In this document: positions 1-64,000 of the stretch, piece by piece | Layout: every line of letters starts with the position of its first letter | How positions within the stretch are numbered: the stretch's first letter is position 1 | NCBI GenBank assembly: GCA_951813395.1 | Contig: OX638356.1 | Location: 785,340 to 849,339 of the forward strand | DNA from: Longimicrobiales bacterium | GTDB lineage: Bacteria; Gemmatimonadota; Gemmatimonadetes; Longimicrobiales; Gaopeijiaceae | Reading direction: 5' to 3' | Length of the DNA stretch: 64,000 nucleotides | Program-made: the position numbers and the translations under genes | Notes under the pieces: model-generated | The model's input: only the letters and a program-made list of their open reading frames with translations | The model's database searches: none | What the model was told of the DNA's origin: nothing

Positions 1-317
1 ATCAGGATGCCGACCTGGCCGGGCCGGGGACCGCGCCGGATGGGGAGGTCGAGGGCCATCGTCTCGAATCCCAGCCGCGCGGTGATCTCGGCGGCGGCGG
101 CCCGCTCGGCGTCGGTGGGGTCGGGCGCGGAAACCAGCGCCGCGCCGAGGCGGTCAGGCACGCCGTCGCCGTTTTCGTCAAGGAGGAGATGACCGAAATC
201 GAACAGCGTGGCCAGGTGGAAGGGGGGCGGGGTGGGGGGTTGCTGGGCGGCGGCGGGGGGCGGGGGGAGGAGTGTGGCCAGTGTGACTGCGGTCGCCAGG
301 CAGCGGGTGAGTCTCAT
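1..317 (-). CDS. Exported protein of unknown function, C-terminus cut by window edge
   Basis: The reading frame is open from an ATG at 317 down to base 1, giving the first 105 residues. The N-terminus is a signal peptide: MRLTR, a hydrophobic stretch, then AAAQ as likely cleavage site. A proline-rich spacer follows, and then an acidic loop DENGDGVPD resembling a calcium-binding EF-hand or dockerin loop. The visible part ends with an Ala-rich helix and the segment ITARLGFETMALDLPI. The protein is probably secreted or periplasmic. Its neighbour, the acylase, ends 44 bases upstream on the same strand, so the two may be co-transcribed. I do not recognise the family; the body of the gene lies outside the window. 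Confidence 0.7.
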   Translation of the reverse strand, partial: MRLTRCLATAVTLATLLPPPPAAAQQPPTPPPFHLATLFDFGHLLLDENGDGVPDRLGAALVSAPDPTDAERAAAAEITARLGFETMALDLPIRRGPRPGQVGIL

Positions 318-361
318 GAGTCGGTGTCCGATTTTGGCACGAGAGTGTCCGGTCTTGTCCA

Positions 362-2569
362 TTACCGCCGAACCTCCTCGCCCGGCCGGTAGCTCTCGAC
401 CGTCGTACGGCGGATATCGTCGTCCGTCCACGCCACTTCCTTGGTCTCGCCGCGCGCGAACATGGCAGCCTGGTCCGCGTGGTGTGGAGCGCCTGGGCGC
501 GCCGTCTGACCGTAGGCGAGGACCGTGCGGGCCCGGGGGACATCGCCGAACTCCACCACGAAGACCCAGGAGTCGCCCCGGTTTGCCGCGAGCCTCCCGT
601 CTTCCGTCGGCGCAAACGACAGCACGCGGAAGCACCCCAGCGTTGGCGGGCAGCCCGACACCGGCTCGTCCACGTCGCCGCGGATCACACGGTGCACCTC
701 GCCCCAGCCGGCGTTCAGGGCGATGCCCTCGGCCCGTAGCGACTCGGCGGCACGCCGAAGCGCGTCGACCGCCGCGTCGGGGTCGCTCAAGCCCTGCGGC
801 GTCGTTGCCGGACGCATGGGATCCCACGGCTCGCGCCAGCGAAGCGATTCGCCGGTTCCGTCGAAGTCCCCATCGAAGTATTGACTCGCCCAGCGCGCGA
901 AAAGCACGCCGCCCCGGCTGTCGGCGTCCGCGGTCAGGTCCCAGTCGGACAGTACCTCCACGGCCTCCCGAACCGCGGGATCCCGGGCGGCCCGCGCCGC
1001 TGCCAGCAGATCGTCGATGACCCGGTCCGCCAGGAGCATGCGCGGCGTGTGTTTCAGTTCGACGACGTCTTCGACGGTGAGCGCGCCCGCCGCCCCCGCC
1101 GCCAGCTCCAGGGACAGCTGGCTCCTCAGGCGCAGCCTCGGCTCCGGCAGGTTGGCGGGAACCGTGTCCCGGTTCATCGGCACGTTGAGGTTCGTGTAGT
1201 CCGGGGTGTCGTTCGCCTGTTGCACGTACCCGCCGGGCGGGTTGATGTACAGCGGCAGACTCTCCCAGGGGACCAGTTCCGACCAGATGTCGGCGGACGT
1301 GGCCGCGAACGCCGCGGTGTCGCCGGTCACGGCGTGGGGCAGTAGCGGCAGGCGCGCATTGTAGTAGTGCACGATGTTCCCGTCCCGGTCGGCATACGTG
1401 AAGTTCGACGTCGGATGCGCACGCATCTTCATCACGTCCAGCCATTCGTCGAGATCCCGCGCCATCATCATGCGAAGGAACTGCTCGCCGCGCCGGAACT
1501 CGCCGTCACGGGGGTCCTTGAGCAGGTACACGTACTCGTCCGTGCGGTGGATGACCGGTCCGTGCGGCGTCTGCCAGGCAACCCGGGTCTCCACTGCGCT
1601 GCCGCCACCGGGTGTCCGGTAGTCGATGGCCGTTTCGCGCCGTTCAAGGGCCAGCGGCCGGCCGTCGAGCAGCGCGTGGTCGTCCAGTTCCGGATGCATC
1701 CGAAGCCTGTACACCTGCGAGAGCGTCGGATAGTTGTTCGTCGTGGCCCAGCCCAGGCGGGGGTTGAAGCCGCCGATGATCCCGAACGCGGTCCCGATCC
1801 GCAGGTCACCGTAGAAGTCGATCACGCCCGGTACGCGGACGTGCCCCTCGTAGTAGGTCAGGCCGGATGGCCGTTCCAGCAGGTCGTGTCGACCCTCCCA
1901 GGGAAGGTGGGGGTTGCGAAGCAGGATGGGGTTTCCGGACGCGGTGCGCGTGCCATGAAACGCCCAGGCGTTGGACCCGTCGAGTGCGAATGACGAAGAC
2001 GGCTGCTCCGGCGCGCTGTCGTCGCTCAGTGCGGCCACGAAGCGGGCTGCGTCGGCGCGGCTCCATCCCTGGACATCCCGGGCGAGCGCGTCGGGCCCGG
2101 TGAAGTCGGGCGTCACCCAGGCGGGGAACTCGTCCGGATGCAGGCGGATGTAGTGGTTGACGCCCTCCGCGAATCCCCGGTACACGTCCTGCGTGCGCGG
2201 TTCCAGACGGTGAAAGGTCTCCACCGCCCGGGCGTGGACCGGACGGGCCGCGAAGTCGGCATCGAGTTCCTCCGGGCCGAGGTGGCGGGCGAGCGTGCCC
2301 CGGCTCGCGACCATGGCCATCGCGATCGAGATGCTGTAGTCCTCGGACTGGACGTAGCCGAGGCCGAAGCCCATCGCTTCGAGGTCGTCGGCGAGGATGT
2401 GGGGGACACCGTACTCGGTGCGGTGGATTACGACCCGCTCGGCCAGGGCAATGGCGGGATCGGTCGCGACGGGCGGGACCGTCTGGCCGCTCGCGGCGGC
2501 CGCAAAGATGCCGTGGGCTGCGATGGCGAACGCCGCCACGGCCACCCGGCGGACTTTTTGCAGGCTCAC
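362..2569 (-). CDS. Penicillin acylase family protein (N-terminal nucleophile hydrolase)
   Basis: A 735-residue exported amidohydrolase of the penicillin/cephalosporin/AHL acylase family. These enzymes are made as one chain and cut themselves into alpha and beta subunits. Residues 1-29 form a signal peptide. The alpha part carries EYGVPHILADD near residue 52. The self-cleavage site and nucleophile are in DGSNAW, with Ser199 becoming the beta-chain N-terminus. LRNPHLPW and WATTNNYPT follow, the latter holding the likely oxyanion-hole Asn. Start GTG 2569 overlaps the upstream stop as GTGA, so translation is coupled to the HEAT/cyclophilin gene. Substrate (beta-lactam, acyl-homoserine lactone or N-acyl amino acid) cannot be told from sequence. 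Confidence 0.92.
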   Translation of the reverse strand: MSLQKVRRVAVAAFAIAAHGIFAAAASGQTVPPVATDPAIALAERVVIHRTEYGVPHILADDLEAMGFGLGYVQSEDYSISIAMAMVASRGTLARHLGPEELDADFAARPVHARAVETFHRLEPRTQDVYRGFAEGVNHYIRLHPDEFPAWVTPDFTGPDALARDVQGWSRADAARFVAALSDDSAPEQPSSSFALDGSNAWAFHGTRTASGNPILLRNPHLPWEGRHDLLERPSGLTYYEGHVRVPGVIDFYGDLRIGTAFGIIGGFNPRLGWATTNNYPTLSQVYRLRMHPELDDHALLDGRPLALERRETAIDYRTPGGGSAVETRVAWQTPHGPVIHRTDEYVYLLKDPRDGEFRRGEQFLRMMMARDLDEWLDVMKMRAHPTSNFTYADRDGNIVHYYNARLPLLPHAVTGDTAAFAATSADIWSELVPWESLPLYINPPGGYVQQANDTPDYTNLNVPMNRDTVPANLPEPRLRLRSQLSLELAAGAAGALTVEDVVELKHTPRMLLADRVIDDLLAAARAARDPAVREAVEVLSDWDLTADADSRGGVLFARWASQYFDGDFDGTGESLRWREPWDPMRPATTPQGLSDPDAAVDALRRAAESLRAEGIALNAGWGEVHRVIRGDVDEPVSGCPPTLGCFRVLSFAPTEDGRLAANRGDSWVFVVEFGDVPRARTVLAYGQTARPGAPHHADQAAMFARGETKEVAWTDDDIRRTTVESYRPGEEVRR

Positions 2570-4815
2570 CGGGCCAACACCTCGGCGGACTCGATCACGG
2601 CACCCTCCTGTATGGTGTCGACGACCTCCATTCCCTCCACCACCACCCCGTAGATCGTGTAATTGAAGTCGAGACGCACGTTGTCGGCCAGATTGATGAA
2701 GATCTGGGCGTCGCCTGTGTCGCGTCCGCGGGTGGACAGGCCGACCGTGCCGCGCCAGTGGGGCTGCGCGCTGATCTCGTCGCGGCTGAAGGGGCCGTCG
2801 CCGGCGTACTCGTTCGCGTGCGGGCTGCCGCCCTGGATGACGAAGTTGGGCTCGACGCGGTGGAAGGTGAGGCCGTCGAAGTACCCCTCGCTGGCCAGGC
2901 GGGCGAAGCGGTCGGCGTTGGTGGCGGCGAGGTCGGGACGGAGCGCGATGACGATGTCGCCGAGGCCCGCCATGCGGAGCCGGACGACGGAACGGGCCAG
3001 CTCGGCGAGTCGGGTGGCGTCGGGGGTTGGGGCGCGGGGGAGAGGCCTGGGCGTGGCTTCCTCCGTTGCGCCGGGGGCCTCGGACAGGAGCGCGGCGGCG
3101 AGGTCGGCCACGACGGGGTCGAAGTCGGTGAGATACGGGGCGAGGTCGTCGCGGGAAACGCCGCCGACGGCGCCGATCCCGTCGAGGAGGGCGACGCGGA
3201 CGTCCCGTTCGGTCTCGCGTTCTGCCGCCGTGAAGCGCGCGAGGGGCGCGAGCAGTGCGGAGATGGGCGTTTCAGCGGGGGCGTGCTCGACAAGAAGACG
3301 GGTTGCGGTCATCACGAGTTGGGGGTCGTCGCTGGCCAGCGCGGCGAGGTAGGCCTCTCGGCCGGCCGCCCCCGCCACCGCCCCCAGCCCCCTCAGCGCG
3401 GCCTCGCGCACGTTCGCGTCGGAGTCGCCGCTCAACCCCTCGAGCGCGGCCACGTCTCCCGCCAGGGCCGCGGCCCGTGCCGCCCACGCGCGAACGAACG
3501 GGCTGGTGTGCCGCGCGGCCCCGGCCACCCCGTCCCCCACCTCACCCGGTGCGATCCCCGCCAGCGCGTGAAGCGCCCGCGCCGGCCCGCGCCAGTCGCT
3601 CTCCCCGTCGGCCAGCGCTGCTGCCCTGTTCGCGAGCGCCTGGCGCTGCGCTTCCGGATCCGGGCACGGCCGCGCGAGCAACCCGATCGCGACATTCGAC
3701 ACGTGGGGGTCGTCGTCGTCCATGTCGCGGAGGATCGCCTCGCAGCAGCCGCCCGGGCGCATCCAGCGGTCATACGCCCGCACCGCCTCGACCCGGACGC
3801 GCGGATCGGGGTCCTGGAGGCCGGCGCGGATCACCTTGCCGGTGCCGGCGCCCGTGTCGGTGTCGGCGTCCGCGCCGTTGCGCAACGCCGAGATGACGAC
3901 CTGCCGGCGCACCCCCCAGTCCTCGTCCTGGAGGAGCCGGGCGGCGTCCGAGGGCGTGAGCTGGTCGGCGTGCACGAGGGCCGCTGCGGCCAGCCGCCTG
4001 ACGCGGGCCGCGCCCGGGGACGCGTCGGCGACCTCCGCAGCGTCCGCCGGGGCATCCCCATCCACCGCGGCCGACACAGACGACAGCCGGGCCGTAGCGG
4101 CCAGCAAGTCGGGCGAAAGCGGGGTCCCCGGACGCCTTCGCGCAAACGCTTCGATCCCGCGCGCCAGACCAGCCATCGGCTCGCAGGAGGCTGTTGGGCA
4201 TGCCCAGGCCCCGGTGGTCGCGGGCGCGTCTCCCGCCGGACCCGCGAGGCGCTGCGCAATGGCAGCCAGGCCGGCCTCGACGGCGGCCCGTTCCGCCTCC
4301 GCCACGGCCCCGTCCTCGGCACCCGGCTGTGCCAACCGCCCGAGGTTCGCCGCCAGGCTGCCCAGCACGATCGGATCATCCTCCACCCCGACTCGGCTCG
4401 CGAACGCCCGCCGAACCCGGCCGATCTCGTCCGCGCCCGCCAGGCCGGCCTCGGCACCCGGATCCACCCGAAAGACGGCCTGCGCCATCGCCATGGCGGC
4501 CACGGCCCTGACCGCCGGGTCCGGATCGTCCAGCATGGTCTCGAGTAGGGGCAGGTGGGCCGGATCCTCCAGGCGGCCCAGCGCCCTTGCCGCGTAGGCC
4601 CGTGCCGTCCCATCCCCGTGCTCCAGATGCGCGCGTACGCGCTCCAGCCCCGCCAGCCCGCGCGCGTCTTCCTCGGCCACGATCTCGGCGTACGCGGCGA
4701 GGCCGGCATCGGTCGCCGGCGCGGGTCCGGTGCATCCTGCCGACACAACCGCGAAAGCGGCGCAGAGGCCGATGACGGCCCTCACCCGTGCGGGTTCCAT
4801 CCGAAACGCTCCCAT
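2566..4815 (-). CDS. HEAT-repeat lipoprotein with C-terminal cyclophilin-type peptidyl-prolyl isomerase domain
   Basis: A roughly 749-residue protein. A lipoprotein signal ends in VSAGC. About 550 residues of alanine-rich helical HEAT/PBS-like repeats follow (for example DPDPAVRAVAAMAMAQ, DPDPRVRVEAVRAYDR). The final ~150 residues form a cyclophilin domain with FDGLTFHRVEPNFVIQGG, GTVGLSTRGRDTGDAQIFI and LDFNYTIYGVVVEGM. Cyclophilins catalyse proline cis-trans isomerisation; the repeats probably recruit client proteins at the cell envelope. The ATG at 4815 has GAGGGGG upstream; ATG 4800 is an alternative. Either start lies inside the end of the alkyltransferase-like gene. The stop overlaps the acylase start. 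Longer upstream extension is rejected because it would bury the lipobox. Confidence 0.88.
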   Translation of the reverse strand: MGAFRMEPARVRAVIGLCAAFAVVSAGCTGPAPATDAGLAAYAEIVAEEDARGLAGLERVRAHLEHGDGTARAYAARALGRLEDPAHLPLLETMLDDPDPAVRAVAAMAMAQAVFRVDPGAEAGLAGADEIGRVRRAFASRVGVEDDPIVLGSLAANLGRLAQPGAEDGAVAEAERAAVEAGLAAIAQRLAGPAGDAPATTGAWACPTASCEPMAGLARGIEAFARRRPGTPLSPDLLAATARLSSVSAAVDGDAPADAAEVADASPGAARVRRLAAAALVHADQLTPSDAARLLQDEDWGVRRQVVISALRNGADADTDTGAGTGKVIRAGLQDPDPRVRVEAVRAYDRWMRPGGCCEAILRDMDDDDPHVSNVAIGLLARPCPDPEAQRQALANRAAALADGESDWRGPARALHALAGIAPGEVGDGVAGAARHTSPFVRAWAARAAALAGDVAALEGLSGDSDANVREAALRGLGAVAGAAGREAYLAALASDDPQLVMTATRLLVEHAPAETPISALLAPLARFTAAERETERDVRVALLDGIGAVGGVSRDDLAPYLTDFDPVVADLAAALLSEAPGATEEATPRPLPRAPTPDATRLAELARSVVRLRMAGLGDIVIALRPDLAATNADRFARLASEGYFDGLTFHRVEPNFVIQGGSPHANEYAGDGPFSRDEISAQPHWRGTVGLSTRGRDTGDAQIFINLADNVRLDFNYTIYGVVVEGMEVVDTIQEGAVIESAEVLAR

Positions 4816-5096
4816 GAAGCTTCCCCCTCGTCGTTGAACTCGACGCCCTCGTGCTCGAGCAGCGCTCTCTGCCGCTGGGCCACGCCTGACACGCGCGAGG
4901 TCGAAATGGCGCCCCGGCGGTTCACGACCCGCCACCACGGCACATCGGTGTCGATGGGAAGATGGCTGAGCGAATAGCCGACGCCCCGGGCGGCACGGGG
5001 GTTGCCGACAAGTGCGGCGACGGCCCCGTAGTTGATGATCCGTCCCTTGGGAATCCGCCGCACGCAGGCGTATACTCGTTCTGAAAACGCGGTCAT
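4782..5096 (-). CDS. Alkyltransferase-like protein (ATL), MGMT-fold DNA-binding protein
   Basis: A 104-residue protein with the DNA-binding domain of O6-alkylguanine-DNA alkyltransferase: IPKGRIINYGAVAALVGNPRAARGVGYSLS near residues 15-44. The active-site motif PCHRVV of true alkyltransferases reads PWWRVV at 53-58, so Trp54 replaces the methyl-accepting Cys. This marks ATL proteins, which bind O6-alkylguanine without removing the alkyl group and flag the lesion for nucleotide excision repair. The length matches a lone ATL. It is first in an apparent minus-strand operon with the cyclophilin lipoprotein and acylase, whose functions are unrelated. Confidence 0.9.
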   Translation of the reverse strand: MTAFSERVYACVRRIPKGRIINYGAVAALVGNPRAARGVGYSLSHLPIDTDVPWWRVVNRRGAISTSRVSGVAQRQRALLEHEGVEFNDEGEASWERFGWNPHG

Positions 5097-5272
5097 GGCA
5101 GGGTAAGGTATCCCGCGGCACGCCCCCAGGGGAACACGCGACGCCGGGGGAGCACGTGTCCCCGACCGGATGCATGGCTCGGGGGAGCACGCGACGCCGG
5201 CGGAACCGAGGCCCGGTTGACGCGGGTATATTGAGGTGCGTTGGTTGCGCCGAAGTTCAATGGAGATGTGTA

Positions 5273-7447
5273 ATGGTCAGAATCTCAGCGGGAATCCTCA
5301 CGGTTTCGTTCCTTTTTGCGGGCTGTGTCGCGGGCGGTGCCTCGCGGGCGACGGTCGACTCCACGCCTCCACCTCCGGCCCCCGCGGCCGACGCGACGCC
5401 GGCGGAGCCGGAGGATCGGCCGGACACCGCCGAAGCGGACAGCGCCGTTTCCGAACCCGCCGTCGATCCGCTGGCCGCGGCTCCGGGCTATCCGGCCGCC
5501 GTCGTGATCGGCGCACGCGTCGCCGATGTGCGAACGGAGCCCGTGGAGATCGTTGTCGAGGTGGGTGACTCGCTGGCGATGGGCGAAGACGTGGAGATGA
5601 TCGCGTACGACGCGGCCGGCAATCCGGTGAGGGGCGTGCGGATTCTGGGGAGCATCGAATCTCGCTTCGCGGCCCTCGAGGAAGGGCACATCATGGGCGT
5701 CTCCGAGGGCGAAGCGGAGCTGAGGATGGCGATCCGCGTCCCGCCCCCGGGCGGCACGGGTCCACCCGAGATCCGAACCTTCACGGCTCCGCTCCTGGTC
5801 GTCGGTCCCCCGGTGACATCCGTGGAGATCGTCGACCCGGAAGTCCGCTTCTTCACGGGCTCGCTGGTTCAGATCGAGGCGCGTGCGCTGACCGGGGACG
5901 GCAATGTCCGCAAGAGCGTCGAGGTGGCCTGGACCAGCAATCGCAGGCGGCTGGCTACGATCGACTCGCGGGGATTCGTGCGCGCGATCCGGCCGGGGGC
6001 TGTCACCGTGACTGCTGCGGTCGAGGGACTGGAGGCCACCTATTCGTTCGAGGTGGAGGAAAACCCTGTGGCTTCGGTCGAGCTCGAGGGTCCTTCCCGC
6101 GGGCGGACCGGGGATGTGCTGCGCTACTCTGCCGTCGCGCTCGACGCCGGCGGTGACGTCGTGCAGGGCGCGCCGGTCGACTATTCGGTCTCGTCCTTCG
6201 AAACCCGCGCCGACATGGGCGCCTCCGTGTACCCGGACGGGGCGTTCGTCGCGGAACGTCCGGGCCTCTACCGGGTGACCGCCAACGCGGGTGCGCGCAC
6301 TGGCCAGGTTCTTGTCGAGGTCGTGGAGCGTGGAGTCGAGCACGAGGTGATCGTCGCCGGCCACGGTCTGGTGGCCGATCGACCCACCGCCGATCTGTGG
6401 GCCTTCACCGGCGTGGACGGGCGGGACTACGTCTATACGGGCACGCATCTCGGGGGCCAGCGCATGCTGGCGTGGGACATCACCAATCCGGCAAACCCCG
6501 TGCTCACCGACTTCGTGGAGGTCGACGCGCGGGTGGTCAACGACGTCAAGGTGAACAGCAGCGCCACCGTGGCGGTCATCACGCGCGAAGGCGCCTCGGA
6601 TCGCAGGAACGGGATCGTCGTGCTTGACATAACGGACCCCGCGCATCCGGTCATCGCCGACACCTACACGAACGAACTCACCGGTGGCGTGCACAACGTT
6701 TTCTTTTCCGGCGACATCCTCTACGCCATCCACAACGGCACGCTCGACGTGCACATCCTCGACATCAGCGACCCGACGGACGTCGAGGAGGTGGGGCGCT
6801 GGGGGATCGACGCGCCGGGGAAGTACCTTCACGACATCTGGGTCGTGGACGGCCTCGCCTATGTCTCATACTGGAACGACGGCGTGTATATCCTCGACGT
6901 GGGGGACGGGCGCTGGGGTGGGACCCCCACAAACCCCGTGGAGGTGAGCAGCTTCGCCTACGAGGAGGGGAACACGCACTTCGCCTACCCCTATACCAAC
7001 GCCGACGGGCACCGCTACCTGTTCGTGGGAGACGAGATCTTCGGGTGCGAGGATTGCATTTCACGGAACGGGCATCCGGGTGACGGGTCGCGCGGCTTCG
7101 TCCACATCCTGGACCTCGAGGACCCCGAAAACCTGCGCGAAGTGGCCCGCTACGAGGTGCCCGAGGCGGGCGCGCACAACCTCTGGATCGAGGACGACAG
7201 GATGTACGTGGCCTACTACCAGGCGGGGCTGCGGGTCGTCGACGTTTCCGGAGAGCTTCGGGGAGACCTCTACAGGCAGGGACGCGAGATGGCCTGGTTC
7301 CCCACGGGCACTCCCGAGGGCCACGTCGCCAACTCGCCGATGGCGTGGGGACCGCAACCGTTCAAGGGCCACGTTTTCGTCTCCGACCTCAACTCCGGCC
7401 TGTGGGTGATCCGGCTCGAACCGAAGCAGAAGGCGCCGGTGTCGTGA
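5273..7447 (+). CDS. LVIVD-repeat beta-propeller lipoprotein with N-terminal Ig-like domains
   Basis: A 724-residue lipoprotein; the signal ends in LFAGC about 17 residues in. A Pro/Ala/Glu-rich spacer follows, then two bacterial Ig-like (Big2-type) domains at about 80-380 (VTSVEIVDPEVRFFTGSLVQ, GFVRAIRPGAVTVTAAVEG). The C-terminal half is a propeller of LVIVD-type repeats: MLAWDITNPANPVL, GIVVLDITDPAHPVI, VHILDISDPTDVEEV, GVYILDVGDG and GFVHILDLEDPENL. It is probably a surface or periplasmic binding scaffold. ATG 5273 has GGAG seven bases upstream. Its stop overlaps the next start (GTGA), so it is coupled to the YVTN protein. Confidence 0.85.
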   Translation: MVRISAGILTVSFLFAGCVAGGASRATVDSTPPPPAPAADATPAEPEDRPDTAEADSAVSEPAVDPLAAAPGYPAAVVIGARVADVRTEPVEIVVEVGDSLAMGEDVEMIAYDAAGNPVRGVRILGSIESRFAALEEGHIMGVSEGEAELRMAIRVPPPGGTGPPEIRTFTAPLLVVGPPVTSVEIVDPEVRFFTGSLVQIEARALTGDGNVRKSVEVAWTSNRRRLATIDSRGFVRAIRPGAVTVTAAVEGLEATYSFEVEENPVASVELEGPSRGRTGDVLRYSAVALDAGGDVVQGAPVDYSVSSFETRADMGASVYPDGAFVAERPGLYRVTANAGARTGQVLVEVVERGVEHEVIVAGHGLVADRPTADLWAFTGVDGRDYVYTGTHLGGQRMLAWDITNPANPVLTDFVEVDARVVNDVKVNSSATVAVITREGASDRRNGIVVLDITDPAHPVIADTYTNELTGGVHNVFFSGDILYAIHNGTLDVHILDISDPTDVEEVGRWGIDAPGKYLHDIWVVDGLAYVSYWNDGVYILDVGDGRWGGTPTNPVEVSSFAYEEGNTHFAYPYTNADGHRYLFVGDEIFGCEDCISRNGHPGDGSRGFVHILDLEDPENLREVARYEVPEAGAHNLWIEDDRMYVAYYQAGLRVVDVSGELRGDLYRQGREMAWFPTGTPEGHVANSPMAWGPQPFKGHVFVSDLNSGLWVIRLEPKQKAPVS

Positions 7448-7479
7448 GGTGGGGTGTCGTCGTGAGGTGGGGTGTCGTC
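7444..7479 (+). repeat. Exact 18-base tandem duplication spanning the start codon of the YVTN gene
   Basis: Bases 7444-7461 and 7462-7479 are identical. Each copy begins GTGAGGTGGGG and encodes VRWGVV, so the protein starts VRWGVVVRWGVV. The duplication is in frame and keeps both GTG codons usable. Only the first overlaps the upstream TGA. It lengthens the N-region of the signal peptide by six residues. Confidence 0.95.
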
Positions 7480-8556
7480 GCGGCGCTGTTGCTTCCGGGC
7501 GTCCCGGGGGTCCTCCCGGGGGTCGCGGGCCTGGGCGCACAGGAGTCCCCCACCTACCGCGTGTACGTGGCCAACGAGTCGTCGGACCTGGTGAGCCGGG
7601 TCGCCTTCACCCCCGGCGAGGGCGCGGTCGTGGAGAAGGAGATCGCGGTCGGCCTCATGCCCGGGGACAACGACGGTGCTCACGGCCTCAGCATTTCGCC
7701 GGACGGCCGCTACTGGTACCTCACGATCGCCCACGGGACGCCGTACGGATACCTCTGGAAGTTCCACGCGGGACCGGATACGCTGGTTGCGCGCACGCGC
7801 CTCGGACTCTTCCCCGCGACCATGGGGATCACGCCGGACGGCCAGTTCCTGCTGGCCGCCAATTTCAACCTGCACGGCGATATGGTCCCGTCGGACATTT
7901 CGGTCGTCTACACGCCCGAGATGATCGAGGTCACCAGGATCCGCACCTGTCTCATGCCGCACGGCAGCCGCGTGCGTCCGGACGGAGCCAGGCAGTATTC
8001 GGCGTGCATGCATTCCGAGCAGCTGGTCGAGATCGACCTGGAGACCTTCGAGGTGAGCTCCCGTTTCGATGTGTCGCCCGCGCCCGAGGCCGTGTGCAGC
8101 CCCACCTGGGTGGAGCCGGGGCTGGGTTCACGGGCCAACCGGGTGGTCTACGTCGCGTGCAACAGGAACCAGGAAGTGCTCGAGGTGGACACCGGGCGCT
8201 GGGAGGTCTCGCGCCGGTTTGCCACGGGTCTGGCCCCGTACAACCTGGAGGTGACGGCGGACGGTGAGCGACTGATCGCGACCCTCAAGGGGGAACAGGC
8301 GGTCGCGGTGTTCGACCTTGCGAGCGGCCGGGAACTCGGGCGGGTGAAGACGTCCCGTCCGGTGACGCACGGCGTGGTGGCCAGCCCCGACGGCCGGTAT
8401 GCGTTCGTGTCGAACGAGTCGGTGGGCTCCGTGCGCGGGACCCTGGACGTGATCGATCTGGAGACGCTTGAACTGGTTGCTTCCGTCGAACTCGGGCACC
8501 AGTCCGGCGGCATCGACTTCTGGTCGGTAACACCGGCCGACGGCCGGGTTCGTTGA
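7444..8556 (+). CDS. Exported YVTN/cytochrome-D1-like beta-propeller protein
   Basis: About 370 residues: a signal peptide, then YVTN-type propeller blades (YRVYVANESSDLVSRVAF, GAHGLSISPDGRYWYLT-like, APYNLEVTADGERLIATLKG, HGVVASPDGRYAFVSNES). Such proteins are periplasmic scaffolds or redox-associated propellers; no heme or catalytic motif is visible. GTG 7444 overlaps the previous stop as GTGA. The first 18 bases of the gene are exactly duplicated (7444-7461 and 7462-7479), so a second equivalent GTG exists at 7462. The 3' end overlaps the TTG start of pcm. Three genes are thus tightly coupled. Confidence 0.8.
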   Translation: MRWGVVVRWGVVAALLLPGVPGVLPGVAGLGAQESPTYRVYVANESSDLVSRVAFTPGEGAVVEKEIAVGLMPGDNDGAHGLSISPDGRYWYLTIAHGTPYGYLWKFHAGPDTLVARTRLGLFPATMGITPDGQFLLAANFNLHGDMVPSDISVVYTPEMIEVTRIRTCLMPHGSRVRPDGARQYSACMHSEQLVEIDLETFEVSSRFDVSPAPEAVCSPTWVEPGLGSRANRVVYVACNRNQEVLEVDTGRWEVSRRFATGLAPYNLEVTADGERLIATLKGEQAVAVFDLASGRELGRVKTSRPVTHGVVASPDGRYAFVSNESVGSVRGTLDVIDLETLELVASVELGHQSGGIDFWSVTPADGRVR

Positions 8557-9206
8557 AGGACGAACCCACCGGGCTTGCGGAGGCACGGCGCCGGATGCTG
8601 CGGCGCCATCTGGAGGAGCGGGGCATCTCGGATCGGCGCGTGCTCGAGGCGATGGCGGCGGTGCCGCGGGAGCGGTTCGTCGCGCGGGAGTGCCGGGGCC
8701 TTGCGTACGACGACGGGCCGCTTCCCATCGGCGAGGGCCAGACGATCTCCCAGCCGTATGTGGTCGCGTTGATGGCGGAGGCCGTGGAGCTGGGCGGCAA
8801 TGACCGGGTGCTCGAGGTCGGCACGGGGTCCGGGTACGCGGCGGCGGTGCTCAGCCGGATTGCATGCACCGTCCATTCCGTCGAGCGGCACGCCGCGCTC
8901 GCCGAGGCGGCCCGGGACCGGCTGCGCACGCTGGGCTACGCGAATGTGCGGGTCCGGCGGGGAGACGGCACGCTGGGGTGGAGCGAACACGCCCCCTACG
9001 ATGCCATCGTCGTCTCGGCCGGTGGGCGGCGCGTCCCGGGGCCGCTGCGCGAACAGCTGGCCGACGGCGGCCGGCTCGTGATGCCGGTGGGGTGGGGCTG
9101 GCGGGGGCAGTCGCTGGTCCGGGAGCGGCACGGGCGGCCCGGCACGTTCACGCGGGAAAGGCTGGGACGGGTGCGATTTGTTCCGCTGATCGGCGAAGCG
9201 GGATAG
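8553..9206 (+). CDS. pcm: Protein-L-isoaspartate O-methyltransferase
   Basis: A 217-residue SAM-dependent methyltransferase that methylates L-isoaspartyl residues in damaged proteins so they can revert to aspartate. Family landmarks are VPRERFVA near 38, LPIGEGQTISQPYVVALM near 56, the SAM-binding loop VLEVGTGSGYAAAVLS near 87, YDAIVVSAGG near 150, and GGRLVMPVG. Length matches the family. TTG 8553 overlaps the preceding TGA (TTGA), so its translation depends on the upstream propeller gene. Start choice rests on that overlap and the conserved N-terminal helix. Confidence 0.92.
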   Translation: MKDEPTGLAEARRRMLRRHLEERGISDRRVLEAMAAVPRERFVARECRGLAYDDGPLPIGEGQTISQPYVVALMAEAVELGGNDRVLEVGTGSGYAAAVLSRIACTVHSVERHAALAEAARDRLRTLGYANVRVRRGDGTLGWSEHAPYDAIVVSAGGRRVPGPLREQLADGGRLVMPVGWGWRGQSLVRERHGRPGTFTRERLGRVRFVPLIGEAG

Positions 9207-9208
9207 CG

Positions 9209-9682
9209 TTACCCCAGAATGCCCCTCAGCATCAGGACCACCAGCTGAAAGCCGACAAGGATCGTCGGGAGCACGAACGTGAGCCCCACCGAGAAGATCA
9301 GTCCCGCCCTGAAGAGGTGCGGACCGATCGCACGCACGTCCCGGCCCCACAGCTTGTGCGCGAGCGACTCCGTGACCGGACCCAGCAGGTAGAGGACGTT
9401 CGCGAGCACCAGGATGGTGGCAACGCCTGTCAGCACGGCGCTCACGTCGGCCATCGCCAGCCCGGAACCGTTCAGAACGCTGACCGCCGCGATGCCCGCC
9501 AGCGAGACGGAGCCCCCCGCGCAGATGATCGCGTTGTAGGCGAGCCGTCGCTTCTCCCACCACTTGAAGATCCTGCCGACCGACCGCCTGGCCGGCAGCG
9601 GATAGAGGAAGTCGACAAGCTTCGATCCCCTGTGTCCGGCATCGACGCCGGTTTCGAATGGCGCCGGATTTCCCATCGGCAT
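9209..9682 (-). CDS. Small integral membrane protein of unknown function
   Basis: A 157-residue protein with about three to four hydrophobic segments (NAIICAGGSVSLAGIAAVSV, VLTGVATILVLANVLYLLG, AGLIFSVGLTFVLPTILVGF). A soluble N-terminus holds KLVDFLYPLPARRSVGRIFKWWEKRRL. It is convergent with pcm, only three bases away, and divergent from the creatininase-family gene. I do not recognise the family. Regular codon use and clean hydrophobic periodicity support a real gene. Confidence 0.65.
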   Translation of the reverse strand: MPMGNPAPFETGVDAGHRGSKLVDFLYPLPARRSVGRIFKWWEKRRLAYNAIICAGGSVSLAGIAAVSVLNGSGLAMADVSAVLTGVATILVLANVLYLLGPVTESLAHKLWGRDVRAIGPHLFRAGLIFSVGLTFVLPTILVGFQLVVLMLRGILG

Positions 9683-9777
9683 CTGCTCCTCCCGGACGGA
9701 CTCCCGGTGCTCGGACTGTCGACCCAGGTCAGGCGCGGCAATTCGACATCGCGGCGCGCCCCATCCTACGTTGCCGC

Positions 9778-10545
9778 ATGCCTGAACGTAACCTGCTTCT
9801 CGAAGAGTTGACGTGGCCGGAGGTGGAAGGGTTGCTTGCGGCCGGCTTCACATCGGTCGTGGTCGCGGCGGGCGCGACCGAGCAGCACGGTCCGCACCTT
9901 CCGCTGCTGGTCGACGCTGTGCGCGGTGACCGCCTGGCCGTCGAGGTGGCGCGGCGGCTGGGACGCACCCTGGTGGCCCCCACAATCCGGGTGGGGTGTT
10001 CCGAGCACCATATGGGCTTTTCGGGCACCCTGTCGCTCAGGGACTCCACCTTCAAGGCCGTGTGCGCGGACTACGCCACCAGCCTTTCGCGGCACGGTTT
10101 CCGCACGATCTGCTTCGTACCTTCGCACGGGGGCAATTTTGCCCCCCTCGCCGAAATGCTGCCCGATCTGCGCGAGGCGGCGGGGCCCGGATGCGAGGTG
10201 CTTGCCTACACGGATCTGCACGGATTCATGGCGCTGTGGGAGGGCGCGGTCGCGGAGCTGGCGCCGGACCTTGTGAATCGGGTGGGCGGCCACGCCGACA
10301 TTGCCGAGAGTTCGGAAATGCTGTGCATTCGCCCCGACCTCGTGCGGGGTGAGCTGGCCGCGCCGGGCTACGTCGCCGGGTTCGACGAAGAGGTCGCCGA
10401 GCGCATCTTCCGGGACGGCTTTCGCGCGGTTACCCCCAATGGTGTGCTGGGAGACGCGCGCGGCATGAGCCGCGAGATCGGCGACCTGTGCATCGCGCGC
10501 GCCGCCGACGGCATCGCGGCGGCGCTCCGGGAGGCGGGCGCGTGA
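9778..10545 (+). CDS. Creatininase-family metal-dependent amidohydrolase
   Basis: 255 residues of the creatinine amidohydrolase family, which hydrolyses cyclic or linear amide bonds with a dinuclear metal centre. Visible landmarks are LTWPEVEGLLAAG, the metal ligand motif ATEQHGPHLPLLVD, SEHHMGFSGTLSL, CFVPSHGGNFAPL and GGHADIAESSEML. ATG 9778 was chosen because the motif LLLEELTWPEVE is the normal N-terminus; upstream in-frame sequence lies over the divergent gene's start. Stop overlaps the next start (GTGA). The family also includes MftE and FAPy deformylase, so the substrate is open. Confidence 0.85.
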   Translation: MPERNLLLEELTWPEVEGLLAAGFTSVVVAAGATEQHGPHLPLLVDAVRGDRLAVEVARRLGRTLVAPTIRVGCSEHHMGFSGTLSLRDSTFKAVCADYATSLSRHGFRTICFVPSHGGNFAPLAEMLPDLREAAGPGCEVLAYTDLHGFMALWEGAVAELAPDLVNRVGGHADIAESSEMLCIRPDLVRGELAAPGYVAGFDEEVAERIFRDGFRAVTPNGVLGDARGMSREIGDLCIARAADGIAAALREAGA

Positions 10546-11510
10546 AGGCCGTCGGTCCGGTCGGCCTGGAAGCCATACGGGCCGCGCGCTTGCGGATCGC
10601 CGGAGCCGCGATACGGTCGCCGCTGATTCCTCTGGACCTGCCCGGCGCGTCCGCCGAGGTGTGGATCAAGCTGGAATGTCTTCAGCCCATCGGTTCGTTC
10701 AAGATCCGCGGCGCGGCCAATGCGATGGCGCTGGCCGACGCGGCCGTCATCGCACGCGGCGTCTACACGGGGAGCGCGGGCAACATGGCGCAGGGCGTGG
10801 CCTTCGCCGCGCGCCGCCTGGGCGTGCCCTGCAGGGTCGTGGTGCCCGACACGGCCCCGCGCGCCAAGCTCGACGCGATCGCGCGCCTGGGCGCCACCGC
10901 GACGCCACTGCCCTTCGACGAGTGGTGGAACGTCCTGCGCGATCACGGGCACCCGGACGAGGACGGGCACTTCGTTCACCCCGTCAGCGATCCGGCGGTG
11001 ATTGCGGGAAACGGCACGATCGGGCTCGAGATCGCCGAGGAGCTTCCGGGCGTCCGCGCGGTGGTCGTGCCGTATGGGGGTGGCGGGCTGTCGTGCGGGA
11101 TCGCGTCGGCGATGCGTGAAGTGCTCCCGGGGGTCCCCGTGTTCGCGGCCGAAGTCGAGACCGCCGCTCCCTTCGCGGCTTCTCTGCGCGCCGGCGAGCC
11201 CGTCGAAGTCACGCATACGCCGACCTTCGTGGATGGCATCGGCTCGACCAGTCTGCTGACGGAGATGTGGCCGCTGGCCAGCTCGCTGCTCGCCGGGTCG
11301 CTGGTCGTTTCCATCGAGGAGGCATGCGACGCGATCAGGGTGCTGGCCGAGCGCGCGCACGTCGTAGCCGAGGGGGCGGGCAGCACGGCGGTCGCGGCGT
11401 CGTTGCGCGGGCTTCCCCGAGTGGACGGCGGCCCGGTGGTCGCGGTCGTATCGGGCGGCAACATCGATCTGCACGTGCTGCGAGCGATCCTGGAGGGGCG
11501 AACCCCCTGA
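10542..11510 (+). CDS. PLP-dependent threonine/serine dehydratase-like ammonia-lyase
   Basis: 322 residues of fold-type II PLP enzymes. The Schiff-base lysine is Lys54 in GSFKIRGA. TGSAGNMAQGVAFAARRLG follows (the Asn-containing PLP ring loop), then the phosphate-binding VPYGGGGLSCG and a C-terminal SGGNIDL. This layout matches threonine dehydratase or serine racemase without a regulatory ACT domain. GTG 10542 overlaps the creatininase stop. Coupling to an amidohydrolase suggests a shared catabolic route ending in deamination, but the substrate is unknown. Confidence 0.87.
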   Translation: MKAVGPVGLEAIRAARLRIAGAAIRSPLIPLDLPGASAEVWIKLECLQPIGSFKIRGAANAMALADAAVIARGVYTGSAGNMAQGVAFAARRLGVPCRVVVPDTAPRAKLDAIARLGATATPLPFDEWWNVLRDHGHPDEDGHFVHPVSDPAVIAGNGTIGLEIAEELPGVRAVVVPYGGGGLSCGIASAMREVLPGVPVFAAEVETAAPFAASLRAGEPVEVTHTPTFVDGIGSTSLLTEMWPLASSLLAGSLVVSIEEACDAIRVLAERAHVVAEGAGSTAVAASLRGLPRVDGGPVVAVVSGGNIDLHVLRAILEGRTP

Positions 11511-11574
11511 TTCGCCGCTGCGGCCCCGGCGGGGTATCTTGCCCGCCGTGTATTCCTGCAACACAGGGGACAGA

Positions 11575-13050
11575 ATGACGACAGCAACGCAGGCCCGGCA
11601 TCCCCGGGGGCTCATGACGCTCTTCTTCACCGAGATGTGGGAGCGCTTTTCCTACTACGGGATGCGGGCCCTTCTGATCCTGTACCTGGCAGAGGCCACG
11701 ATCGGCCAGAACCCGGGCATGGGACTGGATGTCGCAACGTCAGGCGCCATCTACGGACTCTACACCGGGCTCGTGTACCTGCTCGGCCTGCCGGGAGGCT
11801 GGGTTGCAGACCAGCTGTGGGGGCAGCGCAAGGCCGTGTTCGTCGGGGGATGCATCATCGCGGCCGGACACTTCAGCATGGCCGTCCCCAATGACTTCAA
11901 CTTCTTCCTCGGGCTCATACTGATCGTTATCGGAACCGGCCTGCTCAAGCCCAACGTCAGTTCGGTCGTTGCGGATCTGTACCCGGAGGGGGGAGCGAGG
12001 CGGGACGCGGGATTCTCCATCTTCTACATGGGCATCAACGTCGGCGCACTCCTCGGACCGATCGTCTGCGGCGCGCTCGGGCAGAACTGGAACTGGCACT
12101 GGGGCTTCTCGGCGGCCGGCTTCGGAATGGTCCTGGGACTGATTCAGTTCCGCCTCGGATACGGCCGCCTCGGCGACGCGGGGGTGTTGCGCAGCGACCG
12201 GACGCCACAGCAGATCGCCAGCCTGAGCCGTCGTTTCTTCGGCGGATGCGCCGCAGTGGCCCTCGCGCTGGTCGCGTTCGGCGTTCTGGTGTCGCAGGGG
12301 TCGATTCCGATCACCCTCACGCAGATTGCGGGCGGCCTGGCCTGGGTCATCGGTGCGGTCGTCGTTGTCTATTTCCTCTACCTGATGTTCTACGGCGGAC
12401 ACGACGTCGTCGAAAGGAAGAAGATCGCCGCGATCTTCTGGTTCGCACTGCTGGCCGTGGTCTTCTGGTCGGGCTTCGAGCAGGCCGGTTCGTCGCTGAA
12501 CCTCTTCGCCGAGAACTACACGGACCGCACCATCGGGTCGTGGAGCTACCCGGCTTCGTGGCTCCAGTCGGTGAACGCCCTCTTCATCGTGATCATGGCA
12601 CCGGTGTTCGGATGGCTCTGGGTGTGGTTGGCCAACCGCAACGCCAACCCCTCGACGGCGGTCAAGTTCGCGCTGGGTTTGCTCGGTCTTGCCGCCGGCT
12701 TCTTCGTGATCGCGTGGGGCGCCGCCAACGCGACGCCCGACTCGCCGGTTTCGGCGTCGTGGCTGATCGTCATGTACTTCCTGCACACGGTAGGAGAGCT
12801 GGCGCTGTCACCGGTCGGGCTTTCGGCGGTCACCAAGCTGGCACCCGCCAACCGGATCAGTCAGATGATGGGGCTGTGGTTCGTGGCGACATCGCTCGGC
12901 AACGTAGTGGCCGGGCTGGTTGCCGGACGCCTGGAGACCCTGGAGCCTTCGCCGCTCTTCTTCACGGTGACCACGATCATCGGGTCGGCCGGATTCGTGG
13001 CACTACTCGCGAGCCCCATGATCAAGCGCCTGATGGGCAATGTGAAGTAG
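11575..13050 (+). CDS. POT/PTR-family proton-dependent oligopeptide transporter
   Basis: 491 residues with about 12-14 hydrophobic segments. The POT signature FFTEMWERFSYYGMRALLIL lies in the first helix and carries the E-x-x-E-R-F proton-coupling motif. YGLYTGLVYLLGLPGGWVAD follows, then GLLKPNVSSVVADLYPEG with a second signature, and ELALSPVGLSAVTKLAP near the C-terminus. These proteins import di- and tripeptides with protons across the inner membrane. ATG 11575 has AGGGGA six bases upstream; an earlier TTG in frame is rejected because it adds a non-homologous tail. Confidence 0.93.
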   Translation: MTTATQARHPRGLMTLFFTEMWERFSYYGMRALLILYLAEATIGQNPGMGLDVATSGAIYGLYTGLVYLLGLPGGWVADQLWGQRKAVFVGGCIIAAGHFSMAVPNDFNFFLGLILIVIGTGLLKPNVSSVVADLYPEGGARRDAGFSIFYMGINVGALLGPIVCGALGQNWNWHWGFSAAGFGMVLGLIQFRLGYGRLGDAGVLRSDRTPQQIASLSRRFFGGCAAVALALVAFGVLVSQGSIPITLTQIAGGLAWVIGAVVVVYFLYLMFYGGHDVVERKKIAAIFWFALLAVVFWSGFEQAGSSLNLFAENYTDRTIGSWSYPASWLQSVNALFIVIMAPVFGWLWVWLANRNANPSTAVKFALGLLGLAAGFFVIAWGAANATPDSPVSASWLIVMYFLHTVGELALSPVGLSAVTKLAPANRISQMMGLWFVATSLGNVVAGLVAGRLETLEPSPLFFTVTTIIGSAGFVALLASPMIKRLMGNVK

Positions 13051-13057
13051 CGGACGT

Positions 13058-14344
13058 CTACCAGTCCAGCCGCAGCTCCCGGAAGTCGGCCCAACCGACG
13101 GTGTAGGTCTGGTCTTCCGCGGTCACGACGACCCCGCGGTTGCCGCGACCGACATCGTTGGACCCGTCGAGTTCGAAGGAGCGGCCGTCGCGCAGCACGA
13201 CGGTCGAGCCGTGAGCGTTCTTCTCGATTCTCGCGATCATGGAGAATTCGATGTCGAACTCGACCTTGCCGGCGTCACCGCTGAGCATTTCCCAGGATCG
13301 GGTCTCATCGCGGTCCCAGGTGATTGTTCCGGTCAGCTCGTCGCCCGAGGCGGTCCATACGGTGCCGCGCAAGGGTTGTCCGCCATTGAAGTCGCTGCGG
13401 GACTCCTCCGACGGCGTGCCGTGGAACCGGACGTCGGCAAGGGTGCCCCACTGCACCTTGACCTGCCCGAGTGCAGGGTCCGACACGGTGATTCCGCGGT
13501 TGCCGCGATTGACGTCGTTGGTTCCCGACAGCGTGAGGCGTTCGCCGGAGTGGAGGAGGACGTTGGCCGAACGACTGCCGTTGCGGCTGATCGACTCGAT
13601 TGCGCCGAACGGGATCTCGTGCTCGTACGCGGACGTTTCGCCGTCCAGGATGTCCGTCGTCAGGGCCTCGTCGACATCCCAGGTGATGAATCCGGTGAAG
13701 GCCATTCCCGACGTGGTGGTCAGGGTACCGTGCAGCCGGCCTCCCTGTGGACGGGCATCGGCCGGAGCGTTGTGGAAAGTGACCTGCCTGATGTCGGACC
13801 ATTCCAGCGTCGTTTCGTCGTCGGCGCCGCTGCCCGCCGCGGCTTCGGCTGCGGGCGACCCCTCGTCCCTGGCCGGCGTGACCACCAGGGAGCGCATGCC
13901 GGGTCCGAGGTCGCTGGACCGTCCGTGCATTGTGGCCTGCTCGCCGGAGCGGAAAACGAACACGGCCCTGTTGCGCCCGGTGGCCAGGATGTGATCGACG
14001 TGTCCGAAACGGACGCCGGCAAGGCCGCCTCCGCCGTCGTCAATTCTGGTCAGGTCGAGGAGGTCACCCCAACTGCCCTCGTTGCGGTCCCAGCGCAGGA
14101 AGCCCGTATGCGTCTGTCCGCCACGCGTCCGCACCGTCCCGTACAGCCGGTTCACGCCGGACAGCGGTTCGACGAGATCGTAGCTTCGGGCAGGCGCGGG
14201 CGGTACGGCCTCGTGGGCGGGGCCGGGGCCGGCCTGATGGCCCGGGTTGGCGAGGGCCATCGTAGCGACAATGCCCGCGAGAGCCGAGCCGCCGACGAGG
14301 GCGAGGTTCCTTACGTCTTCTGCCAGGGTCGGACGATGTTGCAT
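13058..14344 (-). CDS. Membrane-anchored protein built of three divergent ~105-residue repeats
   Basis: 428 residues. The N-terminus has a hydrophobic helix (NLALVGGSALAGIVATMALA) and a Pro/Ala spacer. Three repeat units follow at about 66-192, 203-307 and 325-428. Each opens with L-x-G-T-x-x-T-x-x-G-x-x-x-T-G-x-x-x-W-D-x-x-E (RLYGTVRTRGG, RLHGTLTTTSG, PLRGTVWTASG). Each later carries the pattern NDVNRGNRGI / NDVGRGNRGV / SDLGPGMRSL and ends in a W-x-D-I/F-R beta segment. The pattern suggests tandem beta-sandwich or SH3-like domains displayed outside the membrane. I do not recognise the family. It is convergent with the peptide transporter, seven bases away. Confidence 0.75.
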   Translation of the reverse strand: MQHRPTLAEDVRNLALVGGSALAGIVATMALANPGHQAGPGPAHEAVPPAPARSYDLVEPLSGVNRLYGTVRTRGGQTHTGFLRWDRNEGSWGDLLDLTRIDDGGGGLAGVRFGHVDHILATGRNRAVFVFRSGEQATMHGRSSDLGPGMRSLVVTPARDEGSPAAEAAAGSGADDETTLEWSDIRQVTFHNAPADARPQGGRLHGTLTTTSGMAFTGFITWDVDEALTTDILDGETSAYEHEIPFGAIESISRNGSRSANVLLHSGERLTLSGTNDVNRGNRGITVSDPALGQVKVQWGTLADVRFHGTPSEESRSDFNGGQPLRGTVWTASGDELTGTITWDRDETRSWEMLSGDAGKVEFDIEFSMIARIEKNAHGSTVVLRDGRSFELDGSNDVGRGNRGVVVTAEDQTYTVGWADFRELRLDW

Positions 14345-14551
14345 CCCGGGGCCTCCGGTCCTGTCGTTGCGGCTGTCTCTGGTTCATCTCCTACGGGAAA
14401 AGTCGGCGAAATGTTCCGGCGAGGCGTGCGTGGGCGGTGGCGATGCCGCCTCTGACTTGTCCCGACCGGAGAATGGGGTAGCTTGAACGGGACACGGCGC
14501 GCCCAAACGGCGCGTTCGGCCTTCCCGGAAACAGGACCGCGATCCTCTTCC

Positions 14552-14995
14552 ATGTCGCTCTTGCGCAAGATCTTCGGTGGGCCCGGCGGGGCCAACCGGG
14601 TGGACTACTACGAGGAAGGCCTCGCCCTTGCCCAGGAAGGGAAGTTCCACGAGGCCCTGACCTCGTTTCGACTCGCGCTGAAGGAAGAGCCGGGCGATCC
14701 CATCGTTCTCCAGCAGATCGCGATCGCATACACGCGCATCGGGATGGAGGAAGAGGCGATCAAGACGTACCGGCACGTCCTCAACAAGCACCCCGATTCG
14801 CCTGGAGCCCACTACGGACTGGCGTTCCTGCTCTTGCGCCACGGCGCACGCGGTGAGGCGATGGGCCACCTGGAAGCGTTCCTGGCCCAGTCTCCGGCAG
14901 ACGACGAAGCCCGGGACCACGTCGACCACGCCCGCAACACCCTCCAGGAACTTCAGGGCGAAGGCCTGGCTGGGCCGGCGGGCGACAAAACCTGA
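14552..14995 (+). CDS. Small tetratricopeptide-repeat protein
   Basis: 147 residues with at least three TPR units: YYEEGLALAQEGKFHEALTS, PIVLQQIAIAYTRIGMEEEA and HYGLAFLLLRHGARGEAMGH. There is no signal peptide, so it is probably a cytoplasmic adaptor. ATG 14552 (MSLLRKIFGG) starts the conserved-looking part. An in-frame TTG at 14483 would add 23 residues of low similarity; neither has a strong ribosome binding site. It opens a plus-strand run with osmC-like, acyl-CoA synthetase, cutA and TerB-like genes. Confidence 0.75.
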   Translation: MSLLRKIFGGPGGANRVDYYEEGLALAQEGKFHEALTSFRLALKEEPGDPIVLQQIAIAYTRIGMEEEAIKTYRHVLNKHPDSPGAHYGLAFLLLRHGARGEAMGHLEAFLAQSPADDEARDHVDHARNTLQELQGEGLAGPAGDKT

Positions 14996-15075
14996 TTCGC
15001 GGTGTCAGGCCGGCGGCTCCCGAGGGCCGGTTCTCGAACGCGGAACCGCCAATCCCCTCGTGACGGGAACCTGAA

Positions 15076-15489
15076 ATGACAGTGGACAAGGAGATCCGTC
15101 TCAGCTGGACCGGTTCAGGCCTGGTCTTTGACGGCGGGGCCCCCGGAGGTCCGCAGATCGTGGTCGATGGCGACTGTGCAGTGGGCCCGTCCCCAATGGA
15201 TCTCGTGCTGACGGCCGTTGCGGCGTGCATGGCCATCGACGTCAAGGTGATTCTCGACAAGGGTCGTGTTCCGTTCGACAACCTCGACGTGCGCGCCGAG
15301 GGGGAACGCCGCGAAGAGCCGCCGCGCAGCTATCGTGCGGCGCGACTGGTGTTCACGGTGACGGGAGTGCCACCGGCGAGCCGTCCGAGGGTGGACCGGG
15401 CGATCGAGCTGTCGCGGGAGAAATACTGTTCGGTCCTGTTCTCGCTTAGAGAGGATCTGGTGCTCGATACCGTTATCGAGGGAGGGTAG
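15076..15489 (+). CDS. OsmC/Ohr-family peroxide-reductase-like protein
   Basis: 137 residues of the OsmC fold. The two expected cysteines are present: Cys51 in VAACMAIDV, the peroxidatic position at the head of the long helix, and Cys118 in EKYCSVLFSL, the resolving position. GPSPMDLVLTAVAAC is a typical family signature. Members reduce organic hydroperoxides or act in osmotic stress; some are redox proteins of unknown substrate. It lies five bases upstream of the acyl-CoA synthetase start, suggesting co-transcription and a possible link to lipid peroxides. Confidence 0.88.
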   Translation: MTVDKEIRLSWTGSGLVFDGGAPGGPQIVVDGDCAVGPSPMDLVLTAVAACMAIDVKVILDKGRVPFDNLDVRAEGERREEPPRSYRAARLVFTVTGVPPASRPRVDRAIELSREKYCSVLFSLREDLVLDTVIEGG

Positions 15490-15493
15490 GTCC

Positions 15494-17323
15494 GTGTCCG
15501 ACACAATCAACTACTTTGCCAACCCGGCCGATATCCCGGAGGGAACGCTCGTCGAACTCTTTTTCGACACTTGCGGGCGGCTTTCGGACCATGACGCCTA
15601 CAGTCCGGGCGGAGACGCCCCAACGCTCACCTATGCGAAGGTGCAGGACGAGGTGCGACGCGCCGCCGCCGGTCTCGCGCGCGCCGGAATCAAGCGCGGC
15701 GACCGCGTGGCCATCCTTTCCGAGAACCGGCTGGAGTGGGCGCTGGCGGACTGGGCATGCCTGTGCGCGGGGGCGGTCGACGTGCCCATCTACAGTACGC
15801 TTCCCGCGGCCCAGGTCGCCTATATCCTCGAGAACTCGGGTGCTTCGCTGGTTTTCGTCTCAGACGCGGAACAGCACGAAAAGGCCCGGGATGCGATCGC
15901 ACGCGCGGGACTGGACCTGACGATCGTCGTGTTCGACGGCGGGACGGACCTGGACGGCGCCACCGGCTGGGACGACTTCGTCGCGTCCGGCGACAGCGCG
16001 TCAATGGACGATTTCGTGAGGGAAGCGCGGCGGGCCCAGCCGCATGACCTCGCCACGATGATCTACACGTCGGGCACCACGGGTACACCCAAGGGGGTCA
16101 TGCTGAGCCACAACAATCTCAGTTCGAACATCTGGGCGACCGGCGAGATCCTGACCCTCGGGAGAGACGACTGCAGCCTCTCCTTCCTGCCCCTGTCCCA
16201 CGTCCTCCAGCGCATGGTGGACTACGTCTTCTTCGCGGCCGGGTGCACGGTGACGCACGGCTCCATCGAGACCGTCGCGGCCGACATGAAGCGCCTGCGG
16301 CCGACCGTGCTGGTCTCGGTGCCGCGCCTGTACGAAAAGGTCTACCAGAACATTCTGGATGCCGGTGGGGCGAAGGGCAAGCTGGTGTCCTGGGCGGCGG
16401 GAGTGGGACGCCGCATGGCGCTGTGCAGGGAGCGCGGTGCCGGGGCGCCGTTCATTCTGAACCTGCAGTACGGGATCGCGGATCGGCTGGTGTTCGCCAA
16501 GATTCGCCAGGCGGTGGGCGGGAGGCTCAGGTACTTCGTGAGTGGCGGGGCCGCGCTTGCGCCGGAGATCAACCGCTTCTTCCTGGGCGCGGGTATCACC
16601 ATCCTGGAGGGATACGGCCTCAGCGAGACGTCTCCTGTCACGAACGTGAACTCGTTCGAGCACTTCAGGATCGGGACGGTAGGGCGTCCGGTGCCCGGAA
16701 CCGAGATTCGGATCGCCGATGACGGGGAGATCCTGATCCGGGGTCCGCAGGTGATGATGGGGTATTACGGGCTGGAGGAAATGACCCGCGAAGTGATTGC
16801 GGAAGACGGATGGTTCAGTACCGGAGACATCGGTGAACTGAGCAGCGACGGGTATCTGAAGATCACCGACAGGAAGAAGGACCTGATCAAGACTTCGGGC
16901 GGCAAGTACGTCGCGCCGCAGGCGATCGAGAACCTGCTGAAGAAGAATCCGTACGTCGATCAGGCCGTCGTCGTCGGGGACGGACGGAAGTTCTGCGCGG
17001 TCCTGGTGGTCCCGGCCTTCGAGCGTCTGCAGAGCTGGGCCGCCGAGGAAGGCCTGGAAGCCGGCGACACGGGGGCTCTCCTGGCGCAGTCCAGGTCACG
17101 GGACTTGCTCAAGGACGAGATTCTGGGAGAAATGCGCGACCTTGCCCGGTTTGAAATGCCCAAGAAGATCGGGCTGTTGGCCGAGCCGTTCACGGTCGAA
17201 AACGGTGCCCTCACCCCTACCCAGAAGGTCAAGCGTTCGGTGGTGACGGAACAGTATGCCGGACTGATCGAGTCCTTCTATCGGCCCGAGTCCGTCCAGC
17301 AGACGATCTTTTTGGCGTCGTGA
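15494..17323 (+). CDS. Long-chain fatty-acid--CoA ligase (AMP-forming)
   Basis: 609 residues of the ANL adenylating superfamily. The P-loop-like AMP motif is MIYTSGTTGTPKGVMLSHNN near residue 190. It is followed by ILEGYGLSETSPVTN, WFSTGDIGELSSDGYLKITD and the hinge/catalytic region DRKKDLIKTSGGKYVAPQAIEN with the conserved Lys. This layout, and the length of about 600, match bacterial FadD15-type long-chain acyl-CoA synthetases, which activate fatty acids with ATP and CoA. GTG 15494 has GGAGGGTAGG just upstream. It fits with the acyl-CoA dehydrogenase 15 kb downstream, though they are not an operon. Confidence 0.92.
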   Translation: MSDTINYFANPADIPEGTLVELFFDTCGRLSDHDAYSPGGDAPTLTYAKVQDEVRRAAAGLARAGIKRGDRVAILSENRLEWALADWACLCAGAVDVPIYSTLPAAQVAYILENSGASLVFVSDAEQHEKARDAIARAGLDLTIVVFDGGTDLDGATGWDDFVASGDSASMDDFVREARRAQPHDLATMIYTSGTTGTPKGVMLSHNNLSSNIWATGEILTLGRDDCSLSFLPLSHVLQRMVDYVFFAAGCTVTHGSIETVAADMKRLRPTVLVSVPRLYEKVYQNILDAGGAKGKLVSWAAGVGRRMALCRERGAGAPFILNLQYGIADRLVFAKIRQAVGGRLRYFVSGGAALAPEINRFFLGAGITILEGYGLSETSPVTNVNSFEHFRIGTVGRPVPGTEIRIADDGEILIRGPQVMMGYYGLEEMTREVIAEDGWFSTGDIGELSSDGYLKITDRKKDLIKTSGGKYVAPQAIENLLKKNPYVDQAVVVGDGRKFCAVLVVPAFERLQSWAAEEGLEAGDTGALLAQSRSRDLLKDEILGEMRDLARFEMPKKIGLLAEPFTVENGALTPTQKVKRSVVTEQYAGLIESFYRPESVQQTIFLAS

Positions 17324-17353
17324 CGGGTATATGAGCCGTGACGGGCGTATGAC
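17319..17353 (+). repeat. Imperfect 17-base tandem repeat between the acyl-CoA synthetase and cutA
   Basis: Bases 17319-17335 and 17337-17353 match at 14 of 17 positions. The first copy contains the stop codon of the synthetase; the second ends just before the cutA ATG at 17354. No function is apparent; slippage during replication is the simplest origin. Confidence 0.7.
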
Positions 17354-17686
17354 ATGACGGCGGGCAGCGAGACCGGTGTCGTAACGGTGCTGATGACCGC
17401 GCCCGGAGTCGCGGTCGCCGAAGAGGTCGTGCGCCGGTTGCTGGACGACCGGCTCATCGCCTGCGGCAACGTGTTGCCCGGAGCGATCAGCCTGTATCGG
17501 TGGGAGGGAGAGGTCCACCGCGACGAGGAAGCGCTCGTCGTCCTCAAGACCCTCCGCCGCCTGGTGCCCGGCATGCTGGAGCGGGCAGGTGAATTGCATC
17601 CGTACGACGTGCCCGAACTCCTCGTGCAGCCGGTGGTGGCCGGACGAGCGGACTATCTGGAGTGGGTGGAGAATGAGTGCTGTTGA
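17354..17686 (+). CDS. cutA: CutA1 divalent-cation tolerance protein
   Basis: 110 residues, the usual size for this trimeric ferredoxin-like-fold protein. Family motifs are VVTVLMTAPGVAVAEEVVRRL, LIACGNVLPGAISLYRWEGE and EEALVVLKTLRRLVP, ending with HPYDVPELLVQPV and YLEWV. CutA1 binds copper and other divalent metals in vitro, and loss causes metal sensitivity in Escherichia coli; its real role is debated. The stop lies inside the start of the TerB-like gene, so the pair is coupled. Confidence 0.93.
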   Translation: MTAGSETGVVTVLMTAPGVAVAEEVVRRLLDDRLIACGNVLPGAISLYRWEGEVHRDEEALVVLKTLRRLVPGMLERAGELHPYDVPELLVQPVVAGRADYLEWVENECC

Positions 17687-18200
17687 AGGCGAGATGCTCG
17701 ATAGAATCAAATCCTTCTTTTTCCGCGAGATGGCTCCTCCGGACGAGGAGGACGCCGGCGGACCAAGTGCCGAGGACCTCCGGATCGCGGCTTGCGCGCT
17801 GTTGCTGGAGGTGGCCCACGCCGACGACCACTTCAGCGCGGGCGAGCGCCGACACCTGCGCGACCTTGTGCGGCGGCACTTCGGACTCAGGGCGGAAGCG
17901 GCGGCGGAACTGATTGTCGTCGCGGAATACGAGCGCCAGCGCCGCACGGATCTGTGGGGGTTCGCAAAGCTGGTCAAGGCGCACTACTCCACGGGACAGA
18001 AGCTCGTTCTCGCCGAAGCCATGTGGGGTCTGGTCCTGGCCGACGGCAGGCTCGCCGCGCGGGAGGACTACATCATGAGGAAGATCTCCCGCCTCGTCGG
18101 GCTCAAGACCGGATACCTGGCGGAGGCCAGAAAGCGACTCGAGGAGACGAAGGCCGATCCGGAACCCGGGACGGCGCCGACGGAGGGAGGGACACCGTGA
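17673..18200 (+). CDS. TerB-like (tellurite-resistance/DnaJ-N type) helical protein
   Basis: 175 residues. After a short amphipathic N-terminus (LDRIKSFFFREM), the TerB helical domain shows DLRIAACALLLEVAHADDHFS and ERRHLRDLVRRHFGL. A second half-repeat reads KLVLAEAMWGLVLADGRLAARED. The two A-D-G/D-x-x acidic loops are typical TerB metal-binding-like sites. Function in this family is vague (tellurite or membrane stress). ATG 17673 overlaps cutA by 14 bases; ATG 17694 with AAGG upstream is an alternative. Stop overlaps the next GTG (GTGA). Confidence 0.8.
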   Translation: MSAVEGEMLDRIKSFFFREMAPPDEEDAGGPSAEDLRIAACALLLEVAHADDHFSAGERRHLRDLVRRHFGLRAEAAAELIVVAEYERQRRTDLWGFAKLVKAHYSTGQKLVLAEAMWGLVLADGRLAAREDYIMRKISRLVGLKTGYLAEARKRLEETKADPEPGTAPTEGGTP

Positions 18201-18532
18201 TCCTGAAGATCATCTTCGGGATCGCCGCGTTCGCGCTCGGCATCTACCTGGGGCTTCCCGGGAAGGGCGGCCCGGTCGCCGCGCGCGGCAGACGCTGGTT
18301 GACCCACGACCGTGGACGGACGGCCGCCCACGACGAAGGCGAGCTCGAGCAGCTCGAGCGGGATCTCGGCCGCTCCACGGGACTCAGCAGGCGCGCCAAG
18401 CGCCATTTTACGCCGCTCGACCTGATGAAGAGCCGGCGGCGGGCCTCGGATCGACGCCGGACGCGGCGCCATTTCCGCACCGCGGCTCCCTCCCGCGGGC
18501 CCGACGGCAAGCGTTCAGGAGGTCCGCAATAG
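18197..18532 (+). CDS. Small membrane-anchored, highly basic protein
   Basis: 111 residues, start GTG 18197 in a GTGA overlap with the TerB-like gene. One N-terminal transmembrane helix (ILKIIFGIAAFALGIYLGLP) is followed by an Arg-rich tail including LMKSRRRASDRRRTRRHF. There is an acidic patch, DEGELEQLERDLGRS, in the middle. The tail could contact nucleic acid or phospholipid head groups. No family is recognised; coupling to the TerB-like gene suggests a shared envelope-stress role, which is inference. Confidence 0.6.
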   Translation: MILKIIFGIAAFALGIYLGLPGKGGPVAARGRRWLTHDRGRTAAHDEGELEQLERDLGRSTGLSRRAKRHFTPLDLMKSRRRASDRRRTRRHFRTAAPSRGPDGKRSGGPQ

Positions 18533-18549
18533 CGGCTCGCCCCGTCCGG

Positions 18550-20118
18550 CTACGCCCAGGCCGTGTTGAGCAGGACCAGAAGCCCACCGATCACCGCGCC
18601 GAGCACGTAGCCGAGATAGACGATCGTCCGCAGTTCGCGGCCGGTCACCCGGCGGACCATCTGCTCCATCTGCTCGACCGGGAACTCGCGCACCTTGTCT
18701 TCGACGCGACGCGTCACGTCCAGACGCCGCACCACGGAGGGCGTCTGGGATTGAAGCCACCGCCAAAGGGGCTCGCTTACGGCGTCCTGGATTCGGCGCG
18801 GCGCATCGGCGGGCAGAAGGCGGGCGGGACGACCGATCGGGCGCGCCATCACCGCAATGGCCAGACGGTGGGAGCTTGTGCGGTAGATGGCGGCGGCGAT
18901 GTCGCTACGAGCGGCCCGGACCACCCATTGCGCGAGCCTGTCCGGCGGCACGCCCTCCAGCAGTTCGCCCCAGGTCCGCCGGGACGCGCGGGCCAACCCG
19001 GCCTCGAGCTTCTCGATCACGAAGGCCCTCGTCGACGGGTCGCGGGCGAGATCAACGACCCAGTCGACGACGGCATCGATCGACTTGACCACGGCGGGGT
19101 CGTCCGGCTCACCGAGAACCTCGTTGATGGGGCGATTCAGAAAGTCCGCGATCGCGTCGCTGATGCCCGTCGCCATCGCCTCCCGCACCGGACGCTCCCG
19201 GAACATTTCCGCGATCCGGTTTGCGCCCTCCACGCGCAGCGCATCGAGCACCCTCGTTACCGTGTCCTCGTTCATGACAAGACGGGCGACGACACGTTGG
19301 TGGAACTTCAGATCCTGCAGGAAGCGACGCAGCACGTCCTGCGTCGCGAGCTCGAAGCGCTTCCGCGCGGCGGGCTTTTCCAGCACCGCTCCCAGTCGGC
19401 GAATCGCAAGGGGCACGTACCCGGCAACCGCCCGCTCCACCGTGTCGACCAGGCCCGGGGGAAGGATGTCCTGGATCGTCAGGTCCGGGGTCAGCAGTCG
19501 CTCGGCACCCCGCTTCACGTAGACCGAGACCGTCTCGCGGAAGCCGTCGCTCAAGACGGAACTTTGCATCCAGCGCTCCACCGCCGCGGCCACCGACGCC
19601 TCCCGTGCCGGAGTGAGAATATCTCCCACGGGCTCGCTGGCCAGGTATGTCGCCAGTTCAGCGGCCCTGTCCTGCACGGAGGACTCGAAGCGGGGTGATT
19701 TGAGGTGCTCCTCGAGCAGCGCCAGGCCGTGACCGAGAACCTCCTCGACGATGCTGTCGACCTCGGCTCTCAGCTCGGGGCCGAGGAGACCGGTAACCGG
19801 GCCGCGCTCGACTTCCAGCACCTCGTGAAGGAAGGTGCCGAGCCTCTTGTCGAATGCTTCGCGGAACTCGGGCTGCCGAAACACGCGGGTCAGGTCTTCG
19901 TCGGTGAGGAGCCGGTTGCCCACCGCACGGCCGATCGCGGTGGCGAGTCTGGGCTGATTCTTGGGGATTGCGCCCTGGAGAAGCCGCAACCTGCGGCCGC
20001 CAAGCGTGGGCGGCCGGTACGGATGAAAGAGCATCCATATCGCGATCGTGTTCGTCAGGCCTCCCGCCAGAGACCCGACCAGGATGGTCACGATGGCCCG
20101 CAGTACTGCCTCGTTCAC
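18550..20118 (-). CDS. DUF445-family inner-membrane protein
   Basis: 522 residues. The N-terminal transmembrane motif LVGSLAGGLTNTIAIWMLFHPYRP and LRLLQGAIPKNQPRLATAIGRAV are hallmarks of the DUF445/YheB family. A long helical middle carries repeated 'NRPINEVLGEPDDPAV'-like segments, and a C-terminal helix (TIVYLGYVLGAVIGGLLVLL) returns to the membrane. The function of DUF445 proteins is not known. GTG 20118 overlaps the upstream stop (GTGA), so it is translated with the preceding unknown gene. Confidence 0.87.
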   Translation of the reverse strand: MNEAVLRAIVTILVGSLAGGLTNTIAIWMLFHPYRPPTLGGRRLRLLQGAIPKNQPRLATAIGRAVGNRLLTDEDLTRVFRQPEFREAFDKRLGTFLHEVLEVERGPVTGLLGPELRAEVDSIVEEVLGHGLALLEEHLKSPRFESSVQDRAAELATYLASEPVGDILTPAREASVAAAVERWMQSSVLSDGFRETVSVYVKRGAERLLTPDLTIQDILPPGLVDTVERAVAGYVPLAIRRLGAVLEKPAARKRFELATQDVLRRFLQDLKFHQRVVARLVMNEDTVTRVLDALRVEGANRIAEMFRERPVREAMATGISDAIADFLNRPINEVLGEPDDPAVVKSIDAVVDWVVDLARDPSTRAFVIEKLEAGLARASRRTWGELLEGVPPDRLAQWVVRAARSDIAAAIYRTSSHRLAIAVMARPIGRPARLLPADAPRRIQDAVSEPLWRWLQSQTPSVVRRLDVTRRVEDKVREFPVEQMEQMVRRVTGRELRTIVYLGYVLGAVIGGLLVLLNTAWA

Positions 20119-21470
20119 CGCTGCTGGTGCCGCAGGAAGCCCTTGACAGCGACCCGGTAGTCGTCGGTGCTCACCGTACCATCGACCTCGTAGACTCCGA
20201 GAACGGGAAGGATGGGGCTCGTGCCGTCGAGAGTGAGGTGATGGGCGCTCACCGACTGGAACTCGCCGCGGAGCGAGCCGTCCGAGGAACGGAACCGCCA
20301 GAGGACCGGGATGTCACGGCGCGCGCGCTCGAAGCTCCGGGTCTCTGCCCAGGTCACGGACACGGATGGCCAGAACCGCTCGTCGGCGCCCAGGCGAGCC
20401 CAGGCCCGGTATTGGCCGGATCCCTCAGCATCGGAGAGAAGAAGCTCCAGTTGGTCGCCGCCAACCAGCAGTGCCCATTCACCGGACCCCTTGGATGAAC
20501 CGGTGCGGGCGCCCGAGACATCCATCACCCGGCCCGACCGCTCCTCCCCGCCGAGGCGGGCGACTCCGTCCAGCAACCGATACCGGCCGCCACGCGAGTC
20601 GATCCACTCGATGACGGCGTCGCCGATTCTCACGGACACGTCGCGGACGCCCGCCTGATAGTAGATTTCGCGCAGCACATCGTCCTGCCCTACGATCATG
20701 CGCATGTTGCCGGTGGGCACGATGCGCCAGGGCGCGCTCCGACTGGGCCCGGTGGCCCAGGCTTCGTCCGCGAGGAGAAGCCACTGGGCGCCCCTCCCGA
20801 CCCATCCCCTCAGTGTGCGGCGGGTGCTGTCGCCAAGTGTGAGATTCTCGAAGTCCCAGGATACGAATACGGTGGTGTCCCTTTCGGTGTCCACGAACAC
20901 CACGGTCCTCTGGTAGGTCGTGGGTGCGGCCGTCTCGGGGGTTGTTTCGGCGGCGACGGAACCGGCTGACGGATCCACCGCGTCGGTTGCGGGGATGTCG
21001 GGTGAGCCGTTGTCACAGGCCAGCGCGAGCGCGCCGGCGGTCACCAGGGCAATGATCGGCGCGGTGGCGGATCTCGCGACCAGCACCTGGTCTGGACGCA
21101 CCGCCAGCGAGCTGTCCAGCGCACGGAAGAAGCGATCGATCCTGCGTTGATTGATCGGCAGTCTCCCCTCCTCCGCAACGTTGCGGATGGACATGTCTAC
21201 GCGTGTCTGCCCGTTTGCGTCCAGCTTGACGGAGATGAGCACGGTAGCCGCCAGCGGGATCGGCCAGCTTGTCACGTCGGCGGCAACGATACCGATCTGA
21301 TCGTCCCAGCGGGCCAGCTTCCACCCCTTCAATCCGCCGCTGGCCAGTGCGACAATCGCATCCCAGACGGTACCGAATGGAATTGCGTAGGTGCGTCCTG
21401 CGAGAGCGGGATCCTCGGAATCGGCGCTGGTCCGGGCGTCCTGCCCCGCAAGTCCCTTCCAGAATCTCAC
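20115..21470 (-). CDS. Membrane-spanning protein of unknown function with two soluble domains
   Basis: About 451 residues from GTG 21470; a TTG at 21518 would add 16. The N-terminal ~130 residues (YAIPFGTVWDAIVALASGG, RVDMSIRNVAEEGRLPINQR, RIDRFFRALD) resemble the DUF1499 fold in pattern. A hydrophobic helix follows (TAPIIALVTAGALALAC) and then a Thr/Ala-rich spacer. A ~270-residue beta-rich domain comes last (TVFVSWDFENLTLGD, WLLLADEAWATGPS), somewhat like AttH/CrtC lipocalin-type proteins. It is coupled to the DUF445 gene by a GTGA overlap. Both resemblances are weak. Confidence 0.6.
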   Translation of the reverse strand: MRFWKGLAGQDARTSADSEDPALAGRTYAIPFGTVWDAIVALASGGLKGWKLARWDDQIGIVAADVTSWPIPLAATVLISVKLDANGQTRVDMSIRNVAEEGRLPINQRRIDRFFRALDSSLAVRPDQVLVARSATAPIIALVTAGALALACDNGSPDIPATDAVDPSAGSVAAETTPETAAPTTYQRTVVFVDTERDTTVFVSWDFENLTLGDSTRRTLRGWVGRGAQWLLLADEAWATGPSRSAPWRIVPTGNMRMIVGQDDVLREIYYQAGVRDVSVRIGDAVIEWIDSRGGRYRLLDGVARLGGEERSGRVMDVSGARTGSSKGSGEWALLVGGDQLELLLSDAEGSGQYRAWARLGADERFWPSVSVTWAETRSFERARRDIPVLWRFRSSDGSLRGEFQSVSAHHLTLDGTSPILPVLGVYEVDGTVSTDDYRVAVKGFLRHQQR

Positions 21471-21699
21471 GGTTGTCCGGTGCTCAAGGTTTGCTCCGTT
21501 GCTGCAGACGGGTGCCAACGTTCACGTAGAAAGAAGCTGTCCAAGGGCGGCGCATGAGGTCAACACCGAGCCCGAATACGGACGGTGGATATTCCCGATC
21601 GGTTGCAAGCGCTTTCCTCTGGCGCGCGTAATCCGCAATCTTGATGGTGGCGTGAGACGCAGGGCCGGTCGGGACCGTCCGGCATTGAACGGAGGCGGA

Positions 21700-22962
21700 A
21701 TGGACGAGAACCGGCTGATTCATGACTGGAACGTCGAGGAGTTCGACACCCTGGCATGGGGACGCCATGTCGAGCTGGACGACGAGACCCTGAGGGACGG
21801 GCTCCAGTCGCCATCCGTGATCGATCCCCCGATCGGCGCCAAGATCCAGCTCATCCACATGATGCACGAACTGGGGATCCATGCCGCGGACATCGGCCTT
21901 CCCGGGGCCGGTCCCCGCGCAGCCGGCGACGTGACCAGGCTGTGCGAGGAGATCCGGGACTCCCACCTTTCGATCGAGCCCAACTGCGCGGCCAGGACCA
22001 TGCTGGCCGATGTGGAGCCGGCGGTGAGGATATCGCATCGGACGGGCGTGCCCCTGGAGGTATCGGCCTTCATCGGCAGTTCGCCCATACGGCTGTACGC
22101 GGAGGGGTGGACGCTGGATCACATGTTGCGGACCGCGGAGGAATCGGTCTCGTTCTGCGTGCGCGAGGGGCTGCCCGTCATGTTCGTGACCGAGGACACG
22201 ACCCGGGCGGACGCCGCTACGCTGCGGACGCTGTACGGGCATGCGATCGAGTGGGGTGTGCGGCGGATCTGCCTCTCGGACACGGTCGGACACGCCACGC
22301 CGTCGGGTGTCAGGGCGCTCATTCGCTTCGTGAGGCGCGAGATTATCGACGCGTCCGGCGAGAGCGTCAAGCTGGACTGGCACGGACATCGCGACAGGGG
22401 ACTGGGGCTGGCCAACGCCCTGGCGGCGATCGAGGCCGGGGCCGACCGGATCCACGCGACCGCGATGGGGATCGGCGAGCGCGTGGGCAACGTCCAGATG
22501 GACCTGTTACTGGTCAACCTGGCGCTCGCGGGTGTCCACGATGCGGATCTGGCGAGGCTTGCGGACTACTGCCAGCTGGTATCCCGCGAGTGCGGTGTTC
22601 CCCTGCCTGCGAACTACCCCGTGCTGGGAGAGGACGCTTTCCGCACGGCCACCGGGGTGCACGCGGCCGCGATCGTCAAGGCCAAGACCAAGGGCGCCAA
22701 CTGGCTGGCGGACCGGGTCTATTCGGGCGTGCCCGCGTCGATGGTGGGAAGGTCCCAGGAAATCGAGGTAGGTCCGATGTCCGGTATCTCGAACGTCAAG
22801 TACTGGCTTGCCCGCCGGGGCTTCGACCCGGGGGACGGCGACCTGTGTGCGCGGGTCCTTGAGCGCGCCAAGACCGTAGACCACACGCTCACGGAGGCCG
22901 AAGTGCTGGAAATCGTTCGCGGGCCGTCCATGGAGGTGTCCGACGTGGAATCGGGTCCCTGA
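21700..22962 (+). CDS. LeuA/homocitrate-synthase-like DRE-TIM metallolyase
   Basis: 420 residues. The active-site signature LDDETLRDGLQSPS at about 27-40 has the Arg-Asp pair and Gln of 2-isopropylmalate/homocitrate synthases. The metal-binding HGHRD in LDWHGHRDRGLGLANA and the flap AMGIGERVGNVQMD also match. The C-terminus lacks the full LeuA allosteric dimer domain, judging by length. The enzyme should condense acetyl-CoA with a 2-oxo acid. ATG 21700 has GGAGGCGG immediately upstream. No leu or lys genes are adjacent; phoB starts only 13 bases after the stop, so the two may be co-transcribed. Confidence 0.85.
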   Translation: MDENRLIHDWNVEEFDTLAWGRHVELDDETLRDGLQSPSVIDPPIGAKIQLIHMMHELGIHAADIGLPGAGPRAAGDVTRLCEEIRDSHLSIEPNCAARTMLADVEPAVRISHRTGVPLEVSAFIGSSPIRLYAEGWTLDHMLRTAEESVSFCVREGLPVMFVTEDTTRADAATLRTLYGHAIEWGVRRICLSDTVGHATPSGVRALIRFVRREIIDASGESVKLDWHGHRDRGLGLANALAAIEAGADRIHATAMGIGERVGNVQMDLLLVNLALAGVHDADLARLADYCQLVSRECGVPLPANYPVLGEDAFRTATGVHAAAIVKAKTKGANWLADRVYSGVPASMVGRSQEIEVGPMSGISNVKYWLARRGFDPGDGDLCARVLERAKTVDHTLTEAEVLEIVRGPSMEVSDVESGP

Positions 22963-22975
22963 GCCGGGAGGCCTG

Positions 22976-23704
22976 GTGAGCCAGGAGCCGGGAGCCCGGC
23001 CGCGGGTGCTCGTGATCGAGGACGATGCCGATATCGCTGCGTTGGTCGCCTATCAGTTGACGCGAGCGGGGTATCGCGTCGAGACCGCTGCGAATGGCGC
23101 GGAGGGCCTGGATGCGCTCCACCGGGATGTCCCCGACCTCGTGGTGTTGGATCGAATGCTGCCCGGTCTGTCGGGTGACGAGATGTTGCGGGCCATTCGG
23201 CAGGAGGAGGCCACCAGTTCCGTGCCGGTCCTGGTGGTGAGTGCAAAAAGGGAGCAATTCGAACGGATCGAGGGGTTCGAACTGGGTGCGGACGACTATC
23301 TGACCAAGCCGTTCAGTCCCCGCGAAATGGTCCTGCGGGTCGATGCCATACTGAGACGCGCCCGTGCCGACGCAACGCCGTCGGGGCAGGGAGGACGCGT
23401 CCTCAAGGCGGGGCCTCTCAGGGTGGACCTGGGCGCCATGCGGGTCACTCTGGACGGCGTTGAGGTACCGGTCACACCGACCGAACTGCGGCTGTTGAAG
23501 ACGCTCATGGAGCGTCGCGGACGCACACAGGATCGCCACCAGCTTCTTGAGGAGGCATGGAGTGCCGACCCCGATGCGATCAGGCGCATTCGCACCCGTA
23601 CGGTGGACATGCACATTCGCCGCCTGCGCACCAAGCTCGGGGTCGCCGGTGAGTGGATCGAGACAGTGCGCGGCTTCGGCTATCGGTTCCGGAGATCCGA
23701 ATGA
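22976..23704 (+). CDS. phoB: PhoB-type response regulator (OmpR family)
   Basis: 242 residues. The receiver domain has the acidic pair in VIEDDADIAALVAYQL, phosphoacceptor Asp59 in VVLDRMLPG and Lys in DYLTKPFSP. The C-terminal winged-helix domain reads VPVTPTELRLLKTLMERRG and ends with VDMHIRRLRTKLG and TVRGFGYRFR. Together with phoR, pst genes and phoU immediately downstream this is the phosphate-starvation regulator. GTG 22976. The stop overlaps the phoR start as ATGA. I saw no clear pho box in the 13-base gap before it. Confidence 0.92.
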   Translation: MSQEPGARPRVLVIEDDADIAALVAYQLTRAGYRVETAANGAEGLDALHRDVPDLVVLDRMLPGLSGDEMLRAIRQEEATSSVPVLVVSAKREQFERIEGFELGADDYLTKPFSPREMVLRVDAILRRARADATPSGQGGRVLKAGPLRVDLGAMRVTLDGVEVPVTPTELRLLKTLMERRGRTQDRHQLLEEAWSADPDAIRRIRTRTVDMHIRRLRTKLGVAGEWIETVRGFGYRFRRSE

Positions 23705-25455
23705 GATTTCCGCTTCGCCCGGCCGTCATGGGTGCCGGGGCCGGGGGGGTGGTGTTGATCGCCACCGTTGCATGGAGCGTCACGCGTGCAGTGGGGACGG
23801 GCGTGATGTACCGCGAGAACCGGCAGCATCTCGAACCGGCCGTCCGGCTTGGCGCCGAACAGGTGCGGGGGTCCCGGGACGTCTCCCTGGACAGCATCGC
23901 GAGCGCCCTCGCGCTTGCCACCGGCTATCGGGTCAGCGTCTTCGACGCGCAACTCTCCCTGATGGCCGATTCGGACCTTGGGCCCGGACAGTCCGACACG
24001 ATTGTGGAGCCTGCCCGGCGTGCGGAGGTGGCGGCCGCGCTGCTCCGGGTCGACGGCTTCGCACGGCGGGTCAGCTCGCTGGACGGCCAGGCGTATCTCT
24101 TCAGCGCGACCCGGGTGTACTGGCGCGGCGGAACCATCGTGATCCGCTTCGGTGCGCCGGTCGCCCCGATCCGTCAGGCGGCGGCACTGACGGCGGTCTG
24201 GGTGGCGCTTGCGGTCGCGGCCGCGGGACTGGCGGTGCTCCTGTTCGTTCACCGGTTCGCAGGTGTCGGCGCAGCCTCGGTGGACAACACCCGGCTTCTG
24301 CTCCAGCGACTGGGCGCCGGACAGTTCTCCGGGCCGCGCGTCAAGCTTTCGAAGATCACGGAACTGGCCCGGCTCGCTTCGGCCGCCAACCGGGTTCGCG
24401 GTGAGATGGCAGAGCAGGTCAGCCGTGTGAAGCGTGAACGTGACGAGCTCTCCCAACTCATGGACGAGGTGGCCGAGGGACTGATCGCCCTGACGGACGA
24501 CGCGCGGATCCTGAGGATCAATCCCGCCGCGATGCGGCTGCTCGGCCTGGTGGACGTGCTGCCGTTTTCGCCGATCGGCTCCGTGGTCAGGGATCCGGAA
24601 CTCCGGGACCTCCTGGAGAGTTCGGTGGTCCGCCCGGAGGCACGGCTGGAACTCACGGTGGGGGACCGGGAGCTGGAGGTTCGTACCAGGCGAGGCACCG
24701 AAGGGGGGTCGGTGGTCCTTCTGGTGGACATGACCGAGATTCGGCGCCTCGAAGCGGTTCGGTCCGATTTCGTGGCCAACGCCTCGCACGAGCTGAAGAC
24801 GCCGCTGACCGTCATCCGGGCCGCTGCCGAAACCGTCCTGGACGGGGGACTTCCGGAAGGCTTGCGACAGCAGTTTCTGCGCTCGATCGAGAGCAACACG
24901 GTCCGGCTCCAGCGGCTCGTGGACGACCTTCTCGATCTGTCGCGGTACGAGTCCGGCGCGTGGCGCCCCGAGCGACAGCCGTTCAGCGCCGAGCGCGTTG
25001 CCTGGTCGGCGTGGGAGGAGCTTGAAGCGAAGCGCGCCGGGGGCGAAGTCGATTTCCGAGTGGAGGGAAGCGGTGAGGGATTGGGCGACGAGGCCGCCGT
25101 CTACCAGGTCTTTCGGAACCTCTTCGAGAACGCGCTGCGATACGTTCCCGAGCAGGAGGGACGGGTCGTTGTGGCCATCCGCGCGGAAGGCGAAAGCCTG
25201 GTGATTTCGGTGCGCGACAACGGAACCGGCATTCCGGCCGCGTCGCTTCCCCGGATCTTCGAGCGATTCTACCGCGTGGACGCGGCCCGTTCCAGGGAGG
25301 AAGGGGGCACGGGGCTCGGGCTGGCAATCGTGCGGCATCTGGTTTCGAGCATGGGAGGAACCGTCGTGGCCGAGAGCACGTGGGGCGCCGGTACGACCAT
25401 CACCTTCACCGTCCCCCTGCACGGGGCGGTGCCTGCCCGGATGGCTTCGGCGTGA
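23701..25455 (+). CDS. phoR: PhoR-type sensor histidine kinase
   Basis: 584 residues from ATG 23701 (ATGA overlap with phoB). A first transmembrane helix (GAGAGGVVLIATVAWSVTRA) is followed by a ~130-residue extracytoplasmic domain and a second helix (ALTAVWVALAVAAAGLAVLL). Then come a HAMP-like linker, a PAS domain (LMDEVAEGLIALTDDARILR), the HisKA dimerisation domain with His363 in NASHELKTPLTV, and an ATPase domain with NLFENALRY, VRDNGTGI, FERFYRVD and GGTGLGLAIV. Unlike E. coli PhoR it has a sizeable sensor domain outside the membrane. It should phosphorylate PhoB and be restrained by PstSCAB-PhoU when phosphate is plentiful. Confidence 0.9.
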   Translation: MRFPLRPAVMGAGAGGVVLIATVAWSVTRAVGTGVMYRENRQHLEPAVRLGAEQVRGSRDVSLDSIASALALATGYRVSVFDAQLSLMADSDLGPGQSDTIVEPARRAEVAAALLRVDGFARRVSSLDGQAYLFSATRVYWRGGTIVIRFGAPVAPIRQAAALTAVWVALAVAAAGLAVLLFVHRFAGVGAASVDNTRLLLQRLGAGQFSGPRVKLSKITELARLASAANRVRGEMAEQVSRVKRERDELSQLMDEVAEGLIALTDDARILRINPAAMRLLGLVDVLPFSPIGSVVRDPELRDLLESSVVRPEARLELTVGDRELEVRTRRGTEGGSVVLLVDMTEIRRLEAVRSDFVANASHELKTPLTVIRAAAETVLDGGLPEGLRQQFLRSIESNTVRLQRLVDDLLDLSRYESGAWRPERQPFSAERVAWSAWEELEAKRAGGEVDFRVEGSGEGLGDEAAVYQVFRNLFENALRYVPEQEGRVVVAIRAEGESLVISVRDNGTGIPAASLPRIFERFYRVDAARSREEGGTGLGLAIVRHLVSSMGGTVVAESTWGAGTTITFTVPLHGAVPARMASA

Positions 25456-26462
25456 CGGGGCGCCGGGTGCGCGTGTGGCGATGCATCACCGGGTCGGTGG
25501 CGGCGCTGCTGCTGGGCGGGTGCGTGGCCGACGCCCGCCGAGTCGTTGTGATCGACGGTTCCAGCAGCCTCTACCCGCTCACCGAAGCGGTCTCCGACGC
25601 GTTTGTCCGCGAAAACCCGGGCGCACGGATCGTCGTCCGCGTTTCGGGTTCCGGCGGGGGCCTCAGGCGACTATGCGAGGACGAGGCCGACATCGCCGGA
25701 GCTTCCAGGCCGATGACCGCCGCCGAGATGGCTCGGTGTCGGGCGTCGGGTCGCCGGGTCCTGGCTGTTCCCGTTGCCCGCGACGGCGTGGCCATGGTGA
25801 TCAACCCCGCGAACGAAGCCGTGGCATGCCTGACCCTGGCCGAACTGGACCGGATCTGGAGGCCCGACACCTCCGTAGCGACGTGGCGCGACCTCAGGCC
25901 CGCGCTTCCCGCGGAGACGCTTCGCCTGTTCGGTCCGGGCACCGACTCGGGAACGTTCCGCTTCTTCACCCGCGTGGTCGTCGGCCGGCCCGGAGCCAGC
26001 CGCACCGACTACTACATGACCGAGGACGACCATCTCATTGCCCGGGGCGTTGCCGGCGACCGCTGGTCGCTGGGCTACTTCGGGTCCGCGAACCAGGCGG
26101 CTCACCCGGATCGATTGCGGATGCTCGCCGTCGACACGGGCTTCGGCTGCGTCCTGCCGACCCCCGCTGCCATCCGCGATGGCCGCTACAGCCCGCTTGC
26201 CAGAGACCTGTACGTCTACGTCCGAAGCGTCCTCCTGGCCGACGAGGATGTGTTCAGTTTCGTGGAGCACTTTGTCTCGGCCAGCGAGTTGCTGGCGGAA
26301 GAGACGGGCTACGCGCCTCTGCCCGCGGCGGAGTACGCGCGGAGCCGGGCGCTCTTGAGCGAGGCGCGCCGCGAGGCGCTGGGACAAGCGGCGGGGGATC
26401 GCGACCGTCCACACGCCGTCGCGGTGGAAGCCCGCCGGGTGCCCGGGCGGGACCCGTCATGA
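25452..26462 (+). CDS. pstS: Phosphate ABC transporter substrate-binding lipoprotein
   Basis: 336 residues. GTG 25452 overlaps the phoR stop (GTGA). A lipoprotein signal ends in LLGGC. The mature part shows VVIDGSSSLYPLTEAVSDAF and VSGSGGGLRRLCEDEADIAGASRPMT, then FGPGTDSGTFRFFT with the Ser/Thr and Arg residues that coordinate phosphate in PstS proteins. LGYFGSANQAAH follows. It should capture phosphate outside the inner membrane and hand it to PstCA. Confidence 0.9.
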   Translation: MTGRRVRVWRCITGSVAALLLGGCVADARRVVVIDGSSSLYPLTEAVSDAFVRENPGARIVVRVSGSGGGLRRLCEDEADIAGASRPMTAAEMARCRASGRRVLAVPVARDGVAMVINPANEAVACLTLAELDRIWRPDTSVATWRDLRPALPAETLRLFGPGTDSGTFRFFTRVVVGRPGASRTDYYMTEDDHLIARGVAGDRWSLGYFGSANQAAHPDRLRMLAVDTGFGCVLPTPAAIRDGRYSPLARDLYVYVRSVLLADEDVFSFVEHFVSASELLAEETGYAPLPAAEYARSRALLSEARREALGQAAGDRDRPHAVAVEARRVPGRDPS

Positions 26463-27376
26463 TGGCGCGGCGTGTATCCGGTGCCGGAACGGCCTCCCGC
26501 GCGGCGGGCGAGCGCCTTGTGGCGCACGTCCTCCTGGCCTGTACCGTGGTCGCGGTCGTTACCCTGGCGGCGGTATTGGCCGTGCTCGTGCGCGAGGCCG
26601 GGATGTTCTTCGCCGATGTCTCGCCGTGGCGGTTTCTCACGGAGATCACGTGGGCGCCCGCCGCGGCGGAGCCCCGGTTCGGCGTGCTGCCACTCCTTGT
26701 GGGGACCGCCCAGATCGGCGTCGGCGCGGCGGTGTTCGCCCTGCCGGCCGGGCTGATGACCGCGGTGTACCTTCACCAGTACGCGGGCAGCCGCACGGCC
26801 CGGTTGCTTAGCGGTGTCACGGCGCTGATGGCGGGTGTGCCGACGGTCGTGTACGGCTTGTTCGCGCTCCATTTCGTCACGCCGGCCCTCCGGGTGCTGT
26901 GGCCCGGGGTCGAAGCGTTCAATGCGTTGTCCGCATGCCTGGTGGTGGGGTTGATGATCCTGCCGACGGTTACGGTGCTGTCGCGCGAAGCGCTGGACTC
27001 CGTGCCGCCGCCGCTCCTCGACGCGGGACTGGCCCTGGGTGCCCCCAAGGGACGAGTCGTGACCCGGGTTCTCCTGCCGGCCGCCTCCGGTGGCATCCTC
27101 GCGGCCGTGCTGATCGCGATGGCCCGGGCTGTCGGTGAGACCATGATCGTCAGTCTCGCGGCGGGAAACGAGGCCCGATTGACATGGAGCCCGTTCGAGG
27201 GACTCCAGACGCTGTCAGCCTTCCTGACCCAGTTGGGCATGGGGGATGCGGCGACCGGGACTCGTGAGTTCCAGGCGTTCTTCGCTGTTGGCGCGGTCCT
27301 GTTCGTCGGCACGTACGGGATACACATGGCCGGCAGGATGCTTGTGTCCCGCAGTGTGGGGAGGGCCGGCCAATGA
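26459..27376 (+). CDS. pstC: Phosphate ABC transporter permease PstC
   Basis: 305 residues with six hydrophobic segments. The binding-protein-dependent permease loop reads LDAGLALGAPKGRVVTRVLLPAA near 195, followed by ARAVGETMIVSLAAGN. An MTAVYLHQYAG element precedes the core domain, as in PstC. ATG 26459 overlaps the pstS stop (ATGA), with a second Met immediately after. It forms the inner-membrane channel with PstA. Confidence 0.9.
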   Translation: MMARRVSGAGTASRAAGERLVAHVLLACTVVAVVTLAAVLAVLVREAGMFFADVSPWRFLTEITWAPAAAEPRFGVLPLLVGTAQIGVGAAVFALPAGLMTAVYLHQYAGSRTARLLSGVTALMAGVPTVVYGLFALHFVTPALRVLWPGVEAFNALSACLVVGLMILPTVTVLSREALDSVPPPLLDAGLALGAPKGRVVTRVLLPAASGGILAAVLIAMARAVGETMIVSLAAGNEARLTWSPFEGLQTLSAFLTQLGMGDAATGTREFQAFFAVGAVLFVGTYGIHMAGRMLVSRSVGRAGQ

Positions 27377-28218
27377 CCCGTCACAAACGGCGGCGCGACC
27401 CGGTCGGCGCAGCGTGCCGCGTCGCCGCGCTCGCGGTGCTGTCGGGCTTTCTTGTATTCACGGCGTACCTGGGGTTCGCCGCTTCACGGGGTGTCGGTAT
27501 CGACTTCCTCCGCGGAGCATCGTCCGTTGCGGTGGACGGCACGGGCATGGGACCGGCTCTGGCGGGTACCCTTTGGCTCCTGCTTCTGACGGCGGTCCTG
27601 GCTCTGCCCATCGGGATCGGAACCGCAATCTATCTGGAGGAATACGCTCCCCGGACGCGCGTGACCGCGGTCATCGAGTCCGTGGCAGCCAACCTGGCCG
27701 GGGTCCCGTCGGTGATCTACGGGATCGTGGGACTGGCGCTGTTCGTTCGCGCGCTCGGGATGGGACCGACCATACTGGCCGGCGGCTGTACGCTCGCCGT
27801 GCTGGCGCTTCCCGGGGTCATTGTGACCTCCAGGACCGCCATTCGCCGGGTTCCGGAGGGACTGCGGCTGGCCGCCTACGGGCTTGGCGCCACACGCTGG
27901 CAGGTCGTTCGCAACCAGATCCTGCCGGCGGCCGGGTCCGGGATCGTGGCGGGTTGCTGCGCGGCGTTCACGCGAACGGCCGGGGCGGCCGCCCCACTCC
28001 TTGTCCTCGGGACCGCGACGTACATGAGCTTCGCTCCGCAGACCCCGGCGCATCCGCTGACGTCGCTGCCGACGCAGATCTTCACGTGGGCAACCCGCTC
28101 ACAAGAGGAATTCGCCGCGCTGGCGGCCGGGGCGGCAATCATGCTGCTGCTCCTGCTGCTCATCATGAATCTCATCAGTGCGCTTGTCGTGCGGCGGCTG
28201 AGCGGGGCGGCCCGATGA
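27373..28218 (+). CDS. pstA: Phosphate ABC transporter permease PstA
   Basis: 281 residues with six hydrophobic segments. Family features are LPIGIGTAIYLEEYAPRTR, NLAGVPSVIYGIVGLALFVR, the coupling loop LAAYGLGATRWQVVRNQILPAA and FTRTAGAAAPLLVLG. ATG 27373 overlaps pstC by four bases; the stop overlaps pstB. It pairs with PstC as the phosphate channel. Confidence 0.9.
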   Translation: MTRHKRRRDPVGAACRVAALAVLSGFLVFTAYLGFAASRGVGIDFLRGASSVAVDGTGMGPALAGTLWLLLLTAVLALPIGIGTAIYLEEYAPRTRVTAVIESVAANLAGVPSVIYGIVGLALFVRALGMGPTILAGGCTLAVLALPGVIVTSRTAIRRVPEGLRLAAYGLGATRWQVVRNQILPAAGSGIVAGCCAAFTRTAGAAAPLLVLGTATYMSFAPQTPAHPLTSLPTQIFTWATRSQEEFAALAAGAAIMLLLLLLIMNLISALVVRRLSGAAR

Positions 28219-28988
28219 GCAGTCCCGCTGCCCCCACGGATGCGCCCGTGCTGACGGCCGAGCGGCTCAGCGTGCGGTTCGGCAGGCGCGTCGCGCTGAG
28301 GGACATCTCCCTTGCCATCCCACGAGGGCGGATCGTCTCGATCATCGGACCCTCGGGGTGCGGCAAGACCACTCTGCTGCGTTGCTTCAACCGCATGAAC
28401 GAACTCGCGTCCGGCGCCAGGACCAGCGGCACGGTTCACTTCGCCGGGATGGACCTGTACGGACCCGACATCGATCCGGTGGAGGTGCGCCGGCGCATCG
28501 GAATGGTCTTCCAGCAGACCACTCCGTTTCCCAAGTCGGTTTTCGACAACATCGCCTTCGGTCCTCGTGCGAGCGGTTTCACCGGTGATCTCCAGGGCCT
28601 GGTGGAAGAGGTGCTCACGTCCGTCGGTCTGTGGTCGGAGGTGGCGGACGACCTCGACACGCCCGCCCTGGAGCTGTCGGCAGGGCAGAAGCAACGGCTC
28701 TGCATTGCCCGCACGCTGGCGCTCAAGCCGGACGTCCTTCTGCTGGACGAACCCACCTCGGCTCTCGACCCCGAGGCCACGGCGCGGATCGAGTCGATTA
28801 TCCGCGCGCTGAGCCCCCGATACACCATCGTGATCGCCACGTACAACCGCTGGCAGGCCGCCCGGCTGTCGGATCTGACCGCGTTTCTGGACCGGGGCGA
28901 GCTGCTGGAGTATGGTCTCACCGAAACCCTGTTCACCAATCCGCGCGAGGCGCGCACGGAGTCCTACCTGACCGGGCGGACCCAATGA
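28215..28988 (+). CDS. pstB: Phosphate ABC transporter ATPase PstB with an altered H-loop
   Basis: 257 residues. Walker A is GPSGCGKTT at 45-53, Q-loop Gln100 in VFQQTTPFPKSVFDNIAFG, and Walker B VLLLDEPTSALDP from 174. Two motifs differ from usual PstB. The ABC signature reads LSAGQKQRL (154-162) rather than LSGGQ. The switch His in the normal THNMQQAARVSD is Tyr210 in ATYNRWQAARLSD. The Tyr codon TAC is unambiguous in the sequence. The first change is common and tolerated; loss of the H-loop His usually weakens ATP hydrolysis in ABC ATPases, so this transporter may be tuned differently. Confidence 0.9.
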   Translation: MSSPAAPTDAPVLTAERLSVRFGRRVALRDISLAIPRGRIVSIIGPSGCGKTTLLRCFNRMNELASGARTSGTVHFAGMDLYGPDIDPVEVRRRIGMVFQQTTPFPKSVFDNIAFGPRASGFTGDLQGLVEEVLTSVGLWSEVADDLDTPALELSAGQKQRLCIARTLALKPDVLLLDEPTSALDPEATARIESIIRALSPRYTIVIATYNRWQAARLSDLTAFLDRGELLEYGLTETLFTNPREARTESYLTGRTQ

Positions 28989-29677
28989 CGGAACCGCATC
29001 GTCCCCGAGGCTCCTTCGACACCGAGCTCAACCGCCTGCAGCAGATGCTGCTGGACATGGCGGGCCGGGCGGAGGAACTCGTGCGCATGGCGATGGACGG
29101 GCTGACCGAGCGCGACCCGCTCATTCCCCTGAGGGTTCGTCGCGCCGACGATCGCCTGAACGCCCTGGAGGTCGAACTCGACGAGCGCGTGCTGGAGCTG
29201 CTCGCGCTGCAGCAGCCGATCGCCAGCGATCTGCGCCTGGTCTTCGTGGCGCTGAAAGCGTCGAACGACATCGAGCGGATCGGCGACCACGCCGTGAACA
29301 TCGCCAACGCGTGCGAGCGCATGATGCGGTATACTCCGATGCCGGACATCCTGGAGATCGCCGAGATCAGCGGCCAGGTCCGGCAGATGATGCGCAAGGC
29401 CCTGGACGCGATGGTCAACCGGGACGCCGAGACGGCCAGGGAGGTGATTGCGGAGGATGACCGCGTGGACGACCTGCGGTGGTCCGCATTCCGGATCATC
29501 GTTTCGTACATGCTCGAGCAGCCGCGTTATATCGGCCCCGGGCTGGAACTGATCCTGGTGGTTCAGAACCTGGAGAGGATCGGCGACCTGACGACCAACA
29601 TTGCCGAAGACGTGGTCTTCCTGGTCGAGGGCACTTCGATCAAGCATGCGGCCGGCAAGGCGGTGGGTCCCGCATGA
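28985..29677 (+). CDS. phoU: PhoU phosphate-signalling regulator
   Basis: 230 residues made of two three-helix PhoU repeats. Metal-site motifs E/D-x-x-D-x-x-D appear as KASNDIERIGDHAVNIANAC in the first half and QNLERIGDLTTNIAEDVVFL in the second. PhoU damps PhoR and PstSCAB activity when phosphate is sufficient. ATG 28985 overlaps pstB by four bases. Bases 29362-29400, coding for about residues 127-139, recur in reverse complement at 35229-35267. Confidence 0.93.
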   Translation: MTEPHRPRGSFDTELNRLQQMLLDMAGRAEELVRMAMDGLTERDPLIPLRVRRADDRLNALEVELDERVLELLALQQPIASDLRLVFVALKASNDIERIGDHAVNIANACERMMRYTPMPDILEIAEISGQVRQMMRKALDAMVNRDAETAREVIAEDDRVDDLRWSAFRIIVSYMLEQPRYIGPGLELILVVQNLERIGDLTTNIAEDVVFLVEGTSIKHAAGKAVGPA

Positions 29678-30594
29678 GCGGTGACGGCGGAGCATCCGGG
29701 GCCGGGCGCGTACCCGGGGGCGCTGCATCCGCCGGAGGAGCGTCGGTAGGCGGCCAGGGGGGCGTCGGCGGTGCCGTGGAGGAGTTGCTGAGTCAGGTGG
29801 CTGCCGAGCCGGGACCCGAACCGGCTCTCGAATTCCCCATCCAGAGGGGCAGGGTCGCGCTCATCACCGGGGGCTCGAGCGGAATCGGAAGGGCGACGGC
29901 CATCGGATTCGCGGGCGCGGGCGTCCACATCGGGTTCAACTACCTGGACACCGGCGCCGCCAGCCGGCGGGCGGCGGTCGAAACCGAGGAGACGCTCAAG
30001 GAGTGCGGTGTCAGGGTCTTCGCGCGCTCCGGAGACGTGCGCGATTCCGCCTGGGTCCGTGATTTCGTGTCGTCGGCCCACGAGCAGCTGGGCGGGCTGC
30101 ATTTTCTCGTCAACAATGCCGGCGTTGGCCGCGACCGGGCGCTGTGGCGGATGAGCGACGAAGAGTGGGCGTCGGTGATCGACACCAACCTCACGGGCTG
30201 CTTCTACTTCACTCGTGAAGTCGCGCCGTACTTCCGTGAACAGGAGTTCGGCAAGATCGTCAACGTTTCTTCCGTACACGGACTGTCCAGCGAATTCGGC
30301 CTTGCGAACTACTGCTCGTCGAAGGCGGGGATGATCGGGCTGACGCGAAGCACGGCCGTGGAGCTGGGGCCCTCGAATGTCAATGTGAACGCCGTGGCGC
30401 CGGGCTACATCCGCACGACCCGGCTTACGGAGCGGGTCCCTGCCGAGATCCTCGACCGGGCGCGGGAGCTGAGCGTGCTCGGACGGCTGGGCGATCCGCA
30501 GGACGTGGTGTCGGTAATACTGTTCCTCTGTTCGGAGATGGCGCGCCATATTACCGGAGCCGTGATTCCGATTGACGGAGGGTATCTGATATGA
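29674..30594 (+). CDS. Short-chain dehydrogenase/reductase (FabG-like) with a glycine-rich N-terminal tail
   Basis: 306 residues. The Rossmann domain begins near 58 with [20 protein letters not shown], then [15 protein letters not shown] with the catalytic Ser, and [12 protein letters not shown] with the Tyr-x-x-x-Lys pair. It closes with VNAVAPGYI and [14 protein letters not shown]. The first ~45 residues are a Gly/Ala/Ser-rich tail absent from typical FabG proteins (about 245 residues). ATG 29674 overlaps phoU, which supports the long form. Substrate unknown; 3-oxoacyl-ACP reductase is possible. Confidence 0.87.
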
Positions 30595-30965
30595 AGGACT
30601 GGAAGACGGAGTTGACCCCGGAACAGTATCGCGTCACCCGCAAGGGGGGGACGGAACGGGCCTTCACCGGGGAATACTGGGCCCACAAGGAGCCCGGCAC
30701 CTACCGGTGCGTGTGTTGCGGTCAGCCGCTCTTCGAATCGGCCGACAAGTTCGACTCCGGCACGGGGTGGCCAAGCTTCACCCGGCCCGCGGCCGAGGAA
30801 AACGTCGGCGAGAAGGACGACCGCAAGTTCTTCATGCGCCGGACCGAGGTCGTGTGCAGCCGCTGCGACGCCCATCTGGGACACGTCTTCCCGGACGGAC
30901 CGGGGCCCGGGGGCCAGCGCTATTGCATCAACTCGGCGTCGCTGGACTTCGAATCGAGCAAGTGA
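30591..30965 (+). CDS. msrB: Peptide-methionine (R)-S-oxide reductase
   Basis: 124 residues of the MsrB family. Zinc ligands are the CxxC pairs Cys40/Cys43 and Cys89/Cys92. [13 protein letters not shown] is the substrate-pocket motif and Cys112 in RYCINSASL is the catalytic cysteine. The enzyme reduces methionine-R-sulfoxide in oxidised proteins. No signal peptide, so it is cytoplasmic. It overlaps neighbours on both sides by four bases. Confidence 0.95.
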
Positions 30966-31978
30966 GTACGCCGATCACGGTGATTCCCGGTGACGGGATA
31001 GGCCCCGAAGTGACTGCTGCGGTCCTGCGGATCCTCGAGGCGGCCGGGGCCGACCTCGAATACGACGAGCGGACGGCGGGGATCGGGGCGTTGGCGTCGC
31101 ACGGCAATCCCCTGCCCGACGAGACCGTCGATTCGATCGAGGCGAACAGGGTGGCGCTGAAGGGCCCGCTGACCACGCCATCGGGATCGGGGTTCCGCTC
31201 CATCAACGTTGCCATTCGCAAGCACTTCGACCTCTTCGCCAACGTCCGGCCCGTCCGCACCATTCTGCCCGGCGGCCGCTACGAGGGCATCGACCTCGTC
31301 CTGATCCGGGAGAACACGGAGGGACTGTACGTCGGCGTCGAGCACTTTATCGGGATGGACCGGGACCCCAAGGCGGCGGCGGAATCGGTCATGATCACCA
31401 CGCGCTACGGCTCCGAGAGGATCGTCCGCTTCGCGTTCGACTACGCGGTCGCGAACGGCCGACGCAAGGTGACGCTGGCGCACAAGGCCAACATCCTGAA
31501 GCACACGCAGGGGCTGTTCCTGGAGGTGGGCACGCAGATGGCCGAACGCTACGCGGACAGGGTCGCGTTCGAGGACCGGATCATCGACGCGACGGCCATG
31601 TACCTCGTGCTGGATCCGTACCGGTTCGACGTCCTCGTCATGGAGAACATGTTCGGCGACATCCTTAGCGACCTGATGGCGGGGCTTGTGGGCGGGCTGG
31701 GCTTTGCGCCGGCCGGCAACATCGGGGAGAGTCACGCGGTCTTCGAGGCCGTGCACGGCTCCGCGCCCGACATCGCGGGGCAGGATGTCGCCAACCCGAC
31801 GGGACTGCTGCTCTCCGGGTGCCTGCTGCTGGACCACGTGGGCCAGGGCGAGGTGGCGGCGCGCGCCAGAAGGGCGGTGTCCTCGGTGATCGGCGACGGT
31901 TCGGCCCGCACGGGCGATATGGGCGGGACGCACGGCACGGCGGCGTTCACCGACGCGGTGATCGGGGCGCTGGCGTGA
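30962..31978 (+). CDS. Isocitrate/isopropylmalate-dehydrogenase family enzyme, probably NAD-type isocitrate dehydrogenase
   Basis: 338 residues. [20 protein letters not shown] opens the domain. The substrate loop [20 protein letters not shown] followed by LFANVRPVR resembles NAD-dependent isocitrate dehydrogenases more than LeuB. The metal site is [20 protein letters not shown] and the cofactor region [21 protein letters not shown] 30962 overlaps msrB (GTGA). Oxidative decarboxylation of isocitrate is most likely; homoisocitrate or tartrate dehydrogenase are alternatives. Confidence 0.85.
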
Positions 31979-32334
31979 GGGCGGAGCCGGGTGCGGGTGG
32001 CCGGCCGGGTGGGGCGGGGGGCGTGGGCGCGGGTGGCGTGGACGATCTGGTGTGCGGCCGGTGCGGACACGGCTACCGGGCCCGGGTGCTGGACCGCCAT
32101 CTCTGGTGCGAGGACTGCGTGGCGGCCGGGCGGCGGGAGGCGGGGCGGGTGGGGTGGATGTGCGGTGCGGGGATGGCAGCCGGGCTCGCCGCATGGATCT
32201 ACTTCGTCCAGCGACCATCCGCCATGCTGCTCGGGGGCTGGATCGGGGCCGTGCTGGCTACGTTCTGGCTGGGTGGCCGGGCGGGGAGGGAACTTGCCTA
32301 CGGGGTCTTGCGCTTCCGTCACAGGCCTCGTTGA
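31975..32334 (+). CDS. Small zinc-ribbon membrane protein
   Basis: 119 residues from GTG 31975, a four-base overlap with the dehydrogenase. A Gly-rich start is followed by a zinc ribbon, CGRCGHGY ... WCEDC (two CxxC knuckles about 20 residues apart). Two hydrophobic segments come next (MCGAGMAAGLAAWIYFV and MLLGGWIGAVLATFWLGG). It is the last gene of the overlapping pho/pst chain. Function unknown. Confidence 0.7.
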   Translation: MRAEPGAGGRPGGAGGVGAGGVDDLVCGRCGHGYRARVLDRHLWCEDCVAAGRREAGRVGWMCGAGMAAGLAAWIYFVQRPSAMLLGGWIGAVLATFWLGGRAGRELAYGVLRFRHRPR

Positions 32335-32411
32335 GTCGAGATTGCGTGACAGGCGTGGCTGGCGGCCGGATCCTGCCGGTCCGACCGATTCACTTTCCGG
32401 AGACGACTTGA

Positions 32412-33596
32412 ATGGCAGCCAGGTTCGACGGCATTGACTTCTACGATGTGGATTCGCTCCTGTCCGAAGAGGAGCGCATGGTCCGGGACACGATCCGGGA
32501 TTGGGTGGAAGACCGGGTCATGCCGATTATCGGCGATGCATACACCGAGCGGCGGTTCCCCACCGAGCTGATCCCCGAGATCGGGGAACTCGGCATGCTG
32601 GGCGCCAACCTGCCCGCCGAATACGGGTGCGCCGAGCTCAACAACGTCTGCTACGGGCTCATCATGCAGGAGCTGGAGCGCGGCGATTCCGGGATCCGGT
32701 CCTTCGTGTCGGTGCAGGGAGCGCTGGTGATGTACCCCATCTACGCGTTCGGCAGCGAGGAACACCGCCGGACGTGGCTGCCCGCGCTTGCGTCAGGTGA
32801 GAAGATCGGCTGTTTCGGCCTCACCGAGCCCGACTACGGGTCGAACCCCGTCGGCATGATAACCCGTGCCCGCGAGACCTCGGACGGCTGGGTGCTGAAC
32901 GGCACGAAGATGTGGATCACCAACGGTTCCATGGCCGACGTGGCCGTCATCTGGGCGCAGACCGGCGAGCCCGGGGACGCACGGGGCATCCGAGGCTTCG
33001 TGGTCCCGACCGACACGCCCGGGTTCAGCGCCCGCGACCAGAAGGGGAAGCTGTCCCTGCTCGCATCGGATACGAGCGAAATCGTCCTGGAGGACGTGCA
33101 CCTGCCCGCCGCCGCCCTGATGCCGGAGACGTCGGGTATCAAGAACCCGTTGATGTGCCTGACCCAGGCGCGCTACGGAATCTCCTGGGGCGCGGTCGGC
33201 GCGGCCATGGGCTGCTTCCACGAGGCGGTGGACTACGCGGGCCAGCGCATCATGTTCGACGGCGTCATCGGTGGGAAGCAGATCCAGCAGGTGCGGATCG
33301 CCGACATGCTGACCTGGATCACGCAGGGGCAGCTGCTGTGCCTGCGGCTGGGCCGCCTGAAGGATGAGGGCACGATGACCCCGCAACAGGTCAGCCTGGC
33401 CAAGCGTGCCAACGTCAACATGGCGTGCGATATCGCGCGCGAGGCGCGGCGGTTGCTCGGCGCCAACGGCATCCTGGCCGAGTACTCGGCCATGCGCCAC
33501 ATGGCCAACCTGGAATCGGTCTATACCTACGAGGGGACCCACGACGTCCACTCGCTCATCCTGGGGCAGACGGTCACGGGGATTTCGGCGTTCTGA
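32412..33596 (+). CDS. Acyl-CoA dehydrogenase, glutaryl-CoA-dehydrogenase-like
   Basis: 394 residues of flavin acyl-CoA dehydrogenases. Motifs are GCFGLTEPDYGSNPVGMIT (FAD/substrate loop), KMWITNGSMADVAVIWAQ, ARYGISWGAVGAAMGC, GGKQIQQVRIADM and the C-terminal NLESVYTYEGTHDVHSLILG. The catalytic base in this family is the Glu of YEGTHD, and the whole C-terminus matches glutaryl-CoA dehydrogenases. It would oxidise an acyl-CoA and pass electrons to ETF. ATG 32412 lies 77 bases after the zinc-ribbon gene. Confidence 0.9.
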   Translation: MAARFDGIDFYDVDSLLSEEERMVRDTIRDWVEDRVMPIIGDAYTERRFPTELIPEIGELGMLGANLPAEYGCAELNNVCYGLIMQELERGDSGIRSFVSVQGALVMYPIYAFGSEEHRRTWLPALASGEKIGCFGLTEPDYGSNPVGMITRARETSDGWVLNGTKMWITNGSMADVAVIWAQTGEPGDARGIRGFVVPTDTPGFSARDQKGKLSLLASDTSEIVLEDVHLPAAALMPETSGIKNPLMCLTQARYGISWGAVGAAMGCFHEAVDYAGQRIMFDGVIGGKQIQQVRIADMLTWITQGQLLCLRLGRLKDEGTMTPQQVSLAKRANVNMACDIAREARRLLGANGILAEYSAMRHMANLESVYTYEGTHDVHSLILGQTVTGISAF

Positions 33597-33645
33597 GGAG
33601 GCGATTGTGGACGGTGCCTCCTGCCCCCCGGTGCCCCTGTTCCCC

Positions 33646-34923
33646 CTATCCCGCCAGCCCCTTCTGCCGCCTCCCCAGCCACAACGCTACCCCCAGCCAC
33701 AACGCGGCTACCGGCGCCATCGACCAGGCCATTGCGGCCGTGCCCAGCCCCAACGCCCCGAATCCCGCGAAGGACCACGCCCCGACCTGGTCGCCCGCAC
33801 GGTAGACGAAGGTGTCGTTGAAGTTCTTCGCCTTGTACTTGTCACGGCGGGGCAGGACGGTGTAGAGAACCTCGCGGGCCGGCACCGCGAGCGCGAAGTT
33901 CCCGGCGCGGCGCAGCACCTGGAAGACGACGAAGACCGCGAAGACGGGTGCCGCGCCCAGGGCAAGGAAGCCGGCCACGCTCAGGAGCGGCAGGAACGCA
34001 AGGGTGAGCCCGACGCCGAACCGCTTCATGATGCGCCCGGTCAGGAACAGCTGGGTCAGCAGCGTCAGAGCGTTGACCGCCAGGTTGATGCGCGCGAACA
34101 CCGATGTGCGCTCGGCGGGATCGGCGAAGGTGCGCGACATGATGTCGGCCTGGATGTTGTACAGGAAAGTGGACCCGATGGTGAAGAGGAGCATGAAGAC
34201 GCAGATGCCCAGCAGGTAGCGCGAAGCGAGAACGTGTTTGATCCCGTCCAGTGGCGACCCGCCGATGACCTCTTCGTCGCGGCGAGGCGTAGCCGCGTCG
34301 CGCCCACGGCCCCTCGTCCTCCAGTCCAGCCCCTTCATGCACGCCACCGCGCATTCGAGCAGCACGATCGAGAACCACAGCAGGGTGGCGGGACTGAGGC
34401 TTTCGATCAGGAACGCGGTAATGGCTGACCCCAGGATTGCGCCCAGGGTCCCCGCGACGCCGATCAGGCCGAAGAGCCGGCGGCCCTGCCGCTCCGTGTG
34501 GATGTCGGTCATGAAGGACCAGAAGACCGAAACCACGAACAGACTGAACACGGCCGTCCAGACGAAGAACGACCGACCGGCCCAGATCGCCGCCGGCCCG
34601 CCCTGCGGGAGCGCGTTCAGCAGGATGTAGTAGGCGACCAGACACACCATGAAGAAGCGGTAGGTCACCGTGACGAATCGCCTCCGCGGCCACCTGGACA
34701 CGAGCGCGGCGAAGACCGGATGCGCCAGCAGCATCGCGGCCAGCGTACCCGTGAAGAGCCACGGGATGTTCTCCACGCCCCCGGCCACGCCCATCTCCTC
34801 GCGTATCGGCCGGATCACGTAGTACGCCGACAGCACGCAGAAGAAGTAGCCGGCGGAGAGCACGACGATACCTGCTTCCTCGGGTCGGGTGCCGGTTAGG
34901 CGAGACGCGACGTTGCGCGCCAT
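33646..34923 (-). CDS. ATP/ADP-translocase-like (NTP/NDP exchange family) membrane transporter, copy 1
   Basis: About 425 residues with 10-12 membrane segments. N-terminal features include YFFCVLSAYYVIRPIREEMG and GLIGVAGTLGAILGSAITAF; a C-terminal one is VLRRAGNFALAVPAREVLYT followed by KYKAKNFNDTFVYRAGDQVG. These match bacterial homologues of the Tlc nucleotide translocases. ATG 34923 (MARNVASRL) was preferred; an in-frame GTG at 34992 is possible. It is divergent from a paralog at 35284. Known Tlc proteins exchange ATP/ADP in obligate intracellular bacteria; free-living homologues have unknown substrates. Confidence 0.8.
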   Translation of the reverse strand: MARNVASRLTGTRPEEAGIVVLSAGYFFCVLSAYYVIRPIREEMGVAGGVENIPWLFTGTLAAMLLAHPVFAALVSRWPRRRFVTVTYRFFMVCLVAYYILLNALPQGGPAAIWAGRSFFVWTAVFSLFVVSVFWSFMTDIHTERQGRRLFGLIGVAGTLGAILGSAITAFLIESLSPATLLWFSIVLLECAVACMKGLDWRTRGRGRDAATPRRDEEVIGGSPLDGIKHVLASRYLLGICVFMLLFTIGSTFLYNIQADIMSRTFADPAERTSVFARINLAVNALTLLTQLFLTGRIMKRFGVGLTLAFLPLLSVAGFLALGAAPVFAVFVVFQVLRRAGNFALAVPAREVLYTVLPRRDKYKAKNFNDTFVYRAGDQVGAWSFAGFGALGLGTAAMAWSMAPVAALWLGVALWLGRRQKGLAG

Positions 34924-35283
34924 GGTCCGGGCGGGCGAGCTCACCGGATGGAGCCGGGCCGCTGGATCGGACGCGGGAATCGGGGCACGCACGACGGAAT
35001 CGTCATGGCGATCGGGGTGCGTTCCGGGATACCATCGCGTAGCAGTCCGTGGAGGAAACCGCGGGAAGCGGTCGCAACTTGCCTCCGTTGGAGGATGGGC
35101 TTCTTTTGCGGTACGTCAATGGCCGGGAGAGGAACGGCGCGCAGGAAAGCCGCTTTTCGCAACACACAGATCGGGGGATGAGGTTTGGCGAAACTACCAC
35201 GACGGTCTCTCGTTTCCGCAGGACGGCGCCTTGCGCATCATCTGCCGGATCTGGCCGCTGATCTCGTGAACCGGATCATCAAC
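34924..35283. promoter_or_regulatory. Intergenic region between divergent transporter genes
   Basis: About 360 bases without a convincing gene. It must hold the promoters of both divergent transporters. Codon-like bias is weak and short open frames on both strands have no recognisable content. The only identifiable element is the phoU-complementary segment at 35229-35267. I saw no clear -35/-10 pair or terminator. Confidence 0.6.
35229..35267 (+). repeat. 39-base segment reverse-complementary to phoU
   Basis: These 39 bases equal the reverse complement of phoU bases 29362-29400 at 38 positions. The single difference (T here, where C would be exact) would be a U-G wobble if a plus-strand leader RNA paired with phoU mRNA. 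The match does not continue on either side. It ends 16 bases before the ATG of the transporter at 35284. It may be a trans-acting pairing site, a fragment copied by recombination, or an assembly artefact. Confidence 0.85.
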
Positions 35284-36630
35284 ATGAAACGCGGCGAGTT
35301 TTCCCTGGCCGCGATGTCGGCCCTCTTCTTCTTCGTCATTCTCTGCGGCTACTTCTTCCTGCGTCCGGTGCGCGAGGCGATGGGCGTGGCGCGCGGGATG
35401 GACGAGCTGCGCTGGCTCTTCGCGATCAACTGCTTCGTGTCGCTCGGGGCGGTCCTTGCGTTCGGCGGAGTCGTGGCGCGCACGAACCGGCGCCGCTTCA
35501 TCCCGGTGGCGTACCTCTTCGTGATCGTGTGCCTGATCGGTTTCGCCGCGCTGCTGATCCAGGATGTGCGGACGGGGGGCGGCCTGATCGGCACCGACGC
35601 CCAGACCGCGCTTTCCCGGGGCGTGGGCTACTCCTTCTACATCTGGCTCACGGTCATCAACCTGTTCACCACCAGCGTGTTCTGGGCCTTCATGGTGGAC
35701 ATCTTCGACGTCGACCAGGGCAAGAGAATGTTCGCCTTCATCGGGATCGGGGGCACGCTGGGCGCCATAGCCGGAAGCTGGGCGACCAACCTCATCAGCA
35801 GCCTGACCGAGAGTCCCTACCTCCCGGCGGGCCTCATGCTGATCGGGGCGGCCTTCTTCGCGATGGCCATTGCCGTCATGCTCGTGCTGGAACGGATGGC
35901 GGTGCGGTCGGACGCGTCCGCGATGGAAGCGGTCGGCAGCGGGACCGCCGGCGATGGGGCGGACGATGGAGAGGGCAAGGGCGGCGCCGATGTTATCGGG
36001 GGCAACTTCTGGGACGGCGCCCGCGCCGTGGTCACTTCGCCGTACCTGCTCGGCGTCGGCATGTGGGTGGTGTTCATGGCCGTGTCCAACACGCTGATCT
36101 ACTTCACCCAGGCGAACATCATCCTGGGCGATTCGGACACCTTCAGCCAGCTGCTCGGCAACTTCGCGCTGTTCGACAACCTGGCGCAGATCGCGACCCT
36201 GATCACGCAGATCTTCATCACCACGCACGTGATCCGGAAGCTCGGCGTGGGGTGGACGCTGGCGATCCTGCCGCTGGTAACCATGGCGGGATTCGCGGTG
36301 CTCGCGGTGTGGCCGGTTTACGGGGTCATGCTGATCTTCCAGGCCGTGCACCGGGCGACCCGCTACGCCATTTCACGGCCCTCCCGCGAGACGCTCTTCA
36401 GCGTCGTGACGCCGTCCGAGAAGTACAAGGCCAAGCCGGTCGTCGACGTGTTCCTGTACCGGGGTGGAGATCTGGCCGGCGCGGGAATCGACGGTCTCTT
36501 CGCGTTGCTCGGGCTCACCCTGGTGTGGCTGGCCGTGTCCACGGGGCCGCTGGGGGCCATGTGGATCGCGCTGTCGATAGGACTCGGAAGGGCTCAGGCG
36601 CGCAAGGTGGCCCAGGGGAGCGGCGGATAG
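35284..36630 (+). CDS. ATP/ADP-translocase-like (NTP/NDP exchange family) membrane transporter, copy 2
   Basis: 448 residues, 10-12 membrane segments. It parallels copy 1 throughout: YFFLRPVREAMGVARGMDEL against YYVIRPIREEMG; FAFIGIGGTLGAIAGSWATN; VHRATRYAISRPSRETLFSV; and KYKAKPVVDVFLYRGGDLAG. A cytoplasmic loop rich in Gly/Asp/Glu (about 230-250) separates the halves. ATG 35284 (MKRGEFSLAAM) matches the expected N-terminus. An upstream ATG at 35185 in frame would translate the phoU-like segment and is less likely. Substrate unknown. Confidence 0.82.
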   Translation: MKRGEFSLAAMSALFFFVILCGYFFLRPVREAMGVARGMDELRWLFAINCFVSLGAVLAFGGVVARTNRRRFIPVAYLFVIVCLIGFAALLIQDVRTGGGLIGTDAQTALSRGVGYSFYIWLTVINLFTTSVFWAFMVDIFDVDQGKRMFAFIGIGGTLGAIAGSWATNLISSLTESPYLPAGLMLIGAAFFAMAIAVMLVLERMAVRSDASAMEAVGSGTAGDGADDGEGKGGADVIGGNFWDGARAVVTSPYLLGVGMWVVFMAVSNTLIYFTQANIILGDSDTFSQLLGNFALFDNLAQIATLITQIFITTHVIRKLGVGWTLAILPLVTMAGFAVLAVWPVYGVMLIFQAVHRATRYAISRPSRETLFSVVTPSEKYKAKPVVDVFLYRGGDLAGAGIDGLFALLGLTLVWLAVSTGPLGAMWIALSIGLGRAQARKVAQGSGG

Positions 36631-36654
36631 CGGCCCGGAAACTGCGACGAAGGG

Positions 36655-38292
36655 TTAGTCCGTCAGCATCCGGAACGCGATCTCCCGGGCCTCGTCCATC
36701 GTGTCCACCACGCGGCTCTCGGGTATTTCCCGGAGCGTGTCGAGCGTGCCCAGGGTCCGCGCGACCGCACCGGAGAGACCCATGGCGATGCACTCGGTGT
36801 GCTGGGCCCTCGCGGTGGTGATGAGCCGGCTGATGGTCATGGCGGCGCTGTCATCGATGTGTCGTGCCCCTGTGAAGTCGAATATGACGATTTCGTGGTC
36901 CTTGATGTCCTCCCCGATCACGCTGTAGAGCTTCTGTGAAGAGGCGACCGTGAAATTCCCGTTGAGACGCACAAGGCCCACGCGCGCGGCATAGATGTCA
37001 AGGTCCTCGGCGCCCGCGAGGCCGGCGAACAACACATGGTCCAGCACGGGTACGGACACCACGCTTTCCAGCTCCAGCCCCTCGATCTGACGGGCGTGCA
37101 CCATGCCGGCCGCGATCAGTCCTATGGCCACCGCCGTGACCAGGTCGACGAACACGGTCAACCCGAGGGTAAGCAGCATCACCAGGAGGTGCTCGCGACG
37201 GATCCGGTGGATGCGGGTGAGCAGCGGCCAGTCGATGATATCCCAGCCGACCTTCATCAGGATGCCCGCGAGAACGGCGTGGGGAATCGGCTCGACATAC
37301 TGCCCGAGTCCCAGCACAAGCGCCAGGACGAGGAGTGCGCGCAGCGCCCCGGACACCTGCGTCGTGCCGCCGGCGCGGATGTTGGTCACCGTGCCCATGG
37401 TGGCGCCGGCGCCGGGCAGTCCCCCGAAAACCCCCGACACCATGTTGCCGATGCCCTGGCCCACGAGTTCGCGATTCGGGTTGTGACGCGTCCCGGTGAG
37501 TGAATCCGCGACCAGCGACGTGAGCAGGCTGTCCACCGAGCCGAGAAGAGCCAGGATCAGGGCGGGCTGAAACGCGCTGAGCAGGAAAGCCGGGGTGGGC
37601 AGTTCCAGCTGAATGCGGGGCAGCCCCGAGGGTATCTCTCCGATGACCGGCACGTTGCCCAGCCACAGCAAGGACAGGGCCGTACCCGCCAGCAGCGCGA
37701 CCAGAAGGCCGGGCAGGTACTTCGCAAGGCGCCGGGGCCACAATACGGCGATGGCCAGGGAGATGACGGCGAGGCCGAGGGCGCCCGGGTTGAGTTCGGC
37801 AAGCGCTTCGGGCAGTGCGCGGATTGCGCCCATGGGTCCGCCGGCGGCGGGCGCCGAGCCGAGAAACGGCAGCGCCTGGATCAGCATGATGATCAGTCCG
37901 ACTCCGGACATGAACCCCGAAATCACCACGTAGGGGGTGTAGACGACGAACCGCCCCATCCGCAGCAGCCCCAGCAGGATCTGAAGCACGCCTCCCAGCA
38001 AGACGACCGCGAATGCCTCGGCGAGAGTGGACGCGTGGGTCGTGATCACGACCGCCATGGCGACCGTCATGGGTCCGGTCGGCCCCGAGATCTGCGAACG
38101 GGTGCCCCCGAATACCGACGCGAAGAACCCGACCGCAATTACGCTGTAGAGACCCGCGGCTGCGCCCAGGCCCGAGGCCACACCGAACGCGAGGGCGACC
38201 GGCAACGCCACGACCGCCGACGTCAGGCCGCCGAAGAGATCACCGCGGAAGGCGTCGGCGGTGTAGTCCCGGCCATTCAAGCGCATTCCCAT
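36655..38292 (-). CDS. SulP-family anion permease with C-terminal STAS domain
   Basis: 545 residues. The membrane domain has GLTSAVVALPVALAFGVASG, the family signature near TRSQISGPTGPMTVAMAVV, and GLPGAGATMGTVTNIRAGGTT. The cytoplasmic STAS domain at about 430-540 holds VIFDFTGARHIDDSAAMTIS. SulP proteins carry sulfate, bicarbonate or other anions with sodium or protons. GARHIDDSAA replaces the Ser-containing 'V-x-x-I-D-x-S' of anti-sigma antagonists but keeps the fold pattern. Divergent from the barrel-like protein. Confidence 0.92.
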   Translation of the reverse strand: MGMRLNGRDYTADAFRGDLFGGLTSAVVALPVALAFGVASGLGAAAGLYSVIAVGFFASVFGGTRSQISGPTGPMTVAMAVVITTHASTLAEAFAVVLLGGVLQILLGLLRMGRFVVYTPYVVISGFMSGVGLIIMLIQALPFLGSAPAAGGPMGAIRALPEALAELNPGALGLAVISLAIAVLWPRRLAKYLPGLLVALLAGTALSLLWLGNVPVIGEIPSGLPRIQLELPTPAFLLSAFQPALILALLGSVDSLLTSLVADSLTGTRHNPNRELVGQGIGNMVSGVFGGLPGAGATMGTVTNIRAGGTTQVSGALRALLVLALVLGLGQYVEPIPHAVLAGILMKVGWDIIDWPLLTRIHRIRREHLLVMLLTLGLTVFVDLVTAVAIGLIAAGMVHARQIEGLELESVVSVPVLDHVLFAGLAGAEDLDIYAARVGLVRLNGNFTVASSQKLYSVIGEDIKDHEIVIFDFTGARHIDDSAAMTISRLITTARAQHTECIAMGLSGAVARTLGTLDTLREIPESRVVDTMDEAREIAFRMLTD

Positions 38293-38403
38293 GGGGTAAT
38301 TGCGGTGATGCGGGGCTGCCGCGTCAAGTTGCCGAAACTTGCGGGGGCCTACAGGGTATCACTGACGACTCCCGGGAACGACACCCCCCAAGCCAGGAGT
38401 ACC

Positions 38404-40686
38404 GTGGCCACTGCAGCGCGAAATCCGTCCCGCATGATTCTCGCGCTCATCCTGACGGCGACCCTGCACGGCTCGACAGGCGCACAGGAACGCGGCTCTT
38501 CACCCGACACGTTGTCCGGCGCACGATCCGACCCCGCGGACCACGCCTACCTCGACGAGACCGCCCGCCGCCTCGTGCTGGGCGTGAAGGCCGCCCGCGA
38601 CACCGCGCGGCTCGGCATCGATTCGTACACGGGCCTGGCCAGGGAGCGCGTGAACTTCCAGGCGCCCGCCCTTCGCCGCGACCGGCCCTGGGTGAACGGC
38701 GAGCGCGTGACGCGGATCCGCTGGTCGCGCAGCGAGCCCTCCGTGGTGCACGTCCTGGGATCCCGGCTTCGCCATCCCGGGATCGGTCCGAACGATCGCC
38801 GCCAGTTCTTTCCCGGGGTGGGGCTGGAGCATCGGGCCGCCAATCCGCTGTGGGATCCGTTCGTGTTGGGCGCCAGCACCGCGGGGGAGACGGACGACGC
38901 TGCCACCGCGGTGCGAAGCCCGCTCGCTGCCAACGCGGAGCGCTACTACCAGTACCGTTCGGGCGATACGATCTCCGTGCGGCTGGCCGACGGTCGCTCG
39001 ATCGAAGTTGTCGCCGTAACCGTGATTCCGCGCGTCCGCAGTATCCGGCTTGTTTCCGCGATCATGTGGGTCGACCGGGAGTCCTTCAATCTGGTGCGTG
39101 TCGCTTCCCGGCCGGCCAAGCGGGTCGACTCCGAGATGTCCTGGCAACTCAGACACGACGACGGGTGGAGCCTGGTCCTGGCGATATCGGCGGACGGCGA
39201 CGGCACCGATCAGGATTCCACACGCTCCCGGCCCGGCATCTTCGAGCGGGTGATGAGCGGAGCGATCAATGGATTGGTGGCCCCGTTGGAGCTGGACATC
39301 TCCGTGATAGTCGTCGAATACGGCCTGTGGGAACTGGAACACTGGCTCCCACGCAGCGTGGCGCTGGAAGCGCACGTGACGGTTCGGGTGGACGACGTCG
39401 CGGATGCGGATGTGGTTCCCGACATGCCGATCGCCTTCGATTGGACGCTGGAGGTGGAGGACATTCGCGAGCGAGGAACGGAGGCGTCCGCAGGCACGCC
39501 GGCGACAGCCGCCGAGGCGCTCGAGCTTTGGCGTCTACCCGGTGACAGCATCGAGGGCGACCTGGAGTCCGCCGACCCCGACGAAGCGGTGACCATCACA
39601 CCCGAGGACCGGGCGGCGCTGACCGAGAGCGCGCTGTTGCCACCGACAATGTGGGACGACAGGAGGGGCCCCGTCGACGCGGCGCTGCTCGAGGGGATTG
39701 CCTCCGATCTGGCGGCGATCGAGACGGGTGAAGGAGGGCCCGCGGAAGAGGAGGCGAGCCCATGGTTCCTGGAACCGCCCGTGAAGACGCTGAGGCTGGT
39801 GCGCTACAACCCTGTCGAGGGAGTCTCGTTGGGGACGAGGCTGCTGCGCGACCTGGGACGGTCGAGAGTCCTCCTCACCACGAGGTTCGGAACCCGCAGC
39901 CTGGACATTCCCGACGTCGACCTGACCTTCCAGCGTGACCGTCCGGGCCACAGGCTGTGGATGTCCTTCTACCGGGACCTGCGAAGCGGGGAACTGGACG
40001 GGGGAGGGGGCGGCGGCAAACCCGGTGTCTTCCTCACCGAGGCCGACTCCAGTGCCTTTCACTGGTCCACGGGTGCGTCGCTGCGCATCCTGCCGGGCGG
40101 CGGTCGGCGCAACTGGCTCTCCCTGACGGTCTTCGGGGAACGTGACACCGAGATAGGGACGGGCGTGCAGCGGGATCGCCTTGGAGCCGCGGTCGGATGG
40201 CGGCCCTGGTGGGGAGGGCGCGACGGGACGTTGGCCGGAGGGGGTCGTGCCCTGGTGCGCGGATCGATGGGCGACAACCCGCACGTGAAGGCGATCGCCG
40301 AGGCCGTGCTGGTCGTGCCGCTGGGCGGCGGCAGGTCCCTGGGCATGCAGGGCGGCACGGCAGCGGTGTGGGGCGATCCGGCACCGCTGGACCTGTTGAA
40401 CCTGGGAAGCAGCGCAAACTGGCTGCGCGGGCATCGCAATTCGGTGCGGTTGGACAGGGTCTGGGGCGCCAGACTGGACCTGCAACAGCCGGTTCGCTTC
40501 CTGCGCGCGTCCGTTTTTGCCGACTGGGTGTCCACCGGCGACGACGATCTCTACGCCGCCGGCGTCGGCCTCGTTTTCATGGACGGAATCGTCCGGCTGG
40601 ATGTAGCCCGGGGGTTCAGGTTCGGCCGCATCGGACGCCCGGACGCCGTCCTCAGACTGCATCTGTTGGGGGACACGTTCTTCTGA
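38404..40686 (+). CDS. Exported, probably outer-membrane protein of unknown function
   Basis: 760 residues. GTG 38404 has AGGAG five bases upstream. The signal peptide runs through MILALILTATLHGSTGAQ. The first ~250 mature residues are mixed, with YYQYRSGDTISVRLADGRSI and LVSAIMWVDRESFNLVRVAS. The C-terminal ~280 residues show alternating polar/hydrophobic strands (WMSFYRDLRSGELDGGGGGG, GVGLVFMDGIVRLDVARGFR) typical of a beta-barrel, ending in aromatic LLGDTFF. A terminal Phe is characteristic of outer-membrane barrels. The layout recalls DUF5686-type proteins, but I cannot assign a family. Confidence 0.68.
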   Translation: MATAARNPSRMILALILTATLHGSTGAQERGSSPDTLSGARSDPADHAYLDETARRLVLGVKAARDTARLGIDSYTGLARERVNFQAPALRRDRPWVNGERVTRIRWSRSEPSVVHVLGSRLRHPGIGPNDRRQFFPGVGLEHRAANPLWDPFVLGASTAGETDDAATAVRSPLAANAERYYQYRSGDTISVRLADGRSIEVVAVTVIPRVRSIRLVSAIMWVDRESFNLVRVASRPAKRVDSEMSWQLRHDDGWSLVLAISADGDGTDQDSTRSRPGIFERVMSGAINGLVAPLELDISVIVVEYGLWELEHWLPRSVALEAHVTVRVDDVADADVVPDMPIAFDWTLEVEDIRERGTEASAGTPATAAEALELWRLPGDSIEGDLESADPDEAVTITPEDRAALTESALLPPTMWDDRRGPVDAALLEGIASDLAAIETGEGGPAEEEASPWFLEPPVKTLRLVRYNPVEGVSLGTRLLRDLGRSRVLLTTRFGTRSLDIPDVDLTFQRDRPGHRLWMSFYRDLRSGELDGGGGGGKPGVFLTEADSSAFHWSTGASLRILPGGGRRNWLSLTVFGERDTEIGTGVQRDRLGAAVGWRPWWGGRDGTLAGGGRALVRGSMGDNPHVKAIAEAVLVVPLGGGRSLGMQGGTAAVWGDPAPLDLLNLGSSANWLRGHRNSVRLDRVWGARLDLQQPVRFLRASVFADWVSTGDDDLYAAGVGLVFMDGIVRLDVARGFRFGRIGRPDAVLRLHLLGDTFF

Positions 40687-40839
40687 TACACTGGGCGTCG
40701 GACAATCGGGACCGGAGGCCTGACCGATGGGAAGACTTTGGGGCGGGGGAGCCGCTGATCGCGCTCGCGCTTTTCGTGGTGCTGGGATTCGTTGGTCAGT
40801 GGGCGATCTCCTGTTTCCAATTGGGCCGCAGCCTCTCCC

Positions 40840-43041
40840 TCACCCCCCCGGCGCCATCAGCCCATGCGCCTTCGGCAGGAACTCCGACATCATGCGGGCG
40901 AAGTGACGGTAGTAGTCGTCCCACGACATCCCCTCGAAGTCCCTCGGGTTCGCCTCGATGTTCGCCTGTAAGCGCCGCGCGCACAGCGCTTCGGCCACCA
41001 CCTCCGCGAGCAGCACGCGAAAGTGCATCGCGTCCTGCCCGGGGTACTGCTCCGACTTCGGTCCCAGGTAGCGCTTCAACGACGGATGGCGGGCGCCAAT
41101 CTCCAGTACGTTCTTGTTCCAGCGGTAGCGGAGGGCGCCGTGGTTCACATCCTCCAGCTTGATCACGATCCCCGCTCCCGCCGCGGGCGCCGCCCGCAAC
41201 TCCGTCTCGGCCTCGTGTTCTCCCAGGCGCGCCGTGACAGTGGTGGGTGTGGCCTCATCGTCCAGCACCGCCACCGTGAGCTTGCACACGGCGATTCCGA
41301 GAGTGGCGCTCAGAACCAGCTTTCTCGGGCCCGAGATCCGGAAGTCGTCCGATGACAATTCGAGATCGAAGTTGCGGCCCGCCGACCGAGCCAGCGCCAT
41401 CGGAGCCAGCAGCCTGATCGTTCTCCGCGAGCCCGCGCGGATCCGGTAGCTCTTCCGCTCGAACCGGAGTCCGGTGACGTCCGCATACCTGTCGGCCTCC
41501 GAAGCCAGCACAGCAATGGTCGATTCGGCCGTGATGGGGCCCACCCTCGCTTCCAGTCCGGTGGCCGGAGTCGCCTCCAACGCCTTGACCGTCCACGTCG
41601 CCCGCAGCGCGCCCTCCTGCGCGTCGACCGCCGCCAGCGGCACTTCGGTCGCATCCGCCCTGATTTCGTCCGTGAGACATAGCACCTGCACAGCCTCACC
41701 CTCGCCAATCTCCGGAAACGCCTCCGACCGAACCGTGAGCCAGCACTTGAAGGACTGCTCCCGCACGACCTGCGCGTACTGCGGACTCAGCGAATAGCCG
41801 CGGACCTGGAACTGGCTTCCCTTCTCTCTTCCCTTCGGGTCACGGGACATGTCCTCGTCCGAGAAGTCCTCCATGAACCGGTTCGCGGCCTTTTCCAGCG
41901 CGTCAAGCCGTTTGCGCGTCTTCTGGCTCTCGACACTGCGGGCCCGTTCACGCTCCTCGCGCTTTCGCTCCTCCTCCACCAGCGGCCTGAGCATCGTGAG
42001 CGCCCTCTTGTAGAGCGCCTCGACGAAGGGATGATCGGGGGTGAGCCCGGTCTTGCGAGAAGGATCCAGAATGGGGACAGGGTTCTCCGCCGGATGCGGC
42101 TCGCCGCTCGCCTGGCGTTCATCATACTCGTTCCAGAGGTCGTCAATCGCCTCGCAGGTGAGACGACCGTGGAACCACTGGGCATGCGAGTCCCATTCGA
42201 GACTCCGGTCGAAGAGCGTCGCCTCGTGAATCGCATGTCTCGACTTTACGAGGATGCCACCGAGCCGGAACCGATTCCTCGCCGAGCGGAACCGTTTGCG
42301 GGCCCGGAGGATCACGAGCTTCGCCTTCGCCCCCGGATATCCGGGCACGACAAAGGTTCGGGAAACACGTTTCCTGCCAGCAGGCCGGTGAAGGCCGACC
42401 ACGCGGTCACCGCCCTTCTTGAGCCCGCGGACCACCAGTGTCGTCTGTTCCTGCCAGACGATGTCGCGGAGGCGCACCATCTGTGCCACGTTCGGTACCA
42501 GCGTGTCGATCTTCGGTATCCGGTGGCTCGGCTCGATCTCGATGGTCACCACCGTCCCGGTGCCCTCACCGATGCCGAGTCGCTTCCGGACCCTGCGCGT
42601 GGCCTTCCGCGAATCCTCTGCCTCGTACTCCAGATTCGGGAAGATGCGACACGTGTGTACCTGGCCGTCGCCCGGGATCGACTCGAAGGTGACTTGACCG
42701 AGTGCCGCGATGTCTTTGGCTCCGCGTGAATTCGTTCCCCGGACGGCCTTGCCCGCTTCCATGCCGCTCACCCGCCCGCCGATGCGCCCCAGCTTGCGGT
42801 TCATCTGTTCCGTGGTCATCCCGTCGGCGAAGTCGCGCACGCGCAAGATCGAGGGTTGGCCCTTGCCTTGTCGGCCCAGTTCGATCTCCACCCGACCACT
42901 GGTGCCGAGGATCTGGTAACGATCGTCCGCGTTGGTCACCAGTTCGACGATGGCGTCGTAGACGTCCCGAATCGCCAGCTTGGCGTCCTGAACGACCCTG
43001 CGGGACGCCACTTCGAGAGGCCGTCGCTTGACCGCCGTCAT
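40840..43041 (-). CDS. GHKL (HSP90/MutL/MORC-like) ATPase
   Basis: 733 residues. The N-terminal ~230 residues are a GHKL ATPase. The N-box is ELVTNADD (Glu33, Asn37, Asp40), the Asp-x-x-x-Gly box is DFADGM (70-75), and the glycine-rich lid is GTNSRGAKDIAALG (102-115). A transducer-like domain follows. Next is a charged coiled coil at about 340-390 (EERKREERERARSVESQK), then beta-rich domains and a C-terminal helical region (MSWDDYYRHFARMMSEF). The Ser-Arg-Gly-Ala-Lys lid resembles MORC/MutL-type ATPases, which in prokaryotes often sit near restriction or defence genes. Here it ends an operon with DinB and the PQQ-M28 fusion. Confidence 0.82.
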   Translation of the reverse strand: MTAVKRRPLEVASRRVVQDAKLAIRDVYDAIVELVTNADDRYQILGTSGRVEIELGRQGKGQPSILRVRDFADGMTTEQMNRKLGRIGGRVSGMEAGKAVRGTNSRGAKDIAALGQVTFESIPGDGQVHTCRIFPNLEYEAEDSRKATRRVRKRLGIGEGTGTVVTIEIEPSHRIPKIDTLVPNVAQMVRLRDIVWQEQTTLVVRGLKKGGDRVVGLHRPAGRKRVSRTFVVPGYPGAKAKLVILRARKRFRSARNRFRLGGILVKSRHAIHEATLFDRSLEWDSHAQWFHGRLTCEAIDDLWNEYDERQASGEPHPAENPVPILDPSRKTGLTPDHPFVEALYKRALTMLRPLVEEERKREERERARSVESQKTRKRLDALEKAANRFMEDFSDEDMSRDPKGREKGSQFQVRGYSLSPQYAQVVREQSFKCWLTVRSEAFPEIGEGEAVQVLCLTDEIRADATEVPLAAVDAQEGALRATWTVKALEATPATGLEARVGPITAESTIAVLASEADRYADVTGLRFERKSYRIRAGSRRTIRLLAPMALARSAGRNFDLELSSDDFRISGPRKLVLSATLGIAVCKLTVAVLDDEATPTTVTARLGEHEAETELRAAPAAGAGIVIKLEDVNHGALRYRWNKNVLEIGARHPSLKRYLGPKSEQYPGQDAMHFRVLLAEVVAEALCARRLQANIEANPRDFEGMSWDDYYRHFARMMSEFLPKAHGLMAPGG

Positions 43042-43051
43042 CGCGCCCCCC

Positions 43052-43561
43052 CTACTCCAGCACCAGGTCCCCGATCAGGTGCGTCGCGTGTTCCCACTCG
43101 TCCAGCGGTGCGCTCCAGTCGCGGTCGCGCAACCGCCGCAGGTACGTGATCTGGGCCAGGTGATACAGATAGTGCTGCGCCATATGCACCACATCCGCCC
43201 CCAGCCGCGCCCCCGTCTTGCCGTCGAGCGAGGTCCGCTCGGCCATGAGGTCCGCGTCGCTCTCACACCCCTCCACCTCCGCCAGAATCTGCTCCTGGAT
43301 CCTGCGCATCCGCCCGGCGATCTCGTCCGCCGACCCCGGCGCGTCGTGGCTGATCACGGGCTCGATCCCGAGCCGCTTGAGGAACCAGACGTCCACCCGG
43401 TACACGTGGCGGCAGATCTTGCCGATCCCGCGCATCCCGGGCGCGGGCAGCCAGTCGAGGTCCTCGTGCGCGATCCCGTCGAGCACCATGAACAGCGGCT
43501 TGCGCGCCGCCTCGAAGATCTCGACGGTGCGGGCGATTCGGGTCCGGTGGGAATCGCTCAT
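43052..43561 (-). CDS. DinB/YfiT-like metal-binding four-helix protein
   Basis: 169 residues of the DinB fold. The three metal-ligand histidines expected for the family are visible: His in ICRHVYRVD near 52, and His/His in VVHMAQHYLYHLAQITYLRR near 127-131. DinB superfamily members include thiol transferases using bacillithiol or mycothiol; the substrate here is unknown. ATG 43561 has AGAGG seven bases upstream. Ten bases separate it from the GHKL gene, so they are likely co-transcribed. Confidence 0.82.
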   Translation of the reverse strand: MSDSHRTRIARTVEIFEAARKPLFMVLDGIAHEDLDWLPAPGMRGIGKICRHVYRVDVWFLKRLGIEPVISHDAPGSADEIAGRMRRIQEQILAEVEGCESDADLMAERTSLDGKTGARLGADVVHMAQHYLYHLAQITYLRRLRDRDWSAPLDEWEHATHLIGDLVLE

Positions 43562-43595
43562 TCGTGTCCTCTCTGCGGGTCTCGCGTGCGCGGAG

Positions 43596-43913
43596 TCAGA
43601 GTCCGTGCGCGTCTCTCAAGCGCGCGACCGTCTCGGCAAACGAGTGCACCGGCACGATCTCCAGCATGTTGAACGAAGCCAGCCCGGTGTCGATGGCGAA
43701 TCGTTCGATGTCGTGCGGACGGTCCGCGTCCACGATCCACAGAAACGTGTGTTCCAACGCCGAATGATACTGCGCCTCGATCCGGCGGATGCCGTAGGTC
43801 TCGGCCAGCTCCCCCGGGTCGAGTTCGGCGATTTCCACGAACACGCGGGCATATTTCGCCACGTAGATCGGGCAGGTTTCCGGCGTATGGCTACCGTAGA
43901 TTCCGTATAGCAT
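43596..43913 (-). CDS. Small conserved-looking hypothetical protein
   Basis: 105 residues without signal or membrane segments. It begins MLYGIYGSHTPETCPIY and contains EAQYHSALEHTFLWIVDADR and ERFAIDTGLASFNMLEIVPV, a pattern of a ferredoxin-like alpha/beta dimer such as DUF3303-type proteins. It starts three bases after the TAA of the PQQ-M28 gene, so it is part of that operon. Function unknown. Confidence 0.7.
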   Translation of the reverse strand: MLYGIYGSHTPETCPIYVAKYARVFVEIAELDPGELAETYGIRRIEAQYHSALEHTFLWIVDADRPHDIERFAIDTGLASFNMLEIVPVHSFAETVARLRDAHGL

Positions 43914-43916
43914 GGC

Positions 43917-46900
43917 TTAGCGCCCGGCTCCCTTTCTCGGCACCTTCACGTCGTCCATGGCCGCGTTGTAGACGAACGACGCCACAATGACGGCGTTCTT
44001 GACAAGGTCGTCAATAGGCAGGGTGTCATAGAAGTCGAGGTTGGTGTGCCCGCCCGTGCCCCCCACGCGCGCCTGCAGGAACTGGAAGCCCGGCAAGCCT
44101 GCGCGATCGAAGGGTATGTGGTCCGTCGACCCGACGCTGCGTGGCGAAATCGTGGTCATGCCGAGGTCGCGCAGGGGTTCCATCCAGGACGCGAACAGCG
44201 ACCGCACGTGTTCGTTGCCCTGCAGCCAGATCCCGCGGTACTGGCCCGGGCCGTAGTCCTGGTTGAAGTAGACCGAGAAGTCGTCGTAGGCGGGCGGGGT
44301 GCCGAAGTGCTTCTCCACGTACGCCGTCGATCCGAAGATGCCCTGCTCCTCGCCGGACCACAGCGCCAGCCGAACCGTCCGGCGCGGCTCGGCGCCGACC
44401 GCCTTCAGGATGCGCATCGCTTCCAGCATCACCGCCGTGCCGGACGTGTTGTCGCTGGCGTTCGGGCTGGCGTGCCAGGTGTCGAAGTGCGCGCCCAGCA
44501 TGACGACTTCGTGGGCGAGGTCCGTACCGGGGATCTCGCCGAGCACGTTCCTTGCCTCGCGGGCCGCCGCGCCGTGCACGTTGCGCACCTCGGCCTCGAC
44601 GGTGACGGGAATGCCGCGCCTGAGGATCCGGTACATGCGGTTGTAGTGCTCGGGGGTGACTGCGACGATCGGGACCGATGAGAGGGTGGCGTCCCGGTCC
44701 CAGCGGTCGACCTTCGCTCCCGGCCGCGCGAACCCGCGCACCGCCCCGGGCCAGCCGCTGTTGGATTCGAGGACCAGGGCGACCCCTTCCTCCACGTAGA
44801 ACGCCAGCCGCTCGGCGGCCGTGAGCGCCTCCGCATTCGCCGGCGGGTCGGGGTAGAGGCGCGAGAAGTACGGGTCGGGACCGTTCGGGGGTGGGATCAC
44901 GTCCTCCTCCAGCGCGCGCATCTCCTCGTCGGTGCGGCGGGGGGTGCCGGTGGCAAAGCGCGTGAGGTCGATCACGGGCGGCGGGGTGGACATGACCGCG
45001 AGACCGCGGAGCTCCCCGCGCAGGGTCTCCAGGTCGCTCCTGGTGCGAACATCGGCGAGCACGACGTCGAGGCGCTGCGTCCCGTCCGTCCCCGGCGTGT
45101 GGGCGATCGGGTACGCGACCAGCGGCTGGTAGTCCGGCTCCAGCATGTGGACCGAAACGTACTCGTTGTCCCAGCTGGCGCCGTAGTCCATGAACGGCTC
45201 GCGGTGGGTGTTTTCGAGGCCGATCCGGCGCATCTCGTCCAGCGCCCACTCCTGCGCCCGGTCCATCGCGGCCGAGTTGGTGAGCCGTGCGCCGACCACG
45301 TCGGTCATGTAGGACAGGGTGCTCGGAAGCTGGGAGCGGTGCAGCCCCTCCTCGCGGATCTTCGCGAGCATGGCCAGGTCGACGGGGCGGTGCCTGGGTG
45401 CCGGGTCGCCGGACGGCTGTGCGCCCGGATCGCCACGGCCGGCGCTCGCAGGACCCGAATCCCCGCCCGCCCCGCCCTCGCCCCCCTCCGGCAGGCCGAA
45501 CACGAACATCGTTCCGCCCGCCGAGTTCACGATCCGCTGCCGCCCGTCGATCTGATAGGACATCGGCGCGCTCCGAACCGCCGCGCCGGCCTGGAAGTTC
45601 CACAGCGGCTCGCCGGTCTCGGCATCCAGAGCGAAGATGTTGCCCTCCTCGCTCCCGCCGAACACGAGGTTGCCCGCCGTCGCCATCACGCCCGCCCACG
45701 GGGGCGACTGCAGCGGGAATTCCCAAACCAGCTCGCCGGTGAGCACGTCGAGGGCCTTCACCGCGCCGCTCGCCTCCTCGCCGCGCAGTGCCTGCTCGCC
45801 GCCACCCATGAAGGGCTGGCCGGGCTCGTACTCGACCTCGGCCTTGTAGTAGATCGCGCCCATGATCCGCGTCGGCTGGTAGAAGAGGCGCGTCATCGGG
45901 CTGTAGCTGGGGCTGAACCAGTTGGCGGCGCCCTGCAGGCTGGGCCACACCAGGTTGCCCTCCTCGGTAGGATCGGTGCCGGGGATCACGATCGGCCGCC
46001 CGTTCTCGTCCAGCCCTTCCGCCCAGGTCTGCTTCGAATACTGGGCACCGTGCAGGAACTCGCCCGTCTCCCGGTCCAGCACGTAGTAGAACGCGTTGCG
46101 GTTGGCCGTCACGACGAGCTTGCGGAGCTGGCCCTCCCACTCGGCGTCGACCAGCACCTGGATCTGGTTGGCGTCCCAGTCGTGGGTGTCGTGCGGGGTG
46201 AACTGGAACCACCACACGATCTCGCCGGTGTCGGGATCGAGCGCGAGCAGGCAGTCCGTGTAGAGGTTGTCGCCGGGGCGCACATCACCGTTCCAGTCGG
46301 GCGCCGGGTTCCCGATCGGCCAGTACAGCAGGTCGAGTTCGGGATCGTACGAGCCGGTCAGCCACGTCGATCCGCCCCCGGTCTCCCAGCTGTTCCCGCC
46401 CCAGGTGTCGCTCCCGAACTCCCCGGGCGCCGGGATCGTGTACGTGCGCCAGACCAGTTCGCCGGTGTCGGGGTCGTAGGCGTCGATGAAGCCGCGCACG
46501 CCCGCCTCGGCGCCCGACACACCCACGATGATCTTCCCGTCCAGCGCCAGCGGCGCCAGCGTGAGCGAGAACCCGATCGCGTTGTCGGCGACCTCGACGT
46601 CCCAGCGCACCGCCCCGGACCGCGCGTCGAGCGCGACCAGGTGCGCGTCGAGCGTCCCCACGTACAGCGTCGAGTCCAGGATCGCCACGCCCCGGTTCAC
46701 CTCGGGGAAGCCGATGTGCAGCACGTCGGACCCCATCTGCGGCGTCCACTTCCACAGGCGCTTGCCCGTGCGCGCGTCCAGCGCCGTCACGGAGCTCGGC
46801 GGCTCGGTCACGTACATGACGCCGTCCGCCACGATCGGTGTCGTCTCGATCAGACCCTCGTCCATCTGGTACGCCCACACGACGCGCAGATCCGCCACGT

Positions 46901-47123
46901 TCCCCGCGTTGATCCCGTCCAGCCGCGAGAACCGGTGCGACGCGTAGTTGCCCGAGTAGGTCAGCCAGCTCTCCGGCTCGGAATCGGCCGCCACAAGGCG
47001 CTCGTAGGGGACCTGCGCGGTGGCCGGTTGGGCCATTGACACGCCCACCGCGAAGGCCGCAGCCAGCGCGAGGGCCGCAGCCAGCCCAGAGGCCGCGGCA
47101 GCCGTGGCACTCCACTTGCTCAT
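43917..47123 (-). CDS. Fusion of a PQQ-dependent dehydrogenase with an M28 zinc metallopeptidase
   Basis: 1068 residues exported by a signal peptide (to about 37). Residues 40-545 form an eight-blade PQQ quinoprotein: ALDARTGKRLWKWTP, ALDPDTGEIVWWFQFTPHDT and ALDAETGEPLWNFQAG are W-motifs. The catalytic region DWD (315-317) has the extra Asp at +2 typical of lanthanide-type enzymes. The vicinal Cys-Cys before VNRG is replaced by GFPE. A Gly/Pro linker (545-580) leads to an M28 peptidase with all metal and catalytic residues: His879/Asp881 (GAHFDTW), Asp891 (ASDNTSG), Glu925/Glu926 (SGEEQG), Asp956 (NQDYG) and His1002 (STDHIPF). A PA-like insert lies before the M28 core. ATG 47123 overlaps the cytochrome stop as ATGA; the cytochrome is the probable electron acceptor. 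No frameshift or stop separates the halves. Confidence 0.9.
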   Translation of the reverse strand: MSKWSATAAAASGLAAALALAAAFAVGVSMAQPATAQVPYERLVAADSEPESWLTYSGNYASHRFSRLDGINAGNVADLRVVWAYQMDEGLIETTPIVADGVMYVTEPPSSVTALDARTGKRLWKWTPQMGSDVLHIGFPEVNRGVAILDSTLYVGTLDAHLVALDARSGAVRWDVEVADNAIGFSLTLAPLALDGKIIVGVSGAEAGVRGFIDAYDPDTGELVWRTYTIPAPGEFGSDTWGGNSWETGGGSTWLTGSYDPELDLLYWPIGNPAPDWNGDVRPGDNLYTDCLLALDPDTGEIVWWFQFTPHDTHDWDANQIQVLVDAEWEGQLRKLVVTANRNAFYYVLDRETGEFLHGAQYSKQTWAEGLDENGRPIVIPGTDPTEEGNLVWPSLQGAANWFSPSYSPMTRLFYQPTRIMGAIYYKAEVEYEPGQPFMGGGEQALRGEEASGAVKALDVLTGELVWEFPLQSPPWAGVMATAGNLVFGGSEEGNIFALDAETGEPLWNFQAGAAVRSAPMSYQIDGRQRIVNSAGGTMFVFGLPEGGEGGAGGDSGPASAGRGDPGAQPSGDPAPRHRPVDLAMLAKIREEGLHRSQLPSTLSYMTDVVGARLTNSAAMDRAQEWALDEMRRIGLENTHREPFMDYGASWDNEYVSVHMLEPDYQPLVAYPIAHTPGTDGTQRLDVVLADVRTRSDLETLRGELRGLAVMSTPPPVIDLTRFATGTPRRTDEEMRALEEDVIPPPNGPDPYFSRLYPDPPANAEALTAAERLAFYVEEGVALVLESNSGWPGAVRGFARPGAKVDRWDRDATLSSVPIVAVTPEHYNRMYRILRRGIPVTVEAEVRNVHGAAAREARNVLGEIPGTDLAHEVVMLGAHFDTWHASPNASDNTSGTAVMLEAMRILKAVGAEPRRTVRLALWSGEEQGIFGSTAYVEKHFGTPPAYDDFSVYFNQDYGPGQYRGIWLQGNEHVRSLFASWMEPLRDLGMTTISPRSVGSTDHIPFDRAGLPGFQFLQARVGGTGGHTNLDFYDTLPIDDLVKNAVIVASFVYNAAMDDVKVPRKGAGR

Positions 47124-47953
47124 GATCCCCTCCCGAGGGTCGTCAGGTACGCAACCAGGTCTTCGACATCGTCTTCGCTCAGGTCCCGCGCCACCGGCAT
47201 CAGCGAGTGCCCCACACGCTTCTCCATCTCGGCGATCTCACTCTTCGCGAGCGACACGAATGCCCCGGAAACCGTCATCAGCTGGATCGTGAAGGAGTCC
47301 TCGTTCATGCGCATGCCGTTGTAGATGTCGCCGTCGTGCGTGACGATCCGCACCGGCAGGTACTCGAAAAAGCCGCTCCGCGAACCCGACCGCGCGACGG
47401 GCAGCCGGGCGGCGGGCGCGCTCAGGGCCTCGCGCAGATAGTCCGCCCCGCGCCTCAGCCCGATGATCGTCAGCTCCGGCCCCACGGCCGTGCCCCGCCC
47501 GGCGACGATGTGGCAGGAGGCGCAGTCGCCCCCGGCCCAGAAGAGGTCGTGTCCGCGGTCGGCGTCACCGGTAACCGCCGAGGCGTCGGCGGTGGCCTGC
47601 GCACCGAGCCACAGCACGTAGCCGGCCACCAGCGATACCGCGTCGTCGTCCAGCACGGTAGTACGCGCGCCGGGCATGCCGGTCCCCGGGATCCCGAAGC
47701 GGATGATCCGCTCGAGCTGGGGTTGGTCCGCGACCCTGGGGAGCGCGAGTTGAGCCAGTTCGGGGCCTTCGCCACCCAGCCCCTGAACGCCATGGCAGCG
47801 CGCGCAGTGGGCGCGATAGAGCCGCTCCGCGCGCTCGGAATCCTCGAGTTCGGGCGCAGCGCCGCCGGGCTCCTGCGCCGCGGCCGGCGTGCAGGGCAGC
47901 AGCAGGATCGGCGGCACGAGCAGCAGCGCCCAGGTGGTCGGCGCGATCCGCAT
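47120..47953 (-). CDS. Exported diheme cytochrome c
   Basis: 277 residues from ATG 47953; a GTG at 47971 would add six. The signal peptide ends near PAAAQ. Two heme-attachment motifs are CARCHG (Cys50, Cys53, His54) and CASCHI (Cys145, Cys148, His149). Likely axial Met residues occur in GTGMPGAR and in NGMRMNED or SLMPVARDLSEDDVED. The C-terminal region resembles membrane-bound dehydrogenase cytochromes (DGDIYNGMRMNEDSFTIQL). Translationally coupled to the PQQ-M28 gene, it should take electrons from the quinoprotein domain. Confidence 0.9.
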   Translation of the reverse strand: MRIAPTTWALLLVPPILLLPCTPAAAQEPGGAAPELEDSERAERLYRAHCARCHGVQGLGGEGPELAQLALPRVADQPQLERIIRFGIPGTGMPGARTTVLDDDAVSLVAGYVLWLGAQATADASAVTGDADRGHDLFWAGGDCASCHIVAGRGTAVGPELTIIGLRRGADYLREALSAPAARLPVARSGSRSGFFEYLPVRIVTHDGDIYNGMRMNEDSFTIQLMTVSGAFVSLAKSEIAEMEKRVGHSLMPVARDLSEDDVEDLVAYLTTLGRGS

Positions 47954-48084
47954 GTTGGCCGTTCTTTCCACGGAAGGGTGGGCGGGACAGGGCGAAGGTT
48001 ACCATACGGCTGCCGCCGTTTCGCGGACAAGACGGTTCTGGGCGCGCGGCGCGAGAGAATGTTCGCCGCCGTCGCCCGGCCGAC

Positions 48085-49062
48085 CTACCTGGACACCCCC
48101 AGCGGCCTCCCGTCCAGCCCCCACGCCGGGTCGATCTCGAAGCCGAGGTGAGCGAGCGCGGTCGGCGCGATGTCCACGATGTCGGCGGGCCCGGGGGGTG
48201 GCCAGCCTGCTGTGGCGGGGTTGGCCGCGCTGCCCTCGTCCGCCCCCGCCACCCCGCTCGCGAGAATGAAGATCGTCATCTCCTCGGGCGAGTCCCCGCC
48301 GTGACCCCCGTCCGCGCGCCGCCCGTGGTCGGTGCTGATCAGCACCAGCCAGTCCTCGTTTGCGAAGCCGGGACGGGCCCGCACCGCGTCGATCAGCATC
48401 CCCACCTGCCGGTCGGCCAGCGCGATCGCGTCCCGGTACTCGGTCCCGATCGAGCCGTGCCGATGGCTGGTCTCGTCGGGGTTGCCCAGGTAGACGAACA
48501 TGGCGTCGGGGTCGGCCTCGCCGAGGTGGTGCACGGCGCGGGCGGTGACCTCGGCGTCGCCCTCGGCCCACCCGTGATCGTACCCGTTCAGGACGACGCG
48601 CATGTCGATCGCGTCGGGAAGCACCGGTCCGCCCTCCGGCAGCTCCGCCAGGGGCAGCCAGTCGACCGCGGCGAAGGTGGCCAGTTCGGGGCGCTCGCGT
48701 TCGGCGCGGACGAGGAAGCTGGGCCAGGCGTCGTAGTCGCGGCCCGTGAAGTTGTTGTTCGTGACGCCGTGTTTGCCGGGCCAGACCCCGGTCAGCATCG
48801 AGGACCACGACGGACCGCTCACCGACGGGGTGGTGGTGCGCGCCCGGGCCGTGTACCAGCCGCTCGCCGCGAGCGCGTCGATGCTGGGCGTAGGCACCTC
48901 GGCCAGCACGTCCGGGCGCACGCCGTCGATGCCGATGAGGAGGACTCTGGGGGTCTGCGCGGCCAACGCCTCGCCACCGGCGCCGCACAGGAGTGCCGTG
49001 GCCGCCATCGCCCACGCAGACGCCGCTCCCGGCCTCTTCCGTCCGGCCATCCCGCCCCTCAT
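48085..49062 (-). CDS. Exported alkaline-phosphatase-superfamily (nucleotide pyrophosphatase/phosphodiesterase type) enzyme
   Basis: 325 residues from ATG 49062 (ATGA overlap with the AHSA1 gene). After a signal peptide ending near ALAAQ, metal motifs appear: LLIGIDGVRPD (first Asp), TTTPSVSGPSWSSMLTG (nucleophile loop), YLGNPDETSHRHG (Asp and His ligands) and ISTDHGRR with GGHGG (Asp-His pair and last His). This order matches type I phosphodiesterase/nucleotide pyrophosphatases. The enzyme hydrolyses phosphate mono- or diesters in the periplasm; the exact substrate is unclear. Confidence 0.87.
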   Translation of the reverse strand: MRGGMAGRKRPGAASAWAMAATALLCGAGGEALAAQTPRVLLIGIDGVRPDVLAEVPTPSIDALAASGWYTARARTTTPSVSGPSWSSMLTGVWPGKHGVTNNNFTGRDYDAWPSFLVRAERERPELATFAAVDWLPLAELPEGGPVLPDAIDMRVVLNGYDHGWAEGDAEVTARAVHHLGEADPDAMFVYLGNPDETSHRHGSIGTEYRDAIALADRQVGMLIDAVRARPGFANEDWLVLISTDHGRRADGGHGGDSPEEMTIFILASGVAGADEGSAANPATAGWPPPGPADIVDIAPTALAHLGFEIDPAWGLDGRPLGVSR

Positions 49063-49502
49063 CGCGCGTCCACCAGGTCGGCAATCCGTGCCATGCAGAT
49101 CGTCCACCCCTCCTTGTGGCCGTCCCGGTCGTCCGCCGTCGGGAATCCCTCATGCGTCAGCCGGATCTCGGTCCCGCCCTCGGCCGGCACGAAATCCACC
49201 GTCACCACCGTCTCCTCCTTCATGGCGTGCACCTCCTCCTTCCAGCCCCAGGTGTACACGAGCCGCCGTGGCGGATCGACCTCCCGGTAGGCGCCGAACG
49301 CGGTGAACGGCCCGCCCTCCACGTGCATGGAAATGGAGTAGTGCCCGCCGACCCGAAGGTCGATGTCCACGTCCACCCGCGCGCCCGGGTCGGGGCAGGT
49401 CCAGAGCTTCACCTGCTCCGGGTTCGTCCACGCTTCGAAGACCCGCCCGGGACTCGCGGTCTCGGTGCGAACCATGTGCAGTGCTCTTGTCGTCTGGGTC
49501 AT
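49059..49502 (-). CDS. AHSA1/SRPBCC-fold protein
   Basis: 147 residues with the AHSA1 pattern: TETASPGRVFEAWTNPEQVKLW at the N-terminus, GGHYSISM, FTAFGAYREVDPPRRLVYTW in the middle and LTHEGFPTADDRDGHKEGW near the end. The START-like fold binds hydrophobic ligands. It follows an ArsR regulator by seven bases, a pairing seen very often; the ligand is unknown in most cases. Confidence 0.88.
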   Translation of the reverse strand: MTQTTRALHMVRTETASPGRVFEAWTNPEQVKLWTCPDPGARVDVDIDLRVGGHYSISMHVEGGPFTAFGAYREVDPPRRLVYTWGWKEEVHAMKEETVVTVDFVPAEGGTEIRLTHEGFPTADDRDGHKEGWTICMARIADLVDAR

Positions 49503-49509
49503 CGTTTCG

Positions 49510-49845
49510 TCACTCCCCGTCTTTCAGGTACCGCGACAGCGCTTCCAGCTGCGCCGACCAGTATTGCTGATGGGTTTCCAGCCAGTCCTTCGCCCGGGCG
49601 ACTCCGGCGGGTTCGTAGCGGCACCGCCGGGACCGCCCCTCCTTCTTCCGGCTGACCAACCCGGCGTTTTCGAGAACCTTCACGTGCCGGGACACCGCCA
49701 CGAGCGATATGTCGAAGGGCTCGGCCAGCGCGGTGACCGACGCGATCTCGCCCCGCGCCAGGCGGGCGAGAATGGCGCGCCGGGCCGGATGGGCCAGGGC
49801 GGCGAAGGTGCGGTCGAGGGTGTCTTCGTCGTCGAGGTGGAGCAT
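49510..49845 (-). CDS. ArsR-family transcriptional regulator
   Basis: 111 residues. The winged helix-turn-helix reads FAALAHPARRAILARLARGE, VTALAEPFDISLVAVSRHVK and LENAGLVSRKKEGRSRR. The metal-binding ELCVCDL motif of true metal sensors is absent, so it probably senses a small molecule or redox state. A 9-base inverted repeat 50 bases upstream is its likely operator. It probably controls its own operon and perhaps the divergent TonB receptor. Confidence 0.9.
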   Translation of the reverse strand: MLHLDDEDTLDRTFAALAHPARRAILARLARGEIASVTALAEPFDISLVAVSRHVKVLENAGLVSRKKEGRSRRCRYEPAGVARAKDWLETHQQYWSAQLEALSRYLKDGE

Positions 49846-49894
49846 GGAAGCCTCCGGTCAATCGGGTCTGTCGGCAGTTCGGGCAAGGGCGTGA

Positions 49895-49918
49895 ATACTA
49901 AACATAATGGTTAAGTAT
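49895..49918. promoter_or_regulatory. Inverted-repeat operator between arsR-type gene and TonB receptor gene
   Basis: Arms ATACTAAAC (49895-49903) and GTTAAGTAT (49910-49918) are inverted repeats matching at 8 of 9 positions with a 6-base spacer. This AT-rich island stands out in GC-rich sequence. It lies 50 bases upstream of the regulator and 71 upstream of the receptor, as expected for an ArsR dimer site controlling one or both genes. Confidence 0.75.
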
Positions 49919-49988
49919 CGACGCTGCCACGGCTCTCCTAACGTTTGCCCGCGAGCCGCTGTCACATCGGCAGACCTCGAACAGGAGC

Positions 49989-52472
49989 ATGCGAATGCAC
50001 CAGGGACGCAACGCCCAACGAAATCCCCTTCGACTTTTCATTCTCTTCCTGCCGGTTTCGCGGATCGTACCGCTGTCCGCCCTCGGCGCCCAGGACACAC
50101 GCACCATCCAGGGAGTCGTCCGCGATTCCCTGAACGGCGAAGCCATCGTGCACGCCGCGGTCGCGGTCGCCGAAACCGGGTACCAGGTCAACACGAATGC
50201 GGACGGCTTCTTCACCGTGGTGGGAGCCCCGCGCGAGACCTTCAGCCTCCGTATCGTCCACATCGGCTACACGCCGACCGAAGTGACCGTGGACGCCGAT
50301 TTCACCGACCGGCTCTACATCGAGATTCCTCCGCTGCCCGTGGACCTGGAGGGAGTCGAGTTCGTCGCTGACGAATACCGCCTGGTAAAGGCCACGGACG
50401 GCGTGAGCCGGGTCTCGGCGTCGCCTGCGGAAATGGCCGTGCTTCCATCCATCGGGGAAGTCGACATCTTTCGCTCGCTTCAGCTCCTGCCAGGAATCAG
50501 CGGCACGCGCGAGTCCTCTTCCGGGCTTTACGTGCGGGGCGGCACACCCGACCAGAACCTCGTGCTGCTCGACGGCATCACCGTGTACCACGTCGACCAC
50601 TTCTTCGGCTTCTTCAGCGCCTTCAACGCCGACGCGATCAAGGATATCCAGGTCTTCAAGGGCGCTTTCCCGGCCCAATACGGCGGGCGGGTGTCCAGTG
50701 TGGTCGACATGACCGGCAAGACCGGCGACCCCGAGCAAATGCACTATGGGGCCGGCCTCAACCTGCTCAGCGCCAGCGGCACCTTCCAGACCCCGATCGG
50801 TTCGAAGGCCAACCTGCTGGTGACCGGACGTCGCTCCTACACCGACGTGGTTCGAACGGGGCTGTACAACAGCATCTTCGATGTCTTCAACATCAGCACC
50901 GGACCGCAGGCACCTGCTGGCGGCGGACCGGGCGGCGGGCGCGGCTTCGGCGGGCCGGGAGGACTCTTCGGCTCCACGAATCAGGACGTCGCGACACCGG
51001 ACTTCCATTTCTACGACTTCAACGCCAAGCTGACCTATCTTCCGGGCGACCGGGACGTCGTCGCCTTCAGCCTCTACGGCGGACGCGACTACCTGGACAA
51101 GTCGCAGCAGCAGTCGCTGTCGTTTACCCCCAGGGGCCAGGCGGGCGACCGGAACTTCACCACCGCCATCGGCGATCTGACCGACTGGGGCAACCGCGGC
51201 CTGTCGGGACGCTGGGGCCGTCAGTGGGCGAGCGGGCTCACCAGCAACGTGCTCGCCGCCTACTCCGAGTACACCTCCGACTACGGCCGCAACACCCAGG
51301 TCACCATCTCGGACCCGGAGACCGCCGAAGCCACGCTTACGCGCGACCTGCGGTCGACGGAGGACAACTTCCTCACCGACTTCACCCTGCGCGCCGACAA
51401 CGAGTGGAGACCCTCGCCCGGCCACAGGCTCCTCTTCGGCGGGTGGTTCAGCGCGAACGGCGCCGAGTACCGCTACGTGAGGAACGACAGCATCACGATC
51501 CTGGACCAGACTCAGTCTTCCACGCGCGTGGCGGCCTACGCCCAGGACACCTGGGACGTCACGGATCGCTTCTCGCTCACGGCGGGGGGTCGCGTCTCAT
51601 ACGACCAGACCACGGCAAGGAGCTACCTGGAGCCCCGCGCTTCCGCGCGTCTGGCGCTGACCGACAAGGTCACGCTGAAGGCCGCGGCCGGACGGTACCA
51701 CCAGTTCGTGAACCGGGTCGTCAACGAGAACGTCACCGAGGGCTCACGGGACTTCTGGCTGCTCGCCGACGGCGATCTCGTCGACGTGACCGCGTCCGAC
51801 CACCTGGTGGCCGGGGCGTCGTACGAGACCGACGGCTTTCTCTTCGACGTCGAGCTGTATCGCAAGGAGACGACGGGGCTGTCGGAGTTCTCGCTGAGGT
51901 TCCGTCGCAACAACATCGACCCGCTCAACCTCTTCTACGCCGGAACAGGACTGGCGCAGGGCGCGGAGTTCCTCGCCCAGAAGAAGTTCGGGGCCTTCAC
52001 CGGCTGGGTCTCCTATACACTGGCCGAGGCGCGCAACACCTTCCCGGAGCTGAACGGAGGAAGCTCGTTTCCTGCTCTCCACGACCAGCTTCACGAACTC
52101 AAGACCGTTGGAACATTGTCGCTGGGACGCTGGGATCTGGCGTCCACGTGGACGTACGGATCGGGCACTCCGTACACGGCTCCGCAGGGCGAATACAGCG
52201 TCGAACTCCTCGACGGAAACTCGTTCAGCTACATCAACGTGAGCGCAAAGAACGGTCTGCGGCTGCCGGCCTATCACCGCCTCGATCTCAGCGCGCGCTA
52301 CCGCTTCTCGCTGGGCGACTACGGAGGCGACCTGGGCGTGTCGGTCTTCAACGCGTACGACCGCGCCAACGTCTGGTATCGCCAGTTCGAACTCGACGCG
52401 ACTCCCGCAATCGTTACCGACGTCAACTATGTCGGGCGGGTTCTCAACCTTTCCGTCCGCTTCAACCGATAG
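49989..52472 (+). CDS. TonB-dependent outer-membrane receptor with N-terminal carboxypeptidase-regulatory-like domain
   Basis: 827 residues. ATG 49989 has AGGAG upstream. A signal peptide ends near ALGAQ. A CarboxypepD_reg-like domain follows (TIQGVVRDSLNGEAIVHAAV, FFTVVGAPRETFSLRIVHIG), then the plug (FRSLQLLPGISGTRESSSGL, YVRGGTPDQNLVLLDGITVY, VFKGAFPAQYGGRVSSVVDM). About 550 residues of beta-barrel strands close with VGRVLNLSVRFNR. Such receptors import large or scarce ligands using TonB energy. The downstream DUF4249 lipoprotein is its usual partner. Confidence 0.92.
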   Translation: MRMHQGRNAQRNPLRLFILFLPVSRIVPLSALGAQDTRTIQGVVRDSLNGEAIVHAAVAVAETGYQVNTNADGFFTVVGAPRETFSLRIVHIGYTPTEVTVDADFTDRLYIEIPPLPVDLEGVEFVADEYRLVKATDGVSRVSASPAEMAVLPSIGEVDIFRSLQLLPGISGTRESSSGLYVRGGTPDQNLVLLDGITVYHVDHFFGFFSAFNADAIKDIQVFKGAFPAQYGGRVSSVVDMTGKTGDPEQMHYGAGLNLLSASGTFQTPIGSKANLLVTGRRSYTDVVRTGLYNSIFDVFNISTGPQAPAGGGPGGGRGFGGPGGLFGSTNQDVATPDFHFYDFNAKLTYLPGDRDVVAFSLYGGRDYLDKSQQQSLSFTPRGQAGDRNFTTAIGDLTDWGNRGLSGRWGRQWASGLTSNVLAAYSEYTSDYGRNTQVTISDPETAEATLTRDLRSTEDNFLTDFTLRADNEWRPSPGHRLLFGGWFSANGAEYRYVRNDSITILDQTQSSTRVAAYAQDTWDVTDRFSLTAGGRVSYDQTTARSYLEPRASARLALTDKVTLKAAAGRYHQFVNRVVNENVTEGSRDFWLLADGDLVDVTASDHLVAGASYETDGFLFDVELYRKETTGLSEFSLRFRRNNIDPLNLFYAGTGLAQGAEFLAQKKFGAFTGWVSYTLAEARNTFPELNGGSSFPALHDQLHELKTVGTLSLGRWDLASTWTYGSGTPYTAPQGEYSVELLDGNSFSYINVSAKNGLRLPAYHRLDLSARYRFSLGDYGGDLGVSVFNAYDRANVWYRQFELDATPAIVTDVNYVGRVLNLSVRFNR

Positions 52473-52490
52473 AAACGCAGGAGGAGATAC

Positions 52491-53351
52491 ATGAATACCG
52501 ACAGACTTCTCAACGTCGGGTCGGCGCGTGAGCGGGTCCTCCCGCTGCTGGTCGCGCCCGCCTGCCTGCTCGCGTGCTCCGACACGACGACCAGTCCGGA
52601 AGAGGACGCCCGCCAGGTCGTCGTGGAGGCCTTTCTCTTCGCTGGCGAACCGGTGGACGACATTCGCCTGACCGAGACCGTGCCGCTGGGCGAGGATCCG
52701 GCACTGGCGCCCACGGTCGACGACGCCATCGTGACGCTGACGCGCGGCAGCGAGCTGTGGCTCCTGTCCCGCCTGGAAGAGCCCGGCACCTACGGCTATC
52801 CGGGAGAGGACCTGGAGGTGCGGGCGGGCGACCGCTTCAGCATTGAAATCGAGGCGTTCGGACGCACCGCCACCGGCGAAACCGTTGTCCCGGAACCTCC
52901 CGCCGGCCTGGAGCTCAACACGGACATGCTGCAGGTGCCCGAGATCACGCCCGGGACCATCCAGACGGGGATCCTGCAGACGCTTCAGGTGACTGTGACC
53001 TGGGAGAACCCGGATGCCAGCTTGCACTTTGTCGACGTGGAGGGACTGGATCCCGAGGCCGAGTCGATCTTTCCCGGCTTCAACCGTCCAGAAGGCGGGA
53101 GATTCCGTATCCGGAGCGCGCCGACCGACGAGAACTTCCATACGATCAGGCTCCCGCAACTTGAGCACCTGGGTCCCCATCGGACGATCGTGTACCGCGT
53201 CAACCAGGAATACGCCGACCTCTACAACAACCGGGTACAGGACTCGCGCGACCTCAACGAGCCGCCGAGCAACATCTCCGGCGGCCTCGGCATCTTCAGC
53301 GCCTTCAACTCGGCGGCACGCGACTTCGTCCTGGTGCGGGCGTCGGGTTGA
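52491..53351 (+). CDS. DUF4249-like surface lipoprotein
   Basis: 286 residues. ATG 52491 has a strong AGGAGGAG site eight bases upstream. The lipobox is LLAC. Following residues resemble DUF4249: VVVEAFLFAGEPVDDIRLTE, DDAIVTLTRGSELWLLS, a beta-sandwich region with LQVTVTWENPD, and an ILGIFSAFNS-like end (GGLGIFSAFNSAARDFV). The family normally lies after TonB receptors, as here (18 bases), and is thought to cap or feed the receptor. Confidence 0.82.
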   Translation: MNTDRLLNVGSARERVLPLLVAPACLLACSDTTTSPEEDARQVVVEAFLFAGEPVDDIRLTETVPLGEDPALAPTVDDAIVTLTRGSELWLLSRLEEPGTYGYPGEDLEVRAGDRFSIEIEAFGRTATGETVVPEPPAGLELNTDMLQVPEITPGTIQTGILQTLQVTVTWENPDASLHFVDVEGLDPEAESIFPGFNRPEGGRFRIRSAPTDENFHTIRLPQLEHLGPHRTIVYRVNQEYADLYNNRVQDSRDLNEPPSNISGGLGIFSAFNSAARDFVLVRASG

Positions 53352-53444
53352 CGGCGGCAGACGGGAATCGCCACCGTGGCGGTCGAAATGACGGCGCCAG
53401 GGTGACCTGGTGCCAGCCGGACCCCGTTCAGTGGAGTCGGACCA

Positions 53445-54053
53445 GTGGGCACGAATGCGACAATGCGGTCGGAAGCTCTTGCGCTTATCGACAAGGCGTG
53501 GCGCGCGCGGGGGGAGGCGCTGCAGTCACCGCCCCCCGACGCATCCGAGTCGGAGGCCATCGCGGTACGTGTCGAGGCCGACCTGGTCCGTGCTTGCGGA
53601 ATCTGCGAACGGATTGGCGCGCGGAGGGAGCTCTCGATCGCGTTGGGCAAGCTTGCGCACGTCGCGCTGGACCGCGGCCGGACGGACAGGGCGCTGGCCC
53701 TGCTCGAAGACGCTGTCGCCGCGGCCACGGCGGCTGGCGATCCGTTGCGGTTGGCCCACGCCGTGCGGCACCTGGGGCAGGTTCACCATCGACGGGGACA
53801 ATGGGACCAGGCGGAGGCGTGCTACCAGGAAGCGCTCGATCTGTATGAGGAGGCGAGCGACGTTTCGCCGCTGGACCACGCCAACGCGCTCCGCCCCATG
53901 GCCATCCTCCTCGAGGACCGCGGGGACGCGGACGAGGCCGTGGCGATCTGGCTCGAAGCCGCCGGGCTCTACAGGTCGGCCGGGGTCAAGGCGGGCGTGG
54001 AGGAGTGCGAGGCGCGGATCGCGGCTAGCCAACGCGCCGTCCCGGCCCAATGA
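53445..54053 (+). CDS. Tetratricopeptide-repeat protein
   Basis: 202 residues with about four TPR units: RRELSIALGKLAHVALDRGR, AHAVRHLGQVHHRRGQWDQA, YYQEALDLYEEA-like and ANALRPMAILLEDRGDADEA. No signal peptide. GTG 53445 has GGAG upstream; ATG 53463 is an alternative. The function is unknown; it probably binds protein partners. Confidence 0.75.
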   Translation: MGTNATMRSEALALIDKAWRARGEALQSPPPDASESEAIAVRVEADLVRACGICERIGARRELSIALGKLAHVALDRGRTDRALALLEDAVAAATAAGDPLRLAHAVRHLGQVHHRRGQWDQAEACYQEALDLYEEASDVSPLDHANALRPMAILLEDRGDADEAVAIWLEAAGLYRSAGVKAGVEECEARIAASQRAVPAQ

Positions 54054-54068
54054 GTTTCTTGCGCCGCC

Positions 54069-54269
54069 TCATCGACGTGGCACTGCGATGGCGTCCGCGG
54101 ACCGAAGGCGATGGGGCGCCGGGAGCCGGGTCAAGACTGCATACGCTTCCGCCAGCGAATGAGAGGACAGCACGAGCTCCTCACCGGCGTGCTCGCGTCG
54201 CTCGAGCTCAGCCAGGGTCCGCGCATGGTGTTCGTGCCAGGAACACACCGTCGCTACGAGGAAGACGAT
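54069..54269 (-). pseudogene. VapC-type PIN-domain toxin fragment
   Basis: The minus strand encodes about 66 residues strongly resembling the N-terminal half of PIN-domain RNases: VATVCSWHEHHARTLAELER and LVLSSHSLAEAYAVLTRLPA, then a premature stop. The catalytic Asp of the usual VDTN start is missing (IVFLVATVC instead) and the C-terminal half with further acidic residues is absent. It cannot be an active nuclease. It lies head-to-head with a VapB-like antitoxin fragment on the other strand, an arrangement unlike any intact VapBC operon. Confidence 0.7.
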
Positions 54270-54446
54270 ATGGGGAAGGTACAGATGAACGTCAGGGTGG
54301 ACGAAGCCCTGAAGAGAGCGGTCGTCCAGTTCTGCAGATCCCGGGGATTGGTTGTGGCCGGAAGGATGTCTACCGGCGGGGTCGTTGACCGACGCGAAGG
54401 CCTCAGCCGCTCGTCGTCGCCTCACCAAACCAGCGTGCCGCCGTGA
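54270..54446 (+). pseudogene. VapB-like ribbon-helix-helix antitoxin fragment
   Basis: ATG 54270, with GAGGAAG seven bases upstream, opens a 58-residue frame. The first ~33 residues, MGKVQMNVRVDEALKRAVVQ followed by FCRSRGLVVA, match ribbon-helix-helix antitoxins. From residue 34 the sequence becomes Gly/Arg/Ser-rich and unrelated. The toxin-binding tail is therefore lost, probably by deletion. A partly functional DNA-binding N-terminus remains possible. Confidence 0.6.
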
Positions 54447-54470
54447 CGGTTGGCGGTGGTCTCGTCGGCC

Positions 54471-54911
54471 TCAGCCGCTCCTGCCTCCCCGGCCCTCGGC
54501 GGTGGTCTGGTCGGTGCAGGCGGCCATGACCGCGTCGGCGTCGGCACTTCCGGCCTTGGTGGGTGCGCCCGTGTATTGGTCGTCCCTGAGGCCCGCGGTC
54601 ACGTGCAGGGAGGACGCGCCCGTGGTGGGATCGTCCAGGACGGTTGCCGTGAGGACGTGGCGTTCGCCGCGTCCGAAGAAGAGCCAGCGGTCGGCCGTTG
54701 GCAGGTACTTTTCACCCCGGACGAAGCCGATCTCGCTGTCTCCGTCCGCAATCGTGTACCCGAGGGTCTTGATGTGGTGCGTGGCGCAGTGCAGAGTCTG
54801 GGCGAGGCCCAGGGGAGCGACCGTGTGCATCGACTTCGGCACACCCATGATGCAGCCCGCGGATGCAAGGGCCACGGCCGCTGCGATCGGTAGGGGGCCT
54901 CTCGGTTTCAT
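54471..54911 (-). CDS. Small lipoprotein of unknown function
   Basis: 146 residues. ATG 54911 has AGGAGA upstream. The signal ends in ASAGC. The mature part has QTLHCATHHIKTLGYTIADG, IGFVRGEKYLPTADRWLFFG and HVLTATVLDDPTTGASSLHV, a DUF-like alpha/beta fold reminiscent of small outer-membrane-associated lipoproteins. An extra Cys pair (Cys60 region and near the end) may form a disulfide. Family not recognised. Confidence 0.72.
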   Translation of the reverse strand: MKPRGPLPIAAAVALASAGCIMGVPKSMHTVAPLGLAQTLHCATHHIKTLGYTIADGDSEIGFVRGEKYLPTADRWLFFGRGERHVLTATVLDDPTTGASSLHVTAGLRDDQYTGAPTKAGSADADAVMAACTDQTTAEGRGGRSG

Positions 54912-55038
54912 GCTGACTCTCCTGTGGTGACGAGGTGCTCGGGAACTGGTGTCCAGGTGGGCTGCCACTTTTCCTACCCGACACCGTGTTCCCGGGTTCC
55001 CCTGTTCCGTGGTTGCTGAGCAAGGCGTTCCTCTTGGG

Positions 55039-56424
55039 TCACGACGGTTCTGATTGAGTTGATTGGCCTGGGGTCTGGCCCGATCCGACCTGCATTCCGT
55101 AGCCCGTCAATGCCTCCTCCAAATCTCGGGTCGCTATGAACTCCTGACGCCGTCCGCGCTTTGTCAATGCCAGGAGCCCCGCGGCGGCCAGCTTGACCAG
55201 ATCGGCCCTGGCCGTGTTGGCCGTTATACCGTGACTGGTCCCGTGTGACTGTACGGTGTATCGGAATCCGGGATTGCGCAGGGCATGTCCCAACAACTGA
55301 ATCTGCCGGTGATTCAGGTCTGGCGAGTCACGGAGCCGGTATTCGATGTGCCGGATGTCCGACATCTTCCTGTCGACATATGACGAGAGCGCATCGATGC
55401 TGCGGACGATCACGCCGATGTGGTAGTCCACGAAGTAGGTAAGGTCTCCGCCATCGGTCTCGGTGTGCAGGTAGGCCCTGGCGTACTTCGCTGGAGCATT
55501 CCGCAGGATCCCCGATACAGCCAGGTATTGGGTAAGCGAATAGCCCTGTCGAACCATTGACCAGTAGAAGAGAGAGCGCGCCACCCGTCCGTTTCCGTTA
55601 ACGAATGGATGGTCGTATCCGATCATGAAGTGCAGGAGTATGGCGCGGACTACCGGATGGACCCAATGCTCGGGTGTCTGGTCATTGGCGAAAGCCACGA
55701 GACGGTCCATCCGGGCCGGCAACTCTGCGGCGGCCGGCGGGACATGGGCGGTCTCGTCGGAATGAACAAGAGTGACCACGATGTCGTCCGACGTTCTCCG
55801 GAAACGCCCGGCCATTGCTGCATCCCTTGTGCCGTCCATGAGAATGCTGTGGAGTTCAAACACGTCGGCCTTCCTGAGTTCTCGCTGGGCCAGTTCGCCG
55901 ACCCGTTCCATTGCGTGGTAGTTGTTCAGAATCATCCGCTCGCCATGGGTCCGTGGCTGGCGGCCCCTGCGGATCATCTCCTTGGCCACCCGCCGAGTCG
56001 TCGAAGCTCCTTCGAGCTGGCTCGATCTGATGGCCTCCTCCACGATCGAATTCGCGAGGAGGTGTTTACTACCGTGTCCCTCTACCAGATCCCGTACCTC
56101 GGACCTCGGGCCCGACACTCCCAGCTTCTGGTCGATCTCGTGAAGACCCTGCCGCACGGGTACGGGGTGGACGAGCGTGAAAGGATATCCCTCCTTGCTG
56201 CTGAAAGGCACGATCTCCCGTGCGGAAAGACGGGCCATTCGTGTGCCGAGCCACCATTCTTCGTGGGAAAAGCCGTCCGGAGGCGCCCTGTGGCGCATGT
56301 TATCCCAATGGAGGTATCGGCCGGCGGCGAGCATCGAGGTTCCGCGGACGATCTCGGCGAGGCGCTCTGGAGGTGTCCTGCTGAGCAGGGGGAGGACATC
56401 TGGTGGGGTGACAGGGATCTTCAT
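55039..56424 (-). CDS. Fic-domain protein with autoinhibitory helix and C-terminal winged helix
   Basis: 461 residues. The catalytic motif is complete: HPFVNGNGRVAR at 272-283, with His272 and the ATP-phosphate-binding residues. The inhibitory motif S-x-x-x-E-G appears upstream as SSQLEG (134-139), so this is a class II (N-terminally inhibited) Fic protein. The C-terminal ~90 residues form a winged helix (NHRQIQLLGHALRNPGFRYT, ITANTARADLVKLAAAGLLA). Fic enzymes transfer AMP or similar groups to target hydroxyls. A palindrome 18 bases upstream suggests autoregulation through the winged helix. Confidence 0.92.
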   Translation of the reverse strand: MKIPVTPPDVLPLLSRTPPERLAEIVRGTSMLAAGRYLHWDNMRHRAPPDGFSHEEWWLGTRMARLSAREIVPFSSKEGYPFTLVHPVPVRQGLHEIDQKLGVSGPRSEVRDLVEGHGSKHLLANSIVEEAIRSSQLEGASTTRRVAKEMIRRGRQPRTHGERMILNNYHAMERVGELAQRELRKADVFELHSILMDGTRDAAMAGRFRRTSDDIVVTLVHSDETAHVPPAAAELPARMDRLVAFANDQTPEHWVHPVVRAILLHFMIGYDHPFVNGNGRVARSLFYWSMVRQGYSLTQYLAVSGILRNAPAKYARAYLHTETDGGDLTYFVDYHIGVIVRSIDALSSYVDRKMSDIRHIEYRLRDSPDLNHRQIQLLGHALRNPGFRYTVQSHGTSHGITANTARADLVKLAAAGLLALTKRGRRQEFIATRDLEEALTGYGMQVGSGQTPGQSTQSEPS

Positions 56425-56441
56425 TCTGGAACGTCTTCCAT

Positions 56442-56474
56442 GGAACTGTCAATTTACTAGTAATTGATAGTTCC
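56442..56474. promoter_or_regulatory. Large inverted-repeat operator upstream of fic
   Basis: Arms GGAACTGTCAATT (56442-56454) and AATTGATAGTTCC (56462-56474) are inverted repeats matching at 12 of 13 positions around a 7-base spacer. It is sharply AT-richer than its surroundings and lies 18 bases before the fic ATG (56424), overlapping where a promoter should be. On the minus strand it contains TTGACA, a consensus -35 hexamer. Confidence 0.8.
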
Positions 56475-56488
56475 AGTGATCGATCCGG

Positions 56489-59400
56489 TCAACCGACCCG
56501 CCTCCCCGGCGTCCACGGCGCACCAGCCGCCTCCATATCCGCCTCCAGCGCCGCCAACGCCTCCTCCAACAGCGTCCTCAACGCGATGGACACCCTCTGG
56601 AACCCGCCCCGCGCGATCTCGAGGCTCTCCCGCTGCGTCTCGGTCGGCGCCTGGCGCGTATCCCAGTGCCCCCCGGCAACCTGGCCGATGCGCCCCATGA
56701 TCGACGGTGCGCTCGGCTCGTTGAGCGCGCCGCGGGCCGGGTCGCCCTGCAGCCGTGCCGCGATACCGGCCAGCCGCGCCTCGATGCCTTCCAGGCGCGT
56801 GTAGAGGTCGTCGCCGGCTGCGGGCGTCTCGTCCAGGGCGGCGCGCATATGGCGGAGGCGGTCGCGCGCGCGGCCGATCTCGGCGGCGGCGCCCCGTGCG
56901 CGGCGCTGCAGGTCGGCGGTCTCCTGGGCGAAGGCCATCGCGGCCGCGAAGTCCGTTGCCGCGTCGATGTTCGGCACGGGCTTCACGGCAAACGCCTGCG
57001 TCTCGCCCACCTGCTCGACACCGCCCTCCGTGATCAGCGCCATCTCGACCGTGTAGTCACCCGGAGGCGCCAGGGGGCCGCGCGGCGACCCCGCCCACGG
57101 CGGCGAAAAGCCCGGCGTGCGCAAGTCGACGGGGTCGGGGGCGGGGCGGCGGAGGTCCCACGTGACGCGGTGGAGGCCCTCGGTCGCGGGCCCCATGACG
57201 CGCCGCACCGGGTCGCCCGCCCCATCGCGCACGAGCATGGCCACGCGCGGACCACTCTCCAGCGCCTCGGCCCGCAGGGCGTCGTAGCCGGGGAAGGCGA
57301 TGTCCTCGTCGCGTTCGCGGGCCGCCCGCTCCGCATTGCGCCGCGCCGCGCGCGCGGTTTCGGGCGGGTCCGCCAGCCAGTAGGTGAAGGTGGCGCCGAA
57401 GTCGGGGTTGGGCGCGGTGTACGAGGTCGTGCCCAGGGTCGGCTGGCCGGGGGCCTGCAGCGGGGCGTTGGGTACGTACCACCAGGCGTCCCGCACGGGG
57501 AACAGGACCGCTCCTGCGGCAAGCGCACCGTCGGCCATTTCTCTCAGGGGCGCGTAGTCGTCGAGGACGTAGAAGCCGCGGCCGAAGGTTGCTCCCACCA
57601 GATCATTGTCGCGGCGCTGGATCTCCAGGTCTCGGAACGAGATCGTGGGTGCGCCCGCGCTCAGCCTGACCCAGTTGGCGCCGCCGTTCGGGGTGAAATG
57701 GATGCCGTTCTCGGCGCCGGCGAAGAGCAGATCGGGGTCGACATGGTCCTGCTCGATCGACCAGAGGATGACGCCGTCGGGCAGGTCGCCCGCGATGGAA
57801 CGCCAGGTGCGGCCGTGGTCGGTGCTGGCGAAGAGGTAGGGCCGAAAGTCGCCCTCCTTGTGGTTGTCGGCGGCGACGAAGACGGTCGCGGCGTCGTGCT
57901 GGGACGCCTTGACGTCGTTCATGAAGGCGCGTTCGGGCAGGCCCGGCGGGGGAGCGGCCTGCCGCCAGCTCGCGCCGCCGTCCTCGGTCGCCTGGATGAG
58001 CCCGTCGTCGGTGCCGGCATACAGGACGCCCTCGGCCACCGGCGATTCGGAGATCGCGGTGATGGTCGAGTACCACGACATGGCCGTGTTGCCGTAGACC
58101 GCGTCAACGCTGCGGACGCGCCCGGCCATCGGCAGCTCGTAGCGATTGTCGTCGCGGGTGAGGTCGCCGCTGACGGCCGTCCACGAATCGCCGCGGTCGT
58201 CGCTCCGCCACATGCGTTGCGACGCGTAGTAGATGCGGCCTTCGGCGTGGGGACTGACGATGACCGGCGAGTCCCAGTTCCAGCGCTCGGGCGGATCGCC
58301 GGGGGCGGGCAGGGGACGGATGCCGATGAGTTCGTGGTTGCGCAGGTTGACCCGCTGGAGGTTGCCCTGCTGGGACTGGATGTACGCGATGTCGGGCTCG
58401 GTCGGATCGAATGCGAGCGCGTATCCGTCGGCGCCCATCGGGGCGTACCAGTCGCGGTTGCGCACGCCCTCCAGGTTCATCGTGCGCGACGGCCCGTGCA
58501 GGGTGCCAAGGTCCTGCGCGCCGCCGAGGATGTTGTAGAACGGCGCCGAGTTGTCGAGCGCGAGCTTGTAGAACTGCGAGATGGGCAGGTTGGGGAAGTG
58601 CCGCCAGGTCGTGCCCTCGTCGAAGGTCTCGTAGAGGCCCGCGTCGGTGCCGGCAAGCAGGTGCCTGCCGTTGGCGGGGTCGATCCACAGCGCGTGGTTG
58701 TCGCTGTGCTTCTCGCGCCCGGTGCCGAGTTCGCTGAAGGTGGCGCCGCCGTCGCGGGTGACGTGGATGAAGACGTCCATCTGGTAGACGAGGTCGGGGT
58801 CGTGGGGCGACGCCTCGATCTCCTGGTAGTAGTGCGGCCCGGTCCCCCCCGAGATGTACGAATTGCGGCGCTCCCAGCTCTCGCCGCGGTCGACGGAGCG
58901 GTAGAAGCCGCGGTCGTCGGGCCCGCCCTCGATGGTGGCGTAGACGATGTTGCGGTCGGCGCCCGACACGTCGATGCCGATCTTGCCCATGTCGCCTGCG
59001 GGCAGCCCGGCGGTGACCTCGCGCCAGCTGCGGCCGCCGTCGGTGGACTTGTGGATGCCCGAACCCGGGCCGCCCGCGAGCAGCGACCAGACGGTGCGTC
59101 GGCGCTCGTACGTTGCGGCGTACATGATGTCGGGGTCGACCGGGTCGAATTCGACGTCGGTGACGCCGGTGTTCTCGTCGACGGTGAGCACGGCGGTCCA
59201 GGACTCGCCGCCGTCTTCTGTCCTGTAGAGCCCGCGCTCGCCCCCCGCCGACCACAACGGACCCTCGGCCGCCACGAACACCGTGTTCCCGTCGCGCGGA
59301 TCGACCAGGATCCTGCCGATGTGCTCGGACGTCGCCAGCCCGACCTGCTCCCACGTCCGCCCGCCGTCGCGGCTGCGGTAGACGCCGTCGCCCCACGCCA

Positions 59401-59809
59401 CATGCCGCCCGCTGACATTCTCGCCGGTGCCGGCCCACACAATGTCCGGATCGGACGGATCGATGGCCACGGCTCCGATTGAATACGACGGCTGATCGTC
59501 GAACACGGGCGTCCACGTGATCCCTGAATTCGTGGTCTTCCAGACGCCGCCGGAGCCGACCGCGATGTACCAGGTCGTGGGATCGCCCGGGTGCACCGCG
59601 ATGTCCGCGATGCGCCCGCCCATGAGCGCCGGGCCGATTTTGCGCAGCTTGAGCCCCTGGGTGGCTTGTGTGATGAGGGCGATGTCCGCCTGCGCGTCCT
59701 GGGGCGCGGCGCCGTGCGGGGTGGCGGCCAGCGCGGCGGCCGGGAGGAGGGCGGCGATGGCGGCCCGGGCGAGGTGGTCGAACATGGGTCGCGTCGTGGT
59801 GCGGGACAT
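56489..59809 (-). CDS. Exported BNR/sortilin-VPS10-like multi-propeller protein
   Basis: 1106 residues from ATG 59809; a longer frame to 59863 exists but starts before the signal peptide. Signal peptide to about 45. More than ten BNR/Asp-box blades follow (S-x-D-G-G-x-T-W pattern): SRDGGRTWEQV, TEDGGESWTAV, STDGGRSWREV, RSVDRGESWER, ATEDGGASWRQ and STDHGRTWRSI. This matches the large sortilin-like glycosyl-hydrolase-associated propellers common in Gemmatimonadota and Acidobacteriota. The C-terminal ~250 residues add a FlgD-like Ig segment (RVMGPATEGLHRVTWDLRRP) and a helical region (RARDRLRHMRAALDE). Probably extracellular; ligand unknown. Confidence 0.9.
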   Translation of the reverse strand: MSRTTTRPMFDHLARAAIAALLPAAALAATPHGAAPQDAQADIALITQATQGLKLRKIGPALMGGRIADIAVHPGDPTTWYIAVGSGGVWKTTNSGITWTPVFDDQPSYSIGAVAIDPSDPDIVWAGTGENVSGRHVAWGDGVYRSRDGGRTWEQVGLATSEHIGRILVDPRDGNTVFVAAEGPLWSAGGERGLYRTEDGGESWTAVLTVDENTGVTDVEFDPVDPDIMYAATYERRRTVWSLLAGGPGSGIHKSTDGGRSWREVTAGLPAGDMGKIGIDVSGADRNIVYATIEGGPDDRGFYRSVDRGESWERRNSYISGGTGPHYYQEIEASPHDPDLVYQMDVFIHVTRDGGATFSELGTGREKHSDNHALWIDPANGRHLLAGTDAGLYETFDEGTTWRHFPNLPISQFYKLALDNSAPFYNILGGAQDLGTLHGPSRTMNLEGVRNRDWYAPMGADGYALAFDPTEPDIAYIQSQQGNLQRVNLRNHELIGIRPLPAPGDPPERWNWDSPVIVSPHAEGRIYYASQRMWRSDDRGDSWTAVSGDLTRDDNRYELPMAGRVRSVDAVYGNTAMSWYSTITAISESPVAEGVLYAGTDDGLIQATEDGGASWRQAAPPPGLPERAFMNDVKASQHDAATVFVAADNHKEGDFRPYLFASTDHGRTWRSIAGDLPDGVILWSIEQDHVDPDLLFAGAENGIHFTPNGGANWVRLSAGAPTISFRDLEIQRRDNDLVGATFGRGFYVLDDYAPLREMADGALAAGAVLFPVRDAWWYVPNAPLQAPGQPTLGTTSYTAPNPDFGATFTYWLADPPETARAARRNAERAARERDEDIAFPGYDALRAEALESGPRVAMLVRDGAGDPVRRVMGPATEGLHRVTWDLRRPAPDPVDLRTPGFSPPWAGSPRGPLAPPGDYTVEMALITEGGVEQVGETQAFAVKPVPNIDAATDFAAAMAFAQETADLQRRARGAAAEIGRARDRLRHMRAALDETPAAGDDLYTRLEGIEARLAGIAARLQGDPARGALNEPSAPSIMGRIGQVAGGHWDTRQAPTETQRESLEIARGGFQRVSIALRTLLEEALAALEADMEAAGAPWTPGRRVG

Positions 59810-59887
59810 GGCGTGCGGCCTCGGTTGCAGGGTGAGGAGCGGCGGTGGGGCGGGGCGCCGCATGGGGTGGAAATGGATCGCGCGGGG

Positions 59888-60241
59888 ATGGGAGCCGCAA
59901 GGAGGGGGCTGAGAAGCCTTGTCGGCCTGGGTCCAGCTCTTGCGTTCGAGACGACGCTATCAGGTCGCAGATACGTTGCGAGAATCAGGAAGTGGCGAGA
60001 CCAAGGTTATCGTATCACCCTTTTCTTCCTCGCACTGCCCACCCCGGAAGAAGCCATCAAGCGTGTCAGACTCAGGGTGTCGCAGGGCGGGCACGATGTT
60101 CCGGAAAACGTGATCCGCCGACGGTTTGCTTCGGGATGGCGTAACTTCAGAGACGTCTACCGCCACGAGGTCGACGAATGGTTCTGGTACGACAACAGCA
60201 ATTCCGTACCCGTACTGATCGAGCGAGAAAGCAGGGGATAG
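59888..60241 (+). pseudogene. 5'-truncated zeta-toxin-like kinase
   Basis: 117 residues from ATG 59888 match the C-terminal half of zeta/PezT-like P-loop kinases: ALAFETTLSGRRYVARIRKW, YRITLFFLALPTPEEAIKRV, QGGHDVPENVIRRRFASGWR, and a final VLIERE strand. The N-terminal P-loop (G-x-x-x-x-G-K-T/S) needed to bind ATP is missing; upstream sequence belongs to the divergent BNR gene's leader. It is therefore probably inactive. The next gene, four bases on, is the small partner normally found after such kinases. Confidence 0.7.
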
Positions 60242-60244
60242 TCG

Positions 60245-60448
60245 ATGCCGGCAGACGCGCCAAACCAGGACAGGAGAATCACCGACCCCGCCGACGTCAT
60301 GGCGGCTCTCCTTCGCGCAGCGCGACGTGCCCGCGAAATCGCCCGTGCGACTGGTACCAAGGTGGTCGTCCACATGGATGGCGAGATCGTGGAGATAGAC
60401 CCCAACCCGGAAATGTTCGACGAATTGGCATCGGCCGGGGACGGTTAG
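60245..60448 (+). CDS. Small partner protein of a zeta-toxin-like kinase
   Basis: 67 residues: DPADVMAALLRAARRAREIA and RATGTKVVVHMDGEIVEIDP. This pattern (helix, then a strand with a D/G-G-x-I-V-E motif) recurs in small proteins encoded directly after zeta-type kinase genes; that association is from memory and unverified. ATG 60245 begins three bases after the kinase stop. It could be an antitoxin now without a working toxin. Confidence 0.65.
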   Translation: MPADAPNQDRRITDPADVMAALLRAARRAREIARATGTKVVVHMDGEIVEIDPNPEMFDELASAGDG

Positions 60449-60589
60449 CACGACCCGAAGTGGCCGACAAATGGCACCCCTCGGGGCCCCCCAGGAGGGT
60501 GGCGCTACTTCGTTGAGTCCGGTTCTGGCGCGACAGTGCTCCGATAGACAGATTGCGCCTTCCGCGTCAAGCCACCCGCCTGAGAGGGA

Positions 60590-61570
60590 ATGATGTCCGA
60601 GTCCGGCCCCGACAAGATCGTGACCGACGCGACCTCGGACGGCGGGAACTGTCCGAATTGCGAACGGGAACGCCCGGAGCACTTCTGCCCCCGCTGCGGG
60701 CAGAACGACCGTGACTACGCCCGTGCACTGCGGTCGGTTGCTGGCGAGTTCGTGCGCGAGACATTCGAGGTGGATTCGAGGCTGTTCCGCACGCTGAAGC
60801 TGCTTCTTTTCAAGCCCGGACGCCTGACGAGCGAGTTCTCCCGGAATCGCCGGGCCAGCTACATGTCTCCGGTCAGGCTCTACATCTTCGCCAGCTTCCT
60901 GTTCTTCCTCCTGCTGTCTTTGTCGGGGGACTTCGGCCGGGTGGTCGCGATGGGCGTGTCCGAAGAAGACCGAGAAAACGTACTGAGTGAGATCCCTACT
61001 GAAGCGAATCTCGCGGCTTTCCGGGAGGCACTATCCCCGGACCAGAGGAGGAAATTCGACGATATCATTGCCCGACCGGAAAACGATACGGGGAGGCAGA
61101 TCGTCCTCTCCGCGACCCTGGAAGGGGACTTCGAGGAGCGGAACTGGATCGAGAGATTCATATTGGGGGAGATGATCGACATCCTTCACGATCCCTCGGT
61201 CATCCCCCGGCGCTTCCTCGCCAACATGCCGATCGCGATGTTCTGCGTACTTCCCTTCCTCGGGCTGATCCTCGCCGCCCTGTACTTTCGGAAGAGGCGC
61301 TTCTATGTGGAGCATCTTGTCTTCGCGATCCACATCCAGACGTTCGCCTTTCTTGTCTACGCGGCAGCACTTCTGCTCCCCGACTCGGGGCCGGGTGCGA
61401 TGGTTCGAGCGGTTTCCCTGCTCATCCCGTACCCGTATTTCGTAGTCGCGCTGAAACGCTACTACGAAAGCGGCTGGGTATTGTCCATCGCCAAGTCCAT
61501 AGGCGCGTACATGCTCTACTCGTTGGTGCTGATCCCCGCCTTCCTTTTCTCGATCTTCGTGACCGGCTAG
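60590..61570 (+). CDS. DUF3667-type zinc-ribbon membrane protein, copy 1
   Basis: 326 residues. Zinc ribbon CPNCERERPEHFCPRCGQ at the N-terminus, then an amphipathic helix region (DSRLFRTLKLLLFKPGRLTS, NRRASYMSPVRLYIFASFLF) and about four transmembrane helices. This layout matches DUF3667. Function is unknown. An ATG pair at 60590/60593 follows GAGAGGG; either can serve. It is followed by a paralog 10 bases later. Confidence 0.82.
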   Translation: MMSESGPDKIVTDATSDGGNCPNCERERPEHFCPRCGQNDRDYARALRSVAGEFVRETFEVDSRLFRTLKLLLFKPGRLTSEFSRNRRASYMSPVRLYIFASFLFFLLLSLSGDFGRVVAMGVSEEDRENVLSEIPTEANLAAFREALSPDQRRKFDDIIARPENDTGRQIVLSATLEGDFEERNWIERFILGEMIDILHDPSVIPRRFLANMPIAMFCVLPFLGLILAALYFRKRRFYVEHLVFAIHIQTFAFLVYAAALLLPDSGPGAMVRAVSLLIPYPYFVVALKRYYESGWVLSIAKSIGAYMLYSLVLIPAFLFSIFVTG

Positions 61571-61580
61571 GGGTTTCCGC

Positions 61581-62551
61581 ATGAAGCCGGCAACACCTGA
61601 CGCGGAATCGGCCCGGGACCAACCTTCCGCCGACGCCACCTGCCCAAACTGCGGCGACGAGCGTCCGGGCTCGTACTGCGCCCGCTGCGGTCAAAGCGAC
61701 CGGAACTACATGCGGTCGGTGTGGCCCATGCTAAGGGAATTCTCGGCGGACACCTTCGAAATCGACTCGAGGGTCTTTCGCACCCTGAAGCTGCTTTTCT
61801 TCAAACCGGGCCAATTGTCGATCGAGTTCTCCCGGAATCGGCGTGCCAACTACGTGTCGCCGCTCAGGTTGTTCCTTTTCGCGTGCTTCGTGCACCTGGG
61901 CGTGCTGGCGGTGCTGATTTCGAGCGGCTGGCTGTCACGCGCGATTTCCGAGCCCACGGATTGGTCCGGGTACATTGAACCCACGGCGGAGCAGATCGAA
62001 TCCGTGCGTTCGAGGCTGGCGCCGGAGCAACGCACCCGGCTGGACGAGATCATGGAGCGTGGGCTCGACGACATGAACTGGCGCACGGTGGCCACATACA
62101 TCTCGTTGGACCCGGCGGAAGCGGCGGCTTCTCTCCGTTGTTCTATCGTTTGCTGATCGGCTACTACCACGATCCGGTCGCCGTGATTGAGAGAACAGCG
62201 CGCCGCATGACGGCGGTAATCATCCTTTCCCTGCCGTTGTATGCCCTGATCCTTGCTCTGGTCTATCGCAGCGAGCGAAGGTTCTTCGTCGAACACCTGG
62301 TGCTCGTGATCCACCTGCAGGCATTCTCGCTGGTCGCCATGTTGCCGAATTACCTGATCATTCCGCGCAATGTGTTTACGACAGTGGTGGCTGTGGGCAT
62401 TGTTGCCGGTCACATCTGGTACTACCTGCTGGCTCTGCGGCGCTATTTCGGCGAGAGCTGGGGCAAGACCGTCGGAAGGTGGCTTGTTTTTGCATTCCTG
62501 TCGTCTTTTGTTGTTGTCGGCGGAGCTATCGCGGCCTACTTCCTGGGTTGA
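61581..62551 (+). pseudogene. DUF3667-type membrane protein, copy 2, broken by a frameshift
   Basis: The first part (61581 to about 62110) encodes the zinc ribbon CPNCGDERPGSYCARCGQ and NRRANYVSPLRLFLFACFVH, parallel to copy 1. Near 62110-62135 the frame changes by -1: frame one runs into a TGA at 62154. The other frame continues PLFYRLLIGYYHDPVAVIER, RRFFVEHLVLVIHLQ and GGAIAAYFLG to a stop at 62549-62551, matching the C-terminal half of copy 1. A single-base loss in the CCCGGCGG run would explain it. Genuine decay or a sequencing error are both possible. Confidence 0.8.
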
Positions 62552-64000
62552 TGATGTGGCGTAACGCCTGTCGGGCGGTTGGAAGCACCGGGCGACTCGG
62601 GCGTCGTCCAAGAACGAGCGCGTTGCCGGTGCTGCTCGTGGTCGCGGCTTGTACGGGTCCCTCCGGGGGACCGCAAACCGACTTTGAAATCGCGGAAGCG
62701 TCGATCCCGGACCTGCAGGTTGCGTTGCAGGACGGACGCACGACGTCGGTCGATCTCGTGGACCAATACCTGGCCCGCATTGCGGCCTACGATCGCACGG
62801 GCCCGGCCCTCAACACGATCATCCGGCTGAATCCGCTTGCGAGGGAACAGGCGGAAGCGCTGGACGCGGAGCGGGCGAGCGGCGTGGTCCGCGGCCCAAT
62901 GCACGGCATTCCGGTCCTCATGAAGGACAACTACGACATGGACTGGATGCCAACGACCGGCTCGAGTCTGGCGCTGGCGGGACTCCGTCCGGCCGACAAC
63001 GCGTTTCAGGTGAAACGTCTTCTGGACGCGGGCGCGGTCATCCTTGGCAAGACCAACCTGCACGAACTCGCCGCCGGGATCACGACGATCAGCTCGCTGG
63101 GCGGGCAGACGCGCAACCCGTACGATCCGGCTCGCAATCCGGGCGGCAGCTCGGGCGGGACGGGCGCGGCGGTCGCGGCCAGCTTCGCAGCCGCAGCGTG
63201 GGGAAGCGACACCTGCGGCTCGATCCGGATCCCGGCGGCCGTGCACAACCTTTTCGGGCTACGGCCAACCAAGGGGCTGTCCAGCATCGACGGGATTCTG
63301 CCGCTCTCGCATTCGCAGGATACGGGCGGGCCGCTGGCGCGGACGGTGACCGATCTGGCCATTGCGCTCGACGCCACTGTGGGGCGTGATCCCGCCGACC
63401 CCGCCACGGCCATCCTCGAGGGGCGCGAGACGCCGGGCTTCCAGGCCGCGCTCGACCCCGCCGCCCTGGACGGCGCCCGCATCGGCGTCCTGGAAGCATG
63501 GATGTCGGAGCAGGGAAGCGCGGGCACCGTGACGCGGGTGATGCGTGATGCCCTCGCGGAGATGGAAGCCCTCGGTGCGACGGTCGTCGACGTCACGATC
63601 CCCGACATGGACGACCTGCTCTCCAACACGGGCCTGATCGACCTCGAATTCAAGTTCGACCTGATGAACTACCTGGCCGGTGTACCCGACGCGCCGGTCT
63701 CGTCGCTGGAAGAGATCCTTGAAGCCGGCCTCCATCACGAGGCGCTGGACGGCAACTTCCGCCGCCGCAACGAACGCGCCGCGCGCGACTCTCCCGAGCT
63801 CACCGAGACCATGGAGCGGCGGCGCGCCCTAACGGCGGCGGTCCTCGACCTCCTCGACCGGCAGGACCTCGACGCCCTCGCCTACCCGACCATGCGGCAG
63901 GAAACCGCCCTCATCGGCACGGCGCCCACCGGCGCCACCTGCTTCCTCAGCGCGCACACCGGCCTCCCCGCGCTCACCATCCCGGCCGGCTTCACCGAGC
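62551..64000 (+). CDS. Amidase-signature lipoprotein, C-terminus cut by window edge
   Basis: 483 visible residues from ATG 62551, which overlaps the preceding TGA (ATGA). A lipoprotein signal ends in VVAAC. The Ser-cisSer-Lys catalytic triad of amidase-signature enzymes is complete: Lys125 in VLMKDN, Ser200 in GGSSGGTGAAV and Ser224 in DTCGSIRIPA. Spacing (75 and 24 residues) equals that of fatty-acid amide hydrolase. It hydrolyses an amide outside the cytoplasm; the substrate is not known. The end of the gene lies beyond base 64000. Confidence 0.9.
   Translation, partial: MMWRNACRAVGSTGRLGRRPRTSALPVLLVVAACTGPSGGPQTDFEIAEASIPDLQVALQDGRTTSVDLVDQYLARIAAYDRTGPALNTIIRLNPLAREQAEALDAERASGVVRGPMHGIPVLMKDNYDMDWMPTTGSSLALAGLRPADNAFQVKRLLDAGAVILGKTNLHELAAGITTISSLGGQTRNPYDPARNPGGSSGGTGAAVAASFAAAAWGSDTCGSIRIPAAVHNLFGLRPTKGLSSIDGILPLSHSQDTGGPLARTVTDLAIALDATVGRDPADPATAILEGRETPGFQAALDPAALDGARIGVLEAWMSEQGSAGTVTRVMRDALAEMEALGATVVDVTIPDMDDLLSNTGLIDLEFKFDLMNYLAGVPDAPVSSLEEILEAGLHHEALDGNFRRRNERAARDSPELTETMERRRALTAAVLDLLDRQDLDALAYPTMRQETALIGTAPTGATCFLSAHTGLPALTIPAGFTE

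Follow-up and report, generated by a model that had tools for sequence, protein, structure and literature searches.

The 64,000-nucleotide stretch of DNA analyzed here (the window) contains a phoU gene and two divergently transcribed, paralogous transporter genes, one of which is preceded by a short segment matching phoU in inverted orientation. The features that enter the argument are listed below.

28985..29677, plus strand: phoU, matching PF01895 and the PhoU equivalog TIGR02135 (206.9 bits; cut-off, 130.25)
29362..29400, minus strand: source segment within phoU, whose antisense strand supplies the plus-strand sequence seen at the target
33646..34992, minus strand: divergently transcribed paralog of the target gene, 39% identity
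35185..35283, plus strand: predicted in-frame N-terminal extension from TTG 35185, including 12 insert-derived codons, LAHHLPDLAADL; without the insert the frame stops at a TGA
35228..35266, plus strand: 39-nt match to the phoU reverse complement (38/39)
35231..35264, plus strand: 34-bp insert proper, lacking in relatives
35266..35268, plus strand: GTG, probable ancestral start, matching the GTG with upstream GCAGG in two congeners, G003 and G016
35284..36630, plus strand: conserved core of the target gene, encoding a membrane protein distantly akin to NTP/NDP exchange transporters or the MFS type, with weak TIGR00769 and MFS_1 matches

The target protein matches TIGR00769 with 29 bits against a cut-off of 387, and its match to MFS_1 also falls below the cut-off. 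The label "nucleotide-translocase-like" given in the initial annotation is therefore a fair description of a weak similarity, but not an assignment to a family or a substrate. The divergent paralog exceeds the cut-offs for both MFS_1 and TLC. The nearest relatives with names are metagenome-assembled genomes of Gemmatimonadota and Longimicrobiales, and isolate names suggest that the host may be sponge-associated. The intergenic region between the two transporter genes also harbors, at about 35074-35125, a block of ~50 nt, CTTGCCTCCGTTGGAGGATGGGCTTCTTTTGCGGTACGTCAATGGCCGG, that shows strong conservation throughout the genus, in contrast to the diverging sequence around it. On the minus strand, this block holds an ATTGACG-like -35 sequence, and it may serve both paralogs as a common divergent promoter or regulatory site.

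Ungapped comparison of window positions 35228-35266 on the plus strand with the reverse complement of phoU 29362-29400 gave 38 identities in 39 positions. The initial annotation had described this match, with its single exception, correctly; the locus it named is also right, but its coordinates for the transporter copy, 35229-35267, are one base too high. Identity breaks off sharply at both edges, as had been noted, and the sole mismatch is a T for a C, which permits a U-G pair, such that all 39 positions can pair. The 39-bp RNA duplex that the transporter and phoU mRNAs could form has a computed energy of -87.0 kcal/mol. No other inverted repeat of equal quality is present in the window and, across the whole 4.09-Mb genome (E<=0.001), the region matches only phoU besides its own locus. 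Given the base composition of the window, chance would be expected to yield 7e-11 inverted matches of this kind in the window and 6e-7 in the entire genome. Chance is excluded as the origin of the match, as the initial annotation had maintained.

The nature of the segment is revealed by relatives that lack it. We searched 98 related genomes, 22 of them congeners, with a query of 121 bases around the segment. In G003, a genome of the same genus, the two flanks are directly joined, GCAGGACGGCGCC|CGTGAACCG: query positions 27-51 align to 105348-105372 and positions 86-119 to 105373-105406, which are adjacent with no bases between them. A longer reading across this empty site is TCTTTCGCTTCCGCAGGACGGCGCC|CGTGAACCGAATCATCAACATG, compared with TCTCTCGTTTCCGCAGGACGGCGCC, TTGCGCATCATCTGCCGGATCTGGCCGCTGATCT and CGTGAACCGGATCATCAACATG, in that order, in the genome under study (G000). 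Because both flanks abut in G003, the insert proper is 34 bp long (35231-35264), and no target bases have been lost relative to G003. The remaining five matching bases are junction microhomology common to source and target, GCC on the left (35228-35230) and CG on the right (35265-35266), though overlaps this short (2-3 nt) could be coincidental. G016 has a near-identical empty site, one base shorter, and G019, whose protein is 94% identical, and G017 likewise lack the insert, with more diverged flanks. None of the 22 congeners searched showed the insert ahead of the transporter; in the 98-genome search, the segment was recovered from congeners solely as phoU, and the closest of them show the transporter flanks without it.

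The phoU source stretch encodes ordinary conserved PhoU sequence, AEISGQVRQMMRKALDAM, common to relatives, which identifies phoU as the donor. Two positions, numbered in the orientation of the insert, bear on the direction and age of the copying. At base 15, the phoU genes of G003, G019 and G016 carry T, while both phoU and the insert of G000 carry C, a base found among the congeners compared only in G000's own phoU. At base 23, every phoU compared (G000, G003, G019 and G016) has C, and the insert alone has T. Because the C at base 15 is shared and the T at base 23 is private, copying ran from phoU to the transporter, recently and within the G000 lineage. By this comparison, the copy was made from the phoU of this lineage after its split from the known congeners and gained its one substitution later.

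Collectively, these data argue that the segment is very probably a lineage-specific, one-off templated insertion of a phoU fragment ahead of the transporter gene in a single genome: an inverted short copy from 5.8 kb away, with an intact source, microhomology at the joins and no loss of target sequence. Its near-exact source is retained, the flanks are joined in relatives (cleanly in G003, one base shorter in G016) and microhomology of 3 nt and 2 nt is present at the junctions. The template-switch insertion that the initial annotation had listed among its options thus gains support from the empty site in a relative and from the microhomology at both ends. Most likely, the insertion is the product of an accident in DNA repair or replication rather than of the evolution of a regulatory link. 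The setting may have been a break under repair, or a fork that had stalled, in the region separating the divergent transporters. There, an inverted copy of 34 nt would have been taken from phoU, some 5.8 kb distant, and joined through the 3-nt and 2-nt microhomologies, with the empty site indicating that no target bases were lost; the C-to-T change in the copy would have followed, all after G000 had separated from the known congeners.

The route may have been a polymerase that switched template and returned, or a short fragment captured at a break during Ku/LigD joining with filler. The first resembles replication-based template-switch insertion (MMBIR/FoSTeS-like), which likewise yields short copies of a nearby locus in either orientation, with microhomology joins and an intact source. 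In the parts of the literature consulted, most descriptions of templated insertion by template switching come from eukaryotes (e.g., PMC5120786, PMC7954356). The bacterial case found there concerns local quasipalindrome events in Escherichia coli (PMC7202029), whereas the source here is 5.8 kb distant. The second route is available to the host, because the genome encodes both Ku (167.6 bits) and, about 2 kb from it on the other strand, a LigD with a polymerase domain (232 bits). Bacterial Ku/LigD nonhomologous end joining with added bases shares with this locus the presence of both enzymes and short microhomology joins, but 34-nt templated inserts from a distant locus are not an established product in the portions of the literature found. 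Between replicative template switching and Ku/LigD end joining with captured filler, the data favor neither.

Such an insertion looks rare: the 400 kb surrounding the locus, about 10% of the genome, contain no other inverted dispersed copy of this size and identity, and hence do not demonstrate a general mutational process. A general wave of similar events was considered and rejected, as the remaining short near-identical repeats in the 400 kb are mostly tandem or internal to larger repeats. The same repeat set includes a perfect 36-bp palindrome, CCTTGGTGGGAGGGCGCGCGCGCCCTCCCACCAAGG (L143, G000:C1:1017402-1017437), near one arm of an inverted repeat of 1.5 kb (1001108-1002649 and 1015784-1017325). 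It also includes an identical 30-bp direct pair, CGGTGCTCGGGCGGATTCATCCACGGACTG, with copies 144 kb apart at L129 (G000:C1:736589-736618) and L137 (G000:C1:880272-880301), which is apparently a separate motif. A similar ATCCACGG-CTGCTAGTCC string adjoins the transporter in G009, and the 30-bp repeat may therefore be a dispersed short motif.

The evidence comes from one assembled genome of the species, in which a fixed insertion, a rare allele and an error look alike. Library artifacts with inverted fragments do occur, and the initial annotation had raised an assembly chimera as an option. We consider an assembly or library chimera very unlikely: a 34-bp internal insert between intact flanks would be an unusual assembler error, the copy bears a private substitution relative to its source, the contig is a single 4.09-Mb sequence and the junctions are clean, with 2-3 nt of microhomology.

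A further reading is a selected RNA pairing site, in which the transporter mRNA would pair with phoU mRNA in trans and thereby tie a nucleotide carrier to phosphate control; a trans-acting pairing site had been among the options of the initial annotation. phoU and the transporter are both on the plus strand, hence their mRNAs are complementary here, and the sole change retains pairing through U-G. Such long, fully pairable complementarity to another mRNA is also what trans-acting antisense pairing in 5' leaders displays. However, any newly made inverted copy is bound to pair perfectly with its source, such that the complementarity is automatic, and a single wobble-preserving change is no sign of constraint. 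The segment was not found at this site in the 22 congeners searched, and two of these, G003 and G016, have phoU and the transporter similarly spaced. Because no congener searched carries it, neither conservation nor covariation supports selection; the alignment of relatives that the initial annotation had suggested leaves nothing to covary, and a conserved regulatory pairing was not found in the 98 related genomes. Nor does any known RNA family match, as the entire window is devoid of Rfam hits. We therefore regard selected pairing as extremely unlikely. A mobile short repeat inserted at both loci, akin to the Rickettsia palindromic elements, would account for near-identical short segments at two places but has next to no likelihood, given that only two copies exist genome-wide, that the copy in phoU belongs to the normal, conserved coding sequence that relatives share and that the empty site shows no target-site duplication past the 2-3 nt overlaps.

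The templated insertion also bears on where translation of the transporter begins. The initial annotation placed the segment in a plus-strand leader before the ATG. The strand is correct and an ATG is present at 35284, but "leader" is doubtful, because relatives have their start farther upstream and the insert could be part of the coding sequence. In the congeners G021, G012, G006 and G001, the frame extends past the conserved ATG to a start 51-54 nt upstream of it, with a Shine-Dalgarno (SD)-like energy of -11.0, in a comparison that leaves out minus-strand loci (such as L006, L007, L011, L014, L017, L021 and L023). The strong SDs before these upstream starts suggest that N-terminal extensions are normal in the genus. 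In G003 and G016, the start is likely the GTG 18 nt upstream of the ATG, which GCAGG precedes at normal spacing. Since relatives put the start upstream, ATG 35284 is probably not the true start codon. In G000, the corresponding GTG (35266) borders the insert on its right side, and the insertion has moved an SD-like AGGA 34 nt farther from this codon; the SD-like energy of this GTG is -3.8 with the insert and -6.0 without.

Farther upstream, TTG 35185 (SD-like energy -8.6) aligns with a GTG start in both G019 and G017. With the insert, this TTG opens a frame that continues into the transporter as LAKLPRRSLVSAGRR-LAHHLPDLAADL-VNRIINMKRGEF; if the insert is removed, the same frame ends at a TGA overlapping the GTG, as the corresponding G017 frame still does. 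The private C-to-T change is synonymous in the fused frame (GAC to GAT). A likely side effect of the insertion would thus be that the old AGGA was distanced from the GTG and the short upstream TTG frame joined to the transporter. The protein may thereby gain a 33-residue extension before ATG 35284, 12 residues of which would come from antisense phoU sequence. Judged from the reading frames, whether the fused start at TTG 35185 is used is an even call; GTG 35266 or ATG 35284 could be the start instead. The transporter leader of G017 (L055) has an upstream frame of 16 codons preceded by an SD-like GGGGGG, and the overlap of its TGA with the transporter GTG suggests translational coupling. Its counterpart in G019 is 2 nt shorter and hence fused to the transporter. 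That the antisense insert has created a new link in one mutational step, pairing with phoU mRNA and altering expression of one or both genes while also adding N-terminal coding sequence, seems highly improbable.

The locus provides a clean bacterial example of a small inverted templated insertion from 5.8 kb away, complete with an empty site and junction microhomology. It indicates that mutation alone can create long, fully pairable complementarity between two mRNAs and warns against inferring regulation from complementarity. If the fused frame is indeed used, an antisense copy of a coding sequence would have become new protein sequence in a single step.
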